NCBI RefSeq assembly: GCF_022378355.1
Contig: NZ_JAKMAJ010000014.1
Coordinates: 1 to 64,000 of the forward strand
DNA length: 64,000 bases
Source of the DNA: Brenneria bubanii
GTDB taxonomy: Bacteria > Pseudomonadota > Gammaproteobacteria > Enterobacterales > Enterobacteriaceae
Direction: 5' to 3'
The notes under the pieces were generated by a model. The model was not told where the DNA came from. It did no database searches and saw only the letters and a list, made by a program, of their open reading frames with translations. The stretch's first letter is position 1. Each line of letters starts with the position of its first letter. The translations under genes were made by a program, and so were the position numbers. Positions 1-64,000 of the stretch are shown piece after piece.

Positions 1-331
1 TTCCATTACCGCATTATCATAACAGCAGCCTTTCCCGCTCATTGAGCAGACTAACTCATTGTTTTTCAATACCTCACCATACCGATGGCTGGCGTACTGG
101 CTCCCCCTGTCCGAATGCACGATGACCTTCCCCGTCGGTCTGCGCTGTTTTATTGCCATCTCTAACGCGTCAATCACCAACTGCTTTTTCAGGCGATTAC
201 TCAAGCTCGAGCCGATAATGCGTCTGGAATACAGGTCAATCACCGTCGCCAGACACAGCCAGCCTTCTCCCGTGCGGATATACGTGATATCCGAAGCCCA
301 CGCGATATTCGCCGCTGACGGATTAGCAGGC
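1..331 (-). pseudogene. IS3-family transposase (OrfB) fragment
   Basis: Read on the minus strand, this encodes the middle of an IS3-type DDE integrase core. Visible motifs are AWASDITYI with the first catalytic Asp, [11 protein letters not shown], and the [10 protein letters not shown] block with the second Asp, followed by [12 protein letters not shown]. The reading frame runs off the left edge of the window, so the catalytic Glu and C-terminus are not seen. The N-terminal side stops abruptly near base 331, where an unrelated IS630 transposase fragment begins on the opposite strand. This is therefore a truncated copy and not a functional element. No terminal inverted repeat or target duplication is visible at the junction. 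Confidence 0.85.
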
Positions 332-949
332 ATTGTCTGGCGCAGGGCCGCGCCGACGCTGAAAATCAAAGACCCGCATTATGAGGAAAAGCGGCTTGTC
401 ATAGAGCAGGCACTGGCTCAGGCGCGGACAGACTATCCCGTGTTCTATCAGGATGAAGTCGATATCGACCTGAACCCGAAAATCGGTGCGGACTGGATGC
501 CAAAAGGGCAACAAAAACGCATTGTTACACCGAGGCTGAATCAAAAACATTATCTGGCTGGCGCGCTCCATTCGGGTACGGGACGCATCCACTACGTCAG
601 CGGCGGCAGCAAGAGTTCTGACTTATTTATCAAACTATTAGAAACATTACGCCGCACTTACCGGCGAGCGAAGACTATGACACTGGTGGTTGATAACTAC
701 ATTATCCATAAAAGCCGCAAAGTGGCGCGTTGGCTGGCAGAGAACAAGAAGTTCCGGTTACTGTACCTGCCGACGTACTCGCCGTGGCTGAATCCGGTAG
801 AACGGCTGTGGTTGTCGTTACATGAAACCATAACGCGAAATCATCAATGCCGATATATGTGGCAGTTACTGGAACAGGTAAATCAGTTTATGAATGCCGC
901 CTCGCCGTTCCCCGGCAATCAACACGGACTGGCTAAAGTGGAGCGGTAA
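332..949 (+). pseudogene. IS630-family transposase, 5'-truncated
   Basis: This is the C-terminal two thirds of an IS630/Tc1-mariner-type transposase. The DDE signature is present: YQDEVDIDLNPKIG, then VVDNYIIHKS, then YSPWLNPVERLW near the end. The reading frame continues upstream to base 59, but that part is antisense to the IS3 fragment and has no IS630 similarity, so the long open frame is a chance fusion. The real N-terminal DNA-binding part is missing, so the gene is dead. The IS3/IS630 joint near base 331 marks an old insertion followed by deletion. Confidence 0.85.
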
Positions 950-1165
950 TATGCGAAGTTATTTAGATTAATAATCACGACATCGTTACAGAATAATATA
1001 ATGCGGCTTTTTATTTTAATAAATAAAAAACACATAGAACGAAACAACCATCGATATCCTTTTTCGTCAGTTAACAAATAATCCCTGCTATGTTTACCTG
1101 ATGCTCTTATTGCAGAGGCTGATCGCGAGTCTCTTATGACATCATTGAAATTCAACACCTTGTAA

Positions 1166-1560
1166 CTTCATGCCGGTCAGGCGCCGGACAGCGCACGCTA
1201 CGGCTATCCGCTGAAAGCCTGTGCCAACACGCTGATACTGAAATTTAAAAAGCAGGGTATGGAAGCCTATGCCGCGCTTATCTGCACGGGTGCGCGACGC
1301 CTCGACATCAACGGCTCGCATCGCAGCGCATCTCTTTTGCCCGAATGGAGAAGTCCGGCGAGCTCACCGGGAGGGTTCCAGGCGGAATGACGGTTTTCGG
1401 CCTGCCCGCCACCTGGCCAATATTGATTGATAATGCGGTATTAAAGCAGCCCGTTCTTATCATGGGCGGGGGATCCCGCGAGGTGAAACTGTTGGTGCCC
1501 TCCCACGTACTGGCGGCGATCCCCAAGGTATTAATCGGTGATTTTTCCTTTCCGGCCTGA
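1166..1560 (+). pseudogene. YbaK/EbsC-family (aminoacyl-tRNA deacylase-like) gene remnant
   Basis: Two adjacent reading frames together resemble the YbaK/EbsC fold. The first (from 1166) reads GYPLKACANTLILKFKKQG, then an AALICTGARRLDINGS stretch. The second (about 1345-1560) reads GGMTVFGLPATWPILID and then MGGGSREVKLLVPSHVL. The frame changes near 1330-1345, and there is no start codon or N-terminal part. Family members edit mischarged tRNA or are uncharacterised relatives. The assignment rests on motif order (Asp-Asn-Gly, Gly-Leu-Pro, Gly-Gly-Gly) recognised by eye. The gene is broken and lies next to insertion-sequence debris. Confidence 0.55.
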
Positions 1561-1631
1561 TGCCTGAACAGCAATGGCTGCGTGCCGACCTCGCCCCGAT
1601 TTTTTAACCGGAGCAGCCGCGCAGCCATCCG

Positions 1632-2657
1632 CTAGCGTTTGCCGCCATAGGCCAGCGCCAGCTTGGCATACAAGTCTTCCAGCGTGAATCTAACATCCAC
1701 CTGGTTGTAAACACGAATTTGGCGCGCGCCCGGCTGCAGTGCGTAGCTGAGATCGTCATTTAACCGAGGCGCATCAGATAAAGTATAGTGGTATTCATGG
1801 TCGTCCAGCAGCAGCGATACCGAAGGGTTATCACCTAACACCCAAACCTCGCTTTTCGGCCAGGGAACGTCTTTAATCGCGGCGGAAATTTCTTGGTTAA
1901 AATCGATCAGTTGCCGCCATAAGTAGCCGCCCACCGTTCCCTGAGGTTTGACCCGTAGCGCCAGTTCCGAGAGGGATACCCGAACGGACATATAGACATT
2001 GTGCGGAACTTGCCATAGGGGAACCTGCGATTTAAAAACATTATCCGCCGCAACCGGATCATTGAACAGATTGTATTCCCAGCCGCCTTTCGGATAAGGC
2101 ATACCGCCAATCCATACCACCGTCATTTTCTGCGCAATACGCGGTTCGGCCAACAACGCGGCGGACACGTCCGTCAGCGACCCCATGACCAGGACAAACA
2201 GCGGAGCGTCATCCGGCTTCATGGCTTCCTTAATCAGCGCCTTAGCCCCATCACTCAACGCCGGCGCCGTTTCCCCTTTTTTCAGCGCGTCCACCGCGCC
2301 GCGATGCAGCGGCACATCGGTGTTCCCCATCAGCGTCAGCAGGTGTTTCAACTCCTGATAACTTTTTTCCATGCTGGTGCCGGGATCGCGCTTCATCAAT
2401 GGCGCGGTGCGGGCATAGTGCGCGGCGATAATGCCTTTAACCTGGAATGACGGCGTCAGCAGCGCATGCACCACCGCAAAATCATCATCCGCTTCGTTTT
2501 TGGCATCGCTGCTGATTATCACCCGCATTTGCTTATGCGCGGCGACCTGAAAAAGCGGCTGAGCCGCAACAGCCGCCGGCGCGCCCAACATCACGACCAA
2601 AAAAGCGGCAACGACCCCGCGTAATCCGCACATCATCGAACCGTATTTCTTCATCAT
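1632..2657 (-). CDS. secreted inosine-uridine-preferring nucleoside hydrolase-like protein
   Basis: A 341-residue protein with a typical Sec signal peptide (MMKKYG, a hydrophobic stretch, then APAAVAA). Next comes VIISSDAKNEADDDFAVVHA, which resembles the Asp-rich metal-binding N-terminus of nucleoside hydrolases (usually DxDxGxDD). MGSLTDVSAALL and VWIGGMPYPKGGWEYNLFNDP further match the fold. Family enzymes cleave the N-glycosidic bond of nucleosides; periplasmic action is inferred from the signal. The start at 2657 is chosen because AGGAA lies 7 bases upstream and the signal peptide begins there, whereas the frame extends to 2720 without one. The gene lies 141 bases downstream of bglH on the same strand, so it may be the last gene of the bgl operon. 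The true substrate is unknown. Confidence 0.75.
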   Translation of the reverse strand: MMKKYGSMMCGLRGVVAAFLVVMLGAPAAVAAQPLFQVAAHKQMRVIISSDAKNEADDDFAVVHALLTPSFQVKGIIAAHYARTAPLMKRDPGTSMEKSYQELKHLLTLMGNTDVPLHRGAVDALKKGETAPALSDGAKALIKEAMKPDDAPLFVLVMGSLTDVSAALLAEPRIAQKMTVVWIGGMPYPKGGWEYNLFNDPVAADNVFKSQVPLWQVPHNVYMSVRVSLSELALRVKPQGTVGGYLWRQLIDFNQEISAAIKDVPWPKSEVWVLGDNPSVSLLLDDHEYHYTLSDAPRLNDDLSYALQPGARQIRVYNQVDVRFTLEDLYAKLALAYGGKR

Positions 2658-2679
2658 GTCATCATTCCTGGCTGTATTT

Positions 2680-2724
2680 TTAATATTCGGATGCCGTTTC
2701 GTCATTCCACCACGGGCCATTCAT
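2680..2724 (-). CDS. possible 14-codon upstream reading frame
   Basis: A minus-strand ATG at 2724 follows a good ribosome binding site (GAGGA, 5 bases away) and encodes MNGPWWNDETASEY before a stop. It ends 22 bases before the start of the nucleoside-hydrolase-like gene. It could be a translated leader that couples translation, the remains of a lost gene, or chance. No function is claimed. Confidence 0.2.
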   Translation of the reverse strand: MNGPWWNDETASEY

Positions 2725-2798
2725 CGGTATCCTCTTCATTTTTCAGGTAGCGGAAGAACCGACCTTCCGCCCCTGACGACGGCATAAGCAGTCGGTAT

Positions 2799-8096
<5,298 letters not shown>

Positions 8097-8156
8097 TTAA
8101 CACCGATAACAACACAGTAAATCAATATGTTATGCACATATATCGCTATTTTAAGA

Positions 8157-8222
8157 CAAAAAAAAACCCAAACTGTTTTTGTTACCCGCCAAACGGATAG
8201 AAAACAAAAACGGTTTAGGTTT
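8157..8222 (-). terminator. intrinsic terminator in the bglG-bglF gap, antiterminated by BglG
   Basis: On the minus strand two 20-base arms (8203-8222 and 8164-8183) pair over most of their length around a short loop and are followed by nine T residues. The upstream arm begins inside the BglG target at 8218-8261, so folding of that target would prevent the terminator from forming. This is the classical bgl arrangement. Confidence 0.85.
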
Positions 8223-8261
8223 TGCCTGCAAGGTTATTATTTCGCCGTGCAGTTACAATCC
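8218..8261 (-). promoter_or_regulatory. BglG ribonucleic antiterminator (RAT) with an enlarged loop
   Basis: The minus strand reads GGATTGTAACTGC at the 5' side and GCAGGCAAAACC at the 3' side. These are the two conserved halves of the RAT bound by BglG/LicT proteins. In standard RATs the halves are separated by only a few bases, but here about 19 bases intervene (ACGGCGAAATAATAACCTT). The 3' half overlaps the ascending arm of the bglF terminator. Confidence 0.8.
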
Positions 8262-8363
8262 TGAAAATCTAAACATTGCCAACATTTAAACTCTATTACT
8301 CACCGAAACATCTGATCAAGTAATTTATTTTAACTTCCCTTTATTATGTGACGGACAGCAAAT

Positions 8364-9227
<864 letters not shown>

Positions 9228-9243
9228 TCATACCTTGAAAAAC

Positions 9244-9281
9244 AAAAAAACCAGACACCCGCTAAAAACGGATATCTGGTT
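9244..9281 (-). terminator. leader terminator upstream of bglG
   Basis: The minus strand reads CCAGATATCCG, a short loop, then CGGGTGTCTGG followed by seven T residues. It stops bgl transcription before bglG unless the overlapping RAT (9278-9306) folds. Confidence 0.85.
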
Positions 9282-9306
9282 TTGCTCGCTTGCGCGGTAA
9301 CAACCC
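9278..9306 (-). promoter_or_regulatory. BglG RAT in the operon leader
   Basis: The minus strand reads GGGTTGTTACCGC, then AAGC, then GAGCAAAACC, close to the consensus GGATTGTTACTGC...GCAGGCAAAACC. It has the usual compact loop and overlaps the ascending arm of the leader terminator. It therefore contrasts with the expanded copy before bglF. Confidence 0.85.
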
Positions 9307-9423
9307 TTAATAGCAGATAAACTACCACTTACCATCACCTTCTCAACCTCTACTGGATAGAAACGTGATACAGATCGAGAGAAAACATTTTGTTTACAAC
9401 TTTTTTTCTTTCCCATCAAAAAC

Positions 9424-9439
9424 AGTGACAAGGATCACA
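9424..9439 (-). promoter_or_regulatory. CRP-cAMP binding site for the bgl operon
   Basis: AGTGA-CAAGGA-TCACA matches the CRP consensus TGTGA-N6-TCACA with one mismatch at the outermost base. It lies about 200 bases upstream of bglG and about 120 bases before the leader RAT. This fits the catabolite control known for bgl operons. Confidence 0.65.
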
Positions 9440-9461
9440 CTATCATCATTGTTATCAGCAA

Positions 9462-9477
9462 AAATAATCATTCTCAT
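9462..9477. promoter_or_regulatory. weak Fur-box-like sequence
   Basis: AAATAATCATTCTCAT is a partial match to the Fur 19-mer (minus strand ATGAGAATGATTATTT). It sits between the bgl CRP site and the pykF promoter and belongs to no obvious iron gene, so it may be accidental. Confidence 0.25.
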
Positions 9478-9630
9478 CGCGCTGTTTTTTTGAGCGGTTG
9501 CGCAACAAACCACGGAAAAAATAACAAATCGTGACTTTTTTTGCGTAAACGGGCTAAAATGTGCGCCTTGATACCTCTAGCACCTTGTTTCTCATTGGCT
9601 AATAACTATAATACGGAACGTTGTTTCAAT

Positions 9631-9642
9631 TGAATGGTTTCA
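9631..9642 (+). promoter_or_regulatory. Cra (FruR) operator of pykF
   Basis: TGAATGGTTTCA fits the Cra consensus TGAAWCGNTTNA at most positions and matches my recollection of the E. coli pykF operator. It lies about 210 bases upstream of the pykF start. Cra represses glycolytic genes when fructose phosphates are low. Confidence 0.65.
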
Positions 9643-9851
9643 GCTAATTAACGTGCCACTATCATTAAAATCGTCACCCAAGGCATCGCTTTCCCTTATC
9701 ACGTTAGACAAACGCGATAATCGGTTATGTAGCTCATCATCTATACTTACCTCTTTCAGGCTATACCCGAATGAATTCTCCCCGGGGGTTCATCTCTCGC
9801 GACCTCCGGTTCAATCGTTTTTTATCCATCACAACTTGTAGAAGCTATCGT

Positions 9852-11264
9852 ATGAAAAAGACAAAAATTGTTTGTACTATCGGGCCCAAAACAGAATCAG
9901 AAGAAAAGCTGAGCAGCATGCTGGATGCCGGCATGAATGTTATGCGCCTGAACTTCTCGCATGGGGATTACGAAGAACACGGCCAACGCATCAAAAACCT
10001 GCGTACCGTACTGGCGAAAACCGGTAAAAAAGCCGCTATCCTACTGGATACCAAAGGACCAGAAATCCGTACCATGAAATTGGAAAATGGTGCCGATGTC
10101 TCTTTGACCGCCGGTCAATCGTTCACCTTCACCACCGACCAAAGCGTTGTCGGCAACAAAGATCGCGTTGCCGTTACCTATGCCGGCTTCACTGACGATC
10201 TCAGCGTCGGCAACACCGTACTGGTTGATGATGGATTAATCGGTATGACGGTTACGGCTATCAACGGCAACGAGGTGGTTTGTAACGTATTAAACAACGG
10301 CGACCTGGGCGAAAACAAAGGCGTTAACCTGCCGGGCGTTTCCATCCAACTGCCGGCGCTGGCGGAAAAAGACAAGCGCGACCTGATCTTTGGTTGCGAA
10401 CAGGGTGTGGACTTTGTTGCCGCTTCCTTTATCCGTAAGCGTTCCGACGTTGAAGAAATTCGCGCGCATCTGAAGCAGCATGGCGGCGAAAACATTCAGA
10501 TCATCTCCAAAATTGAAAACCAGGAAGGCCTGAATAATTTCGACGAAATTCTGGAAGCCTCAGACGGCATCATGGTCGCTCGCGGCGACCTGGGCGTTGA
10601 AATTCCGGTTGAAGAAGTTATTTTCGCGCAGAAAATGATGATCGAGAAATGTAATCTGGCGCGTAAAGTGGTTATCACCGCGACGCAAATGCTGGATTCC
10701 ATGATCAAAAACCCGCGTCCTACCCGCGCGGAAGCCGGCGACGTAGCCAACGCCATCATCGACGGCACCGATGCGGTCATGCTGTCTGGCGAAAGCGCCA
10801 AAGGGAAATATCCGCTGGAAGCGGTAACGATCATGGCGACCATCTGCCAGCGTACCGACACCGTGATGAAGTCTCGCCTGGATACCATCAAAAAACTGGG
10901 CAAACTGCGCATCACCGAAGCGGTGTGCCGCGGCGCGGTTGAAACGGCTGAAAAACTGGATGCGCCGCTAATCGTGGTTGCGACCAGCGGTGGTAAATCA
11001 GCGAAATCCATCCGTAAATACTTCCCTAACGCCCGTATTTTGGCTCTGACCACCAACGAATTGACCGCCCGCCAGCTGCTGCTGACAAAAGGCGTTGATA
11101 CACTGCTGGTAAAAGAAATCGCCTCCACGGATGACTTCTACCGTATCGGTAAAGAAGCGGCGTTAAACAGCGGCCACGCGCAAGCCGGCGATGTCGTCGT
11201 CATGGTTTCCGGCGCGCTGGTTCCGAGCGGCACCACCAATACCGCATCCGTGCATCGTCTGTAA
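9852..11264 (+). CDS. pykF: pyruvate kinase I
   Basis: 470 residues, the length of the E. coli enzyme, beginning [20 protein letters not shown]. It converts phosphoenolpyruvate and ADP to pyruvate and ATP in the cytoplasm. Visible motifs are [24 protein letters not shown], the active-site lysine region [11 protein letters not shown], and [12 protein letters not shown]. The frame continues upstream to 9771, but the conserved N-terminus fixes the start at 9852. It is followed by a strong terminator. Synteny with lpp and suf downstream matches E. coli. Confidence 0.98.
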
Positions 11265-11289
11265 AACCCGTTACTTTTTTCACATATTT

Positions 11290-11316
11290 AAAAAGCGCCT
11301 TTCAAGGCGCTTTTTT
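11290..11316 (+). terminator. pykF terminator
   Basis: AAAAGCGCCTT-TC-AAGGCGC followed by six T residues. A classic intrinsic terminator 25 bases after the pykF stop. Confidence 0.9.
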
Positions 11317-11495
11317 ATATTCTGTCGTTATCATGACGAAATAAATACGCATATTTAACATTGGATTTTAATAAAAAAGCTAAGACTTTTCTGATGGAAA
11401 CTATGCTGTTTTCTTTGCTTTTTTCACTATTCTGTAAAACCCGCTGCTTCTTTGAGCTAACGATCAAAATTAAGCATGTTCTCATCAAAAATTTA

Positions 11496-11525
11496 TTCTC
11501 ATTAGAAAAAAGTTTGTGTAATACT
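11496..11525 (+). promoter_or_regulatory. lpp promoter
   Basis: TTCTCA (-35, 11496-11501), a 17-base spacer and TAATACT (-10, 11519-11525). The surrounding AT-rich DNA and the leader (ACGCTACATGGAG, then TCTAGAGGGTATTAATA before the start) are nearly identical to the strong E. coli lpp promoter. Confidence 0.9.
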
Positions 11526-11569
11526 TGTCACGCTACATGGAGATTAACTCAATCTAGAGGGTATTAATA

Positions 11570-11806
11570 ATGAATCGTACTAAACTGGTGCTGGGCGCGG
11601 TAATCCTGGGTTCTACTCTGCTGGCCGGTTGTTCTAGCAATGCTAAAATCGATCAACTGTCTTCTGACGTTCAGACTCTGAACGCTAAAGTTGATCAACT
11701 GAGCAACGATGTAAACGCAATCCGCTCTGACGTACAAACTGCTAAAGACGAAGCAGCTCGTGCTAACCAGCGTCTGGACAACCAAGTTCGCACTTACAAA
11801 AAGTAA
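11570..11806 (+). CDS. lpp: major outer-membrane (Braun) lipoprotein
   Basis: 78 residues, the exact family length. A lipoprotein signal peptide ends in LLAGC. The mature chain is a heptad-repeat coiled coil ([22 protein letters not shown]) that trimerises. It ends RTYKK, whose last lysine is joined to peptidoglycan by L,D-transpeptidases. It anchors the outer membrane to the wall. The ribosome binding site is GAGGG. It has its own very strong promoter and terminator. The L,D-transpeptidase gene ldtE lies convergently next to it. Confidence 0.98.
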
Positions 11807-11824
11807 TCGAACTGGTTCAGTAAT

Positions 11825-11857
11825 AAAAATGGCGCATAATATGCGCCATTTTTTTAT
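11825..11857 (+). terminator. lpp terminator
   Basis: AAAAATGGCGCAT-AAT-ATGCGCCATTTTTTT is a perfect stem with a run of T. The mirrored A-run means it may also act for the convergent ldtE transcript. Confidence 0.9.
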
Positions 11858-11955
11858 CTTGGTTTTTCAGCTTTCCCCTCATCCTTGTACTCTCTTCTCC
11901 TTCAGCGACCGGCAAGCGAATCCGACGAGGTTTTCATCCCGCCGGGCTACTCAGA

Positions 11956-12978
11956 TCATTGGGATGCGCTGATAACGGTGATAGGCGCGGCGTCTGGCGC
12001 CGCCACAGCGTCAGAAACCGTCTTTAACGCCTCCTGGTAGCGGTTGATATCATGACCGACGTTAACCAATACCGGCATGCCGGAGCGGCGCACAATGGCA
12101 TCAGCAACCGCTTGGGCGTCCGTTTCCCCGGCATCGATAAATGCCTTGGCCTTTTTATTGATGCTAATCGGCATCGTCTGCGGGTCGTCTTTATCCGTTT
12201 TAGACAGCGGTTGATGAACCTCTACGTAGCGTTTGCCATCAGGCTCAACCGACGTTTTGATCGCATCATTGACAATCTGGACCCGCGTACCGACCGGAAC
12301 GGTATTGAACAAGGCTTCAATATCGTCAGGCCGCAACCGGATACAGCCAGAGCTGACGCGCATGCCGATACCGAAGTTCGCGTTGGTGCCATGGATCAGG
12401 TATACGCCGCCATGGGCCGCTAAGCGCAAAGCGAATAGTCCCATCGGGTTATCAGGTCCGGCTGGCACCACCGCCGGCAGCACCACGCCCTGCTCTTCCA
12501 GATAGTGTTTTCGGATATTGGCGGTCGGCGTCCAGGTAGGATTCGCGCGCTTCTCGGCAACCGAAGTCACCATTAACGGAGTTTTACGCCCCAGTTGACC
12601 AATGCCGATGGGATACACGATGACGGTGTTCTTTCCCTTGGGATAGTAGTAAAGCCGCAGTTCCGCCAGATTAACCACGACTCCCTCGCGCGGGGTATCC
12701 GGCAGCAGCATCTGAGTTGGGATGGTTAACGTCGTGCCGACCTTTGGCAGGTATGGGTCGGTGCCGGGATTGGCTTCCAGCATGCCTAATAAGCCGATTT
12801 TATGATCAGCGGCAATGGCTTCTAGCGGACGACCATCATTGGGGACGGTATAAGCGATGTTTTCGCCAATAAGGCGGCTATTCGGCGGCGGCAGAGGATA
12901 TTCAGTGGCGCAGGCCGCGCTGCTTGCCGCCAGATAGGTCGCGAATATCATACCAAGTAACGTTAACGCAGGTTTCAT
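11956..12978 (-). CDS. ldtE: L,D-transpeptidase (LdtE/YnhG type)
   Basis: 340 residues. A signal peptide (ends SSAACATEY) precedes a LysM-like region (about 40-95, AYTVPNDGRPLEAIAADHKI) and a YkuD catalytic domain with HGTNANFGIGMRVSSGCIRL, which holds the nucleophilic Cys. Enzymes of this group act in the periplasm, forming 3-3 peptidoglycan crosslinks or attaching Lpp. The start at 12978 is used because the signal peptide begins there (GGGA upstream), although the frame extends to 13071. E. coli ynhG occupies the same place between lpp and sufE, which supports LdtE. The paralogues LdtA-C cannot be excluded on sequence alone. Confidence 0.88.
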   Translation of the reverse strand: MKPALTLLGMIFATYLAASSAACATEYPLPPPNSRLIGENIAYTVPNDGRPLEAIAADHKIGLLGMLEANPGTDPYLPKVGTTLTIPTQMLLPDTPREGVVVNLAELRLYYYPKGKNTVIVYPIGIGQLGRKTPLMVTSVAEKRANPTWTPTANIRKHYLEEQGVVLPAVVPAGPDNPMGLFALRLAAHGGVYLIHGTNANFGIGMRVSSGCIRLRPDDIEALFNTVPVGTRVQIVNDAIKTSVEPDGKRYVEVHQPLSKTDKDDPQTMPISINKKAKAFIDAGETDAQAVADAIVRRSGMPVLVNVGHDINRYQEALKTVSDAVAAPDAAPITVISASQ

Positions 12979-13448
12979 GCTGGATTCCCTACTCGCTGCT
13001 GATACCCGATAGGTTTCAAGAAACTGGAGACGGCAACCAAATAACCGAACTTTGGTAAGCGCCGCCAACATAGTTGCGACTTGAAAATAATGGGCAGGTG
13101 TCGGTTTAAAACGATGCCAGGCGCTCTATTTAACAACCCGCATCATGCTCTGCTATATTAGCATCGGTGTAACAAAATAATATTTCATCGAAAAATCAAA
13201 CCATTGATATGCATTTCTACAACAGACAGAGTCAGAATAAAATTTAGCGAAAAAGAAATATACGGGACTAATTCCTAAATATCAGAACGTTAATTTATAT
13301 CCTCTTCATCATTATGGTTTACGTAATAAAAATGAAAGACATTTTAAAAACGCATTGCGTAATCATGATGGTATGGAGAATGAATACGGAGAGTTTTAGC
13401 GGAAAACGAAGATAAGGTTGCCGACGGCGCGCATACGCGCTGCCGTGA
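12979..13448. other. AT-rich intergenic region between ldtE and sufE
   Basis: About 470 bases with no acceptable open frame. It should contain the ldtE promoter (minus strand) near 13020-13190, but no clear -35/-10 pair was identified. No RNA gene was recognised. Confidence 0.5.
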
Positions 13449-13450
13449 TA

Positions 13451-13479
13451 AAAAAAACGCCAGACAATGAATCTGGCGC
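13451..13479 (-). terminator. suf operon terminator
   Basis: On the minus strand CGCCAGA-TTCATTG-TCTGGCG is followed by eight T residues, about 30 bases after the sufE stop. Confidence 0.88.
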
Positions 13480-13509
13480 TTGCATTCTTGAATGCATGAG
13501 CGAGGCGAA

Positions 13510-13926
13510 CTAGGCCAACTGCTGCGCCTTTGTACGAATCGCCCGCAGCATCGCTTCCAGCCCCTGAGAACGGGACGGCGTCAAATGTTGGCTCAACGCC
13601 AACTCATGAAAGAAAGGGCGAACATCCAGTTCGACCATCGCCTGCGCGGTCAATCCTTGATAGAGACTGAACACCACGGCAATCAATCCCTTCACAATAG
13701 CGGCATCGCTGTCGCCATGCAGCGCGACCAATCCCCGATCGTCATGCTTTACCACAATCCACACCTGGCTCTGGCAACCGGCAACCAGGTTTTCCGCCTG
13801 GCGCCACGCGTCAGGCAGCGGCGCCAGGCGAGCGCCCAGTTCTATGATATAAAGGTATTTTTCTTCCCAGTTATGACAACGCGAAAAATTACGTACTAAT
13901 TTCTGCGGATCCGGCAGACTTGCCAT
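13510..13926 (-). CDS. sufE: cysteine desulfuration protein SufE
   Basis: 138 residues, the family length. It accepts persulfide sulfur from SufS at Cys51 ([11 protein letters not shown], counted here as residue 51) and passes it to the SufBCD scaffold. The start at 13926 (MASLPDP) has an ideal GGGAGGA 5 bases upstream. It is the last gene of sufABCDSE, 31 bases after sufS. Confidence 0.97.
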
Positions 13927-13957
13927 TTTTTCCTCCCCAGGCAACAAAACTGGCGTT

Positions 13958-15181
13958 TTAGTTGCCCAGCAATCGATGAACACGTTGCAACCCGGCAACC
14001 AGCCGGTCAATTTCTTCGCGCGTAGTATAAACCGCCAGCGAGGCGCGGCACATACTGGAAACACGATAGTGCTCCATCAGCGGCATCGCGCAGTGATGGC
14101 CGGTGCGAATTGCAATGCCATATTGATCGAGGAAACTGCCGACATCATAGGCGTGATGCCGCCCAAGGTTAAAGGCAATAACCCCATGACGTTCTGCCGG
14201 TCCATAGAGGATTAAGTCAGGCACCTGCGCCAATGCGTCCAGCGCATAGTCCATTAGCGAACTTTCATATTGCTGAATCGCTTCTCGCCCCAACTCCGTT
14301 ACATAACTCAGCGCCGCGCCCAGCCCCATGATCCCGGCGGTATTCGGCGAACCGGCTTCAAAACGCCACGGCGCATCGGCAAAGGTGGTGCCGTTGCGGA
14401 GACTCACCTCGCGGATCATCGCCCCGCCGCCTTCCCACGGCGGCATCGCCTGCAGCAGCTTACTTTTGCCGTACAGCACGCCAATCCCTGAAGGACCATA
14501 AATCTTGTGGCCGGAAAAAACGTAAAAGTCGCAGTCCAGCGCCTGCACATCGACCGGCTGGTGCATTATCGCCTGCGCGCCATCCACCAGAACAAGTACG
14601 CCGGCGGCTTTGGCCTGCGCGATAATCGCTTTGACCGGATTCAACGTGCCTAAAACGTTTGAAATATGGGTCACCGCCAGCAGCCGAGTACGCTCATCCA
14701 GCAGTGCCGGAAGCTGGCTCAAATCCAGCGAGCCGTCCGACGCCAGCGGCAACACGCGAATTTCGATACCCCGTTCTTTCGCCAGCATCTGCCAGGGAAC
14801 GATATTGGCATGATGCTCCATTTCGGTAATCACCAGATTGTCGCCGGGCTTAATGAAGGATCGTCCGTAGCTGTTCGCCACCAAATTGATGGCCTCCGTG
14901 GCGCCGCGCACAAAAACAATCTCTTCCGCTGAGGCGGCGTTAATGAAGGCGGCAACCTGTTGGCGTACCGACTCCATGGCGCTGGTCGCCTGCGCGCTCA
15001 GCGTATGAATGCCGCGGTGCACGGCCGCATATTCATGCCGGTAGAACGCCAGCTCGCGATCGATCACCGCTTGCGGTTTCTGCGCACTGGCGGCGCTGTC
15101 CAGATAGGCCAGCGGCTGACCGTTCACGTCTGTCGCCAGCAGAGGAAAATCGGCTCTAACCCGTTCGATTGGATAGCTCAT
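13958..15181 (-). CDS. sufS: cysteine desulfurase SufS
   Basis: 407 residues, a group II PLP-dependent desulfurase. It releases sulfur from cysteine for Fe-S assembly in the cytoplasm. The PLP lysine is in [11 protein letters not shown], the catalytic cysteine in [11 protein letters not shown], and [11 protein letters not shown] is also present. The start codon overlaps the sufD stop (ATGA), indicating translational coupling. Confidence 0.97.
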
Positions 15182-16515
15182 AGCTCTCCCTTCAATAGAT
15201 CCGCCCGCGCATTCGGCAGACGCTGCGCGATGCGTGTCAATATCGCGTCTCGTAATGACTCGTCGGCAATGGCTTCGGTCAATTCAGCGGCAAAAGCAAA
15301 GATGATCATCTGCCGGGCGTCATGCAGGGTAATCCCTCGGGAACGCAGATAGAACAACTGCTCTTCATCGATGCGGCCGATGGTGGCGCCGTGGCTGCAC
15401 TTCACATCGTCGGCATAAATTTCCAACTGCGGCTTGGTGTCGACTTCCGCCAGCCGCCCCAACAGCAGATTGTTGTTAGTCATCTGACCATCGGTTTTCA
15501 GCGCATGCTGAGCGACCTTTATCATACCGTTAAATACGGCTTTCGCCCGATCGTTGACGATGGTTTTATGCAGCTGTCGGCTTTCTCCGTAACCCTGGTT
15601 GTGTTCCAGATAGGTGCGGGTATCGCAAACCTCGCTGCCGATTGGCATGATGAGGCTATTGATCGCCAGATTCGTGCCCTCGCCATTGAGCTGAGCGCTG
15701 GTGTGATGGCGGGTCAGCCCCGCGCCCAGCAAAAATGACTGGCTGTGAACCCGCGCATCGCGCGCCAGCACCACATCATTATGCGAAAAGTGATAACCAG
15801 CCGCCGCTTCAAACGCCAGCTTCAAATGGCCGATGTGGCTGTTTTCCCCGGCATCGATCGTCAGCCGTGCGCCGGTGAAGTGCGCATGATCGTTCAGGCT
15901 GACATAGTGTTCGATAATTTGCGCGCTGGCACCGCGCTCAACGCACAGATGGTGACGATAATGAACGGTATTCAACGATGCCGCCTGACCGCTGCTGATG
16001 TGCAACAGATACAGCGGCTTTTCCGCCTGCACGCCGGCGGCCAGACGAATCAGCGAGCGTTCAACGGCCAGACTTTCCGTCAGGTGCAAAAACACCTCCG
16101 GCCGCACTGCCGCGGGAAACGGCCCCTGATTATTCGTCGCGTTGAGCGCCACCTGATAAGGCCCCCACTCGACGTCGCTCAGCGCCGCGCTGAACTCGCC
16201 GTCGACGAACACCAGACGCCAACCGTCAATTGGCAGCGCCAGCGCATCCAATGCCGCGTTGTCTACCTGCGGCGCGTCGGCGGAGACGAACTCATGAGAC
16301 AGCAACCCATCGAGCGGCGTATATTTCCAGTGCTCGTCCTTACGCTGAGGCAATCCCAAGCGCAGTACTTCCTGCCAATGTTGATGTGAGTCGGCTGAAC
16401 GTCTGGCGCTGTGGGTTTCAAACAGATTGTGCCATTGCTGCAAGGCCTGTTCCTGTTTCTGCGCCGCGCTGATTTTATCGGCGCCTGCTTTATTGTTGGT
16501 CGGTAAGCCAGCCAT
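15178..16515 (-). CDS. sufD: Fe-S cluster assembly protein SufD
   Basis: 445 residues, slightly longer than E. coli SufD because of N-terminal residues. It partners SufB and SufC in the SufBC2D scaffold. The conserved [11 protein letters not shown] motif, with its Cys and His, lies in the last quarter. The start lies inside sufC (26-base overlap) and the stop overlaps sufS. A start further downstream would remove the overlap, but no better ribosome binding site was seen. Confidence 0.96.
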
Positions 16516-17236
16516 AACCTTGCTCCTCCAACTGTTTCACCAGCGAGAAGTCACCGGATTTAACGATGCGCCCCTGGTAAAGAACATGAACGTAATCAGG
16601 CTTGATGTAGTCCAGAATACGCTGGTAGTGCGTCACGATAATAAACGACCGCTGCTGGTCGCGCAGCGAGTTAACACCATTGGCGACGATCTTCAGCGCA
16701 TCGATATCCAAACCGGAATCGGTTTCATCAAGAATGCATAAATCCGGCTCAAGCGCCGCCATTTGCAGAATGTCGTTACGCTTCTTTTCACCGCCGGAAA
16801 AACCGACATTGACCGAGCGCGTCAGCAGATCAGCCGGCATATTCAGCAGTTTGATCTTATCTTCGATAAAATCGGCGAAGTCAAAGCGATCCATCGGCTC
16901 TAGCTGGCGATATTTGCGCACCGCATTGACCGCGGTTTGCAGAAAAAACTGGTTGCTGACGCCGGGGATCTCCACCGGATACTGAAACGCCATGAAGATG
17001 CCCTCGCCGGCGCGATCCTCAGGAGCCAACTCCAGCAAGTCCTTGCCTTTAAAACGCACCGAACCTTCGGTGACTTCATATTCCTCGCGCCCGGCCAGCG
17101 TGGCGGAGAGCGTGCTTTTCCCGGAGCCGTTCGGCCCCATGATGGCATGGACTTCTCCAGGCTTAACCTCAAGGTTGAGTCCCTTGATAATCGCTTTGCC
17201 GTCTATGCTGACTTTCAAATTTTCAATACTTAACAT
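16490..17236 (-). CDS. sufC: Fe-S assembly ATPase SufC
   Basis: 248 residues of ABC-type ATPase. Walker A is GPNGSGKST, the signature is FSGGEKKR, and Walker B is LCILDETDSGLD. It is soluble and drives conformational change of the SufB/SufD scaffold. AAGGA lies 7 bases before the ATG. A 78-base gap separates it from sufB. Confidence 0.97.
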   Translation of the reverse strand: MLSIENLKVSIDGKAIIKGLNLEVKPGEVHAIMGPNGSGKSTLSATLAGREEYEVTEGSVRFKGKDLLELAPEDRAGEGIFMAFQYPVEIPGVSNQFFLQTAVNAVRKYRQLEPMDRFDFADFIEDKIKLLNMPADLLTRSVNVGFSGGEKKRNDILQMAALEPDLCILDETDSGLDIDALKIVANGVNSLRDQQRSFIIVTHYQRILDYIKPDYVHVLYQGRIVKSGDFSLVKQLEEQGYGWLTDQQ

Positions 17237-17314
17237 GTTCTATCCTTCAGGCGTCCCGCACCTTGTGACGCTCATCATTTTCGTGACCGATAAAAAACAT
17301 CGGCAACCGGCGAA

Positions 17315-18811
17315 TTAACCCACACTGTGTTCCAGGCTAATCGCCAGTAACTTTTGCGCCTCTACCGCGAACTCCAGCGGTAGCTCAGAGAACACATCTT
17401 TACAGAATCCGTTGACGATCATTGAGATAGCATCATCTTCGCTGATGCCCCGCTGTAGACAATAAAACAGCTGGTCCTCACCGATCTTCGACGTGGTCGC
17501 CTCATGTTCCAACTGCGCGCTATTATTGCGGACTTCCACATATGGGAAGGTATGTGCGCCGCAATCGCTGCCGATCAGCATTGAGTCGCACTGGGTGAAA
17601 TTACGGGCGTTAGTCGCGCTCGGCATAATCTTCACCAGCCCGCGATAGGTGTTTTCGCTGTGCCCGGCGGAGATCCCCTTGGCGATAATGGTCGAACGGG
17701 TATTTTTGCCGATATGGATCATCTTGGTTCCGGTATCCGCCTGCTGATAACCATTGGTCAACGCGACTGAGAAAAACTCGCCGACCGAGTTGTCGCCGCG
17801 CAAAATCACGCTGGGGTATTTCCAGGTGATGGCCGAGCCGGTTTCCGACTGCGTCCATGACATTTTCGCATGCTCGCCGGCGCAAAGCGCCCGCTTGGTC
17901 ACGAAGTTCAGGATCCCGCCTTCCGCTTCCGTACCGGCAAACCAGTTTTGCACGGTGGAATATTTAACTTCGGCGTTTTTATTGATGATCACTTCAACCA
18001 CGGCGGCATGAAGCTGATAGCTGTCACGTACCGGGGCGGAGCACCCTTCGATATAGCTGACGTAACTGTCATCATCGGCAATCAGGATCGTGCGTTCAAA
18101 CTGACCGGTTTTCGCCGCATTAATGCGAAAATAGGTAGACAGTTCCATTGGGCAACGCACCCCTTTAGGCACATAGACGAAAGTGCCGTCGGAGGCGACC
18201 GCGGCATTCAGCGCCGCAAAGAAATTGTCGTTAGATGGCACCACGGACCCGAGATATTGCCGGACCAAATCAGGATGTTCCTGGATGGCTTCGCTGAACG
18301 AACAAAAAATGATGCCCTGCTCCGCCAGTTCATGCCGATAGGTGGTGGCCACGGAAACGGAGTCAAAAATCGCATCCACCGCAACCGCTTCCCCTTCGCG
18401 CACCGGCACGCCAAGCTGATTAAACGCATTTTCAACTTCGCTGGTCAGGTAGTTGTTTACCTCCGTTACCCCTGACTGCTGGGTTGCGCCCGGCTGAGAA
18501 CCGCAGTTGTCGTCGCAGTGCCCGCAAGAAGGTGCGGAATAATAGCTATAGTCCTGATAGTCGAGCGATTGATACTTGGCCTTTAGCCAGTGAGGCTCTT
18601 CCATTTCCAACCATGCGCGATACGCGTTGAGCCGGAACGCCAGCATCCACTCGGGTTCATTACGTTTCGCTGAAATCGCCCGGACCACGTCTTCATTGAT
18701 GCCGTGCGCCAGCTCGTCCGTCGCCAGTTCAGTGAAGAAGCCCTCTTTGTAGCGGCCATCACCCATCCAGATCTGAACATCGTCAGGTACTTCTACTGTG
18801 CTACGTGCCAT
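17315..18811 (-). CDS. sufB: Fe-S cluster assembly scaffold SufB
   Basis: 498 residues (495 in E. coli). It assembles the nascent cluster with SufC and SufD. The cysteine corresponding to E. coli Cys405 is present in NFTQCDSML, and the functional glutamate in LEHEATTS is also kept. The N-terminal [10 protein letters not shown] cluster of cysteines is present. One cysteine kept in E. coli (YVECRNN) is valine here (YVEVRNN), so that residue is dispensable in this lineage. The gene lies 13 bases after sufA. Confidence 0.97.
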
Positions 18812-18824
18812 AATTTTTCATCAC

Positions 18825-19196
18825 TTAAATGCCAAAGCTCTCGCCACATCCACAGGCATGCTGAGCTTTGGGATTATTGAATTTGAACACCTGATTCAGC
18901 CCTTCGCGGACAAAATCGAGCTCGGTGCCATCGATAAAAGGCATCGCCTTTAACGGTACAAAAAGTTTCGCGCCATCGTGTTCGAATAGCAGGTCATCCG
19001 CAGCACGCTCTCGCACCAGATCCAGAACATAAGCAAATCCTGCGCAGCCGGATTGTTTAACGCTGAGTTGTAAACCTTCCACTGCGCCATCCTGCTGCAT
19101 TAAATTTTTTATTTGCTTTGCTGCGCTATCCGTTAGCGTCAAACCTTGCCAGACATTTTCCTCAAGTGAAAAAGTCCCTACATTTTCCGTCTGCAT
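18825..19196 (-). CDS. sufA: A-type Fe-S carrier SufA
   Basis: 123 residues. It carries Fe-S clusters to apo-proteins using three conserved cysteines: one in QSGCAGFAY and two in HACGCGESFGI at the C-terminus. The start at 19196 has GAGGT 7 bases upstream and matches the E. coli N-terminal region. The frame extends to 19277 but without family similarity. It is the first gene of the suf operon, which in relatives is activated by OxyR/IscR and repressed by Fur. Confidence 0.96.
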   Translation of the reverse strand: MQTENVGTFSLEENVWQGLTLTDSAAKQIKNLMQQDGAVEGLQLSVKQSGCAGFAYVLDLVRERAADDLLFEHDGAKLFVPLKAMPFIDGTELDFVREGLNQVFKFNNPKAQHACGCGESFGI

Positions 19197-19628
19197 ACGG
19201 CATACCTCATTACGTGTGGTACCAGTTTCAGGCTGGTTTCCCCTAATGTTAGTGATAATGTGCCTAGCTTCAACCACTTGCTTCGCAGGGCTATTCTTAA
19301 CATTTCGTTGTTAATGGCGTCCGGCGGCGTCGCCGGAGGTTACTTTCCGGCCCAAAACAAGAGTGAATTCAAGATACAATCAATTGATAAATAATCATAA
19401 AAGTGGATTTACCCGAAAATTCGGCCTGCATAAAAATCTTCAAATTATTATCATTACTTTAACATATATAGGGAACACCTATTTATAAAACAGGGGCAGT
19501 AAATGAAGATTTAATCTTTATACCTGCAAAGATGATAGCCAGTCCTCGTCGATGGCCTCGGGAGACGTTGCTGACGCGACGTTAAAAACGGCCCAAAAAG
19601 TTTTTATCGTTAACCTTTCTTTTGCCCA
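19197..19628. other. sufA upstream region
   Basis: About 430 bases without a gene between sufA and the divergent 133-residue reading frame. It must contain the suf promoter and regulator sites. The only site I can point to is the Fur-like box at 19443-19460. No OxyR or IHF site could be placed with confidence. Confidence 0.45.
19443..19460 (-). promoter_or_regulatory. candidate Fur box upstream of suf
   Basis: The minus strand reads AAGTAATGATAATAATTT, sharing most of the TAATGATAAT core with the Fur consensus. It lies about 245 bases upstream of sufA, farther than expected for a repressor of that promoter. The promoter may be distant, or the site may serve the opposite strand. Confidence 0.4.
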
Positions 19629-19669
19629 TTGATCCCGACATATTTTATAAATATGATAATGATTATCAT
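19629..19669 (+). promoter_or_regulatory. promoter overlapped by a near-perfect Fur operator
   Basis: TTGATC (-35, 19629-19634), 17 bases, TATGAT (-10, 19652-19657). Bases 19653-19669 read ATGATAAT-G-ATTATCAT, a perfect palindrome matching the Fur box core. A repressor bound there would cover the -10 element. It drives the reading frame starting at 19690. Confidence 0.8.
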
Positions 19670-19689
19670 TAATATTAAAGGGCGGTACC

Positions 19690-20091
19690 ATGCTTTCCGT
19701 GAATGCCTGGCTGCAACATCAGATTGACGAATATAAATTTCAAATCAGGGACGCCACCGTCGATTTCTACATGGCTGAGGCTCGCCTGAATCGGCCGGAA
19801 AGCCACATTGACCATCTGAGACGCTACCACAACGCCTGTATGGAAATGGTCGATTTATGTCTGAGAAACGGGGACGACGGCAGCTATCTGCATGCATTGA
19901 CAAAACTGCATAACCGACTGATTAAGGAAATAAATAATGAAAATCGCTGTCATCTATTCCGAGTACAGAGCTACTATTTCGCACGCAATACGCTCAAGAG
20001 TATTTGTCATCAGTTAAGCATGCAGGGTGCATGGGACGAGGCCACCGCATTCCAAACGGATTTCGTCATGCGCGTGCCTTTCCTGCCATGA
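19690..20091 (+). CDS. Fur-regulated protein of unknown function, 133 aa
   Basis: 133 residues with no signal peptide or membrane segment, rich in His, Tyr and charged residues (YMAEARLNRPESHIDHLRRY, LHALTKLHNRLIKEINNEN). It looks like a soluble helical cytoplasmic protein. I do not recognise the family. The start has AAGGG upstream, and the promoter contains a perfect Fur palindrome, so expression should rise in iron starvation. It sits between the suf operon, whose genes make Fe-S clusters under iron stress, and menI. His and Cys residues (HNACMEMVDLC, CHLF, ICHQL) could bind metal or haem, but this is speculation. Confidence 0.75.
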   Translation: MLSVNAWLQHQIDEYKFQIRDATVDFYMAEARLNRPESHIDHLRRYHNACMEMVDLCLRNGDDGSYLHALTKLHNRLIKEINNENRCHLFRVQSYYFARNTLKSICHQLSMQGAWDEATAFQTDFVMRVPFLP

Positions 20092-20238
20092 CGCCTTACC
20101 ACAGTGAAATAGACGCAGTGGACATCGCCTCGTCTACCGATGCCGACAGGTGAATATGATGCTATTAAGTATAGCAGGCGATAACGGCGAAACCGACCCG
20201 GCCGCAACCTGCTGCCCGATCGGTTTCAAGGCTAAGGA

Positions 20239-20655
20239 CTAAGGCGTGATGACCGACGTGGTCAGCCGGGATGAGCAACACTGCCGACCGCCGGCGTCGT
20301 AGATATCGATCTGCCAAACCTGATGACGCAGCCCGACGTGCAGAGCGCTGCATACGCCGCGAACTTCCCCCTCGGCGACGGCGCGCAGATGATTGGCGTT
20401 GACCTCTATGCCAACCACCTGCTGTTCTCCTTCGGTACACAAATACCCGGCCACCGACCCCAGCGACTCAGCCAAAACAACGGACGCGCCGCCATGCAAA
20501 AAACCGAAAGGCTGGCGTGTGCGGGCATCCACCGGCATCACCGCTTCCAGACGCGCTTCCGTCAGCTTGGTGAAACGGATGCCCAGATGCGCGATCATGC
20601 AACCCTGAACCTGCTGGTTAAGTTGTTCGAGCGTCAGACGCCGTTTCCACTGCAT
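20239..20655 (-). CDS. menI: 1,4-dihydroxy-2-naphthoyl-CoA hydrolase (YdiI)
   Basis: 138 residues with a hot-dog thioesterase fold. It releases dihydroxynaphthoate from CoA in menaquinone synthesis. The family motif QPFGFLHGGASVVLAESLGS is present with the active-site Glu, and GEQQVVGIEVNANHLR matches E. coli YdiI closely. The ATG shares a base with the ydiJ stop (TGATG), so the two genes are translationally coupled, as in E. coli. Confidence 0.95.
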   Translation of the reverse strand: MQWKRRLTLEQLNQQVQGCMIAHLGIRFTKLTEARLEAVMPVDARTRQPFGFLHGGASVVLAESLGSVAGYLCTEGEQQVVGIEVNANHLRAVAEGEVRGVCSALHVGLRHQVWQIDIYDAGGRQCCSSRLTTSVITP

Positions 20656-23600
20656 CAGATTATCTCCAGTAAAACCTGTAGCGGATGGCGCAGCCCCCGG
20701 CCCTCCATCCTTTTTACCTGGCTACGGCAGGAGTAGCCGGTTGTCAGACAGCGCGCCTGCGGTAAGCTCTGCAACGCCTGTTGCCAGGACAGCGCATAAA
20801 TCCCCTGTGAATTAGCCAGATTGTTGATTTCATGGCCGTAGGTGCCCGCCATGCCGCAGCAGCCGACGTTGACGTTTTCCAGTCGGGCGCCGAAACGGGA
20901 AAAAATCTCAGCCCACTGCCGGCTGCTGGCCGGCAAGGCGGTGCTTTCCGTACAGTGTCCCAGCAGATACCAGGATTCGCCGGTAGCAGCCTGCGGCGCT
21001 TGTGGCGCCGGCAGCGTCGTCAGCCACTCATGCACCAGCAGCACCTTGAATTCGCCGCGTTTATCCCCCAGTATTTCGCGATATTCATCGCGATAACACA
21101 ACACCAGCGCCGGGTCGACTCCCACCATCGGCATGCCCAACGTCGCCACGCGATTAAGAAAATCCGCGGTTTTCGCCGCCGTCCTGGCGAAGCTGTTCAA
21201 AAAGCCTTTGATGTGCTGCGCCTTGCCGTTCGGCGAGAATGGCAGCAGTACCGGTTTCAGCTTCAGTTTCTCGACCAGATGGATAAAATCAGCCACCACC
21301 TGCGCATCGTAATAACTGGTAAATGGATCCTGCACGATCAGCACATATTGCCGGCGTTCCTGTTCGGACAACTTTTCCAGCTGTTCCAGCGTTGTTTTGG
21401 CCGCGCTGTGCCCGACAAGCTGCTGACGCAGCGACGGAGAAGAAAGCAGCGGCAGATCGACCATCCCAATTCGCCGGCGGCTCAGCGCATTCACCCAGGG
21501 CATTTTCAAGAAGAAGTTAAAGGTTTTGGGACTGCGCGCCATCAGCGGGGCATAGCTTTCCACCCCCGCCACCAGATAATCCCTCAGCGGGCGTAAATAC
21601 CGGGTGTGGTACAGTTGTAAAAAACGCGAGCGAAAACTGGGCACGTCGATTTTGATCGGGCATTGCGTCGAGCAGGCTTTACAGGCCAGACAGCCGGACA
21701 TCGATGCTTTGACCTCATGGGAAAAATCATATTCCCCCCGGCTGGCATGCCAGGTGTTGCCGACCTTCTGAATAAACGCCCGCAGGCTGAGCTTCTGCTC
21801 CGGTAGTTTTTTCTCCAGCTCCAGCGGATCGACGCCCTGCTCCGCCAGTAACCGCAGCCATTCACGAACCAGCGTCGCCCGGCCTTTCGGCGAGTGAATG
21901 CGGTTGCCGGTAATTTTCATCGACGGACACATTGGGCTACGGGCGTCGAAATTGAAACATAAGCCATTGCCGTTACAATCCAGCGCGCCGCGAAAAGAGG
22001 CGCGAACCGCCAGAGGAATGGTGCGGTCATAGGTACCGCGCTTAACGGCATCCACCTTCATCATCGGCGCATCCACGCCCAGCGGCGCGCAGATTTTACC
22101 CGGGTTCAGGCGGTTATCGGGATCAAACGCGGCCTTGATGCGCCGTAACTCCATGTACAGCTCAGGACCAAAAAATTCGGGGCTGTATTCGGCGCGAAAT
22201 CCTTTACCGTGCTCCCCCCATAGCAGACCGCCGTATTTCGCCGTTAACGCGACGATATTATCGGAAAGCCGTTTCATCAGTATTTCCTGCTGGGGATCGC
22301 ACATATCCAGCGCCGGACGCACGTGCAGAACCCCCGCATCCACATGGCCGAACATACCGTAAGCCAGATTGTGGCTATCGAGCAATTCGCGAAATTCGGC
22401 GATATAATCCGCCAGATGCTGCGGCGGCACGCAGGTATCTTCGGCGAACGGAATCGGTTTAGCCTGCCCTTTGCTGTTTCCCAACAGACCGACCGCTTTT
22501 TTACGCATGGCGTAAATCCGCTCGATGCCGTCCAGGTCGTTGCAGGTTTGATAGCCAATCACGCCCGTTTGCCCCTCAGACATCAGCAGATTCAGCCGTT
22601 CACACAGCGTGCCGACCTGCTCATTGATCAACGCCTCGTCATTGCCGGCGAACTCGACAATGTTCAACCCCAGCATATCCTTATCGGGCACATCGGTGAT
22701 GAGCTCGCTGACGGAATGCCAGACGATATCTTCACGCGCCAGATTCAATACGCGGGAATCCACGGTTTCGACCGACAACGCCTGCGCTTCCACCATAAAC
22801 GGCGCGTTACGCAAAGCGGAATTGAACGAGTCATACTTCACGTTAACCAGGCGCCGTACTTTAGGCAGCGGAGTGATATCAAGCTTAGCCTCGGTGATAA
22901 ACGCCAGCGTCCCTTCCGCGCCGGTGAGAATCCGCGTCAAATCGAAGGTTTGCAGATCGTCGCTAAAGACATGACGCAGGTCATAGCCGGTCAGGAAACG
23001 ATTAAGCTTGGGAAAGTGGTCCAAAATAAGCTGCCGCTGCTCGCGACAACGATTTAACACCGTCTGGTAAACCTGGCCGACCCTGGAGTCTTCTCGCGCC
23101 AGCTGTTCCGCCAACGCCACCGGCATCGACTGGGTATCCAGCAGCTCGCCGCCGATCAACAGCGCGCGCAGCCCCAACACGTGATCGGAGGTTTTGCCAT
23201 ATACCAGCGAGCCCTGACCTGACGCGTCGGTGTTGACCATGCCGCCCAGCGTCGCGCGGTTACTGGTGGACAATTCCGGCGCAAAAAAATAGCCGAAAGG
23301 CTTAAGGTATTGGTTTAGCTGGTCTTTGATCACACCAGCCTCTACTCTGACCCAGCCCTGTTCCAGATTGATATCCAGGATACGATTCATATAGCGGGAC
23401 ATATCAACCACAATGCCCCGGTTGAGAGCCTGACCGTTAGTGCCGGTGCCGCCGCCTCGGGGGGTGAATGTCAGGCTATCAAAGCGTTGTTCCGCGGCCA
23501 GCCGGGTCAAAATCGCGACGTCTGCGGTGGAACGGGGAAAAACGACGGCATCCGGCAACAGTTGATAGATGCTGTTATCCGTCGCCATGGTCAGACGATC

Positions 23601-23708
23601 GGCATAGTTTGTCGCCGTGTCGCCCGTAAAACCGTTTTGTTTCAGTGCTTCCAAAAAATCAAGTACCGGCTGAACGAGGCCGGGTGACTGTGAGATCTGT
23701 GGGATCAT
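20655..23708 (-). CDS. ydiJ: FAD/Fe-S D-2-hydroxyacid (D-2-hydroxyglutarate) dehydrogenase YdiJ
   Basis: 1017 residues (1018 in E. coli), highly similar throughout. The N-terminal FAD-binding domain has FTPRGGGTGTNGQALN and ELSTSNRATLGGMVNTDASGQGS. An FAD-oxidase C domain follows (about 230-560). A 4Fe-4S segment GCLACKACSTQCPIK lies near residue 665, and a C-terminal CCG-type domain has VGCCGMAGTYGHE. It oxidises D-2-hydroxyglutarate and related acids, passing electrons onward. The start at 23708 (MIPQISQ) follows E. coli. The frame extends 8 codons further upstream. Confidence 0.96.
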   Translation of the reverse strand: MIPQISQSPGLVQPVLDFLEALKQNGFTGDTATNYADRLTMATDNSIYQLLPDAVVFPRSTADVAILTRLAAEQRFDSLTFTPRGGGTGTNGQALNRGIVVDMSRYMNRILDINLEQGWVRVEAGVIKDQLNQYLKPFGYFFAPELSTSNRATLGGMVNTDASGQGSLVYGKTSDHVLGLRALLIGGELLDTQSMPVALAEQLAREDSRVGQVYQTVLNRCREQRQLILDHFPKLNRFLTGYDLRHVFSDDLQTFDLTRILTGAEGTLAFITEAKLDITPLPKVRRLVNVKYDSFNSALRNAPFMVEAQALSVETVDSRVLNLAREDIVWHSVSELITDVPDKDMLGLNIVEFAGNDEALINEQVGTLCERLNLLMSEGQTGVIGYQTCNDLDGIERIYAMRKKAVGLLGNSKGQAKPIPFAEDTCVPPQHLADYIAEFRELLDSHNLAYGMFGHVDAGVLHVRPALDMCDPQQEILMKRLSDNIVALTAKYGGLLWGEHGKGFRAEYSPEFFGPELYMELRRIKAAFDPDNRLNPGKICAPLGVDAPMMKVDAVKRGTYDRTIPLAVRASFRGALDCNGNGLCFNFDARSPMCPSMKITGNRIHSPKGRATLVREWLRLLAEQGVDPLELEKKLPEQKLSLRAFIQKVGNTWHASRGEYDFSHEVKASMSGCLACKACSTQCPIKIDVPSFRSRFLQLYHTRYLRPLRDYLVAGVESYAPLMARSPKTFNFFLKMPWVNALSRRRIGMVDLPLLSSPSLRQQLVGHSAAKTTLEQLEKLSEQERRQYVLIVQDPFTSYYDAQVVADFIHLVEKLKLKPVLLPFSPNGKAQHIKGFLNSFARTAAKTADFLNRVATLGMPMVGVDPALVLCYRDEYREILGDKRGEFKVLLVHEWLTTLPAPQAPQAATGESWYLLGHCTESTALPASSRQWAEIFSRFGARLENVNVGCCGMAGTYGHEINNLANSQGIYALSWQQALQSLPQARCLTTGYSCRSQVKRMEGRGLRHPLQVLLEII

Positions 23709-24060
23709 TATTTTTTGACCCTGTCTATACAAGATGTGTTTGCCAATATCAATATGATGTTAGATGTCTGAGGATGAAGCGATTTATGCCCTATATCTTG
23801 AAATATATGGAGAATAATTCATCGGTTTTTTGTTTATTCAACCAGCAGACTGATCACGTTTTATCACATTTTCCGCTACCGTGTCGCCGAATCGGGAAAA
23901 AACGTATTGAGTATTGGCTTTGCGCTCTTTACACCAACAAAATGTTTAACAGGCTATCAAAAACCACAGAAATATCTCATGATAAATCATCGCCGTTTCA
24001 TCGCCTTGCCAAAACGGCGCGGCTTTCAAACCGGTGTCTACTTAATAGAGGTACTATCCG
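23709..24060. other. intergenic region between divergent ydiJ and ydiK
   Basis: 352 bases with no gene or RNA that I recognise. It should hold both divergent promoters. AT-rich stretches near 23790-23960 are compatible with that, but no clear elements could be assigned. Confidence 0.4.
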
Positions 24061-25170
24061 TTGATAAAAAAAATCCAACAACAGCATTTTGACCTGGCCA
24101 GAATATTATTCAGCTTGCTGTTTATCACCATTATGATCATCGCCTGTTTTTGGGTAGTTCAGCCGTTTATTCTAGGGTTCGCCTGGGCCAGCATGGTAGT
24201 GATTGCAACCTGGCCTTTATTGATCAAGCTTCAGCATCTATTGTGGGGGCGTCGTTCTCTGGCCGTGTTTGCCATGACGTTACTCCTGATTCTGCTGTTC
24301 GTGATGCCGATTGCCGTACTGGTCAGCAGCGCTATCGATAACAGCTCGGCCTTGATGAGCTGGGGAGCCAGTCAGGAAAATTTCTCTCCGCCCAAACTGG
24401 AATGGTTAACCTCCATTCCGATGGTCGGGGATAAATTATTCAATAGCTGGCAGACTCTGTTGCAAAGCGGCGGCAGCGGCCTGTTTGCCAAAGTTCAGCC
24501 CTATGTGGGGAAAACCGCAACCTGGCTGGTCGCTCAGGCGGCGCACGTTGGCCGTTTTCTAATGCACTGCGCCTTGATGCTGGTCTTCAGCGCGCTGCTT
24601 TACTACAAAGGTGAATCCGTCGCCAAAGCGGTGCGCCATTTTGCTATCCGCCTCGGTCATGAACGAGGCGACACCGCCGTGATTCTGGCGGCGCAATCGA
24701 TTCGCGCAGTGGCGCTGGGCGTGGTCGTAACCGCCATTGTGCAGTCTCTGCTGGGCGGCATTGGCCTGCTCATTTCCGGCATTCCCTATACCACATTGCT
24801 CACCGTACTGATGTTTCTATGCTGCCTGGTGCAGTTGGGGCCGCTTCCTATATTGGTCCCGGCGATTATCTGGCTTTACTGGAGCGGGGACACCACCTGG
24901 GGAACGGTGCTGGTGGTGGTGAGCTGCGTGGTGGGGACGATAGATAACTTCATTCGCCCGGTGCTTATCCGTCTTGGCGCCGACCTGCCGCTGCTGTTGA
25001 TCCTGTGCGGAGTTATCGGCGGGTTACTGGCTTTCGGCATGATTGGTTTGTTTATTGGACCGGTGGTGCTTGCCGTCTCTTATCGTCTGCTGTACGCCTG
25101 GATGGAGGAAACCCCGGAACCCCAGGCCATCGCCGAAGAGCCTCTTAATCCGAATGCCGGCAAAGAATGA
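24061..25170 (+). CDS. ydiK: AI-2E-family inner-membrane protein YdiK
   Basis: 369 residues with about eight membrane helices and the family's C-terminal block (GADLPLLLILCGVIGGLLAFGMIGLFIGPV). It is closely similar to E. coli YdiK (VVQPFILGFAWASMVVIATWP). The family contains putative exporters and ion/H+ antiporters; the YdiK substrate is unknown. The start is TTG with GAGGT 8 bases upstream, because no ATG occurs before the first membrane helix. A short acidic tail ends the protein. The small RNA gene rprA lies downstream, as in E. coli. Confidence 0.9.
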   Translation: MIKKIQQQHFDLARILFSLLFITIMIIACFWVVQPFILGFAWASMVVIATWPLLIKLQHLLWGRRSLAVFAMTLLLILLFVMPIAVLVSSAIDNSSALMSWGASQENFSPPKLEWLTSIPMVGDKLFNSWQTLLQSGGSGLFAKVQPYVGKTATWLVAQAAHVGRFLMHCALMLVFSALLYYKGESVAKAVRHFAIRLGHERGDTAVILAAQSIRAVALGVVVTAIVQSLLGGIGLLISGIPYTTLLTVLMFLCCLVQLGPLPILVPAIIWLYWSGDTTWGTVLVVVSCVVGTIDNFIRPVLIRLGADLPLLLILCGVIGGLLAFGMIGLFIGPVVLAVSYRLLYAWMEETPEPQAIAEEPLNPNAGKE

Positions 25171-25256
25171 TTGCGTTTTCATTCTGTCTATCGCCGCGAG
25201 AGAAATATTTCGCGGCGTTTAAATGATAAATAAAATTAATGTATAAGATCGTTTTT

Positions 25257-25271
25257 TAGGGATTATTCTTA
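25257..25271. promoter_or_regulatory. RcsB-box-like palindrome (distal)
   Basis: TAGGGATTATTCTTA is a dyad resembling the RcsB recognition sequence. It lies about 145 bases upstream of the inferred rprA start. It is the second such dyad in this gap and is less symmetric than the proximal one. Confidence 0.4.
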
Positions 25272-25360
25272 AGTAATCTCGCTTTCCTAGGGTTATTTGG
25301 TTAATTTTATTAAAATCCCAGCGATACATCTTAATAAATCCTTTAAAAACAATTAACTAT

Positions 25361-25374
25361 TAGGATGATTCCTA
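25361..25374 (+). promoter_or_regulatory. RcsB box of rprA
   Basis: TAGGATGATTCCTA is a near-perfect dyad of the RcsB type, centred about 35 bases upstream of the inferred transcription start (near 25403). A possible -10 GAATAT is at 25391-25396. In E. coli rprA is the best-known RcsB-activated small RNA gene, so the placement fits. Confidence 0.65.
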
Positions 25375-25402
25375 ATGACTGTTCCCGGCAGAATATCTAG
25401 CA

Positions 25403-25519
25403 TGTTCTACAGAGCTGGTCTTAACCTTTTTGTTAGTCAACTAAGGTTTCCTCCTCGTCAGAGTTAGTAACGAATTGCTGTGTGTAGTCTTTGCCCATCC
25501 CCTGAGATGGGCTTTTTTT
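25403..25519 (+). ncRNA. rprA: RprA small regulatory RNA
   Basis: The 3' part matches my recollection of E. coli RprA almost exactly: AACGAATTGCTGTGTGTAG, TCTTTGCCCATC, and the terminator hairpin GCCCATC-CCCTGA-GATGGGC with seven T residues. Synteny (downstream of ydiK) agrees. RprA is an Hfq-dependent RNA that activates rpoS translation and represses other mRNAs under Rcs control. The 5' half here (25403-25465) does not resemble the E. coli 5' half, so the exact start is inferred from the -10 element and is approximate. Confidence 0.85.
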
Positions 25520-25709
25520 ATGCCCCGCTTCGCGCCGTCGCCAACAAAGTTTGCCGGCCAGAAATTGCGGTCAGCCATGTTTTTGTTAATCTTCTGTTTG
25601 TGTTTCTTCGACTTTGCTTTATATCTTTCTTCTGCCGGATTGCGGCGGGTTTCACGCCCTGCGTTTTCAAATCCATTGATTATATTGGCTTCATTCTCAG
25701 GAGTTTTGC

Positions 25710-26750
25710 ATGGCTAATCTCGCCAGGGGATTGATACTCGGGTTACTAACCAGCCTGATTGCAGGTTGTGATAACGCCCCCCAGACCAACCATCTTCCGC
25801 TCATGTCCATCGAGGGTAAAACCATGGGCACCTTTTACAGCGTAAAAATCAGCGGTGAACCACAGGAAAACAAACAACAGCTTCAGCAGGAGATCGATGC
25901 CCTGCTGGAACAGGCGAATAACGAGATATCCACCTATCGTCAAGATTCGACGCTATCGAAATTCAACCAATACCGCGGCAACGATGCGCAACCCATTAGC
26001 AACGGCATGGCGGATATCATCATGACGGCGCAGCGTATCGGCCGGGCGACAGGCGGCGCAATGGATATCACCGTGGGGCCGTTGGTCAACCTGTGGGGGT
26101 TTGGTCCGCAGAAACAACCGACGCAAATCCCCAGTCAGCAGCAAATTGATCAAGCCAGGCAAATGATCGGGCTCCGCCATCTGAAATTAATCAGCGACGG
26201 TCGGGGTGAATGGATTCAGAAAGATCTGCCCGAGCTGTATGTCGACCTGTCAACCCTGGGCGAGGGCTATGGCGCCGATCTGCTTGCGCAACTGATGGCC
26301 AGGAAAGGCATAACCAATTATCTGGTTTCCGTCGGCGGAGCGATATCCAGCCGCGGAGTCAACGCAGAGGGAATGCCGTGGCGTGTGGCTATCCAGAAGC
26401 CGACCGATCGGGAAAACGCCATGCAGGCGGCGGTCAATCTGCAGGGATATGCCATCAGCACATCAGGAAGCTACCGCAATTACTTTGAGCAAAACGGCCA
26501 ACGCTATTCTCATGTAATCGATCCGACGACCGGAAAGCCCATCACGCATCAGCTGGTCTCCGTCACCGTCATCGCGCCAAGCGCGCTCGAGGCCGACGGC
26601 TGGGATACAGGGCTCATGGTCTTAGGGCAAGAAAAGGCTTTAAAACTGGCGGAGCAGAAAGGGCTGGCCGTTTATCTGATCGTTAAAACCGATAACGGTT
26701 TCCAGGCGGAAATGACGCCTCAGTTCCAGTCATTTTTGATCGCGCAATAG
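25710..26750 (+). CDS. apbE: FAD:protein FMN transferase (ApbE), lipoprotein
   Basis: 346 residues. A lipoprotein signal ends at LTSLIAGC, placing it in the periplasm on a lipid anchor. It covalently attaches FMN to threonines of target flavoproteins such as NqrB/NqrC and RnfG. Motifs are GKTMGTFYSV, GGAMDITVGPLVNLWGFGP, DLSTLGEGYGAD and YSHVIDPTTGKP with the metal-binding residues. The gene stands alone between rprA and ppsA, with a hairpin terminator downstream. Confidence 0.94.
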   Translation: MANLARGLILGLLTSLIAGCDNAPQTNHLPLMSIEGKTMGTFYSVKISGEPQENKQQLQQEIDALLEQANNEISTYRQDSTLSKFNQYRGNDAQPISNGMADIIMTAQRIGRATGGAMDITVGPLVNLWGFGPQKQPTQIPSQQQIDQARQMIGLRHLKLISDGRGEWIQKDLPELYVDLSTLGEGYGADLLAQLMARKGITNYLVSVGGAISSRGVNAEGMPWRVAIQKPTDRENAMQAAVNLQGYAISTSGSYRNYFEQNGQRYSHVIDPTTGKPITHQLVSVTVIAPSALEADGWDTGLMVLGQEKALKLAEQKGLAVYLIVKTDNGFQAEMTPQFQSFLIAQ

Positions 26751-26764
26751 CGCCAGTAACCGCG

Positions 26765-26803
26765 AATAAAAACGCCCGATAGCCTTATCACTATCGGGCG
26801 TCG
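26765..26803. terminator. bidirectional hairpin between apbE and ppsA
   Basis: CGCCCGATAG-CCTTATCA-CTATCGGGCG is a 10-base perfect stem between the convergent genes. It is preceded on the plus strand by an A-rich run, so it should work best for ppsA on the minus strand. The T-run on the apbE side is poor. Confidence 0.75.
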
Positions 26804-26828
26804 CGCATGGCGCTTTCACATTGGGTTA

Positions 26829-29207
26829 TTACTGATGTTCGGCCAGACTCAGCCAGGTTTGCACCACGGTATCCGGGTTGAGCGACAAGCTGTCGATGCC
26901 TTGCTCCATCAGCCACAGCGCGAAATCTTCATGGTCGGACGGCCCCTGACCGCAAATACCTACGTATTTTCCCTGCTTTTTAGCGGCCTTGATCGCCATG
27001 GACAGCAATGCCTTCACGGCGTCATTACGTTCATCAAACAGCTCGGAAACCACGCCGGAATCACGATCCAACCCCAACGCCAGCTGCGTCATATCATTCG
27101 AGCCGATGGAGAAGCCATCGAAATGCGCCAGGAACGCCTCCGCCAACAGGGCGTTAGAGGGGATCTCGCACATCATGATAATTTTCAGACCATCCTCGCC
27201 GCGCCGTAGCCCCTGCCGAGCCAATTCATCAATAACCGCCTTCGCCTGCGCGACGGTACGGACAAACGGAATCATGATCTCGACATTTTTTAACCCCATG
27301 TCGTTTCGCACGCGCTTAATCGCTTCACATTCCAGGGCAAAACAGGCTTTAAAGTCTGGTGAAACATAACGTCCCGCGCCGCGGAAGCCGAGCATCGGGT
27401 TTTCTTCATGCGGCTCGTAGCCCTCGCCGCCCAGCAGATTGGCATATTCATTGGATTTAAAATCGGATAAGCGCACGATCACCCGCTTTGGTGAAAAAGC
27501 CGCGCCCAGCGTAGCGATGCCTTCCGTCAATCGGGCAACATAGAATTCGACCGGATCGTCATAGCCATGCATCAATGCCTTGATTTCACGCTGTAGCGCC
27601 GGCGTCTGGCGATCAAACTCCAGCAGCGCGCGCGGATGAACGCCGATCATGCGGTTAATGATGAACTCCAGACGCGCCAGCCCGACGCCTTCGTTCGGCA
27701 AGCAGGCAAAATCGAAAGCACGGTCGGGATTACCGACGTTCATCATGATCTTCAGCGGCAAATCCGGCATGTGGTCAATCTGCGAGCTTTTCACCGTGAA
27801 ATCCAGCAGATCCTGATACACATAGCCGGTATCCCCCTCGGCGCAGGATACCGTCACTTTCTGTCGGTTACTCAGGCGTACCGTGGCGTCGCCGCAGCCA
27901 ACCACGGCCGGAATCCCCAACTCGCGGGCGATAATCGCCGCGTGGCAGGTACGGCCGCCGCGATTGGTCACAATGGCGGCGGCTTTTTTCATGATCGGCT
28001 CCCAGTCCGGATCGGTCATGTCGGTCACCAGCACATCGCCCGCATTAATCAAATGCATTTCGCTGATGTCCTGAATCACTTTCACTTCGCCCGCGCCGAT
28101 ACGATGACCGATAGCCCGCCCTTCAACCACGACCTCGCCGCCGGACGGCAGGTGGTAGCGTTCCATGACCTGACCGTTGGAGCGAACCGTTTCCGGACGC
28201 GCCTGAACGATATACAGCTTGCCGCTGTGCCCATCTTTCGCCCATTCGATATCCATCGGCCGGCCATAGTGTTTTTCGATCAACAGCGCCTGACGAGCCA
28301 GCGCCTGCACTTCATCATCGCTGAGGCTGAAACGCAGGCGCTGTTGCTCGGGAACATCCTCGATCTGCACCTGCTTGCCGTGCTCCTGGCTGGCCGCGTA
28401 GACCATGCGGATTTTTTTCGATCCCATATTGCGACGCACAATCGCCGGTTTGTTATTGCGTAACGTCGGCTTGTGCACATAAAACTCATCGGGGTTAACC
28501 GCGCCCTGCACCACCATCTCACCCAATCCATAGGCCGAGGTGATGAATACCACCTGATCAAAACCGGACTCGGTGTCGATAGTGAACATCACGCCGGCCG
28601 ATGCCAGATCGGAGCGCACCATCCGCTGTACTCCGGCCGATAAAGCGACGCCGCGATGGTCATATCCCTGATGAACGCGATAGGAAATAGCGCGATCGTT
28701 GAACAGGGAAGCGAACACGTGTTTCACCGCCACCATCACCGCATCGATCCCCTGCACATTCAGGAACGTTTCCTGCTGCCCGGCAAACGAGGCATCCGGC
28801 ATATCCTCAGCGGTTGCGGATGAACGCACGGCAAAGGAGGCGTCTTTTTCGCCTTCGGCCAGTTGTTGGTACGCATCCCGGATCGCCTGCTCAAGCCCTG
28901 GCTGGAACGGCGTATCGATAATCCACTGGCGAATTTGCGTCCCGGCTTTCGCCAGTTGGCTTACATCATCAATGTCGGTGTGATCCAACAGATCATAGAT
29001 GCGCTGATTAATGCCGCTTTGATTAAGAAAATCATTAAACGCCTGAGCCGTAGTCGCAAAACCATTAGGCACCGCCACGCCAAGTTCAGACAGGTTGGTG
29101 ATCATCTCTCCCAGAGAGGCGTTCTTGCCCCCCACCCGTTCAACGTCGTGCATACCAAGCTGGTTATACCAGAGGACATTCCGCAATTCAGAGCCGTTAT
29201 TGGACAT
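26829..29207 (-). CDS. ppsA: phosphoenolpyruvate synthase
   Basis: 792 residues, identical in length to E. coli PpsA. It makes PEP from pyruvate and ATP (with AMP and phosphate as products) in gluconeogenesis. The N-terminal ATP-grasp domain has [27 protein letters not shown]. The phosphohistidine is in [21 protein letters not shown]. The C-terminal PEP-binding barrel ends with [30 protein letters not shown]. The start at 29207 (MSNNGSE) has AAGGA upstream. It is divergent to its regulator ppsR and preceded by a Cra site. Confidence 0.97.
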
Positions 29208-29312
29208 CGAAAAAAATCCTTTCTGCATACAAGTATGGGTATGGAAACATTCGGTTGAGAATCAGTCTCAACACAATCAGCGTAGCATAGCGTTTTATAA
29301 AGTATGGAAAGG

Positions 29313-29324
29313 TGAATCGATCAA
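29313..29324 (-). promoter_or_regulatory. Cra (FruR) site upstream of ppsA
   Basis: TGAATCGATCAA fits the Cra half-site consensus TGAAWCGNTTNA closely. It lies about 110 bases before the ppsA start. Cra activates gluconeogenic ppsA in relatives. Confidence 0.6.
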
Positions 29325-29506
29325 CCTATGAAAAAAAACTGATTTCACAGATCAACATCGACCAATGCGCTAAAAATAAAATATTGCGAAAGATCGTTAT
29401 CGTTATCATGCTGATAATGAAATCGTGTTTTAATAAAACAGTTGGCTAAATTCATTTTTTGACGGTTTTGGCATGTGTTTTCTTGAAAAAACAACAAGGA
29501 GTGGAT

Positions 29507-30328
29507 GTGGAAAGAAGCGTATTTTATGTGTCGGATGGAACGGCAATCACGGCGGAAGTGCTTGGTCACGCGGTACTTTCACAGTTTCCGGTAAGCACAG
29601 TGAGCTATACGTTACCCTTCGTCGAAAACGAGACGCGCGCCAGGGCCGTTTGCGAACAGATAAACATCTCCTACCGGCAAAGCGGACTGCGTCCGCTGGT
29701 GTTTTATTCGATCGTGACGCCGACGGTAAGGGATATTATCACCGGCAGCGAGGGGTTTTGTCAGGATATCGTGCAGGCGCTGGTGGCGCCGCTGCAGCAG
29801 GAACTCGACATAGCTCCGGCGCCGATCGCCAACCGGACTCATGGACTTACGGCCAATAATCTGGGTAAATATGACGCGCGTATCGCCGCCATCGACTACA
29901 CGCTGGCCCACGACGACGGCATTTCCCTGCGTAACCTCGATCAGGCTCAGGTCATCCTGCTTGGCGTTTCACGCTGCGGCAAAACCCCCACCAGCCTCTA
30001 CCTGGCGATGCAATTCGGTATTCGCGCCGCCAACTATCCGTTCATCGCCGACGACATGGATAACCTGCGTTTGCCCGATGCGCTGAAACCTTTCCAGCAT
30101 AAACTGTTCGGACTGACCATTGATACAGAACGGCTGGCCGCAATCCGCGAAGAGCGCCGCGGCAACAGTCGCTATGCCTCGCTGCGCCAATGCCGTATGG
30201 AACTGAGTGAAGTTGAAGCGTTATTTCGCAAACATCAGATTAAATATATCAACACCACCAACTATTCTGTTGAAGAGATCTCCGCCAAGATTATCGATAT
30301 TCTGGGCATGAGCAGACGCATGTATTAG
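29507..30328 (+). CDS. ppsR: PEP synthase regulatory kinase/pyrophosphorylase (DUF299)
   Basis: 273 residues (277 in E. coli). It phosphorylates PpsA on a threonine with ADP to inactivate it, and removes the phosphate again with inorganic phosphate. The P-loop is [15 protein letters not shown] and the N-terminus is [19 protein letters not shown]. The start is taken as GTG at 29507 ([11 protein letters not shown]), with AAGGAG 5 bases upstream. The frame runs further upstream to 29459 without a plausible start. It is divergent from ppsA as in E. coli, but aroH, the next E. coli gene, is absent here. Confidence 0.95.
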
Positions 30329-30444
30329 CACCGTGCGAAACCACGCGCAGACAGGGGAGCTATCAGACGGCGAACGGCGAGGCAGCCGCATCGCCATTGA
30401 CGCAATGCGCGTCGCCCGCCTGGTTTTGTCGATTTATCCGCGGC

Positions 30445-31161
30445 CTATAAAGCGAGTTTATTACGTTGCATATAAAAGCTCACCTGATAGTCATGGGCAT
30501 TAATCATGATGGAAAAATCGATATATTCACCACTTACCGTTTTCGCCAACGAGGTCATCTGTAACAACGGCGTACCCTCACTGACCTTCAGTAGTCCGGC
30601 TACCAGGCTATCGGCCAGAATCGGGGAAAAAATTTCGTAGCAGCCGGCGATCTCAACGTGCTTTTCATCTTCAATATAAGCAAATTTCGAACCCTGCAGG
30701 TGTCTAATGGAGAGGTCGGGAAAAGGCGCGATAGGCAAATAACTGTCTTCCAACATGCAGGCCTTGCCATCCACGTAGCGTATACGGCGCGCAAAATAAA
30801 TGCTTTCGTCGGTGCGCAGCCGAAGTTGCCGGGCAATCGCTGGCGGCGCGGGAATGGTCCGAAACTCAACGACGTGGTTGTTGTTTGTTCGGCCAATCAC
30901 GCGCATATGCTCGGCGAAACTGTTCAGCGCGCGGCCTTCATGCTGAACATCTTTCTGCAAGATGTAGGTTCCGCTACCGTGACGGCGCTGTAGCAAGCCT
31001 TCATCAGCCAACTGCGCTATCGCTCTGCGGATGGTCATTCGCGAAACGGCAAATTCAACCACCAGACTCTTCTCTGACGGCAACGCGTCGCCGATGCGAA
31101 ATTCTGACGAATTGATGCGCGATCGGATCTGTTCCGCGATAGATTTGTATATCACTTTCAC
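30445..31161 (-). CDS. GntR/HutC-family transcriptional regulator, likely alpha-glucoside operon repressor
   Basis: 238 residues. The N-terminal winged helix has ALPSEKSLVVEFAVSRMTIRRAIAQLADEGLLQRR, and a C-terminal UTRA ligand-binding domain (about 80-235) follows. It is divergent from the alpha-glucoside PTS/GH4 operon, separated by 298 bases, and probably senses a phosphorylated sugar to control it, as TreR- and GlvR-type regulators do. The operator was not identified. It lies convergent to ppsR with a 116-base gap. Confidence 0.88.
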   Translation of the reverse strand: MKVIYKSIAEQIRSRINSSEFRIGDALPSEKSLVVEFAVSRMTIRRAIAQLADEGLLQRRHGSGTYILQKDVQHEGRALNSFAEHMRVIGRTNNNHVVEFRTIPAPPAIARQLRLRTDESIYFARRIRYVDGKACMLEDSYLPIAPFPDLSIRHLQGSKFAYIEDEKHVEIAGCYEIFSPILADSLVAGLLKVSEGTPLLQMTSLAKTVSGEYIDFSIMINAHDYQVSFYMQRNKLAL

Positions 31162-31459
31162 ACCTCTTTTTTAAAGTAAACCGGCTGCATTTTCGTGATT
31201 TCATCGAAAAAATAAATCGAATTATCAATTAATTAGTATGAAAAATGGGTAATGACCTACGTTTACCGCGTCAAGATGTCTGCGAAAAAGGGAAAAAGCA
31301 TACCTCTCAGACCTTGGTTAAATCATGATTCACTTCACATATCTCGGGTTAAATAACTACCCGCCTTATTCAATCTTTATATTCTCAAACCACAATAAAA
31401 TATTAAGACGTAAAAAAAGTAGCTTTTCCCCTACAAAATTTAAAATGAAGGAAAACACT

Positions 31460-34362
<2,903 letters not shown>

Positions 34363-34368
34363 CCGCAG

Positions 34369-34399
34369 CGCCCCCTCTCCGCCGCGCGAGGGGGCGTTT
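34369..34399 (+). terminator. terminator of the alpha-glucoside operon
   Basis: CGCCCCCTC-TCCGCCGCGC-GAGGGGGCG followed by TTT, starting 7 bases after the aglB stop. A strong stem with a short T-run. Confidence 0.75.
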
Positions 34400-34499
34400 A
34401 CATCACCGATTCGGTAAAACGCCGCCTTATTCACGCGATCCCGCGCTCTCGCTCATCGCCGACGTCAGATTTCCCCTGGATTAAGAAAATTTCACTTGA

Positions 34500-34517
34500 T
34501 GTAACTTTTTTGTTACA
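34500..34517. repeat. TGTAAC-T6-GTTACA inverted repeat
   Basis: A perfect 6-base dyad around six T residues, directly abutting the hmu Fur box. It could be part of the promoter or a binding site for another regulator. Confidence 0.35.
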
Positions 34518-34533
34518 TGAAAATGATTCTCAT
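34517..34533 (+). promoter_or_regulatory. Fur box of the hmu operon
   Basis: ATGAAAAT-G-ATTCTCAT is a one-mismatch palindrome fitting the Fur consensus. It lies 48 bases before the hmuS start and predicts iron repression of haem uptake. Confidence 0.8.
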
Positions 34534-34580
34534 TAGTTTCTGTCTGGGCCGTGACGATGACAACGAATAAGGAAGCGATA

Positions 34581-35630
34581 ATGCAGACTTCAATTTACCA
34601 ACAATACCGACAGGCAAAAATCGCACACCCGCGGAAATATGCCCGCGATCTGGCCGAGCTGATCGGCATTAGCGAAGCCGAGCTGACACATTCGCGCGTC
34701 GGGCAGGATGCGCAGCGCCTTCAGGGCGATGCCAAAACCTGGCTGACCGCGCTGGAATCGGTGGGCGGCACCAAATCCATCACCCGCAATAGCTACGCCG
34801 TGCATGAGCACGCCGGTTATTACCGCAACCAACAGCTGGACGGTCATGCCGGCTTGATTCTTAACCCGCGCGAGCTGGATTTACGACTGTTCCTGCACCA
34901 GTGGGCGTCCGCCTTTTCATTGGTGGAAACCACGCCGCGCGGGGAACGCCAAAGCATTCAGTTTTTTGACCACCAGGGCGACGCCATCCTGAAGGTCTAC
35001 GCTACCGACGCCAGCGATATGCCGGCATGGCGGCGGTTCGTCGACCACTATGCCGCCGATGAAAATCCGCCGCTGGCCATCCAACCGCGGGCCGACTCGG
35101 CCGCCGTCGCTGAAACGCCGCATCATCCCGCGCTTGAAGCCGAATGGCGCGCCATGACCGATATTCACCAGTTTTTCATTCTGCTGCGGCGTTACAATCT
35201 GACTCGGCAACAGGCTTTCAGAGCCGTAAGCGATGATCTGGCCTATCAGGTCGATAATGCGGCGCTGTCACAAATTTTGTTCGCCGCCAGAGACGCGCAA
35301 AACGAAATCATGGTTTTTGTCGGCAACCGCGGCTGCGTACAGATTTTCACCGGAAAAATCGAGCGTGTGGAGCGTCTGGATCAGCACGCTGAATGGATTA
35401 ATGTGTTCAATCGGGACTTTACGCTGCATCTGCTCGAAAACGCTATCGCCGAAAGCTGGATAACGCGTAAACCGAGCGCCGACGGCATTGTCACCAGTCT
35501 GGAACTTTACGCCGCCGACGGTACGCAAATCGCGCAGTTATTCGGACAACGGACCGAAGGCACTCCCGAACAACAACAGTGGCGCGATCAGATCGGCACG
35601 CTGAAACCGCTGAAGGGTCTTGCCGCATGA
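34581..35630 (+). CDS. hmuS: haem-degrading/haem-trafficking protein HmuS
   Basis: 349 residues of the duplicated HemS/ChuS fold. It receives haem in the cytoplasm and degrades it or hands it on. The two similar halves show in [12 protein letters not shown]...[16 protein letters not shown] and [22 protein letters not shown]...[16 protein letters not shown]-type blocks. The start at 34581 follows AAGGAAG. The frame begins 10 codons earlier, but those codons contain the ribosome binding site. The stop overlaps hmuT (ATGA). Unusually, no hmuR receptor gene precedes it. Confidence 0.92.
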
Positions 35631-36445
35631 AAAACTGGATTTTCCCGCTATTAATGATTCTGCCGTTAAGCGTTGCGGCCGAAGAGCGTATCGTCTCCAT
35701 CGGCGGCGACGTCACTGAAATCATCTATGCGTTGGGAGGCGAAAAAGATCTGGTTGCCAGAGACAGCACCAGTCTTCATCCCGACGCCGCCGCCAAACTG
35801 CCCGACGTGGGCTACATGCGCCAGCTTAACACCGAGGGCATTCTGGCGATGAAACCCTCGTTGGTGATCGCCAGCGATCTGTCGCAACCCTCGCTGGTCC
35901 TGCAACAGGTGAAGGACAGCGGCGCCCGGGTGATCAAGGTGCCGGCCAAACCTGCGCCGGAAACCGTCGCACAAAAGATTAGCGTGATATCTCAGGCGCT
36001 GCACAAGGAAGCGGAAGGCAAAAAGTTGACTGAAACGTATCAGCAGCAGTTAGCCGACGTTGCCGGCACGCCATTACCGGTTAAGGCGCTGTTCGTCCTC
36101 AGCCATGGCGGTATGACGGCGATGGCGGCCGGCAAGAATACCCCGGCCGATACCATTATTCGTCAAGTCGGATTAACCAACGCCATGCAGTCCATCGAAC
36201 GCTATCAGCCGCTGTCGCAGGAAGGCGTGGTCGCCAGCGCGCCGGACCTGCTGCTGATCTCGACCCAGGGGCTAAAAAGCCTGGGCGGGGAAGCGCAAAT
36301 CTGGAAACTACCCGGTCTGGCATTCACCCCGGCGGGGAAAAACCAGCGTCTGCTGGTAGTTGACGATATGGCGATGCTCGGCTTTACGTTGGAAACTCCC
36401 GCACTGATGGCGACCCTCCGCCAGACGGCAGAACAGATCAAATGA
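35627..36445 (+). CDS. hmuT: haem ABC transporter periplasmic binding protein HmuT
   Basis: 272 residues. A signal peptide ends at PLSVAAEE. The mature protein is a cluster A-type binding protein ([32 protein letters not shown]). It carries haem from the outer-membrane receptor to HmuUV. The conserved Tyr region is seen in [19 protein letters not shown]. It overlaps hmuS and hmuU by ATGA junctions. Confidence 0.94.
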
Positions 36446-37446
36446 TGCAGCGGTTTCATCCACGTTATTTACTCGTCGCCCTGCTGCTGTTTCTATTGAT
36501 GCTGGCGGCAGGCGCGGCGAATCTCGGCGCGCTTACCCTGTCGTTCAAGACGCTGTGGCAAATGCCGTTTAGCGATCCGCTGTGGCATGTCTGGTTGAAT
36601 ATCCGCCTTCCCCGCGTGCTGCTGGCGGTACTGGTCGGCAGCGCGCTGGCCTGTTCCGGCGCCATCATGCAGGGATTGTTTCGTAATCCGCTGGCCGATC
36701 CCGGACTGCTGGGGATAAGCAGCGGCGCCGCGCTCTGTGTGGCATTAACCATTGTGCTGCCTCTCGGCATTCCGCCGTTGCTATCGCTTTATAGCCCGAT
36801 GCTGGCGGCCTTTATCGGCAGCCTGGCGATTACCGCGATGATTTTTATCCTGAGCCGCGCCGAACAGGGGGGCGTGACGCGTTTGTTGTTGGCCGGCATT
36901 GCGCTTAACGCGCTGTGTATCGCCAGCATCGGCGTCCTCACCTACATCAGCACCGATCAGCAACTGCGTCAGTTTTCACTGTGGGGCATGGGCAGCCTGG
37001 GTCAGGCGCAGTGGCCGATGCTGTTGGTCGCCGCTTCGCTGGTGCTGCCGGCGATCGTGATTACCCTGTATCAAAGCCACCGTTTAAACCTGCTGCAGTT
37101 GGGTGATGAAGAAGCGCATTATCTCGGCGTGAACGTCCAGCGCACCAAACATAGCCTGCTGCTGTTAAGTTCGCTGCTGGTGGGCGTCGCCGTCGCCGTC
37201 AGCGGCGTGATCGGCTTTCTGGGACTGATTATTCCCCATCTCATTCGCATGCGGCTTGGCGCCGACCACCGCTGGCTGCTTCCCGGCTCTATGCTGGCGG
37301 GCGCCTGTCTGCTGCTGATTGCCGATACGCTGGCGCGCACCGTCCTGTCGCCGGCGGAAATACCGGTCGGACTGTTCACCAGCCTGATTGGCGCCCCTTA
37401 CCTGTTATGGCTGATTGTGCAACAGAAAGGCGGCGGCAATGAATAA
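36442..37446 (+). CDS. hmuU: haem ABC transporter permease HmuU
   Basis: 334 residues of the FecCD/BtuC permease family with about ten membrane helices. Family blocks [43 protein letters not shown] and [16 protein letters not shown] are present. It works as a dimer with HmuV in the inner membrane. It starts ATGATG, overlapping the hmuT stop. Confidence 0.95.
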
Positions 37447-38236
37447 AAGCGAGCTGGCTAACGCGCTGGTCGCCCGCAACCTGAGTTTTCAGACCGGCGG
37501 ACGATACCTGACGCAGAATATTTCACTGGAAGTGCATTGTGGCGAGATTGTGGCGATTATCGGCCCCAACGGCGCGGGAAAATCCACGCTGCTGCGCCTG
37601 TTGACCGGTTATCTGACGCCGGATCGGGGCGAGTGCCGGTTAGCCGGCAAGCCATTTTCCCAGTGGTCGCCGACCGTACTGGCGAAAACCCGGGCGGTGA
37701 TGCGTCAGCACAGCGGACTGGCTTTCGCTTTCAGCGTTCAGGAGGTCGTCGCCATGGGACGTTCCCCGCACGGGCGGGGCCGGCAAAATGATGACATCAT
37801 CCAACGGGTCATGGAACAAACCGGCTGTTGGGATCTGGCGCGACGCGACTACCGCCACCTTTCCGGCGGCGAACAACAGCGCGTACAGTTGGCCCGCGTA
37901 CTGGCTCAACTTTGGCATCCGCAGCCGACGCCGGGATGGCTGTTTCTCGACGAGCCCACGTCGGCGCTGGATCTCTATCATCAGCAGCATCTGCTGCGGC
38001 TGCTGAAAAAGCTGACCCGCCAGCAACCGATGGCCGTATGCTGCGTACTGCACGATCTTAATCTGGCCGCCCTGTATGCCGACCGTATTTTACTGCTGCA
38101 TGAAGGGAAACTGGTGGCGCAGGGATCGCCGGATCACGTGTTGCAAACGACGCTTCTCACCCGCTGGTATCAAGCCGACCTGTGCGTCGCCCCGCATCCC
38201 GAGTACCCGATCCCTCAAATCTATCTGCGACGGTAA
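37439..38236 (+). CDS. hmuV: haem ABC transporter ATPase HmuV
   Basis: 265 residues. Walker [10 protein letters not shown], signature LSGGEQQRV, Walker [13 protein letters not shown], and the switch His in [15 protein letters not shown]. It powers HmuU. The start at 37439 overlaps hmuU by 8 bases. Its stop lies 6 bases from the convergent selO stop, so transcription of the two genes collides. Confidence 0.95.
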
Positions 38237-38242
38237 AGGGGT

Positions 38243-39694
38243 TTAACTGGAGCAGGAAACCGCCAGATGCTTGCCCCACTCTGGCGGTAACGCCGCCAGA
38301 CCGGCCTTGTCCGGCTGCTCGGCATAGGGCCGGCACAGCGTCTGATGCAAACGCGCCAAGGCGCCGATATCATCCTTCTCCGCCTGCTCAATGGCCTGCT
38401 GCGCCAGATAGTTACGCAGAATATATTGCGGATTGGCCGCATGCATGTGGCGCTGACGTTCGGCATCGTCCTGCGGCTCGCGCATCAAACGTTTGCGATA
38501 GGCATGAAACCAGTGATCAAATGCCGAACGATCGATAAAGGTATCGCGCAGCGGCGAAACGGGAGAGTTCTGCTCAGTCTCGGACAATAGACGAAAGGTT
38601 TGGCTGTAGTCACGGCGCTCTTGCCGCATCAGGTTCAATAAGCCCAGCAGGATATCGTTATCGACCACCTCGGCGGTGAACAGCCCCAGTTTGGCGCGCA
38701 TTTGCTCGCCGAATTGCCGCATCAATGCCGGCTCATAGCGCGCCAAGGCGCTTTCCAGCGCATCCTGGGTCATCAGCCCCGACAGCGACTGCGCCAGCCG
38801 ATGTAAATTCCACAGCCCGACCGCCGGCTGATTTTCGAATGCGTAGCGCCCCTGATGATCAGAGTGATTACAAACGTAGTCCGGTTGGTAATCATCCATA
38901 AATCCGAATGGCCCATAGTCAATGGTCAAACCGAGAATAGACATATTGTCGGTATTCATCACACCGTGCGCAAAACCGACCGCCTGCCAGCGGGCGATCA
39001 GCCGCGCGGTTCGCTCAACCACATCGCCAAACCACAGCGCATAGCGATGTTCGTCGTCCCGCCACTGCGGCCAGTGTCGGGCGATGACGAAATCCGCCAG
39101 CTGACGCACGCTGTCCGGCTCACGGCGATAATAAAAGTGCTCAAAGTGGCCGAATCGTACGTGACTTTCCGCCACGCGCAGCAGCATCGCGCCCGGCTCT
39201 TCACGTTCACGTTGAACCCGTTGTGCGCTGGTGACTATCGTCAGCGCCCGGGTGGTGGGAATCCCCAGATGATGCATCGCTTCTGAAACCAGAAATTCGC
39301 GAATGACGGATCGCAATACCGCGCGTCCGTCGCCCATTCGGGAATAAGGCGTCGGCCCCGCGCCTTTAAGATGCCAATCCATGCTGCGGCCGTCGGACAG
39401 TTGCTGTTCACCCAGCAAAATGCCGCGCCCGTCGCCCAATTGCCCGGCCCAGGCGCCGAATTGATGACCGCTATAGACCTGCGCCAACGGCGCCATGCCG
39501 GGCAATAGCGCTTCGCCGCGCCAAACGGCGTCATGCGGATGCCTAAACCACTCGGCAGACAAGCCCAGATCATCCGCCAATTCTTTGCTGTGATAAAGCA
39601 AACGCGCGCCCTGAAGCGGCGTCGGTTTCAGCTCGGCATAGCAACCCGGCAACTGTTGATGGTAATGATTGACGAACGATAATTTCTGCGGCAT
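38243..39694 (-). CDS. selO: protein adenylyltransferase SelO (YdiU)
   Basis: 483 residues of pseudokinase fold that AMPylates protein hydroxyl groups, linked in E. coli to oxidative stress. Motifs are [46 protein letters not shown] and [24 protein letters not shown]. It ends VSCSS: the Cys three residues from the end corresponds to the selenocysteine of eukaryotic SelO. No UGA readthrough is needed here. Confidence 0.96.
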
Positions 39695-39924
39695 GTGTTT
39701 TCTCCCTAATACCCCGTAGGTTTCAGATGCAGGACAAAGGGCGTCGCATTCATCGGCCTCAACGTATGAGGCTCGGGGGACAACCGAGTAAAACGCGCAA
39801 TCGGCGCGGCGAAAAAATGAAAGATATCAGGAAGTGTAGAACAGCCGTCATAAAACTAACACCGAGCAAGTGTAGGGTGATGTCGTTGAGTCTCGTTAAC
39901 GAATAAATAAACAGAAAAGCATTG

Positions 39925-40659
39925 TTATCTTATATCCCATAGGAAATCGGTTTGAGTCTCCAGCTCATCAAAATGCACCGCCGGGCAAAGTCCTCCCTGT
40001 ACCGCATCAATATTTAACTGCCTGGCTTTTTCTAAATATTCCGGGGTATCGATTCCTTTGGCAATAATCCTTATTCCTTGATAATTATTCTTTATAACCC
40101 GTAATAACGGATCCATAATCGAATTTTTCGCTGACCGGGATAATAGATACCAAACAAGATTCTGATCCATTTTCACCGTGTTAATCAATCCATCATGCAA
40201 CGGTTTCAGATTGACCTTGCCCGAGCCAAAATTATCCAGCCAAAGGTTAAATGATTCGCTCATCTTAAGAATACGTTCACTTTCTCTGCCCTGAGATAAA
40301 TCAGGAAAAAGTTCATTTATTTCTAGCTGAATGAAACCAATATTCCTAATTTCATTACATAACGTTTTCGATTCCATCACAAAATCAGCCATTTCACGAT
40401 CAATTTTCAGCACTAAAAAAACATCATGCCGAACAAACCAGTCGGAATTTTTCTTAATGAAATCAATTTGCTCTATAATAAAATCATGCTGTTGCAATTT
40501 GGTTAACATACTAAAAATAATATCAGGTAAAATACTCATATTGCCGAACAGGCTATTAAATCGGGTTATCATTTCAACAGCCAACAACTTCCCATCCATG
40601 CGATAAATAGGCCAGAAAACATAATCACTCACGTAGTCCACATCTAACCGAATAAGCAT
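39925..40659 (-). CDS. rflP: degenerate EAL-domain anti-FlhDC factor RflP (YdiV)
   Basis: 244 residues aligning by eye with E. coli YdiV (237 aa): PIYRMDGKLLAVEMITRF against LVGVELITHF, FIQLEINELFPDL against FIELLINENYPHL, and a final ALQG-type motif here AVQGGLCPAVHFDEL. The EAL signature is replaced (VEMI), so cyclic-di-GMP hydrolysis is unlikely. In E. coli and Salmonella the protein binds FlhD and blocks flagellar gene activation. The position next to selO and near nlpC is conserved. Function here is inferred from similarity and synteny. Confidence 0.85.
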   Translation of the reverse strand: MLIRLDVDYVSDYVFWPIYRMDGKLLAVEMITRFNSLFGNMSILPDIIFSMLTKLQQHDFIIEQIDFIKKNSDWFVRHDVFLVLKIDREMADFVMESKTLCNEIRNIGFIQLEINELFPDLSQGRESERILKMSESFNLWLDNFGSGKVNLKPLHDGLINTVKMDQNLVWYLLSRSAKNSIMDPLLRVIKNNYQGIRIIAKGIDTPEYLEKARQLNIDAVQGGLCPAVHFDELETQTDFLWDIR

Positions 40660-41048
40660 GTCGTATCATCATAAGTCAGGCGATAATAAATCACCATCTA
40701 TAGGCGTTTTATACTAAATACTTAAATAAAATCAGTATTCAGCGCGTTTTTCGACACCCAATGCCGGCCTCGGCGGGTAATCATATTGATTAATTACTGA
40801 CGTCAGGCGGTGGCCAGATCTCGTGCCACAGCCGGTAAAAAATGAACTATTCGCTTTTATCTCTCCCCCAATAGCTCACTCAAGTCAGTGACAGGAATTA
40901 ATGAAGGAAGCCAATGCACCGACGCCATGAAATATGACGGGCGCAAACCAGAACAATGCATTTTGCGCACAAGTACAATAAGAATAGGACGATTCAGATA
41001 TTGGCGGGAGGTTTTTAGATAAAAAATCTTCAGACTAAGAAAATAGGA
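40660..41048. other. intergenic region between rflP and the AraC-type regulator gene
   Basis: 389 bases without a supportable gene. Both flanking genes point the same way (minus), so it should contain the rflP promoter near 40660-40760 and the end of the lac-like transcript. No terminator hairpin with a T-run was identified. Confidence 0.4.
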
Positions 41049-41924
41049 TCAAATCGTATTCTTCCTCTCATGGCATTTTTTATACTCGCGCGGACTGATG
41101 CCGTAATGGCGGCGGAATAGCCGCGAAAAATAATGCGCGTCAGGATACCCCACCGCCTGCGCAATCTGTACGATGGGCAACGAGGTGCTTTGCAGCAGGC
41201 TCCTGGCGCGGCTAATCCGCTGTTCCTCCCGCCAGGCGAAAACCGTCTGCTTCATTTCCCGCTTAAACAAATGAGCAACGCGTGAAGGAGAAAGGAAAAT
41301 CCGTCTGGCCAGCGCATCAATATTGATATCCTCGGCGATATGGTCATCAATATACTTGCACAGCGCATTAATACGCGGATCCACAGCATGCCGATTGCTG
41401 ATTGGCTGAGCCTGAAAACAGGTTAGAATCAGCCTTTCGAGCGCGTTCATGGCCATCGCTTCCGCCAATGGTTCGGTCGCGACATGGTGACGAATCACCT
41501 CAGAGAAAAGCAGCTGTATATTTTCAATCGCCGCGGGCGTGGCAAGATGCATTTTCCCGATGTCTGCATCGGTGATATCCCAACGCAGCCAGTCAACCCA
41601 ATAGGGTCTTGGAATAAAATAAATCCACAAGTGATCCCAATATTCACTGTGCTCCGCGCGCCCATAATGATGCGGCACGCCCGGAGGGAAAAGCACCAGC
41701 TCATTTTCCCGACAATGAATAGCATGTTCTCCGGCCTTCGCCCGCCCTTCACCGCGCAAGGTAAGGTTAATGATGTAACCTTTCATTCCCTGTGGGCGGT
41801 TAATGTAGTAATCCAGCTTGCTGCCGCGCGAAATCGGGGTAAAGCCGGCAACCAGATAGGCATTGAAGGTGAAGCTTTTCATCAAGGGTGAAAAATTCAC
41901 CATCTCATCTGAATTAAACGCCAT
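41049..41924 (-). CDS. AraC-family regulator of the beta-galactoside operon
   Basis: 291 residues with the two-domain layout of AraC. The N-terminal cupin arm (FNAYLVAGFTPISRGSKLDYYINRPQGMKGYIINLTLRGEG, LVLFPPGVPHHYGR) is clearly like E. coli AraC. The C-terminal double helix-turn-helix reads LARRIFLSPSRVAHLFKREM and QIAQAVGYPDAHYFSRLFRRHYG. It is the last gene of the operon, 33 bases after the GH42 gene, and probably activates that operon with a galactoside inducer. It is not the arabinose regulator, since no ara genes are near. Confidence 0.88.
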   Translation of the reverse strand: MAFNSDEMVNFSPLMKSFTFNAYLVAGFTPISRGSKLDYYINRPQGMKGYIINLTLRGEGRAKAGEHAIHCRENELVLFPPGVPHHYGRAEHSEYWDHLWIYFIPRPYWVDWLRWDITDADIGKMHLATPAAIENIQLLFSEVIRHHVATEPLAEAMAMNALERLILTCFQAQPISNRHAVDPRINALCKYIDDHIAEDINIDALARRIFLSPSRVAHLFKREMKQTVFAWREEQRISRARSLLQSTSLPIVQIAQAVGYPDAHYFSRLFRRHYGISPREYKKCHERKNTI

Positions 41925-41957
41925 GGTCGTCTCTCTCTGGCCGCCGGAAGGAAGAGA

Positions 41958-43973
41958 TTACTCGTCCTGCAAGATGTACACGCCCCAGGGAGCAAGCGTC
42001 ACTTCCGTCGCCTCAGGCAATAACCGGTCGCTGAGCAAACAGCGGGACGACGTCGGAATAGAGGCGGCATGCGTCGTTGCCGAGTAGTTAAACATAAAAC
42101 GGATGGTCTTCCCGCTACGATTTTTCCCTGTGCTGACGATTAACGGAAAGGCGGTATCCGACGTCTGCGACGCCAGTTTACAACCCCGGCATAAGTAATT
42201 GAATAATTCGCTGATAAAAGGTTTCTGCGGCAGGAATCCCACATACATCGCCCGGCCGTCGCCGTAATCGGTTTCCGTTACGGCGGCATATTCTTGCCAA
42301 TAGGGATGCCGGTATCGCGCCAGGACGCGAGCGCCCTCATCATCCGGCGTTAATAATTCCATCCATAATTCGACGGGTTCGCCTTCCCGTGCGCTTATCC
42401 CGGCGACCATTGATTCGATGGTCGCCGAGGCCGGCAGGGAAAATTGGCTATAGGATACGCCACAGCTCCGGCTCAATATTCCGGGCTGTTTCTCACGCCT
42501 CACTTTTACATTCTCATCGCAAAAGCCGGATTTAAAGCCAATCAGCGCACGGCCCCCTTTATGGATATAGCTATTGATGCGCGCCAGCAGCGCGTCATCG
42601 GCGGCATATAATGCGGGTATCACCAGCACCTGATATTTACCGCAACCGTCATCGACATCATTGATGATGTCCACCGCAATATTCTGGTCATACAGCGCGT
42701 CATAAAAACGTCGAACAATATCGTTATACGCATTGCCGGTCGCTTCGCCCGGTTTGAACCAGTTAAACGCTTCCATCGCGTCATTGTTCACCAGTAACGC
42801 CACATCATGATGAAAAGAGAGATCGGCCAGCGGATCGGAAAGTCGGGCAAAATCCGCGCCGATAGTTTGCGCTTCACGGTAAGTCGCGTTAGGCTGGAAA
42901 TCGTGACTCAGCAAGCCTTTCCAGTAGGTTTCAAACGAGTTATGAATCGAATGCCAATGCCAGTACGACACCATCTTTGCGCCGCGGGCGATATGGCTAA
43001 ACGCCTGAAGGCGCAACTGCCCCGGATAAGGCGTCCACTGAGGAAAGCCCTGCGCCTGCGTTTCCAGCACCAAATAGTTTGCGCCCTGCTTTAAATTACG
43101 CGCGATATCGCCGCCAAACGCAATTTCCCGCCCGGTAAGATGATCCTGTGAAGGATGATAAATGTCCACGCCGGCGACCGTTAACGCTTGCGCGGCGGCG
43201 AAGTGATCCACGCGCGGCTGCACGCCGTAGGAATAGCCGCGCCACTCAAAGTCGAAATTATGGGTGATGAATTGATCGTCTCGCGCATATTCAGCGACAA
43301 TATCGGCCTGCCATTTCAGATACTCGGTTACCATCCGGCGTTGAAATTTGGCGAACGCACACCCCAGACTGGCATTAATGGTACTTTCCAGCGGAGGAAA
43401 ATCCTGCCAGCGATCAATGCGGTTGCTCCAGTAGTCCAGGCCGAACTCGCGGTTCATGCTGCGGATATCCGCATAACGCGATTTCAGCTCGTCAACAAAA
43501 CGCCGCTGTATATCCGGCCCGACGTTATCGTAATGTTTGGTTTCGTTATCCAGCTGATAGCCAATGATCGCCGGGTGTTGATACACGTGGTTGAGCAGCA
43601 CGCGAATGATATTCTCGGCATACCGCAGAAATGCCGGACTGACAATGTCCATGATTTGGCGGCGACCGTATTTCTCTCGTCCTTGCGCGGTGGTGACCAT
43701 CACCTCCGGGTGTTTTCTCGCCAGCCAGCTGGGAATGGCATAGGTCGGCGTACCGATAATCACGGCGATCCCGGAGGCATGCATGGCATCCAGAACGCGG
43801 TCTATATGGGTAAAATTATACTCTCCCTCCTGCGGTTCCAGGGTGCTCCACGTCGACTCAGCAATACGAACGACATTGATTCCCGCCGATAGCATTAATT
43901 CAATATCGTCCGCCAACCGTTCCTCTGGCATATATTCGTCATAATAAGCGACACCATAATATAAAGCAGCCAT
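41958..43973 (-). CDS. beta-galactosidase, GH42
   Basis: 671 residues of family 42. The barrel begins YYGVAYYDEYMPEERLADDIELMLSAGINVVRI. The acid/base Glu lies in IIGYQLDNETKHY and the nucleophile Glu in NYLVLETQAQGFPQW. A trimerisation domain (about 400-600) and a small beta domain follow. There is no signal peptide, so it hydrolyses imported beta-galactosides in the cytoplasm, probably galacto-oligosaccharides from plant galactan. It lies 13 bases after the symporter gene. Confidence 0.92.
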   Translation of the reverse strand: MAALYYGVAYYDEYMPEERLADDIELMLSAGINVVRIAESTWSTLEPQEGEYNFTHIDRVLDAMHASGIAVIIGTPTYAIPSWLARKHPEVMVTTAQGREKYGRRQIMDIVSPAFLRYAENIIRVLLNHVYQHPAIIGYQLDNETKHYDNVGPDIQRRFVDELKSRYADIRSMNREFGLDYWSNRIDRWQDFPPLESTINASLGCAFAKFQRRMVTEYLKWQADIVAEYARDDQFITHNFDFEWRGYSYGVQPRVDHFAAAQALTVAGVDIYHPSQDHLTGREIAFGGDIARNLKQGANYLVLETQAQGFPQWTPYPGQLRLQAFSHIARGAKMVSYWHWHSIHNSFETYWKGLLSHDFQPNATYREAQTIGADFARLSDPLADLSFHHDVALLVNNDAMEAFNWFKPGEATGNAYNDIVRRFYDALYDQNIAVDIINDVDDGCGKYQVLVIPALYAADDALLARINSYIHKGGRALIGFKSGFCDENVKVRREKQPGILSRSCGVSYSQFSLPASATIESMVAGISAREGEPVELWMELLTPDDEGARVLARYRHPYWQEYAAVTETDYGDGRAMYVGFLPQKPFISELFNYLCRGCKLASQTSDTAFPLIVSTGKNRSGKTIRFMFNYSATTHAASIPTSSRCLLSDRLLPEATEVTLAPWGVYILQDE

Positions 43974-43986
43974 TGTATCTCCGGGT

Positions 43987-45219
43987 TTATTTAGTCAATG
44001 CGGCGTGGTTAAGTAAAACACGTGAAGAATCGAGCGTAATAAATGAGATAATGGTAAAAAATAATGCGATACAGCCCAGCACCAGATAACTTTGAGAAAA
44101 GCCTATATGTTGGTACATATAACCAATGCCGCCAGACAGGAAAATGGTGCTGAAGCTTTTTGAAAACTGAAAGCCGATTAAATACACCGTCGCCGATAAC
44201 CAGGGGTTGAAATTGGCGGCAATATATTTTAATCCCGCGACTAATAAAATCGAACTTTCAAAACCATGCAGCATTTTTATTGCGCTGATTGAAATCGGTC
44301 CAAGAGCCCAGGCCGAGCCGATAATGCGGAAACTCATGATCAGTCCGCAATAAAGCAGAGCATTTTTGGGTCCTATTTTATTAACGAACCACGGCGCCAT
44401 AAACATGACCACCGCATCGAGAAATATTTGCGCCGTCGTCAGATAGCCAAACACTTCCGCGCCGCGCGCCTTATTGGCAAAAAAATGGCTATAGTAAATG
44501 GCGAATTGCTGGTCATAGGTTTCATAAATGGCCCCCACGCCAACCATATACATGGCGAAAAACCAAAACTTCTTCAACTTGATCAGGCTATTAACGTCAG
44601 ACAGGGAGATGGGCGCCGTTTTTGGCAGGCTGGCTTGCGACGCGCCGGTTGATGTGGGCTGGGTTATCCAGACGATAAACAACAAGGCGATCCCCGCCAG
44701 GCTGGCTAGCCAGAAAATATAATCCTGATTGATTCCGTAAAGTTTACCCGCGGCGAACGTACCGATCGCCGCTCCGATACCGCCAAACATTCTGGCGCGG
44801 CCAAATTCAAAACCAGACATACGACTTACTTTATCAATATAGGCTTCACATACGCCGCAACCGGCGCCATATGCCATTCCGATGTATAACCCGCCGGCAA
44901 GCGCGCCCAAAATAACGTTGAGTTGCAATAGCGGCGCGAATATATAAATCCAGTAAGGGGCAAATAATGTAATGATGATCGCCAGCATCCACATAAGATG
45001 TTTTCTGAAAATCAGCTTATCGGAGATAAAACCAAAGATAGGTTGCACACAAACGGAAAAAATAGCGGTAAAAGAATAAACCAAACCTACATCGGCATAA
45101 TCGATACCTATCGTGTCTGTCAGCCATAATGAAAGGTAGGGATAACAGCATCCCCAGCCGATAAAAAAGAACAGGAAAAACAAACAGCTCATCAAGTAGT
45201 TTTTTTCTGTGTGAAACAT
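43987..45219 (-). CDS. oligosaccharide:H+ symporter of the LacY family (MFS)
   Basis: 410 residues with twelve predicted helices. The N-terminus MSCLFFLFFFIGWGCCYPYLSLWL resembles LacY. The segment GVCEAYIDKVSRMSGFEFGRARMFGGIGAA contains the Glu and Arg corresponding to LacY Glu126/Arg144, which bind galactosides. It imports a beta-galactoside for the adjacent GH42 enzyme. First gene of the operon; a CRP site lies about 130 bases upstream. Raffinose- or sucrose-type relatives are alternatives. Confidence 0.88.
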   Translation of the reverse strand: MFHTEKNYLMSCLFFLFFFIGWGCCYPYLSLWLTDTIGIDYADVGLVYSFTAIFSVCVQPIFGFISDKLIFRKHLMWMLAIIITLFAPYWIYIFAPLLQLNVILGALAGGLYIGMAYGAGCGVCEAYIDKVSRMSGFEFGRARMFGGIGAAIGTFAAGKLYGINQDYIFWLASLAGIALLFIVWITQPTSTGASQASLPKTAPISLSDVNSLIKLKKFWFFAMYMVGVGAIYETYDQQFAIYYSHFFANKARGAEVFGYLTTAQIFLDAVVMFMAPWFVNKIGPKNALLYCGLIMSFRIIGSAWALGPISISAIKMLHGFESSILLVAGLKYIAANFNPWLSATVYLIGFQFSKSFSTIFLSGGIGYMYQHIGFSQSYLVLGCIALFFTIISFITLDSSRVLLNHAALTK

Positions 45220-45347
45220 AGGACCTTGCCCCGCTGAACGTTAATATTCATGCAGTTTCATGAGGCCACTAACTTAACGCTAAATTTATATGTTGATCAG
45301 GAATGTCCTGCTGTCAAACTGTAGAAATCTGCTGCGCAAACTCTATT

Positions 45348-45363
45348 TGTGAGCCGCCTCACG
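45348..45363 (-). promoter_or_regulatory. CRP-cAMP site of the LacY/GH42 operon
   Basis: TGTGA-GCCGCC-TCACG matches the CRP consensus TGTGA-N6-TCACA at all but the last base. It lies 129 bases upstream of the symporter start and just below the lplA stop. It predicts glucose repression of the operon. Confidence 0.7.
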
Positions 45364-45440
45364 CAGACGGGAGTGGCGCGCAATAACCGGCGACTGATCA
45401 CCGGCATATCTCAAAGGCGGATCACGCGGCAGACAATAAA

Positions 45441-46457
45441 TCAGCGGATACTCTGCGCCAGCCAGGTCGCCATTTGCCGTAATTCATTTTGCTGATGCGG
45501 AAATTTTTCGATCAGTTGCCGGCAGGCGGCGGCCATACTTTCCGGCCGATATGGCGTCCCCTTGAGGGATACGGCCAGAGCTTCCAGCGGCGAGGGGCTT
45601 AAGCTGTCGGTAAATACCTGAGCGCGGACGATAATGCCGCGCCCAACGTCAAAATGCAATTCGACGCCCCCCCAGGAGAAACGATCGGCCAGAAGATGAC
45701 TAAAGTCCGGCGCATGGCCGAAATTCCATTCCCAACTGCTCTGGAGGGCAAACTGTTCGCTGAATCCCGGCAGATCCGGAAACGCGCTGGGGGAAATTAT
45801 TTCCGCTTCGCAGCGTTCGCCGTAATAATCAAAAAAAGCCTGCGTCGCTGACCGGCAAATTTGCTGATAATCAATAGACGGCAATAATTCAACCAGATTG
45901 GCGACCCGTGAACGTACGGAGGTAATGCCTTTGGCCTGTAGTTTTTTCACATCGGGATTAAGGTAATCGGCTAAGCGGCTTAAGTCCGCATTTAACAGCA
46001 ACGTACCGTGATGGAAACCACGATCTTGGGTTTCCCGGTATGCGGAACCCGATATTTTCCGGCTGCCGTCCGCGGTATCAATAATCAAATCATTGCGGCC
46101 GGAAGCGCTGGCGTTAATACCTTGCTGAGCCAGCGCATTGAGAATGATTTGGGTTGAGACGCTTTTATCATATTCGGGTTTACCCGCCATAAAGGTAAAA
46201 CAGATGTTGCCGAGATCGTGAAACACCGCTCCGCCCCCGCTGCTGCGCCGAGCCAGTTTAATGCCGTCTTCTTCCATCCGGCGCGTATTGCACTCCTTCC
46301 ACGGATTCTGCGCCCGGCCGATAACCACCGTTTCGGCATTTCGCCATAAGAACAGCACCCGTTGCGTGGTCGGCATTTGTCGGAAAATGCACTCTTCCAC
46401 GGCCAGATTAAACCAGGGATCGAATGAGTCAGAAATAAGTAAACGCAGTGAGGACAT
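45441..46457 (-). CDS. lplA: lipoate-protein ligase A
   Basis: 338 residues, the family length. It activates free lipoate with ATP and attaches it to lipoyl domains of 2-oxoacid dehydrogenases and the glycine cleavage system. Motifs are [20 protein letters not shown], the substrate lysine region [13 protein letters not shown], and [11 protein letters not shown]. It stands alone between nlpC and the LacY/GH42 operon. Its promoter should lie in the short gap after nlpC. Confidence 0.96.
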
Positions 46458-46557
46458 AAATGCTCCGCGCCCTATTCCCCTTTTTTAAGGCGGCCGCCTA
46501 GTGGCTGGCGGCAACCGGAAGCCTGTGGGTCATAGAGATCCGTAAGAGAGAGAAAAT

Positions 46558-47028
46558 TCAGATGCGCCGGGCTTGCCAGTAGGCCCGCTTCCAGTAAACG
46601 TTGTCCAATGATGAGCGGATTACGCCCTGGCTGGTGGAGGCATGAATAAACTGATCGTCTTTATCATAGATCCCCACATGCAGTCCGCTGCCGCCGCTGC
46701 CGGTTTTGAAAAACACCAGATCGCCAGGCAGTAGCGCATCACGATCGACCCGCTCACCCAACTCGGTCTGGTCTTCTGTCGAACGCGGCAACCGCATGCC
46801 GAACCTATCGCGGAAGGTCAGATAAACAAAGCCAGAGCAATCGACGCCGTTACGATCCAGGCCGCCATAGCGATACGGCGTTCGATACCATTGACTAAGT
46901 TGGTCATTCAACTGCGCCACCACCATTATGGAATCGCTCAGTCGCGGATTCGGCGACGGATTTTTATGACTGCTGCATCCAACCAATATCAGGCTCGCCA
47001 ACACCAACACATGTTTTAAACGCATCAT
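46558..47028 (-). CDS. nlpC: NlpC/P60 family lipoprotein NlpC
   Basis: 156 residues. A lipoprotein signal ends at LILVGC. The NlpC/P60 cysteine peptidase domain has GLDRNGVDCSGFVYL (catalytic Cys), SGLHVGIYDKDDQFIHAS (catalytic His and third residue) and the LPRSTEDQ block. It is a probable peptidoglycan DL-endopeptidase in the periplasm. It follows btuD by about 97 bases, as in E. coli. Confidence 0.95.
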   Translation of the reverse strand: MMRLKHVLVLASLILVGCSSHKNPSPNPRLSDSIMVVAQLNDQLSQWYRTPYRYGGLDRNGVDCSGFVYLTFRDRFGMRLPRSTEDQTELGERVDRDALLPGDLVFFKTGSGGSGLHVGIYDKDDQFIHASTSQGVIRSSLDNVYWKRAYWQARRI

Positions 47029-47125
47029 GCTCTTACCCGAAATCGCCGATTATAGAGGGTATATCCGCTTAATCTAGCGTTGAAAGGGTACGGCTGGCAA
47101 GTAAAGCTGATTTCCGCTGATGGGT

Positions 47126-47902
47126 TCAAATTCTGCGGGTCATCAGCCAGTCGCGGCCATCGACGCGACTGCGCTGAAAATCGACGGCGAACACCGGCGA
47201 CAGGATCTCCGGCTGCATCACCGCGCTGGCGGCGCCCTGCGCAACCAGCCGTCCGGCGGACATTAGCCAGACGTCATCGGCATGCTGCAAGGTATGATTC
47301 AGATCGTGGGCGCAGAGGAGCACCGTTATGCCAGACTGGCATAGCCACCGGAGCAATTCGTCCAGAGCCAGCTGCTGCGCCACATCCAGGCTGCTGGCCG
47401 GCTCATCGAGCAGCAGCAAACGCGCGTCGGGATTGACCGTCGGCCAAATCTGCAACAGCGTGGCGGCGAGCCTGACGCGCTGCCGTTCACCACCGGACAA
47501 ACGGCTTAGCGGACGTGACAGCTTATCGGTCAACATCAGCTTCGCCGCCAGCAAACCGACGACCTTATCGCAGGCCGACTCATCAGCCAGAGGCGGTTGG
47601 TGCAAACGCAGATACTGAAATACCGGCATCAGGGCTGTCGGCGACGGCTGCTGGCATAAATAAGCGCGATGCCGCGCCAGATCCTGCGCCGACCAATCCG
47701 CCAGCCGCCGACCAGACAGATAGACATCGCCCTCGCCGTCCAGCATACCCGCGACTCTGGCTAACAGCGTGCTTTTGCCCGCGCCGTTCGGGCCAATAAT
47801 GTGCAGTTGCTTACCGGTCTGGCATTCAGCGTCGATCGGAGACAGCCGGGGAGAAACCCCGACCTGTCTCAGCTGCAACAGAACAGAAGATTGACGCGTC
47901 AA
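47126..47902 (-). CDS. btuD: vitamin B12 ABC transporter ATPase BtuD
   Basis: 258 residues. Walker [10 protein letters not shown], signature [10 protein letters not shown], Walker B LLLLDEPASSLD, switch His in CAHDLNHTLQHADD. It powers BtuC for cobalamin import with the periplasmic BtuF. The start is TTG, abutting the btuE stop, because no in-frame ATG occurs before Walker A. The E. coli order btuC-btuE-btuD-nlpC is kept. Confidence 0.94.
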   Translation of the reverse strand: MTRQSSVLLQLRQVGVSPRLSPIDAECQTGKQLHIIGPNGAGKSTLLARVAGMLDGEGDVYLSGRRLADWSAQDLARHRAYLCQQPSPTALMPVFQYLRLHQPPLADESACDKVVGLLAAKLMLTDKLSRPLSRLSGGERQRVRLAATLLQIWPTVNPDARLLLLDEPASSLDVAQQLALDELLRWLCQSGITVLLCAHDLNHTLQHADDVWLMSAGRLVAQGAASAVMQPEILSPVFAVDFQRSRVDGRDWLMTRRI

Positions 47903-48457
47903 TTACTTTGCCAGCGCGACTTTCACCGCATCGATGACCGCCGAATCGTCGGGGGTGATATCTGGGGCAAAACGCCGAATGACCTGACCATCGCGGTCAA
48001 CCAGAAACTTCTCGAAATTCCATAAGATATCTTCGGGGCGGGCCGGCTTACGTCCTTTGTTGACTAATCGGGCGTAAAATCCGCTCAGCAGCGAACCGGT
48101 TGCTTTAGGTTGCTCGCGGATTAATAGCTGGTATAACGGATGGCGGTTCGGGCCGTTGACGTCGATTTTGCTGAACATCGGAAACTGCACGCCAAAGGTG
48201 GCGCGGCAAAACGCCTGAATTTCCGCCTCGCTGCCCGGTTCCTGCTCCGCAAACTGATTCGACGGGAATCCCAGCACCACCAACCCTTTATCGCGATAGG
48301 TTTCATAGATCTTTTCCAGTGCGTCATACTGCTTGGTCAGGCCGCATTTCGACGCCACATTGACGATTAACGCCACCTTGCCCCGGAAAGGTTCAAGCGT
48401 GGTCGATTGTCCGTCGATGGTGTTCAGTGGAATGGCATAGATTTCATTACTCATCAT
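47903..48457 (-). CDS. btuE: thiol/glutathione peroxidase BtuE
   Basis: About 184 residues of the glutathione peroxidase family. VNVASKCGLTKQY holds the peroxidatic cysteine, followed by LGFPSNQFAEQEPG with the conserved Gln and WNFEKFLVDRDG with the conserved Trp/Asn. It reduces hydroperoxides and is not needed for B12 transport despite its name. The start is placed at 48457 (ATGATG) behind AAGGA. The open frame extends 73 codons further, through what looks like an intergenic repeat. Confidence 0.94.
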   Translation of the reverse strand: MMSNEIYAIPLNTIDGQSTTLEPFRGKVALIVNVASKCGLTKQYDALEKIYETYRDKGLVVLGFPSNQFAEQEPGSEAEIQAFCRATFGVQFPMFSKIDVNGPNRHPLYQLLIREQPKATGSLLSGFYARLVNKGRKPARPEDILWNFEKFLVDRDGQVIRRFAPDITPDDSAVIDAVKVALAK

Positions 48458-48479
48458 CTTGATCCTTTTGATCCCGTGA

Positions 48480-48600
48480 GAATGGAGGCCGTCAGCCTGC
48501 CGCAGGACGAACGCGGCGAGCAGCCCGGAGCGAACGTTCAGTACGTGAGGATGTCGAGCACTGGCCTGGGGCGAAACGACAAATAAAACGCGCCTGACAG
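48480..48600. repeat. possible intergenic repeat element between btuC and btuE
   Basis: This 120-base gap reads open in the btuE frame but has no protein similarity. It contains AACGTTCAGTACGTGAGGAT and CGAGCACTGGCCTGGGGCGA, which look like the short dispersed intergenic elements I associate with soft-rot enterobacteria. No second copy is seen in this window, so the assignment is tentative. Confidence 0.3.
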
Positions 48601-48608
48601 GATGGGCT

Positions 48609-49613
48609 CTAAATCCGGTTACGTAATAACAACCAGATAAACCACGGCGCGCCCAGCGTAGCGGTAACCACGCCAATCGGCAACTCGGACGAGGCCAATG
48701 CCACCCGCGCCAACGTATCGGCCAGCATCAGAATCGAGCCGCCGGCCAGCGCGCAGCCGGTGAGTAAATAACGTTGATCGGTTAAACCACACAGGCGCAG
48801 CATATGCGGAATAATCAACCCGACGAAGCCAATCACGCCCGCCAGCGCCACGCTGACGCCGACCAGTACGCCGACCACCAGCACCAGCAGGTTTCGCCAG
48901 TAATAAACCGACACGCCTAACTGACGGGCCTGTATCTCACCCAGCGCCAGCCGGTTCAGAACCTTGCCCTGCCCGCTCAGCCACAGGATAAAAGGCAACA
49001 ACGCCAGCATCAGCCAGCCATGACGCCAGTCAATACCGCTGAATCCGCCCATCATCCAGTACATGAGCTGGCGCAAGTCCAGACTGGTGCTGAAATAGAC
49101 CGCCCAGGTCATGACCGCGCTACAGATAATCCCCAACGAAACGCCTATCAGCAGCAGACGCGCATTGGACACCTGTTTACGCGCAAAGCGCAGCAGCAAA
49201 AAGGTGATCAACAACGCGCCGACAATGGCGCTCAGGCTTAAGACCCAGACGGGCAGCGCTCCCTGACCGATTAACACCGTGAGCACCAGCGCCACGCCTG
49301 CGCCGTTGGCGACGCCCAGCAATCCCGGTTCAGCCAGCGGATTATCAAATATCGATTGCATCACCGCGCCGGACATCGCCAGGCTGGCGCCTACCAACAT
49401 CACCGCCAGCGTTCTGGGAAAACGCAACTGCCAGATAAAAATCCGTTGCGACTCATCCAGCCAGCTAAACGGCCAAATCCAGCGGTCCCCGGCACACAGC
49501 CCTATGGTCAGGGTAAATAAGGCGAGAAAAAGCAGCAGCGTTAATCGCCGACGGTCGCGAATCTGCTGTCGCCGTTTTAACTGGGTATATCCCGGACTCA
49601 AGGTCTGCATCAT
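48609..49613 (-). CDS. btuC: vitamin B12 ABC transporter permease BtuC
   Basis: 334 residues (326 in E. coli) with ten membrane helices. Family blocks are [39 protein letters not shown] and [19 protein letters not shown]. It forms the BtuC2D2 cobalamin importer. A Fur-box-like palindrome lies 40-56 bases before the start. ihfA, its upstream neighbour in E. coli, is absent, so the conserved order breaks here. Confidence 0.95.
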
Positions 49614-49652
49614 TCATCCGCGCCTAAGAAAAAAACGACTACGCTTATCGGT

Positions 49653-49669
49653 ATGAGAATCACTCTCAT
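49653..49669. promoter_or_regulatory. Fur box between btuC and a small reading frame
   Basis: ATGAGAAT-C-ACTCTCAT is a one-mismatch palindrome of the Fur type. It is 40 bases from the btuC start (minus) and 48 bases from the small plus-strand frame at 49717, so it could control either or both. Confidence 0.65.
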
Positions 49670-49716
49670 TAATCCTATCCGGCGCGCCACCCCGGTATTT
49701 GCATGAGGATAACGGT

Positions 49717-49938
49717 ATGCTGACCCTGTTTCGACGCATCCTGCGCAAGGGCGACGATCGTCGCGCCGTCGTTCCGACTGAAACGGCTATCCGCGGCCAT
49801 TGCCATGAGAGCGAATTCTGTTTCTTTAATCACGCGGCGACCTTGGCCTTCGATCAGATCGACGAATGTATGCCGAACGCGCCGCCGCGCAGAGAGAAAA
49901 GCGCCGAGTCGATGGCGACGCGCCATTCGTCAGTCTAA
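49717..49938 (+). CDS. small protein of unknown function behind a Fur box
   Basis: 73 residues: [20 protein letters not shown], then a Cys/His-containing middle ([19 protein letters not shown]) and a basic tail. GAGGA lies 7 bases before the ATG, and a Fur-like palindrome lies 48 bases upstream. The stop overlaps the convergent cobB stop. There is no signal peptide or membrane segment. I recognise no family. The HCHESEFC pattern could be a metal site, but this is a guess. It may also be a chance frame. Confidence 0.5.
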
Positions 49939-50765
49939 AACTTGATGCTTTTGCGCTGAGTCAGGCATCTATCGACAAAATCAGGCACCACGCTGCTGGC
50001 CGGGCCATAGTTTCTTTCGTCGAACATGCTTTCCACCTTGCTCGGCTCAAGGTTCAGCTCGACCGTATAGGCGCCATGCGTATGAGCCTCCTGCACAAAC
50101 CCGGCGGCGGGATAAACGTGCCCGGAGGTACCGATGGCAATAAAATAATCGGCCTGGGACAGCGCCTGATAAATTTTATCCATTTCCAGCGGCATTTCGC
50201 CGAACCACACGATATGCGGACGTAAAGGCGCGGGAAACTGGCAGCAGTGGCAGCGTTCGTCGACCGACAGGTCGCCCGTGCGATCAAAAACCTGTCCGCT
50301 TCGACAACAGCGCACCTTCAGTAACTCGCCGTGCATATGAACGATACGCTGGCTACCGGCGCGCTCGTGCAAATTATCGATGTTCTGCGTGACGAGTAAA
50401 AAATTATCGCCCAGCGCCGCTTCCAGTTCAGCCAGCGCCAGATGCGCCGCATTCGGCTTGACTTCAGGCTGCTGCAACTGACGGCGACGGGCATTGTAAA
50501 AAGCCTGCACCAGTTGCGGGTCGCGCTGGAATCCCTCCGGGGTCGCCACATCTTCAACCCGATGCTCTTCCCACAGACCATCGGCAGCGCGAAAGGTTCG
50601 AATGCCTGATTCGGCGGAAACGCCCGCTCCGGTTAAAACAACAACGCGTGGTTTTTTCACTTCAGTAGTCGCCAGATAATCTCGGTGGAAAATACGTGCC
50701 CGCAGACGCTGATGGCGCATTCGTTTCCCTTTTTGAAAACGACCTAACCGTTGTTGCGAATGCAT
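49935..50765 (-). CDS. cobB: NAD-dependent protein deacylase CobB (sirtuin)
   Basis: 276 residues. It removes acetyl and succinyl groups from lysines using NAD. Motifs are [49 protein letters not shown] with the catalytic His, the zinc cysteines in RCCRSG and [14 protein letters not shown], and [13 protein letters not shown]. The long basic N-terminus ([24 protein letters not shown]) matches the long E. coli isoform. GGAG precedes the ATG, directly after the stop of the nagK remnant. Confidence 0.96.
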
Positions 50766-50776
50766 AACTGCTCCTG

Positions 50777-50887
50777 CTATTTATCCATTAAGTGTAGCAA
50801 AGCCGCACCGCGAATGCCGCCGGCATCGCCATAACTCTTCTTGGCGATGCGCGGCATTTTGGCGATGGGCAATAAAAACGCGGATAA
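50777..50887 (-). pseudogene. nagK: 3' remnant of nagK (N-acetylglucosamine kinase)
   Basis: The minus strand between the lolE stop and cobB encodes [21 protein letters not shown], then [10 protein letters not shown] and a stop. This closely resembles the C-terminus of E. coli NagK ([24 protein letters not shown]). In E. coli nagK lies exactly here, between lolE and cobB. The catalytic body, some 270 codons, is gone and the frame starts right after lolE. It is therefore a deletion scar that keeps the cobB ribosome binding site. Confidence 0.85.
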
Positions 50888-50890
50888 AGA

Positions 50891-52138
50891 TTACTGCCCG
50901 CTTAATACGCGCGCAGGGTCAATCCGGCTGGCGCGTCGCGCCGGATACCAGCTGGCTATCAAGCTCAGCAACAGCGCCGTCACCAGTACGCTGACGACAT
51001 CGATCGCATGCAGCTCCGAGGGCAGAAAATCAATAAAATAAATATCGCCCGATAAAAAACGATGACCGGTTATCGATTCAAGGCCACGAATGATATTGGT
51101 CAACTGGAACGTCGCAATCACCCCGACGATCGCGCCGATGACGCTGCCCAATAACCCGGCCAGCAATCCATACCAGACAAATATGGCGCGGATCAGCCCA
51201 TCCGTGGCGCCCAGCGTACGCAATACCGCGATGTCGCCGCTTTTATCCTTCACCGCCATCACCAGCGTAGAGACAATATTAAAACAGGCAACGCCGATCA
51301 CCAGCACCATCGCCAGATACATAATGGTACGCACCATTTGGATATCCCGGTACATATAGCCATAAGTACCAATCCAACTGCGGATATAGACATAGGCGTT
51401 GGTCACCTCGCCGGCGCTGCGCACCAGCTTGTTGGCGCTGAATACGTCGGCGGCTTTTATCGCAATGCCGGTGACGCTGTCGCCCATATCGAGATATTGC
51501 TGAGCATCCGCCAGCGGCACCAGCGCCAGACTGTGATCGAGCTGGCCGCTAAGTTGTAAAATACCGCTGACGTGAAGACGGATGCGCTTCGGCTGCATCA
51601 GTTTCATCTGCGGGTCGTTATTGGGGATCATGACCGTGACCCAATCGCCTTCGTTGACGTTGAGCGCCGTCGCCACGCCCTGACCGATAATCACCCGCTG
51701 TTCGCCGGCCTGAAAATGTTTCCAGCCATCATTCACCACAAATCGAGGCAAGGCGCTCAGTTGGCTCTCTTGCCGCGGGTCAACGCCTTTCATTTGAATG
51801 GCGCGCAAATTGGCGCCGTTTTCCAGCAGACCGGTGAAATTGATATAGGGCGCGGCTGCCGCTACGCCGGGCACCTTCTCAATGTTAGGCAATATATCGC
51901 GCCAGCCGTCAAACGGCTGCTTGACCGCTTCGATTTCTCCGTGCGGAACCACCGCCAGAATCCGATTGTTCAACTCGCGTTCAAAACCATTCATCGCGCT
52001 TAAGCCGACGATCAGTACCGCCACCCCCAAGGCGATGCCCACCGTCGAGATAACCGAAATCAGTGAAACCATGCCGCCGCGCCGACGACCGCGGCTAAAA
52101 CGCAGTCCAATCAGCAGAGAAAGCGGAGGAAATCTCAT
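50891..52138 (-). CDS. lolE: lipoprotein-releasing permease subunit LolE
   Basis: 415 residues. An N-terminal helix and three C-terminal helices surround a large periplasmic domain. [55 protein letters not shown] matches E. coli LolE nearly exactly, and the end is [19 protein letters not shown]. With LolC and LolD it extracts outer-membrane lipoproteins from the inner membrane and gives them to LolA. It overlaps lolD by 4 bases. Confidence 0.97.
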
Positions 52139-52842
52139 TGCCCTACTCCCATCAGCGTCAGTTCCTGCTGTAACTGACCATCGCGCATTTCCAACTGACG
52201 ACTCAGGCGACCGGCCAGCTGTAAATCATGGGTAACCACCAGAAAGGCCGTCCCCTGTCGAACGTTCAGCTCGCCCAGCAGTTCAAAAATCGTATCCGCG
52301 GTGCGCTGGTCGAGATTCCCGGTCGGCTCATCCGCCAGAACCAGAGAAGGACTGTTCACCAACGCGCGGGCAATGGCGACGCGCTGCCGCTCACCGCCGG
52401 AAAGTTCCGCCGAACGGTGATGGCTGCGCGCTTCCAGCCCGACCGCCGCCAGCATTTCCCGTGCTTTGTCCTGAGCCTGCGCCGCAGGTATGCGACCAAT
52501 CAGTAACGGCATGGCTACGTTTTCCAACGCGGTGAAATCCGGCAGCAAATGATGGAACTGGTAAATAAAACCCAGCTCGCGGTTACGCAACGCAGACTTA
52601 TCCGCCGCCGATAGCTGGCTCATTTTCTGACCCTTGAAAATCACCTCACCGGACGTCGGCGAATCCAGGCCGCCGAGTAAATGCAGCAAGGTGCTTTTAC
52701 CTGACCCCGAGCTCCCGACGATCGCCATCATCTCTCCGCTGCGCATCTCAAAAGAGACATCGCGCAGCACATCCGTTGACAACTTTCCTTCCTGATAACG
52801 TTTGCACAGGTTATGGCACTGCAACAACAGTAAATCACTCAT
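52135..52842 (-). CDS. lolD: lipoprotein-releasing ATPase LolD
   Basis: 235 residues. Walker [10 protein letters not shown], signature LSGGERQRV, Walker [13 protein letters not shown], with the LolD-type Q-loop region [20 protein letters not shown]. It energises LolCE. The start at 52842 (MSDLLLL) matches E. coli length; the open frame extends further into lolC. It overlaps the lolC stop by 8 bases. Confidence 0.97.
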
Positions 52843-54037
52843 AACGTAAAGCCTCGGCAGGTTGAACGGCGGCAGCGCGCCATGAAGGGTACAGCGTGGA
52901 CAACAGCGCAATCGCCATCGCCGCCACGGCGATAGTGACCACCTGTAGCGGCGCTATCGCCACCGGCAGCGCGGCGCCGTCAAGCAACATCCCCAGCGCC
53001 GGCATCAGCGTATTTAACTGACTGGCCAGCAGCGTGCCCAGTACCGCGCCTAACAACGCGCCGATAATCCCGGCGCCCCCGCCTTGCACCATAAATACCG
53101 CCATAATCTGGCGTTGAGTCAGCCCCTGTGTTTGCAGAATGGCGACCTCGCCCTGTTTTTCCATCACCAGCAAGCCCAGCGAAGTAATAATGTTGAAAGC
53201 CGCGACCGCAACGATCAGGCTTAGCAGTAGCCCCATCATGTTTTTTTCCATCCGCACGGCCTGGAACAATTCGCCCTTGCGTTCACGCCAGTCTTTCCAG
53301 ACCAGTCCTTTAGGCAACGCCTGACTGCTCAATTTATCCACCGCCAGCGGCTGATCGAGCCACAGACGCCAGCCGGTAATATTGCCGAGCGGATAGCGCA
53401 TCAGCCGCGAGGCGTCCTGCTGATTAACCAACAGTTGGTAGCCATCGACCTCGCTGTTGGCGGCAAATGTCCCGGCGACGGTGAAAATACGTTGGCTGGG
53501 GATCCGTCCCATCGGCGTTAGCTGGCTGGCGCTGGGCACCATCAGACGCAGCTGTTCGCCAGGCTTGACGCCCAGTTGAGACGCCAGTTGCTCACCGAGA
53601 ATGACCTGATACCGCCCCGGCCGGAGCTGCTGCTGCGTCACGTTGACCAGGTAACGCGCCAGCGGTTCCGGATCGTCCGGGTTGATTCCCAACATAACGC
53701 CGACCGCAACGCTACGCGCGCTTTGCAGCACCACCTCTCCGGTGGTCAGCGGGGCCAGGCGGTTAACGCCCGAGAGCGAATCCAGCGACGACGAAGGATA
53801 GGTTTGCGGATCGAGCGCGCCTTGCGGTGTGGTGATCAATGCCTGCGGCATCAGCCCCAGGATATTGTTCTCCAGTTCGCGCTCAAAGCCATTCATAACC
53901 GATAGTACGGTTACCAGCGCCATCACGCCTAACGTGATGCCGATAGCCGATAACCAAGAGACAAACCGCCCGAAGCGGTCCGATGCTCGGCCACGCATAT
54001 AACGCAGGCCGATGAATAATGCGACAGGTTGATACAT
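52835..54037 (-). CDS. lolC: lipoprotein-releasing permease subunit LolC
   Basis: 400 residues starting [55 protein letters not shown]. It contains [25 protein letters not shown] in the periplasmic part, which includes the hook that recruits LolA, and ends [19 protein letters not shown]. It is the first gene of lolCDE and divergent from mfd, with a 137-base gap that must hold both promoters. Confidence 0.97.
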
Positions 54038-54174
54038 GAAATCCGTCTGGATGAGGTTGCCAAAGCAAAGTGTTCAAGGATAATAAAGGGTAGTACCGCT
54101 TTATGGAACCCTAACACCCTCACTCTCCGGCTTTTTCTTAGCGGACACCGGGGTCGAGACCTGATAATCAGATT

Positions 54175-57100
54175 ATGCCTGAAAAAAAACGTTATTCGTT
54201 GCCGCTTAAATCGGGTGAGCAACGCCTGCTGGGACAATTAACCGGCGCGGCCTGTGCCGTGGAATGTGCAGAGATTATCGAGCGTCATGCCGGGCTGGTT
54301 ATCCTTGTCGCCCCGGACATGCAGAATGCTTTACGTCTTCGCGATGAAATTCAACAGTTTACCAAACAGACCGTCACGACGCTGTCTGACTGGGAAACGC
54401 TGCCTTACGATAGTTTTTCGCCCCACCAGGAAATTATTTCCAACCGGCTGGCAACCTTGTACCAGCTCCCCTTGATGGAACGGGGCGTGCTGATTTTGCC
54501 GATCAACACCCTGATGCAACGCGTTTGTCCGCACAATTTTTTACACGGGCATGCCCTGATGCTGAAAAAAGGCCAGCGGCTGTCGCGAGATAAGTTGCGC
54601 ACGCAACTGGAACAGGCCGGCTACCGCAGCGTCGATCAGGTCATGGAGCACGGAGAGTTCGCGACCCGCGGCGCGCTGCTGGATCTTTTTCCAATGGGGA
54701 GTGAAGAGCCTTACCGAATCGATTTCTTCGACGATGAGATCGATAGCCTGCGGCTGTTTGATGTGGATACGCAGCGGACATTGAATGAGGTTCCGCTGAT
54801 TAATCTGCTGCCCGCCCATGAGTTTCCCACCGACAAAAACGCCATCGAGCTGTTTCGCAGCCAGTGGCGTGAACAATTCGAAGTGCGTCGGGATGCGGAA
54901 CATATCTATCAGCAGGTAAGCAAAAGCGCCTGGCCCGCCGGTATCGAATACTGGCAGCCGCTGTTTTTCAATCAACCGCTGCCGTCGCTGTTCAGCTACT
55001 TTCCCGACCATACGCTGGTGGTGAACGCCGGCGATATAGAACAGGGCGCAGAACGCTTCTGGCAAGATATTCAACAGCGCTTTGAGAGCCGCCGCGTCGA
55101 CCCGATGCGGCCGCTGCTGACGCCGGAATCGCTATGGCTGCGGGTCGACAGTCTGTTCTCCGAACTGAAGGCATGGCCGCGCATCCAGCTGCGTACCGAT
55201 ACCCTGCCGGACAAGGCCGCCAATATCAATCTCGGTTATCAGCCGTTGCCGGATCTGGCGATCCAGCACCAGCTGAAGTCGCCGCTAGATCCACTGCGCC
55301 GTTTTGTAGAACAATTTGACGGTCAGGTCATTTTTTCCGTTGAAAGCGAGGGCCGGCGCGAGACCCTGCAGGAACTGCTGGCGCGCATCAAGCTGAAGCC
55401 CGCGCTGATTAACAATCTGGAGCAGGCGCAAACCAACGGCGCCTATCTGATCATCGGCGCCAGCGAGCACGGCTTTATCGACACGCTCGGCCAACGCGCG
55501 TTGATTTGCGAAGGCGATTTATTAGGCGAACGCGTCAGCCGACGCCGTCAGGACAATCGCCGGGCGATTAACACCGATACGTTGATTCGCAATTTGGCGG
55601 AGCTGCGCCCGGGTCAGCCGGTGGTGCATCTTGAACACGGCGTTGGCCGCTATGCCGGTTTGACCACGCTGGAAGCGGGCGGTATTCAGGCTGAATACCT
55701 GATTCTGACCTATGCCGGCGAAGACAAACTTTACGTGCCGGTCTCTTCCCTGCACCTGATCAGCCGTTATGCCGGCGGCGCAGATGAAAACGCCCCGCTG
55801 CACAAACTGGGCGGCGATGCCTGGTCACGGGCGCGCCAGAAAGCCGCGGAGAAAGTGCGCGACGTAGCGGCGGAGTTGCTGGACGTGTATGCGCAACGCG
55901 CCGCAAAAAGCGGTTTCGCTTTCAAACATGATAAACAGCAGTATCAGCTTTTCTGCGAGAGCTTCCCGTTTGAAACCACGCCCGATCAGGCTCAGGCGAT
56001 TAACGCCGTGCTGAGCGACATGTGTCAGCCCCTGGCGATGGATCGTCTGGTTTGCGGCGACGTCGGCTTCGGGAAAACCGAAGTCGCCATGCGCGCCGCG
56101 TTCCTGGCGGTAGAAAACCATAAGCAGGTGGCGGTATTGGTGCCCACCACCCTGCTGGCTCAGCAGCACTACGATAACTTTCGCGATCGCTTTGCCAACT
56201 GGCCGATAAAAATTGAAATGCTCTCCCGTTTCCGCAGCGCCCGCGAACAATCGCAGATCATGGAGGAAGCGCTGGACGGCAAGGTCGATATTCTCATCGG
56301 TACGCATAAACTATTGCAGAGCGATGTGCGCTGGCGCGATTTGGGCCTGCTGATTGTCGATGAAGAGCACCGCTTTGGCGTGCGTCACAAAGAGCGAATT
56401 AAAGCAATGCGCGCCAACGTGGACATCCTCACGCTGACCGCCACGCCGATCCCGCGTACGCTTAACATGGCGATGAGCGGCATGCGCGATCTGTCGATTA
56501 TCGCCACCCCGCCGGCCCGCCGCCTGGCGGTAAAAACCTTTGTACGGGAATACGACGATCTGGTGGTACGCGAGGCTATTCTGCGCGAAATTTTGCGCGG
56601 GGGGCAGGTTTACTATCTCTATAATGATGTGGAAAACATCGAGAAAGCCACCCAACGACTGGCCGAACTGGTTCCCGAAGCCCGAATAACCATCGGGCAC
56701 GGCCAGATGCGTGAGCGCGACCTGGAGCGGGTGATGAATGATTTCCACCACCAGCGATTCAACGTGCTGGTGTGCACCACCATCATTGAAACCGGGATTG
56801 ATATTCCCAGCGCCAATACCATCATCATTGAGCGGGCCGATCGCTTCGGACTGGCGCAGTTGCACCAGTTGCGCGGGCGCGTCGGGCGTTCGCATCACCA
56901 GGCCTATGCCTATCTGATGACGCCGAATCCCAAAGCGATGAGCAGCGACGCGCATAAGCGTCTGGAAGCGATCGCCTCGCTGGAGGATTTAGGCGCGGGC
57001 TTTGCGCTGGCCACCCACGATCTGGAAATTCGCGGCGCTGGCGAGCTGCTGGGCGAAGACCAGAGCGGACAGATGACCAGCGTCGGATTTTCACTGTATA

Positions 57101-57624
57101 TGGAGCTGCTGGAAAGCGCCGTCGACGCGCTGAAAGCCGGCCGGGAACCCTCACTGGAAGACCTTATCAGCAGCCAGACAGACGTTGAGCTGCGCCTGCC
57201 CGCGCTGCTGCCGGAAGACTTTATTCCCGATGTGAATAACCGTCTGTCCTTCTACAAACGCATCGCCAGCGCCAGGCAACCGCATGAACTGGAGGAAATC
57301 AAAGTCGAGCTTATCGACCGTTTCGGCCTGCTGCCGGATGCCGCGCGGCATTTATTGCAGGTGGCGGGGCTGCGCCAGCAGGCTCAGGCGCTGGGCATAA
57401 AACGTATCGAAGGCAACGATAAAGGCGGTTTCATCGAATTCAGCGAACAAAACCGCGTCGATCCGGCGCATCTGATCGGATTGCTTCAGCATAACCCCGG
57501 CATCTATCGTCTGGATGGTCCGACGCGTTTGAAATTCATCAAAGACTTAAGCGCAAGACCGCAACGTATCGAGTTTATCCAAACGCTGCTGATCAATATG
57601 TCTCAGCATACGCTGGCGGCGTAG
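54175..57624 (+). CDS. mfd: transcription-repair coupling factor
   Basis: 1149 residues (1148 in E. coli). The UvrB-like N-terminus has LPYDSFSPHQEIISNRLATLYQLP. The RNA polymerase interaction domain is near 470-550 (GQPVVHLEHGVGRYAGLTTLE). The RecG-like translocase has Walker A CGDVGFGKTEVAMRAA, the DEEH box IVDEEHRFGVRHKER, TATPIPRTLNMA, and the TRG/QxxGRxGR region HQLRGRVGRSHHQAYAYL. It removes stalled RNA polymerase and recruits UvrA. A GC-rich hairpin follows the gene. Confidence 0.98.
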   Translation: MPEKKRYSLPLKSGEQRLLGQLTGAACAVECAEIIERHAGLVILVAPDMQNALRLRDEIQQFTKQTVTTLSDWETLPYDSFSPHQEIISNRLATLYQLPLMERGVLILPINTLMQRVCPHNFLHGHALMLKKGQRLSRDKLRTQLEQAGYRSVDQVMEHGEFATRGALLDLFPMGSEEPYRIDFFDDEIDSLRLFDVDTQRTLNEVPLINLLPAHEFPTDKNAIELFRSQWREQFEVRRDAEHIYQQVSKSAWPAGIEYWQPLFFNQPLPSLFSYFPDHTLVVNAGDIEQGAERFWQDIQQRFESRRVDPMRPLLTPESLWLRVDSLFSELKAWPRIQLRTDTLPDKAANINLGYQPLPDLAIQHQLKSPLDPLRRFVEQFDGQVIFSVESEGRRETLQELLARIKLKPALINNLEQAQTNGAYLIIGASEHGFIDTLGQRALICEGDLLGERVSRRRQDNRRAINTDTLIRNLAELRPGQPVVHLEHGVGRYAGLTTLEAGGIQAEYLILTYAGEDKLYVPVSSLHLISRYAGGADENAPLHKLGGDAWSRARQKAAEKVRDVAAELLDVYAQRAAKSGFAFKHDKQQYQLFCESFPFETTPDQAQAINAVLSDMCQPLAMDRLVCGDVGFGKTEVAMRAAFLAVENHKQVAVLVPTTLLAQQHYDNFRDRFANWPIKIEMLSRFRSAREQSQIMEEALDGKVDILIGTHKLLQSDVRWRDLGLLIVDEEHRFGVRHKERIKAMRANVDILTLTATPIPRTLNMAMSGMRDLSIIATPPARRLAVKTFVREYDDLVVREAILREILRGGQVYYLYNDVENIEKATQRLAELVPEARITIGHGQMRERDLERVMNDFHHQRFNVLVCTTIIETGIDIPSANTIIIERADRFGLAQLHQLRGRVGRSHHQAYAYLMTPNPKAMSSDAHKRLEAIASLEDLGAGFALATHDLEIRGAGELLGEDQSGQMTSVGFSLYMELLESAVDALKAGREPSLEDLISSQTDVELRLPALLPEDFIPDVNNRLSFYKRIASARQPHELEEIKVELIDRFGLLPDAARHLLQVAGLRQQAQALGIKRIEGNDKGGFIEFSEQNRVDPAHLIGLLQHNPGIYRLDGPTRLKFIKDLSARPQRIEFIQTLLINMSQHTLAA

Positions 57625-57645
57625 CGCGCTACTCGCTAACCATTG

Positions 57646-57669
57646 GCGCCTCTCGGAGACGAGAGGCGC
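57646..57669 (+). terminator. hairpin after mfd
   Basis: GCGCCTCTCG-GAGA-CGAGAGGCGC is a perfect 10-base stem with a tetraloop, 21 bases after the mfd stop. There is no T-run, so it would be a weak or factor-assisted terminator. Confidence 0.55.
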
Positions 57670-57804
57670 ATCATACCGATGCTCGCCTTCATCATCCCGC
57701 GCCGTCATCAATCTGTTTTATTTTCGTCAAAAAAATGACATCTACTCAGGATAAGGTGACCAGGATTTATCAAAATGTAAAATTTAACTACAAGGATTAT
57801 CACC

Positions 57805-59253
57805 ATGCGTATGTGTTCCACCGCCCTGCTGATGTTTACGCTCAGCACCTCTCTGGTCACTCAAGCGATTGCGCAGGATGTAACCCCGGTCAAGGCAAAA
57901 AACGTTATTCTATTAATCACCGACGGCGCCGGCATCAATACCTGGCACGCCGCCAGTTATTACCGTCACGGCGCATTGGGCCACGAAGTTTATGATGATT
58001 TTGACGTCAAGCTGTTCGCTTCCACCTACCCGCTCAACATGTCCAATGTGCCGACCCACAGCCAGCAAGGCTCGGTAACCTTCGATGCCGCAAAAATCTG
58101 GGCCAAAGACAAAAGCGACGGCACATTCAAAGGCAGTCTGGGCAACTACCCCGGCTTCTTCTCCGGCTATGATTATCTGCGCGCCGATTACACCGACAGC
58201 GCCGCCGCCGCCACCGCGCTGGCGTCTGGTAATAAAACCTACAACAACGCCATCAACTGGTCTAACGACGATCGGAAACTGAAGCATATTGGCGAGTATG
58301 TGGTCGAAAATGGAAAATCGCTGGGCGTAATAACCTCTGTGCAATGGAGCCACGCCACGCCGGCCGGTTTCCTGGCGCATAACGTCAGCCGTAACGAATA
58401 TGCCGCCATTGGTAAAGAAATTATCGACTCGGGTCTGGCGACCGTCGTCATGGGGTCAGGGCATCCGCTCTACGACGAAAACGGCAAAGCCACTACGCCG
58501 AAAAACGATAAAGCCTATCGCTATGTCGGCGGCAAAGAGGAGTGGGATCGCCTCGTTTCAGGCAAAACAGCCTATAAACATATTGAAACCAAAGCTGATT
58601 TCGAAGCGCTGGCCAACAACAAGCTGCAGATGGGCAACAAAACCAAACTGATTGGCACAGTGCAAAACCACGCGACGCTGCAATTCAACCGCGACGGCGT
58701 TGCCGCGGGCAACCTGCTGCCTAACCAGCCTGACCTGCCGACCATGACCAAAGGCGCGCTGAATTTGGTCGCCAAAAATCCGAACGGATTTATGCTGATG
58801 GTGGAAGGCGGCGCGGTAGACTGGGCCGCCCATGCGAATAATCTTCCCCGCCTGATCGAAGAACAAATCGATTTTAACCGCGCTGTCGAAGCCGTTGCTC
58901 AATGGGTCGAAGACAATAGCTCCTGGGATGAAACCCTGGTTATCGTCACCACCGACCACGGCAACGGTTTACTGCTGGGACCGGACTCCAATAAAGAGGC
59001 TTTTTCCGATATCGTCAATCAGGGCGCTGGCGCATTACCGTTAGTGCGCTGGCACACCGATACCCACACCCGGGAACTGGTGCCGGTCTTCGCCAAGGGC
59101 CCGGGCGCCAATTTCCTGCCCTCGGTGGCGAAATCAGAAGCCGGTCTGGCCGCGTATCATGTCGCGCAAGATAGTCAGCAATTCGTCGACAACACGGATA
59201 TTTTCCGTACGGTAGCCAACGCGTTCGGCATCAAAACCGCGCAGTCCAACTAA
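57805..59253 (+). CDS. secreted alkaline phosphatase (PhoA superfamily)
   Basis: 482 residues. A signal peptide ends at TQAIAQDV, so the enzyme is periplasmic or exported. The metal-binding Asp is in NVILLITDGAGINTW and the nucleophilic Ser in ADYTDSAAAATALASGNKTYN. Further metal ligands are in EGGAVDWAAHANN, VTTDHGNG and WHTDTHTRE. It hydrolyses phosphomonoesters. AAGGA precedes the ATG. The sequence resembles the Vibrio/Shewanella type more than E. coli PhoA. A stretch CTGTTTTATTTTCGTCA (57713-57729) weakly resembles a PhoB box. Confidence 0.9.
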   Translation: MRMCSTALLMFTLSTSLVTQAIAQDVTPVKAKNVILLITDGAGINTWHAASYYRHGALGHEVYDDFDVKLFASTYPLNMSNVPTHSQQGSVTFDAAKIWAKDKSDGTFKGSLGNYPGFFSGYDYLRADYTDSAAAATALASGNKTYNNAINWSNDDRKLKHIGEYVVENGKSLGVITSVQWSHATPAGFLAHNVSRNEYAAIGKEIIDSGLATVVMGSGHPLYDENGKATTPKNDKAYRYVGGKEEWDRLVSGKTAYKHIETKADFEALANNKLQMGNKTKLIGTVQNHATLQFNRDGVAAGNLLPNQPDLPTMTKGALNLVAKNPNGFMLMVEGGAVDWAAHANNLPRLIEEQIDFNRAVEAVAQWVEDNSSWDETLVIVTTDHGNGLLLGPDSNKEAFSDIVNQGAGALPLVRWHTDTHTRELVPVFAKGPGANFLPSVAKSEAGLAAYHVAQDSQQFVDNTDIFRTVANAFGIKTAQSN

Positions 59254-59260
59254 GCCTTAA

Positions 59261-59296
59261 GCAACGCTGCATACGCCAGATTCCATGCAGCGTTGC
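59261..59296 (+). terminator. hairpin after the alkaline phosphatase gene
   Basis: GCAACGCTGCAT...ATGCAGCGTTGC is a perfect 12-base stem with a 12-base loop, 7 bases after the stop codon. CTTATT follows. It probably ends or attenuates the phosphatase transcript before the next small gene. Confidence 0.65.
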
Positions 59297-59329
59297 CTTA
59301 TTCCCGTTATTCAGAGATCCGATTTACTC

Positions 59330-59818
59330 ATGAGCATTCAATCCGTAACGTTAAGCCGTCTGACCTGTTTGAAAACCATTATGCTATGCATCCCGCTGCT
59401 GTTGCCGGCGTTGAGCGCTCATGCGGCCGAACGGCCCAGGGTAACCACCAACAGTACCAATGCCGAAGCCCAGGTAATGCGTGCAGTCCGTCAGGATGAT
59501 GAGCTGAAGATCGATCTGCGTTTTGAAACCACGGCCGATACGTTCGGCGGAGAAATCATATACAGCAACCTCAGCCCCGAAGACTGGGCAACGCAGTTCT
59601 ATGTCGAAGCCGATGGACAACGGTGGCCGCTGAGTACCGAAGGCAAACAGAAAACGCCGGGCGAATTACGGTTAAACTTCAGCTATGATCGCAAGAAAAA
59701 CCCCAGGGTAGGGTCGTGGCAAGGTACTTTCGTCGCCCCGCCGTCCGGAATCGATCAGGTGACATTGAAGTTGCCCGGATTACCGCCAATACCGGCCATC
59801 GCCATTATCGACCGTTAA
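59330..59818 (+). CDS. small exported protein of unknown function
   Basis: 162 residues. An N-terminal hydrophobic signal (TIMLCIPLLLPALSAHAAERP) precedes a mature domain of about 130 residues with beta-like alternation (DELKIDLRFETTADTFGGEIIYSNLSPEDWATQFYVEADGQRWPL). I do not recognise the family. The mature part has no Cys, so it is not a disulfide protein. The start at 59330 is chosen because an earlier ATG at 59285 lies inside the terminator hairpin. It lies 76 bases after the phosphatase gene on the same strand and may be functionally linked. Confidence 0.7.
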   Translation: MSIQSVTLSRLTCLKTIMLCIPLLLPALSAHAAERPRVTTNSTNAEAQVMRAVRQDDELKIDLRFETTADTFGGEIIYSNLSPEDWATQFYVEADGQRWPLSTEGKQKTPGELRLNFSYDRKKNPRVGSWQGTFVAPPSGIDQVTLKLPGLPPIPAIAIIDR

Positions 59819-59955
59819 GTTATTGCAACATCCGACGCCATAGCGGGCCCCCGCCTTTAGCTGATTTTCGCTGGCAGCGACAACATCCTTCTTTACAACC
59901 CGGGGATTAACGCAGTAAAGTCCTCACCCTTTTTTTATGGCATGGGGTATAAAGG

Positions 59956-61308
59956 ATGTTTATTGGTTTTGACTATGGCACAGCCAACTGTTCCGTCGCG
60001 GTGATGGATGCCGGCACGCCACAGCTAGTGCCGTTGGAAAACAACTCACCGTATTTATCCTCCCTGCTCTGTGCCCCGGTGCGCGAGGCCGTCAGCGAAT
60101 GGTTGTGGCGCCATCACCAGATCGAATCCACGGGTGATAACGCCCTGCTGCTTCGCCGCTCCATCAGCTATAACCAGGATGAGGATATCCGGGTTCTGGC
60201 GGACAGCGTGAAGTTCGGACAATCCGCGTTGCAGCAATATATTGCCGACCCGGAGGAAACCTGGTTCGTTAAGTCGCCCAAGTCCTTTCTCGGCGCGGTC
60301 GGCCTTCAACCCCAACAGATCGCGCTGTTTGAAGATCTGGTCTGCGCCATGATGCTGCATATTCGCCAACAGGCCGAGCGGCAGCTTGCCCATCCTATCA
60401 CGCAGGCGGTCATCGGGCGGCCGATCAATTTTCAGAGTATCGGCGGCGAAGAAGCCAACCGGCAGGCCCAGGGTATTCTGGAGCGCGCCGCGCAGCGGGC
60501 CGGTTTCCAACGCGTCGCCTTTCAGTTCGAACCGGTCGCCGCCGGTCTGGACTTTGAAGCGACGCTGAATAAAGAGACCCGCGTGTTGGTGGTTGATATC
60601 GGCGGCGGCACCACCGACTGCTCAATGCTGCTGATGGGGCCGGATTGGCGCTATCGGCGCGATCGTCAGCAAAGCCTGTTGGGACACAGCGGTTGCCGAA
60701 CCGGCGGTAACGATCTGGATATCATTCTGGCCTTCAAACAATTGATGCCAATATTGGGGATGAACGGCATAACGGAGAAAGGTATTCCGCTTCCCAGTCA
60801 GCCCTGGTGGAATGCAGTGGCGATTAACGATATCCCGGCGCAGAAAGACTTCTACAGCTCCGCATGCCGAACCCTGATCAATGAGATGATTCGTGATGCC
60901 CAACAGCCTGAGCAGGTAAAACGTTTGCTGACCGTCTGGCGCCAACGACTGGGTTATCGCCTGGTTCAGTTGGCGGAAGCATGCAAAATCACCTTATCCG
61001 ACGCAACGCACGCCGCGGCCGATCTGAACTTTGTCGAACCGGGCCTGACGATCGGCATCAGCAATAGCGAACTCAACGCCGCGATAGAACAGCCGCTGAT
61101 ACGCATTCAGCAGCAAATAGAACTGGCGTTGAAGAGTAGCCAAACGCGGCCCGACGTCATTTATCTGACCGGCGGCAGCGCGCGTTCTCCGCTGTTGCGT
61201 CAGGCCATTGAGCAATTGCTGCCGGGCATCGCTATCGCCAGCGGCAATGACTTTGGTTCCGTCACCGCCGGATTGGCTCGCTGGGCAGAGGTGCTATTCC
61301 GCGACTGA
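59956..61308 (+). CDS. yegD: Hsp70-like chaperone YegD
   Basis: 450 residues, an actin-fold Hsp70 homologue without a full substrate-binding domain, clearly similar to E. coli YegD. ATP-binding motifs are MFIGFDYGTANCSVAVMDAG, VLVVDIGGGTTDCSMLLMGP, LLGHSGCRTGGNDLDI and VIYLTGGSARSPLL. The role is presumed to be protein folding or complex assembly, but no client is known. It stands alone here. Confidence 0.95.
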   Translation: MFIGFDYGTANCSVAVMDAGTPQLVPLENNSPYLSSLLCAPVREAVSEWLWRHHQIESTGDNALLLRRSISYNQDEDIRVLADSVKFGQSALQQYIADPEETWFVKSPKSFLGAVGLQPQQIALFEDLVCAMMLHIRQQAERQLAHPITQAVIGRPINFQSIGGEEANRQAQGILERAAQRAGFQRVAFQFEPVAAGLDFEATLNKETRVLVVDIGGGTTDCSMLLMGPDWRYRRDRQQSLLGHSGCRTGGNDLDIILAFKQLMPILGMNGITEKGIPLPSQPWWNAVAINDIPAQKDFYSSACRTLINEMIRDAQQPEQVKRLLTVWRQRLGYRLVQLAEACKITLSDATHAAADLNFVEPGLTIGISNSELNAAIEQPLIRIQQQIELALKSSQTRPDVIYLTGGSARSPLLRQAIEQLLPGIAIASGNDFGSVTAGLARWAEVLFRD

Positions 61309-61322
61309 CTCTCGGCGGAGGA

Positions 61323-61351
61323 TATAAATGCACTATCAAAGTGCGTTTATA
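61323..61351. repeat. inverted repeat downstream of yegD
   Basis: TATAAATGCACT-ATCAA-AGTGCGTTTATA has 12-base arms with one mismatch. It lies 14 bases after yegD and 250 bases before gltI. Without a T-run it could be a factor-dependent terminator or an operator. Confidence 0.4.
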
Positions 61352-61602
61352 CTCTTATCCTTTTTCCGCATCCCGTCGAAGGCTATTGCAGGCAGCTCGC
61401 TCCGCCACGGCCGCTCCCGTCTGCCGCCACTTATCGCCATCACCGATCAGCCGCAAGATTCGCCGATGGCATTAATATTGCTTGGCAGCGCGGTACGGTA
61501 AACCAAGTGCCCTGATGCCTGCTAATGTTATTAGTCACAGCGGACCAACAGGCAACGAGCCGGGCGCCGCGCTACCGACACGCATCAAAACGGAGCATAT
61601 TA

Positions 61603-62508
61603 ATGAAAAAACAAACCCTGGTTTCACTACTGCTGGTGGGATTGGCCGCCAACGCCGCGGATACCGCCGCCGATAACGGATCCGCTCAGGCCCAGACGCT
61701 TAAAAAGATAAAGGAAACCGGCATTATCGCGGTCGGACACCGTGAATCCTCCGTTCCCTTTTCCTATTATGACGGCAGCCAGAAAGTCGTCGGGTATTCT
61801 CAGGCGTATTCAAATGCGATTGTCGACGCGGTGAAAAAACAACTGGATATGCCCAATCTGACGGTGAAGATGATCCCCATCACTTCACAGGCGCGAATTC
61901 CTTTATTGCAAAACGGTACGATTGATTTTGAATGCGGCTCCACCACCAATAATGCCGAGCGTCAGCAGCAGGTCGCCTTTTCCAACTCTATCTTTATCGT
62001 TGACGGACGGCTATTGGTTAAAAAAGGGGGCGGTATTCACGACTTCCAGGATTTGGCCGGGAAAGCCGTCGTCACCACCGCCGGCACCACCAATGAAATT
62101 CTGCTCAATCAACTGAATGATAAAAACAGCATGAAGATGCGCATCATCTCGGCCAAAGATCACAGCGATGCATTCCGCACGTTGGAAAGCGGACGCGCCG
62201 TGGCGTTTTACATGGACGATCCGCTTCTGGCCGGTGAGCGCGCCAAAGCGAAAAAACCTGAGCAGTGGGATATCGTCGGCACCGCGCAGTCTCACGAAGC
62301 TTACGGCTGTATGCTGCGTAAAAACGATCCCGAGTTTAAGCAGCTGATGGATAACACCATTGCGGAAGCCCAGACGCGCGGTGAAGCGGAAAAATGGTAT
62401 CAGCGTTGGTTCACCCAACCAATCCCGCCTAAAAACATCAATATGAATTTTTCCATGTCCGACGATATGAAGGCGCTGTTTAAAGCGCCAAACGATCGTA
62501 TTTTGTAG
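61603..62508 (+). CDS. gltI: glutamate/aspartate ABC transporter periplasmic binding protein GltI
   Basis: 301 residues. A signal peptide (MKKQTLVSLLLVGLAANAAD) precedes a type II periplasmic binding fold (TLKKIKETGIIAVGHRESSVPFSYYD, IPITSQARIPLLQNGTIDFECGSTTNNAERQQQVAFSNS). It ends FSMSDDMKALFKAPNDRIL, very like E. coli GltI. GGAG precedes the start. The permease and ATPase genes gltJKL, normally next to it, do not follow; the next gene is ycfJ on the other strand. This is therefore an orphan copy or paralogue. Confidence 0.92.
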   Translation: MKKQTLVSLLLVGLAANAADTAADNGSAQAQTLKKIKETGIIAVGHRESSVPFSYYDGSQKVVGYSQAYSNAIVDAVKKQLDMPNLTVKMIPITSQARIPLLQNGTIDFECGSTTNNAERQQQVAFSNSIFIVDGRLLVKKGGGIHDFQDLAGKAVVTTAGTTNEILLNQLNDKNSMKMRIISAKDHSDAFRTLESGRAVAFYMDDPLLAGERAKAKKPEQWDIVGTAQSHEAYGCMLRKNDPEFKQLMDNTIAEAQTRGEAEKWYQRWFTQPIPPKNINMNFSMSDDMKALFKAPNDRIL

Positions 62509-62596
62509 TCAGGCTTTACGGCAGTTAATGCTAAAAGTCGTGCCCAGAACGTTACGGTTTCTGGGCAACGTAAGGAAGTGGCGTTCAGGCTAAACG

Positions 62597-63136
62597 TCAG
62601 CTTTGTTGACTAAGAACCAATTGGCCATTTTTATCGACCGGAATCTGCGTTCCGGGATCGCGGTCCATACGAACTTTTCCCTGCTGGTCGCCAATTTTAT
62701 AGGTGACGTCATAACCCAGCACTTTCTGCGACTTGTCGTACACCGTCTGGCAGCGTTGCTGCGTCGTGGTGTACGTGTCGTTCTCCTGCATGTTGCCCTG
62801 CACCTTGTTGCCGGCATAACCGCCGGCAAGGGCCCCGGCCACCGTCGCCACATCCTGACCACGGCCGCCGCCGAACTGGTGCCCCAATACGCCGCCGGCC
62901 ACTGCGCCTAACACCGAGCCGGCGATTTTATGTTCGTCCTGAACTGGACGACGCTGGGTGACATTGACGTTACGGCACTCCTTACGCGGCGTTTTGATCG
63001 TCTCTTTGATGGGGGTTGCCGTCAGCACCTGCGCAAACTGGGGTCGGGATGAAAAAACATCCATACTCGCCACCGCCGCCACGCCCAATGCCGCCACCAC
63101 GCCAATACCTATACCCGCTAACATTGATTTGTTCAC
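62597..63136 (-). CDS. ycfJ: glycine-zipper 2TM-domain protein YcfJ
   Basis: 179 residues, the same length as E. coli YcfJ. An N-terminal membrane segment (NKSMLAGIGIGVVAALGVAAVAS) is followed by a glycine-zipper motif (GSVLGAVAGGVLGHQFGGGRGQDVATVAGALAGGYAGN) and a C-terminal domain with YDVTYKIGDQQGKVRMDRDPGTQIPVD. The start is GTG at 63136, with GGGAGGT 5 bases upstream. The open frame extends to 63166 without similarity. The role in the envelope is not established. Located next to ndh as in E. coli. Confidence 0.94.
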   Translation of the reverse strand: MNKSMLAGIGIGVVAALGVAAVASMDVFSSRPQFAQVLTATPIKETIKTPRKECRNVNVTQRRPVQDEHKIAGSVLGAVAGGVLGHQFGGGRGQDVATVAGALAGGYAGNKVQGNMQENDTYTTTQQRCQTVYDKSQKVLGYDVTYKIGDQQGKVRMDRDPGTQIPVDKNGQLVLSQQS

Positions 63137-63433
63137 AGGATACCTCCCGAATATATTTCTACGCATCGCGCAGACCGCGATGGATCCGCAGGTTCATCTG
63201 ACATGTTTTCATCAGAACAGGCGACATACCGCGCCGCCATTAAACAGAGGGAAGTCTGCACAATGTTTATGGATCCCGCAATAAGACTCATGAACCAAAT
63301 ATGTTATTTTCATAACATAAAAATATAATTTGAGACTTATCTTAACGAGAATCATTAATGAAACGATATTTTATTCTGAATGGAAAATAACTGACGATGC
63401 GCGTTCAAACCGAGGTGAGTTCATATCGAATAG
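63137..63433. other. ycfJ upstream region
   Basis: About 300 bases between the ycfJ start and the ndh terminator, both genes on the minus strand. It should contain the ycfJ promoter. A string ACGAGAATCATTAATG near 63345 resembles half a Fur box but lacks the second half. No gene seen. Confidence 0.4.
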
Positions 63434-63474
63434 AAAAAAACGGGGTAAGGCTGCGCTTTCGCCAGCTTACCCCG
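63434..63474 (-). terminator. ndh terminator
   Basis: On the minus strand GGGGTAAGCTGGCG-AA-AGCGCAGCCTTACCCC is followed by G and a run of seven T residues. A strong intrinsic terminator with one internal mismatch region. Confidence 0.88.
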
Positions 63475-63476
63475 GA

Positions 63477-63498
63477 GAGAGCCGGTATCCCGGCTCTC
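63477..63498. repeat. second hairpin between ndh and its terminator
   Basis: GAGAGCCGG-TATC-CCGGCTCTC is a perfect 9-base stem with a 4-base loop, 5 bases after the ndh stop on the minus strand. It may protect the mRNA 3' end in tandem with the terminator. Confidence 0.6.
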
Positions 63499-63502
63499 GG
63501 CA

Positions 63503-64000
63503 TTAATGCAGTTTTAGACGAGGGCGAATTACCCGGTTAATACCACCTACCAGCATCATCAGGCCGGTTTTGATGTAACCATGCAGCGCAATCTGATGCA
63601 TACGATACAGCGAAATATAGACAAAGCGCGCAATACGCCCTTCTACCATCACCGAACCGCGCATCAGGTTCCCCATCAGGCTGCCAACCGTGCTGAACTT
63701 GGATAATGAAACCAATGATCCGTGATCTTTGTAGACGTAGGGTTTCAGCGGTTGTCCGTTTAATACGGCCAGAATATTGGCGTAGCAACGTGATGCCATC
63801 TGGTGCGCGGCCTGCGCACGCGGAGGAACAAAACCGCCGCCCTCCTGCGGACAAGAAGCGCAGTCGCCGATAGCGAAAATATTGGCGTCGCGAGTCGTCT
63901 GCAAGGTCGGCTCCACTACCAGTTGGTTGATGCGATTGGTTTCCAGACCGGCGATATCCTTCATCGCATCCGACGCCTTGATCCCGGCAGCCCATACCAT
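63503..64000 (-). CDS. ndh: NADH dehydrogenase II, C-terminal part (cut by window edge)
   Basis: The last 165 residues of the single-subunit, non-proton-pumping NADH:quinone oxidoreductase. Visible are [20 protein letters not shown], the second FAD-binding motif [31 protein letters not shown], and the amphipathic membrane-binding C-terminus ([25 protein letters not shown]). The 5' part lies beyond base 64000, so the true start is outside the window. The ycfJ-ndh order matches E. coli. Confidence 0.96.

Follow-up and report, generated by a model that had tools for sequence, protein, structure and literature searches.

A conserved gene family under a predicted Fur site, beside suf in Brenneria bubanii and its relatives

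The DNA analysed here, called the window throughout, is the stretch of 64,000 nucleotides at positions 1 to 64,000 of Brenneria bubanii contig NZ_JAKMAJ010000014.1, forward strand. Next to the suf genes, it contains a gene for a protein of 133 amino acids, with the following features and neighbours:

about 13510 upwards to sufA, reverse strand: sufB, C, D, S and E, following sufA (list of open reading frames)
18825–19196, reverse strand: sufA, the divergent neighbour (ATG at 19196 supported by homology)
19629–19657, forward strand: predicted sigma-70-type promoter, from the consensus (TTGATC at 19629–19634, a 17-base spacer, TATGAT at 19652–19657)
19653–19669, no strand assigned: 17-base Fur palindrome ATGATAATGATTATCAT, overlapping the -10 element (15-base core at 19654–19668)
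19678–19683, forward strand: purine-rich ribosome-binding region (AAGGGC) ahead of the ATG, from reading of the sequence
19690–20091, forward strand: gene for a predicted cytosolic, all-helical protein of 133 amino acids, whose family has no model in Pfam or NCBIfam (homologs, selection, structure models)
20239–20655, reverse strand: ydiI/menI-like thioesterase, the convergent neighbour (list of open reading frames)
20655–23732: ydiJ, next after the ydiI/menI-like gene

The ATG of the gene is at 19690, and 493 bases lie between it and the ATG of sufA; a GTG at 19277 extends the sufA frame upstream, but homology supports the ATG at 19196 instead. The head-to-head arrangement with sufABCDSE described in an earlier note on this DNA is thus what is found, with sufA divergent and sufB, C, D, S and E behind it. 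On the other side, the order of the ydiI/menI-like gene and ydiJ matches that of menI and ydiJ in E. coli K-12. The protein has a pI of 6.7. The same note had called it soluble and unrecognised, in agreement with a mean of 0.29 over its most hydrophobic 19-residue stretch and with the lack of a family match above cut-off.

The palindrome ATGATAATGATTATCAT is perfect save for its central base, where a palindrome of odd length cannot match, and its core TGATAATNATTATCA is what we take to be the heptad-repeat Fur consensus. It is the sole zero-mismatch match within the 64-kb window, and the core has three perfect occurrences in the 4.89 Mb genome, this site among them; the second adjoins ABC-transporter genes resembling metal or iron uptake, and the third is located upstream of an mntH-like gene (names from translations in both cases). 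Allowing up to two mismatches, 63 genome sites are obtained, against 8 with the pattern reversed. The promoter-like match alone is no better than chance, with 2 in the window and a mean of 2.5 in shuffles; the same hexamers are present upstream of the Pectobacterium and Serratia copies. The overlap of a promoter with a perfect 17-base Fur palindrome, as first claimed, is confirmed in both coordinates and sequence, and the predicted Fur site of this gene is among the strongest in its genome.

Conservation of the site was surveyed at 106 loci (L001–L110 minus four chance matches), which span 54 of the 79 matched family genomes and 40 named contigs, two overlapping sets; distinct regions were counted by identical 100-base upstream stretches. 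With broken copies included, there are 84 distinct regions, in which the 15-base core has no mismatch in 66, one in 11, two in 4, three in 1 and five in 2, the two-mismatch site of L056 actually being the sufA-side box. Removal of five broken copies leaves 80 regions, 65 of them perfect and 11 with one mismatch, followed by 3 and 1. The strong Fur site of the earlier note is therefore also a conserved one, with at most one mismatch in 76 of 80 distinct regions of open copies, regions that are not independent because near relatives share ancestry. None of 4000 dinucleotide shuffles achieves one mismatch or better in the core. The boxes of L016, L055, L098, L099 and L103 have one to three mismatches.

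The copies of Ewingella and others like it have an intact TATGATA-like -10 element and, about 10 bases after it, the Fur box, so the two are separable elements that have both been kept. A second, separate Fur-like site is present about 40–60 bases from the sufA ATG in many loci, at the same place as a perfect site in E. coli K-12, and several groups, Serratia for example, have a Fur box of their own for each of the two genes. Two loci of genus g159 (L096 and L097) have a degraded frame and have lost its Fur box (five mismatches) while keeping the sufA-side box. The predicted Fur box belongs to the 133-residue protein's gene rather than to sufA. In the strain analysed here, as in some further Brenneria, the sufA-side box (window 19197–19300) has more than four mismatches.

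A search of 392 genomes from the GTDB family, representing 154 genera, gave matches in 79 genomes of 27 genera, always a single one per genome, which answers the earlier suggestion to look for conservation in relatives. The named carriers are Pectobacterium, Brenneria, Dickeya, Samsonia, Symbiopectobacterium, Serratia, Ewingella and Erwinia. At least four of the 79 are broken or partial: G446 and G561 are degraded, G687 has one internal stop and G742 is a 60-residue remnant. An order-wide search matched 15 of 394 genomes, 12 of them within the same GTDB family; in the 3 genomes matched outside this family (f1), the matches (L068–L071, E 0.002–0.0075) are to unrelated longer proteins or a short open reading frame, look like chance and were dropped. 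No relative of the protein was found in viral contigs, nor any match in plasmids. Between the window copy and near relatives, five pairs were compared, two of which have saturated dS; in the other three, against L002, L003 and L020, dN is 0.042–0.063 and dS 1.0–2.2, a dN/dS of 0.03–0.04. A second set of 17 pairs, two of them saturated, includes 13 non-window pairs with dN/dS from about 0.01 to 0.19, the maximum being L091/L095. The substitution pattern thus indicates a real gene under strong purifying selection at the codon level. The proteins of L055 (Dickeya oryzae), L098 and L099 are 50–56% identical to the window protein and their YdiJ proteins 81–84%, while the Ewingella protein is 68% identical and its YdiJ 79%. 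In the L055/L098/L099 branch, some suf-less genomes included, protein and predicted Fur site have apparently diverged in step.

The earlier note had also supposed that E. coli has something else at this position, and in K-12 the slot between sufA and menI is indeed occupied by rydB and ydiH. YdiH has 62 amino acids and is transcribed towards sufA, whereas our gene runs away from it. Six-frame translation of the K-12 interval between sufA and menI gave 40 pieces, among which hmmsearch --max detected no significant relic; the best was the YdiH frame (1.6 bits, E 0.61), and YdiH is thus not detectably related. Between ydiH and menI there is no Fur-like site with four or fewer mismatches. Across the same 392 genomes, ydiH occurs in 92 and the 133-residue family in 79. 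They co-occur in one (G679; listings compared by eye), where the ydiH match is weak (E 8e-4) and lies elsewhere in the genome. This exclusion is not evidence of shared function, as clade ancestry explains much of it.

The AlphaFold model of the protein contains five helices and is confident (pLDDT 94.6). Its shape can be likened to helical-repeat (TPR-like) proteins such as HAP40, BtubC, SNAP and Rap, with predicted helices stacked over about 100–110 residues, at a level that helical proteins can reach by chance. The sequence signature of TPR proteins was not found in the family: no Pfam TPR model is matched at E 1 by 16 alignment members or by L091, L093, L095 and L016, and TOM70 of NCBIfam is reached at E 0.13 by one of the 16 members only. 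More generally, the profile search proposed at the outset gave no clear known family, as no curated cut-off was reached in Pfam, NCBIfam or PHROGs (best E 0.2), nor in PADLOC, searched with the window protein only. Matches to ASPP2-like_RA of Pfam in seven of 16 members (best E 0.011), to DUF5799 for L095 (E 0.015) and to TIGR03338 for L091 (E 0.0073) were treated as chance. The best E values in sequence searches of the PDB were 0.29, 0.098 and 0.1, and none of the viral structures matched at E 0.001. Neither an enzyme motif nor a conserved cluster of metal ligands was recognised in the protein.

This last point bears on a direct role in binding iron, haem or an iron-sulphur cluster, for trafficking or scavenging. 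Predicted Fur control would suit such a role, as would His74, which all 69 distinct proteins share, and the cysteines at 57 and 106, present in 64 and 66 of the 69 and otherwise replaced by serine. Against it, the family has no invariant cysteine and no second invariant histidine, the window protein lacks a CxxC motif, and the structure matches listed include designed metal-induced helical assemblies but no natural haem protein. With a single invariant histidine and no invariant cysteine among the 69 proteins, the haem handling proposed earlier appears unsupported, and we consider metal or haem binding in general unlikely.

Another explanation is that the protein is an accessory factor or regulator of Suf, expressed divergently so that both answer to iron. 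The arrangement itself speaks for this, sufA being divergent upstream of the gene in 54 of 56 loci, as do the separate Fur boxes for each gene in several groups. In 17 loci that were read, however, the gene lies upstream of ydiJ in all, whether suf is present or not, usually with ydiI in between; in suf-less loci the place of suf is taken by pykF or an L,D-transpeptidase-like gene (named from translations), as found beyond suf in K-12. In L105, the gene and ydiI are separated by two genes whose translations resemble a cytochrome bd oxidase pair. SufB was searched for in 12 carriers, nine chosen because suf was missing at the locus or because they were of the same genera, so the result is not a rate, and three suf-containing controls. 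It was absent from all nine (G023, G485, G534, G586, G655, G679, G714, G737 and, from Dickeya oryzae, G759) and found in all three controls (G000, G713 and G720). The nine comprise three genera plus Dickeya oryzae, and eight are listed as 100% complete. The locus was read in seven (L016, L055 and L091–L095; G485 and G679 were left out), all with an open frame and a Fur box with zero to three mismatches. A search for SufC was uninformative, since other ABC ATPases match.

The gene is thus not confined to genomes with Suf, and conversely E. coli K-12 has suf and lacks the gene. A functional tie to suf, as the earlier note had implied, is unsupported because gene and Fur box persist where SufB was not found; on this genomic evidence the link is positional, and suf is apparently not required by the gene. 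The Suf-accessory explanation is largely refuted already, and we regard it as quite improbable. SufB is missing in several lineages (G023, G759 of Dickeya oryzae, g198 and g246), and suf may have been lost repeatedly at this locus.

A third possibility is that the protein senses a metabolite, being related to the FCD ligand-binding domain of GntR regulators but standing alone. The above-mentioned TIGR03338, matched by L091, is a GntR-type regulator model, the GDD...LH stretch falls in the FCD register by profile comparison, and a profile of 69 proteins scores 16.05, above all of 20 column-shuffled controls (best 15.23). However, hhalign gives probabilities of just 0.67–1.35% in local alignment and less in global alignment, the score falls to 14.85 with the A2 profile, TIGR03338 is matched by one of 15 members, and what we take to be the FCD metal ligands are, apart from one histidine, not kept. 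No FCD structure is among the structure matches listed, an absence that excludes nothing. With an hhalign probability of at most 1.35%, the profile similarity was judged too weak and the relationship rejected; it is very unlikely. That the gene works through its transcript, as a Fur-regulated RNA, would suit a short, lone gene with Fur control, but the strong codon-level selection and the lack of any Rfam family reaching its gathering score at this locus (scan of 12000–26000, RprA only) make this already unlikely, and indeed barely credible. The RprA small-RNA match is at 25409–25522 on the forward strand, with 74.6 bits against an Rfam gathering score of 70.

On balance, we favour with modest confidence a Fur-repressed, cytosolic helical adaptor, encoded by a member of the Fur regulon and having its partner outside Suf. 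In iron-replete cells, Fe-Fur would repress the gene, and loss of Fe-Fur would switch it on. Under iron starvation, the protein would then bind a partner via its conserved surfaces and alter the activity, location or stability of that partner, which would not be the Suf machinery. The proximity to suf would follow from the gene having been passed on vertically at a single place upstream of ydiJ. That the family belongs to the Fur regulon and is nameless in the libraries searched is well supported, and its response to iron is a strong prediction from the Fur sites, while the adaptor role is a reasoned guess. The heptad-repeat Fur box overlapping the promoter is shared with Fur-repressed iron-starvation genes of enterobacteria; what differs is the product, in which no transporter, siderophore enzyme, ferredoxin or known regulator can be recognised.

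Knowledge of Fur regulons comes chiefly from E. coli-like species, and the gene is missing from E. coli K-12. In Serratia and several plant-associated genera, a conserved family stands under a near-consensus Fur box, which makes it a candidate for a component so far missing from the picture of how they respond to iron. More speculatively, and rather doubtfully as a whole, this may be a new family of Fur-controlled adaptors that, in iron-starved cells, bind a partner and thereby reprogramme an iron-dependent process. The family would have been inherited in the part of the order that holds Pectobacterium, Serratia and Erwinia and be lacking from the part that holds E. coli, with ydiH in the slot there. 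If so, the adaptor would be a protein counterpart of iron-sparing by small RNAs. As the protein is small, soluble and encoded once per matched genome, deletion, reporter and pull-down tests would be direct, and the suf-less carriers show where not to seek the partner. In the portions available of the open-licence literature, queried without locus tags, no entry names or describes the gene, although an earlier mention is quite possible; nor were expression data for it found there, the available passages of PMC9239193 being silent on the gene and those of PMC3735044 and PMC8262890 giving no description of it.

Several damaged or unusual copies group around Symbiopectobacterium and its genus, g23. 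An internal stop is present in L036 and L077, which are probably one genome in two collections, and L056, of the same genus, has lost the 5' half of the gene. L034 (JADMXW010000002.1; genome G031, genus g23) is titled Serratia marcescens and groups with Symbiopectobacterium, not with Serratia, so its title may be wrong.
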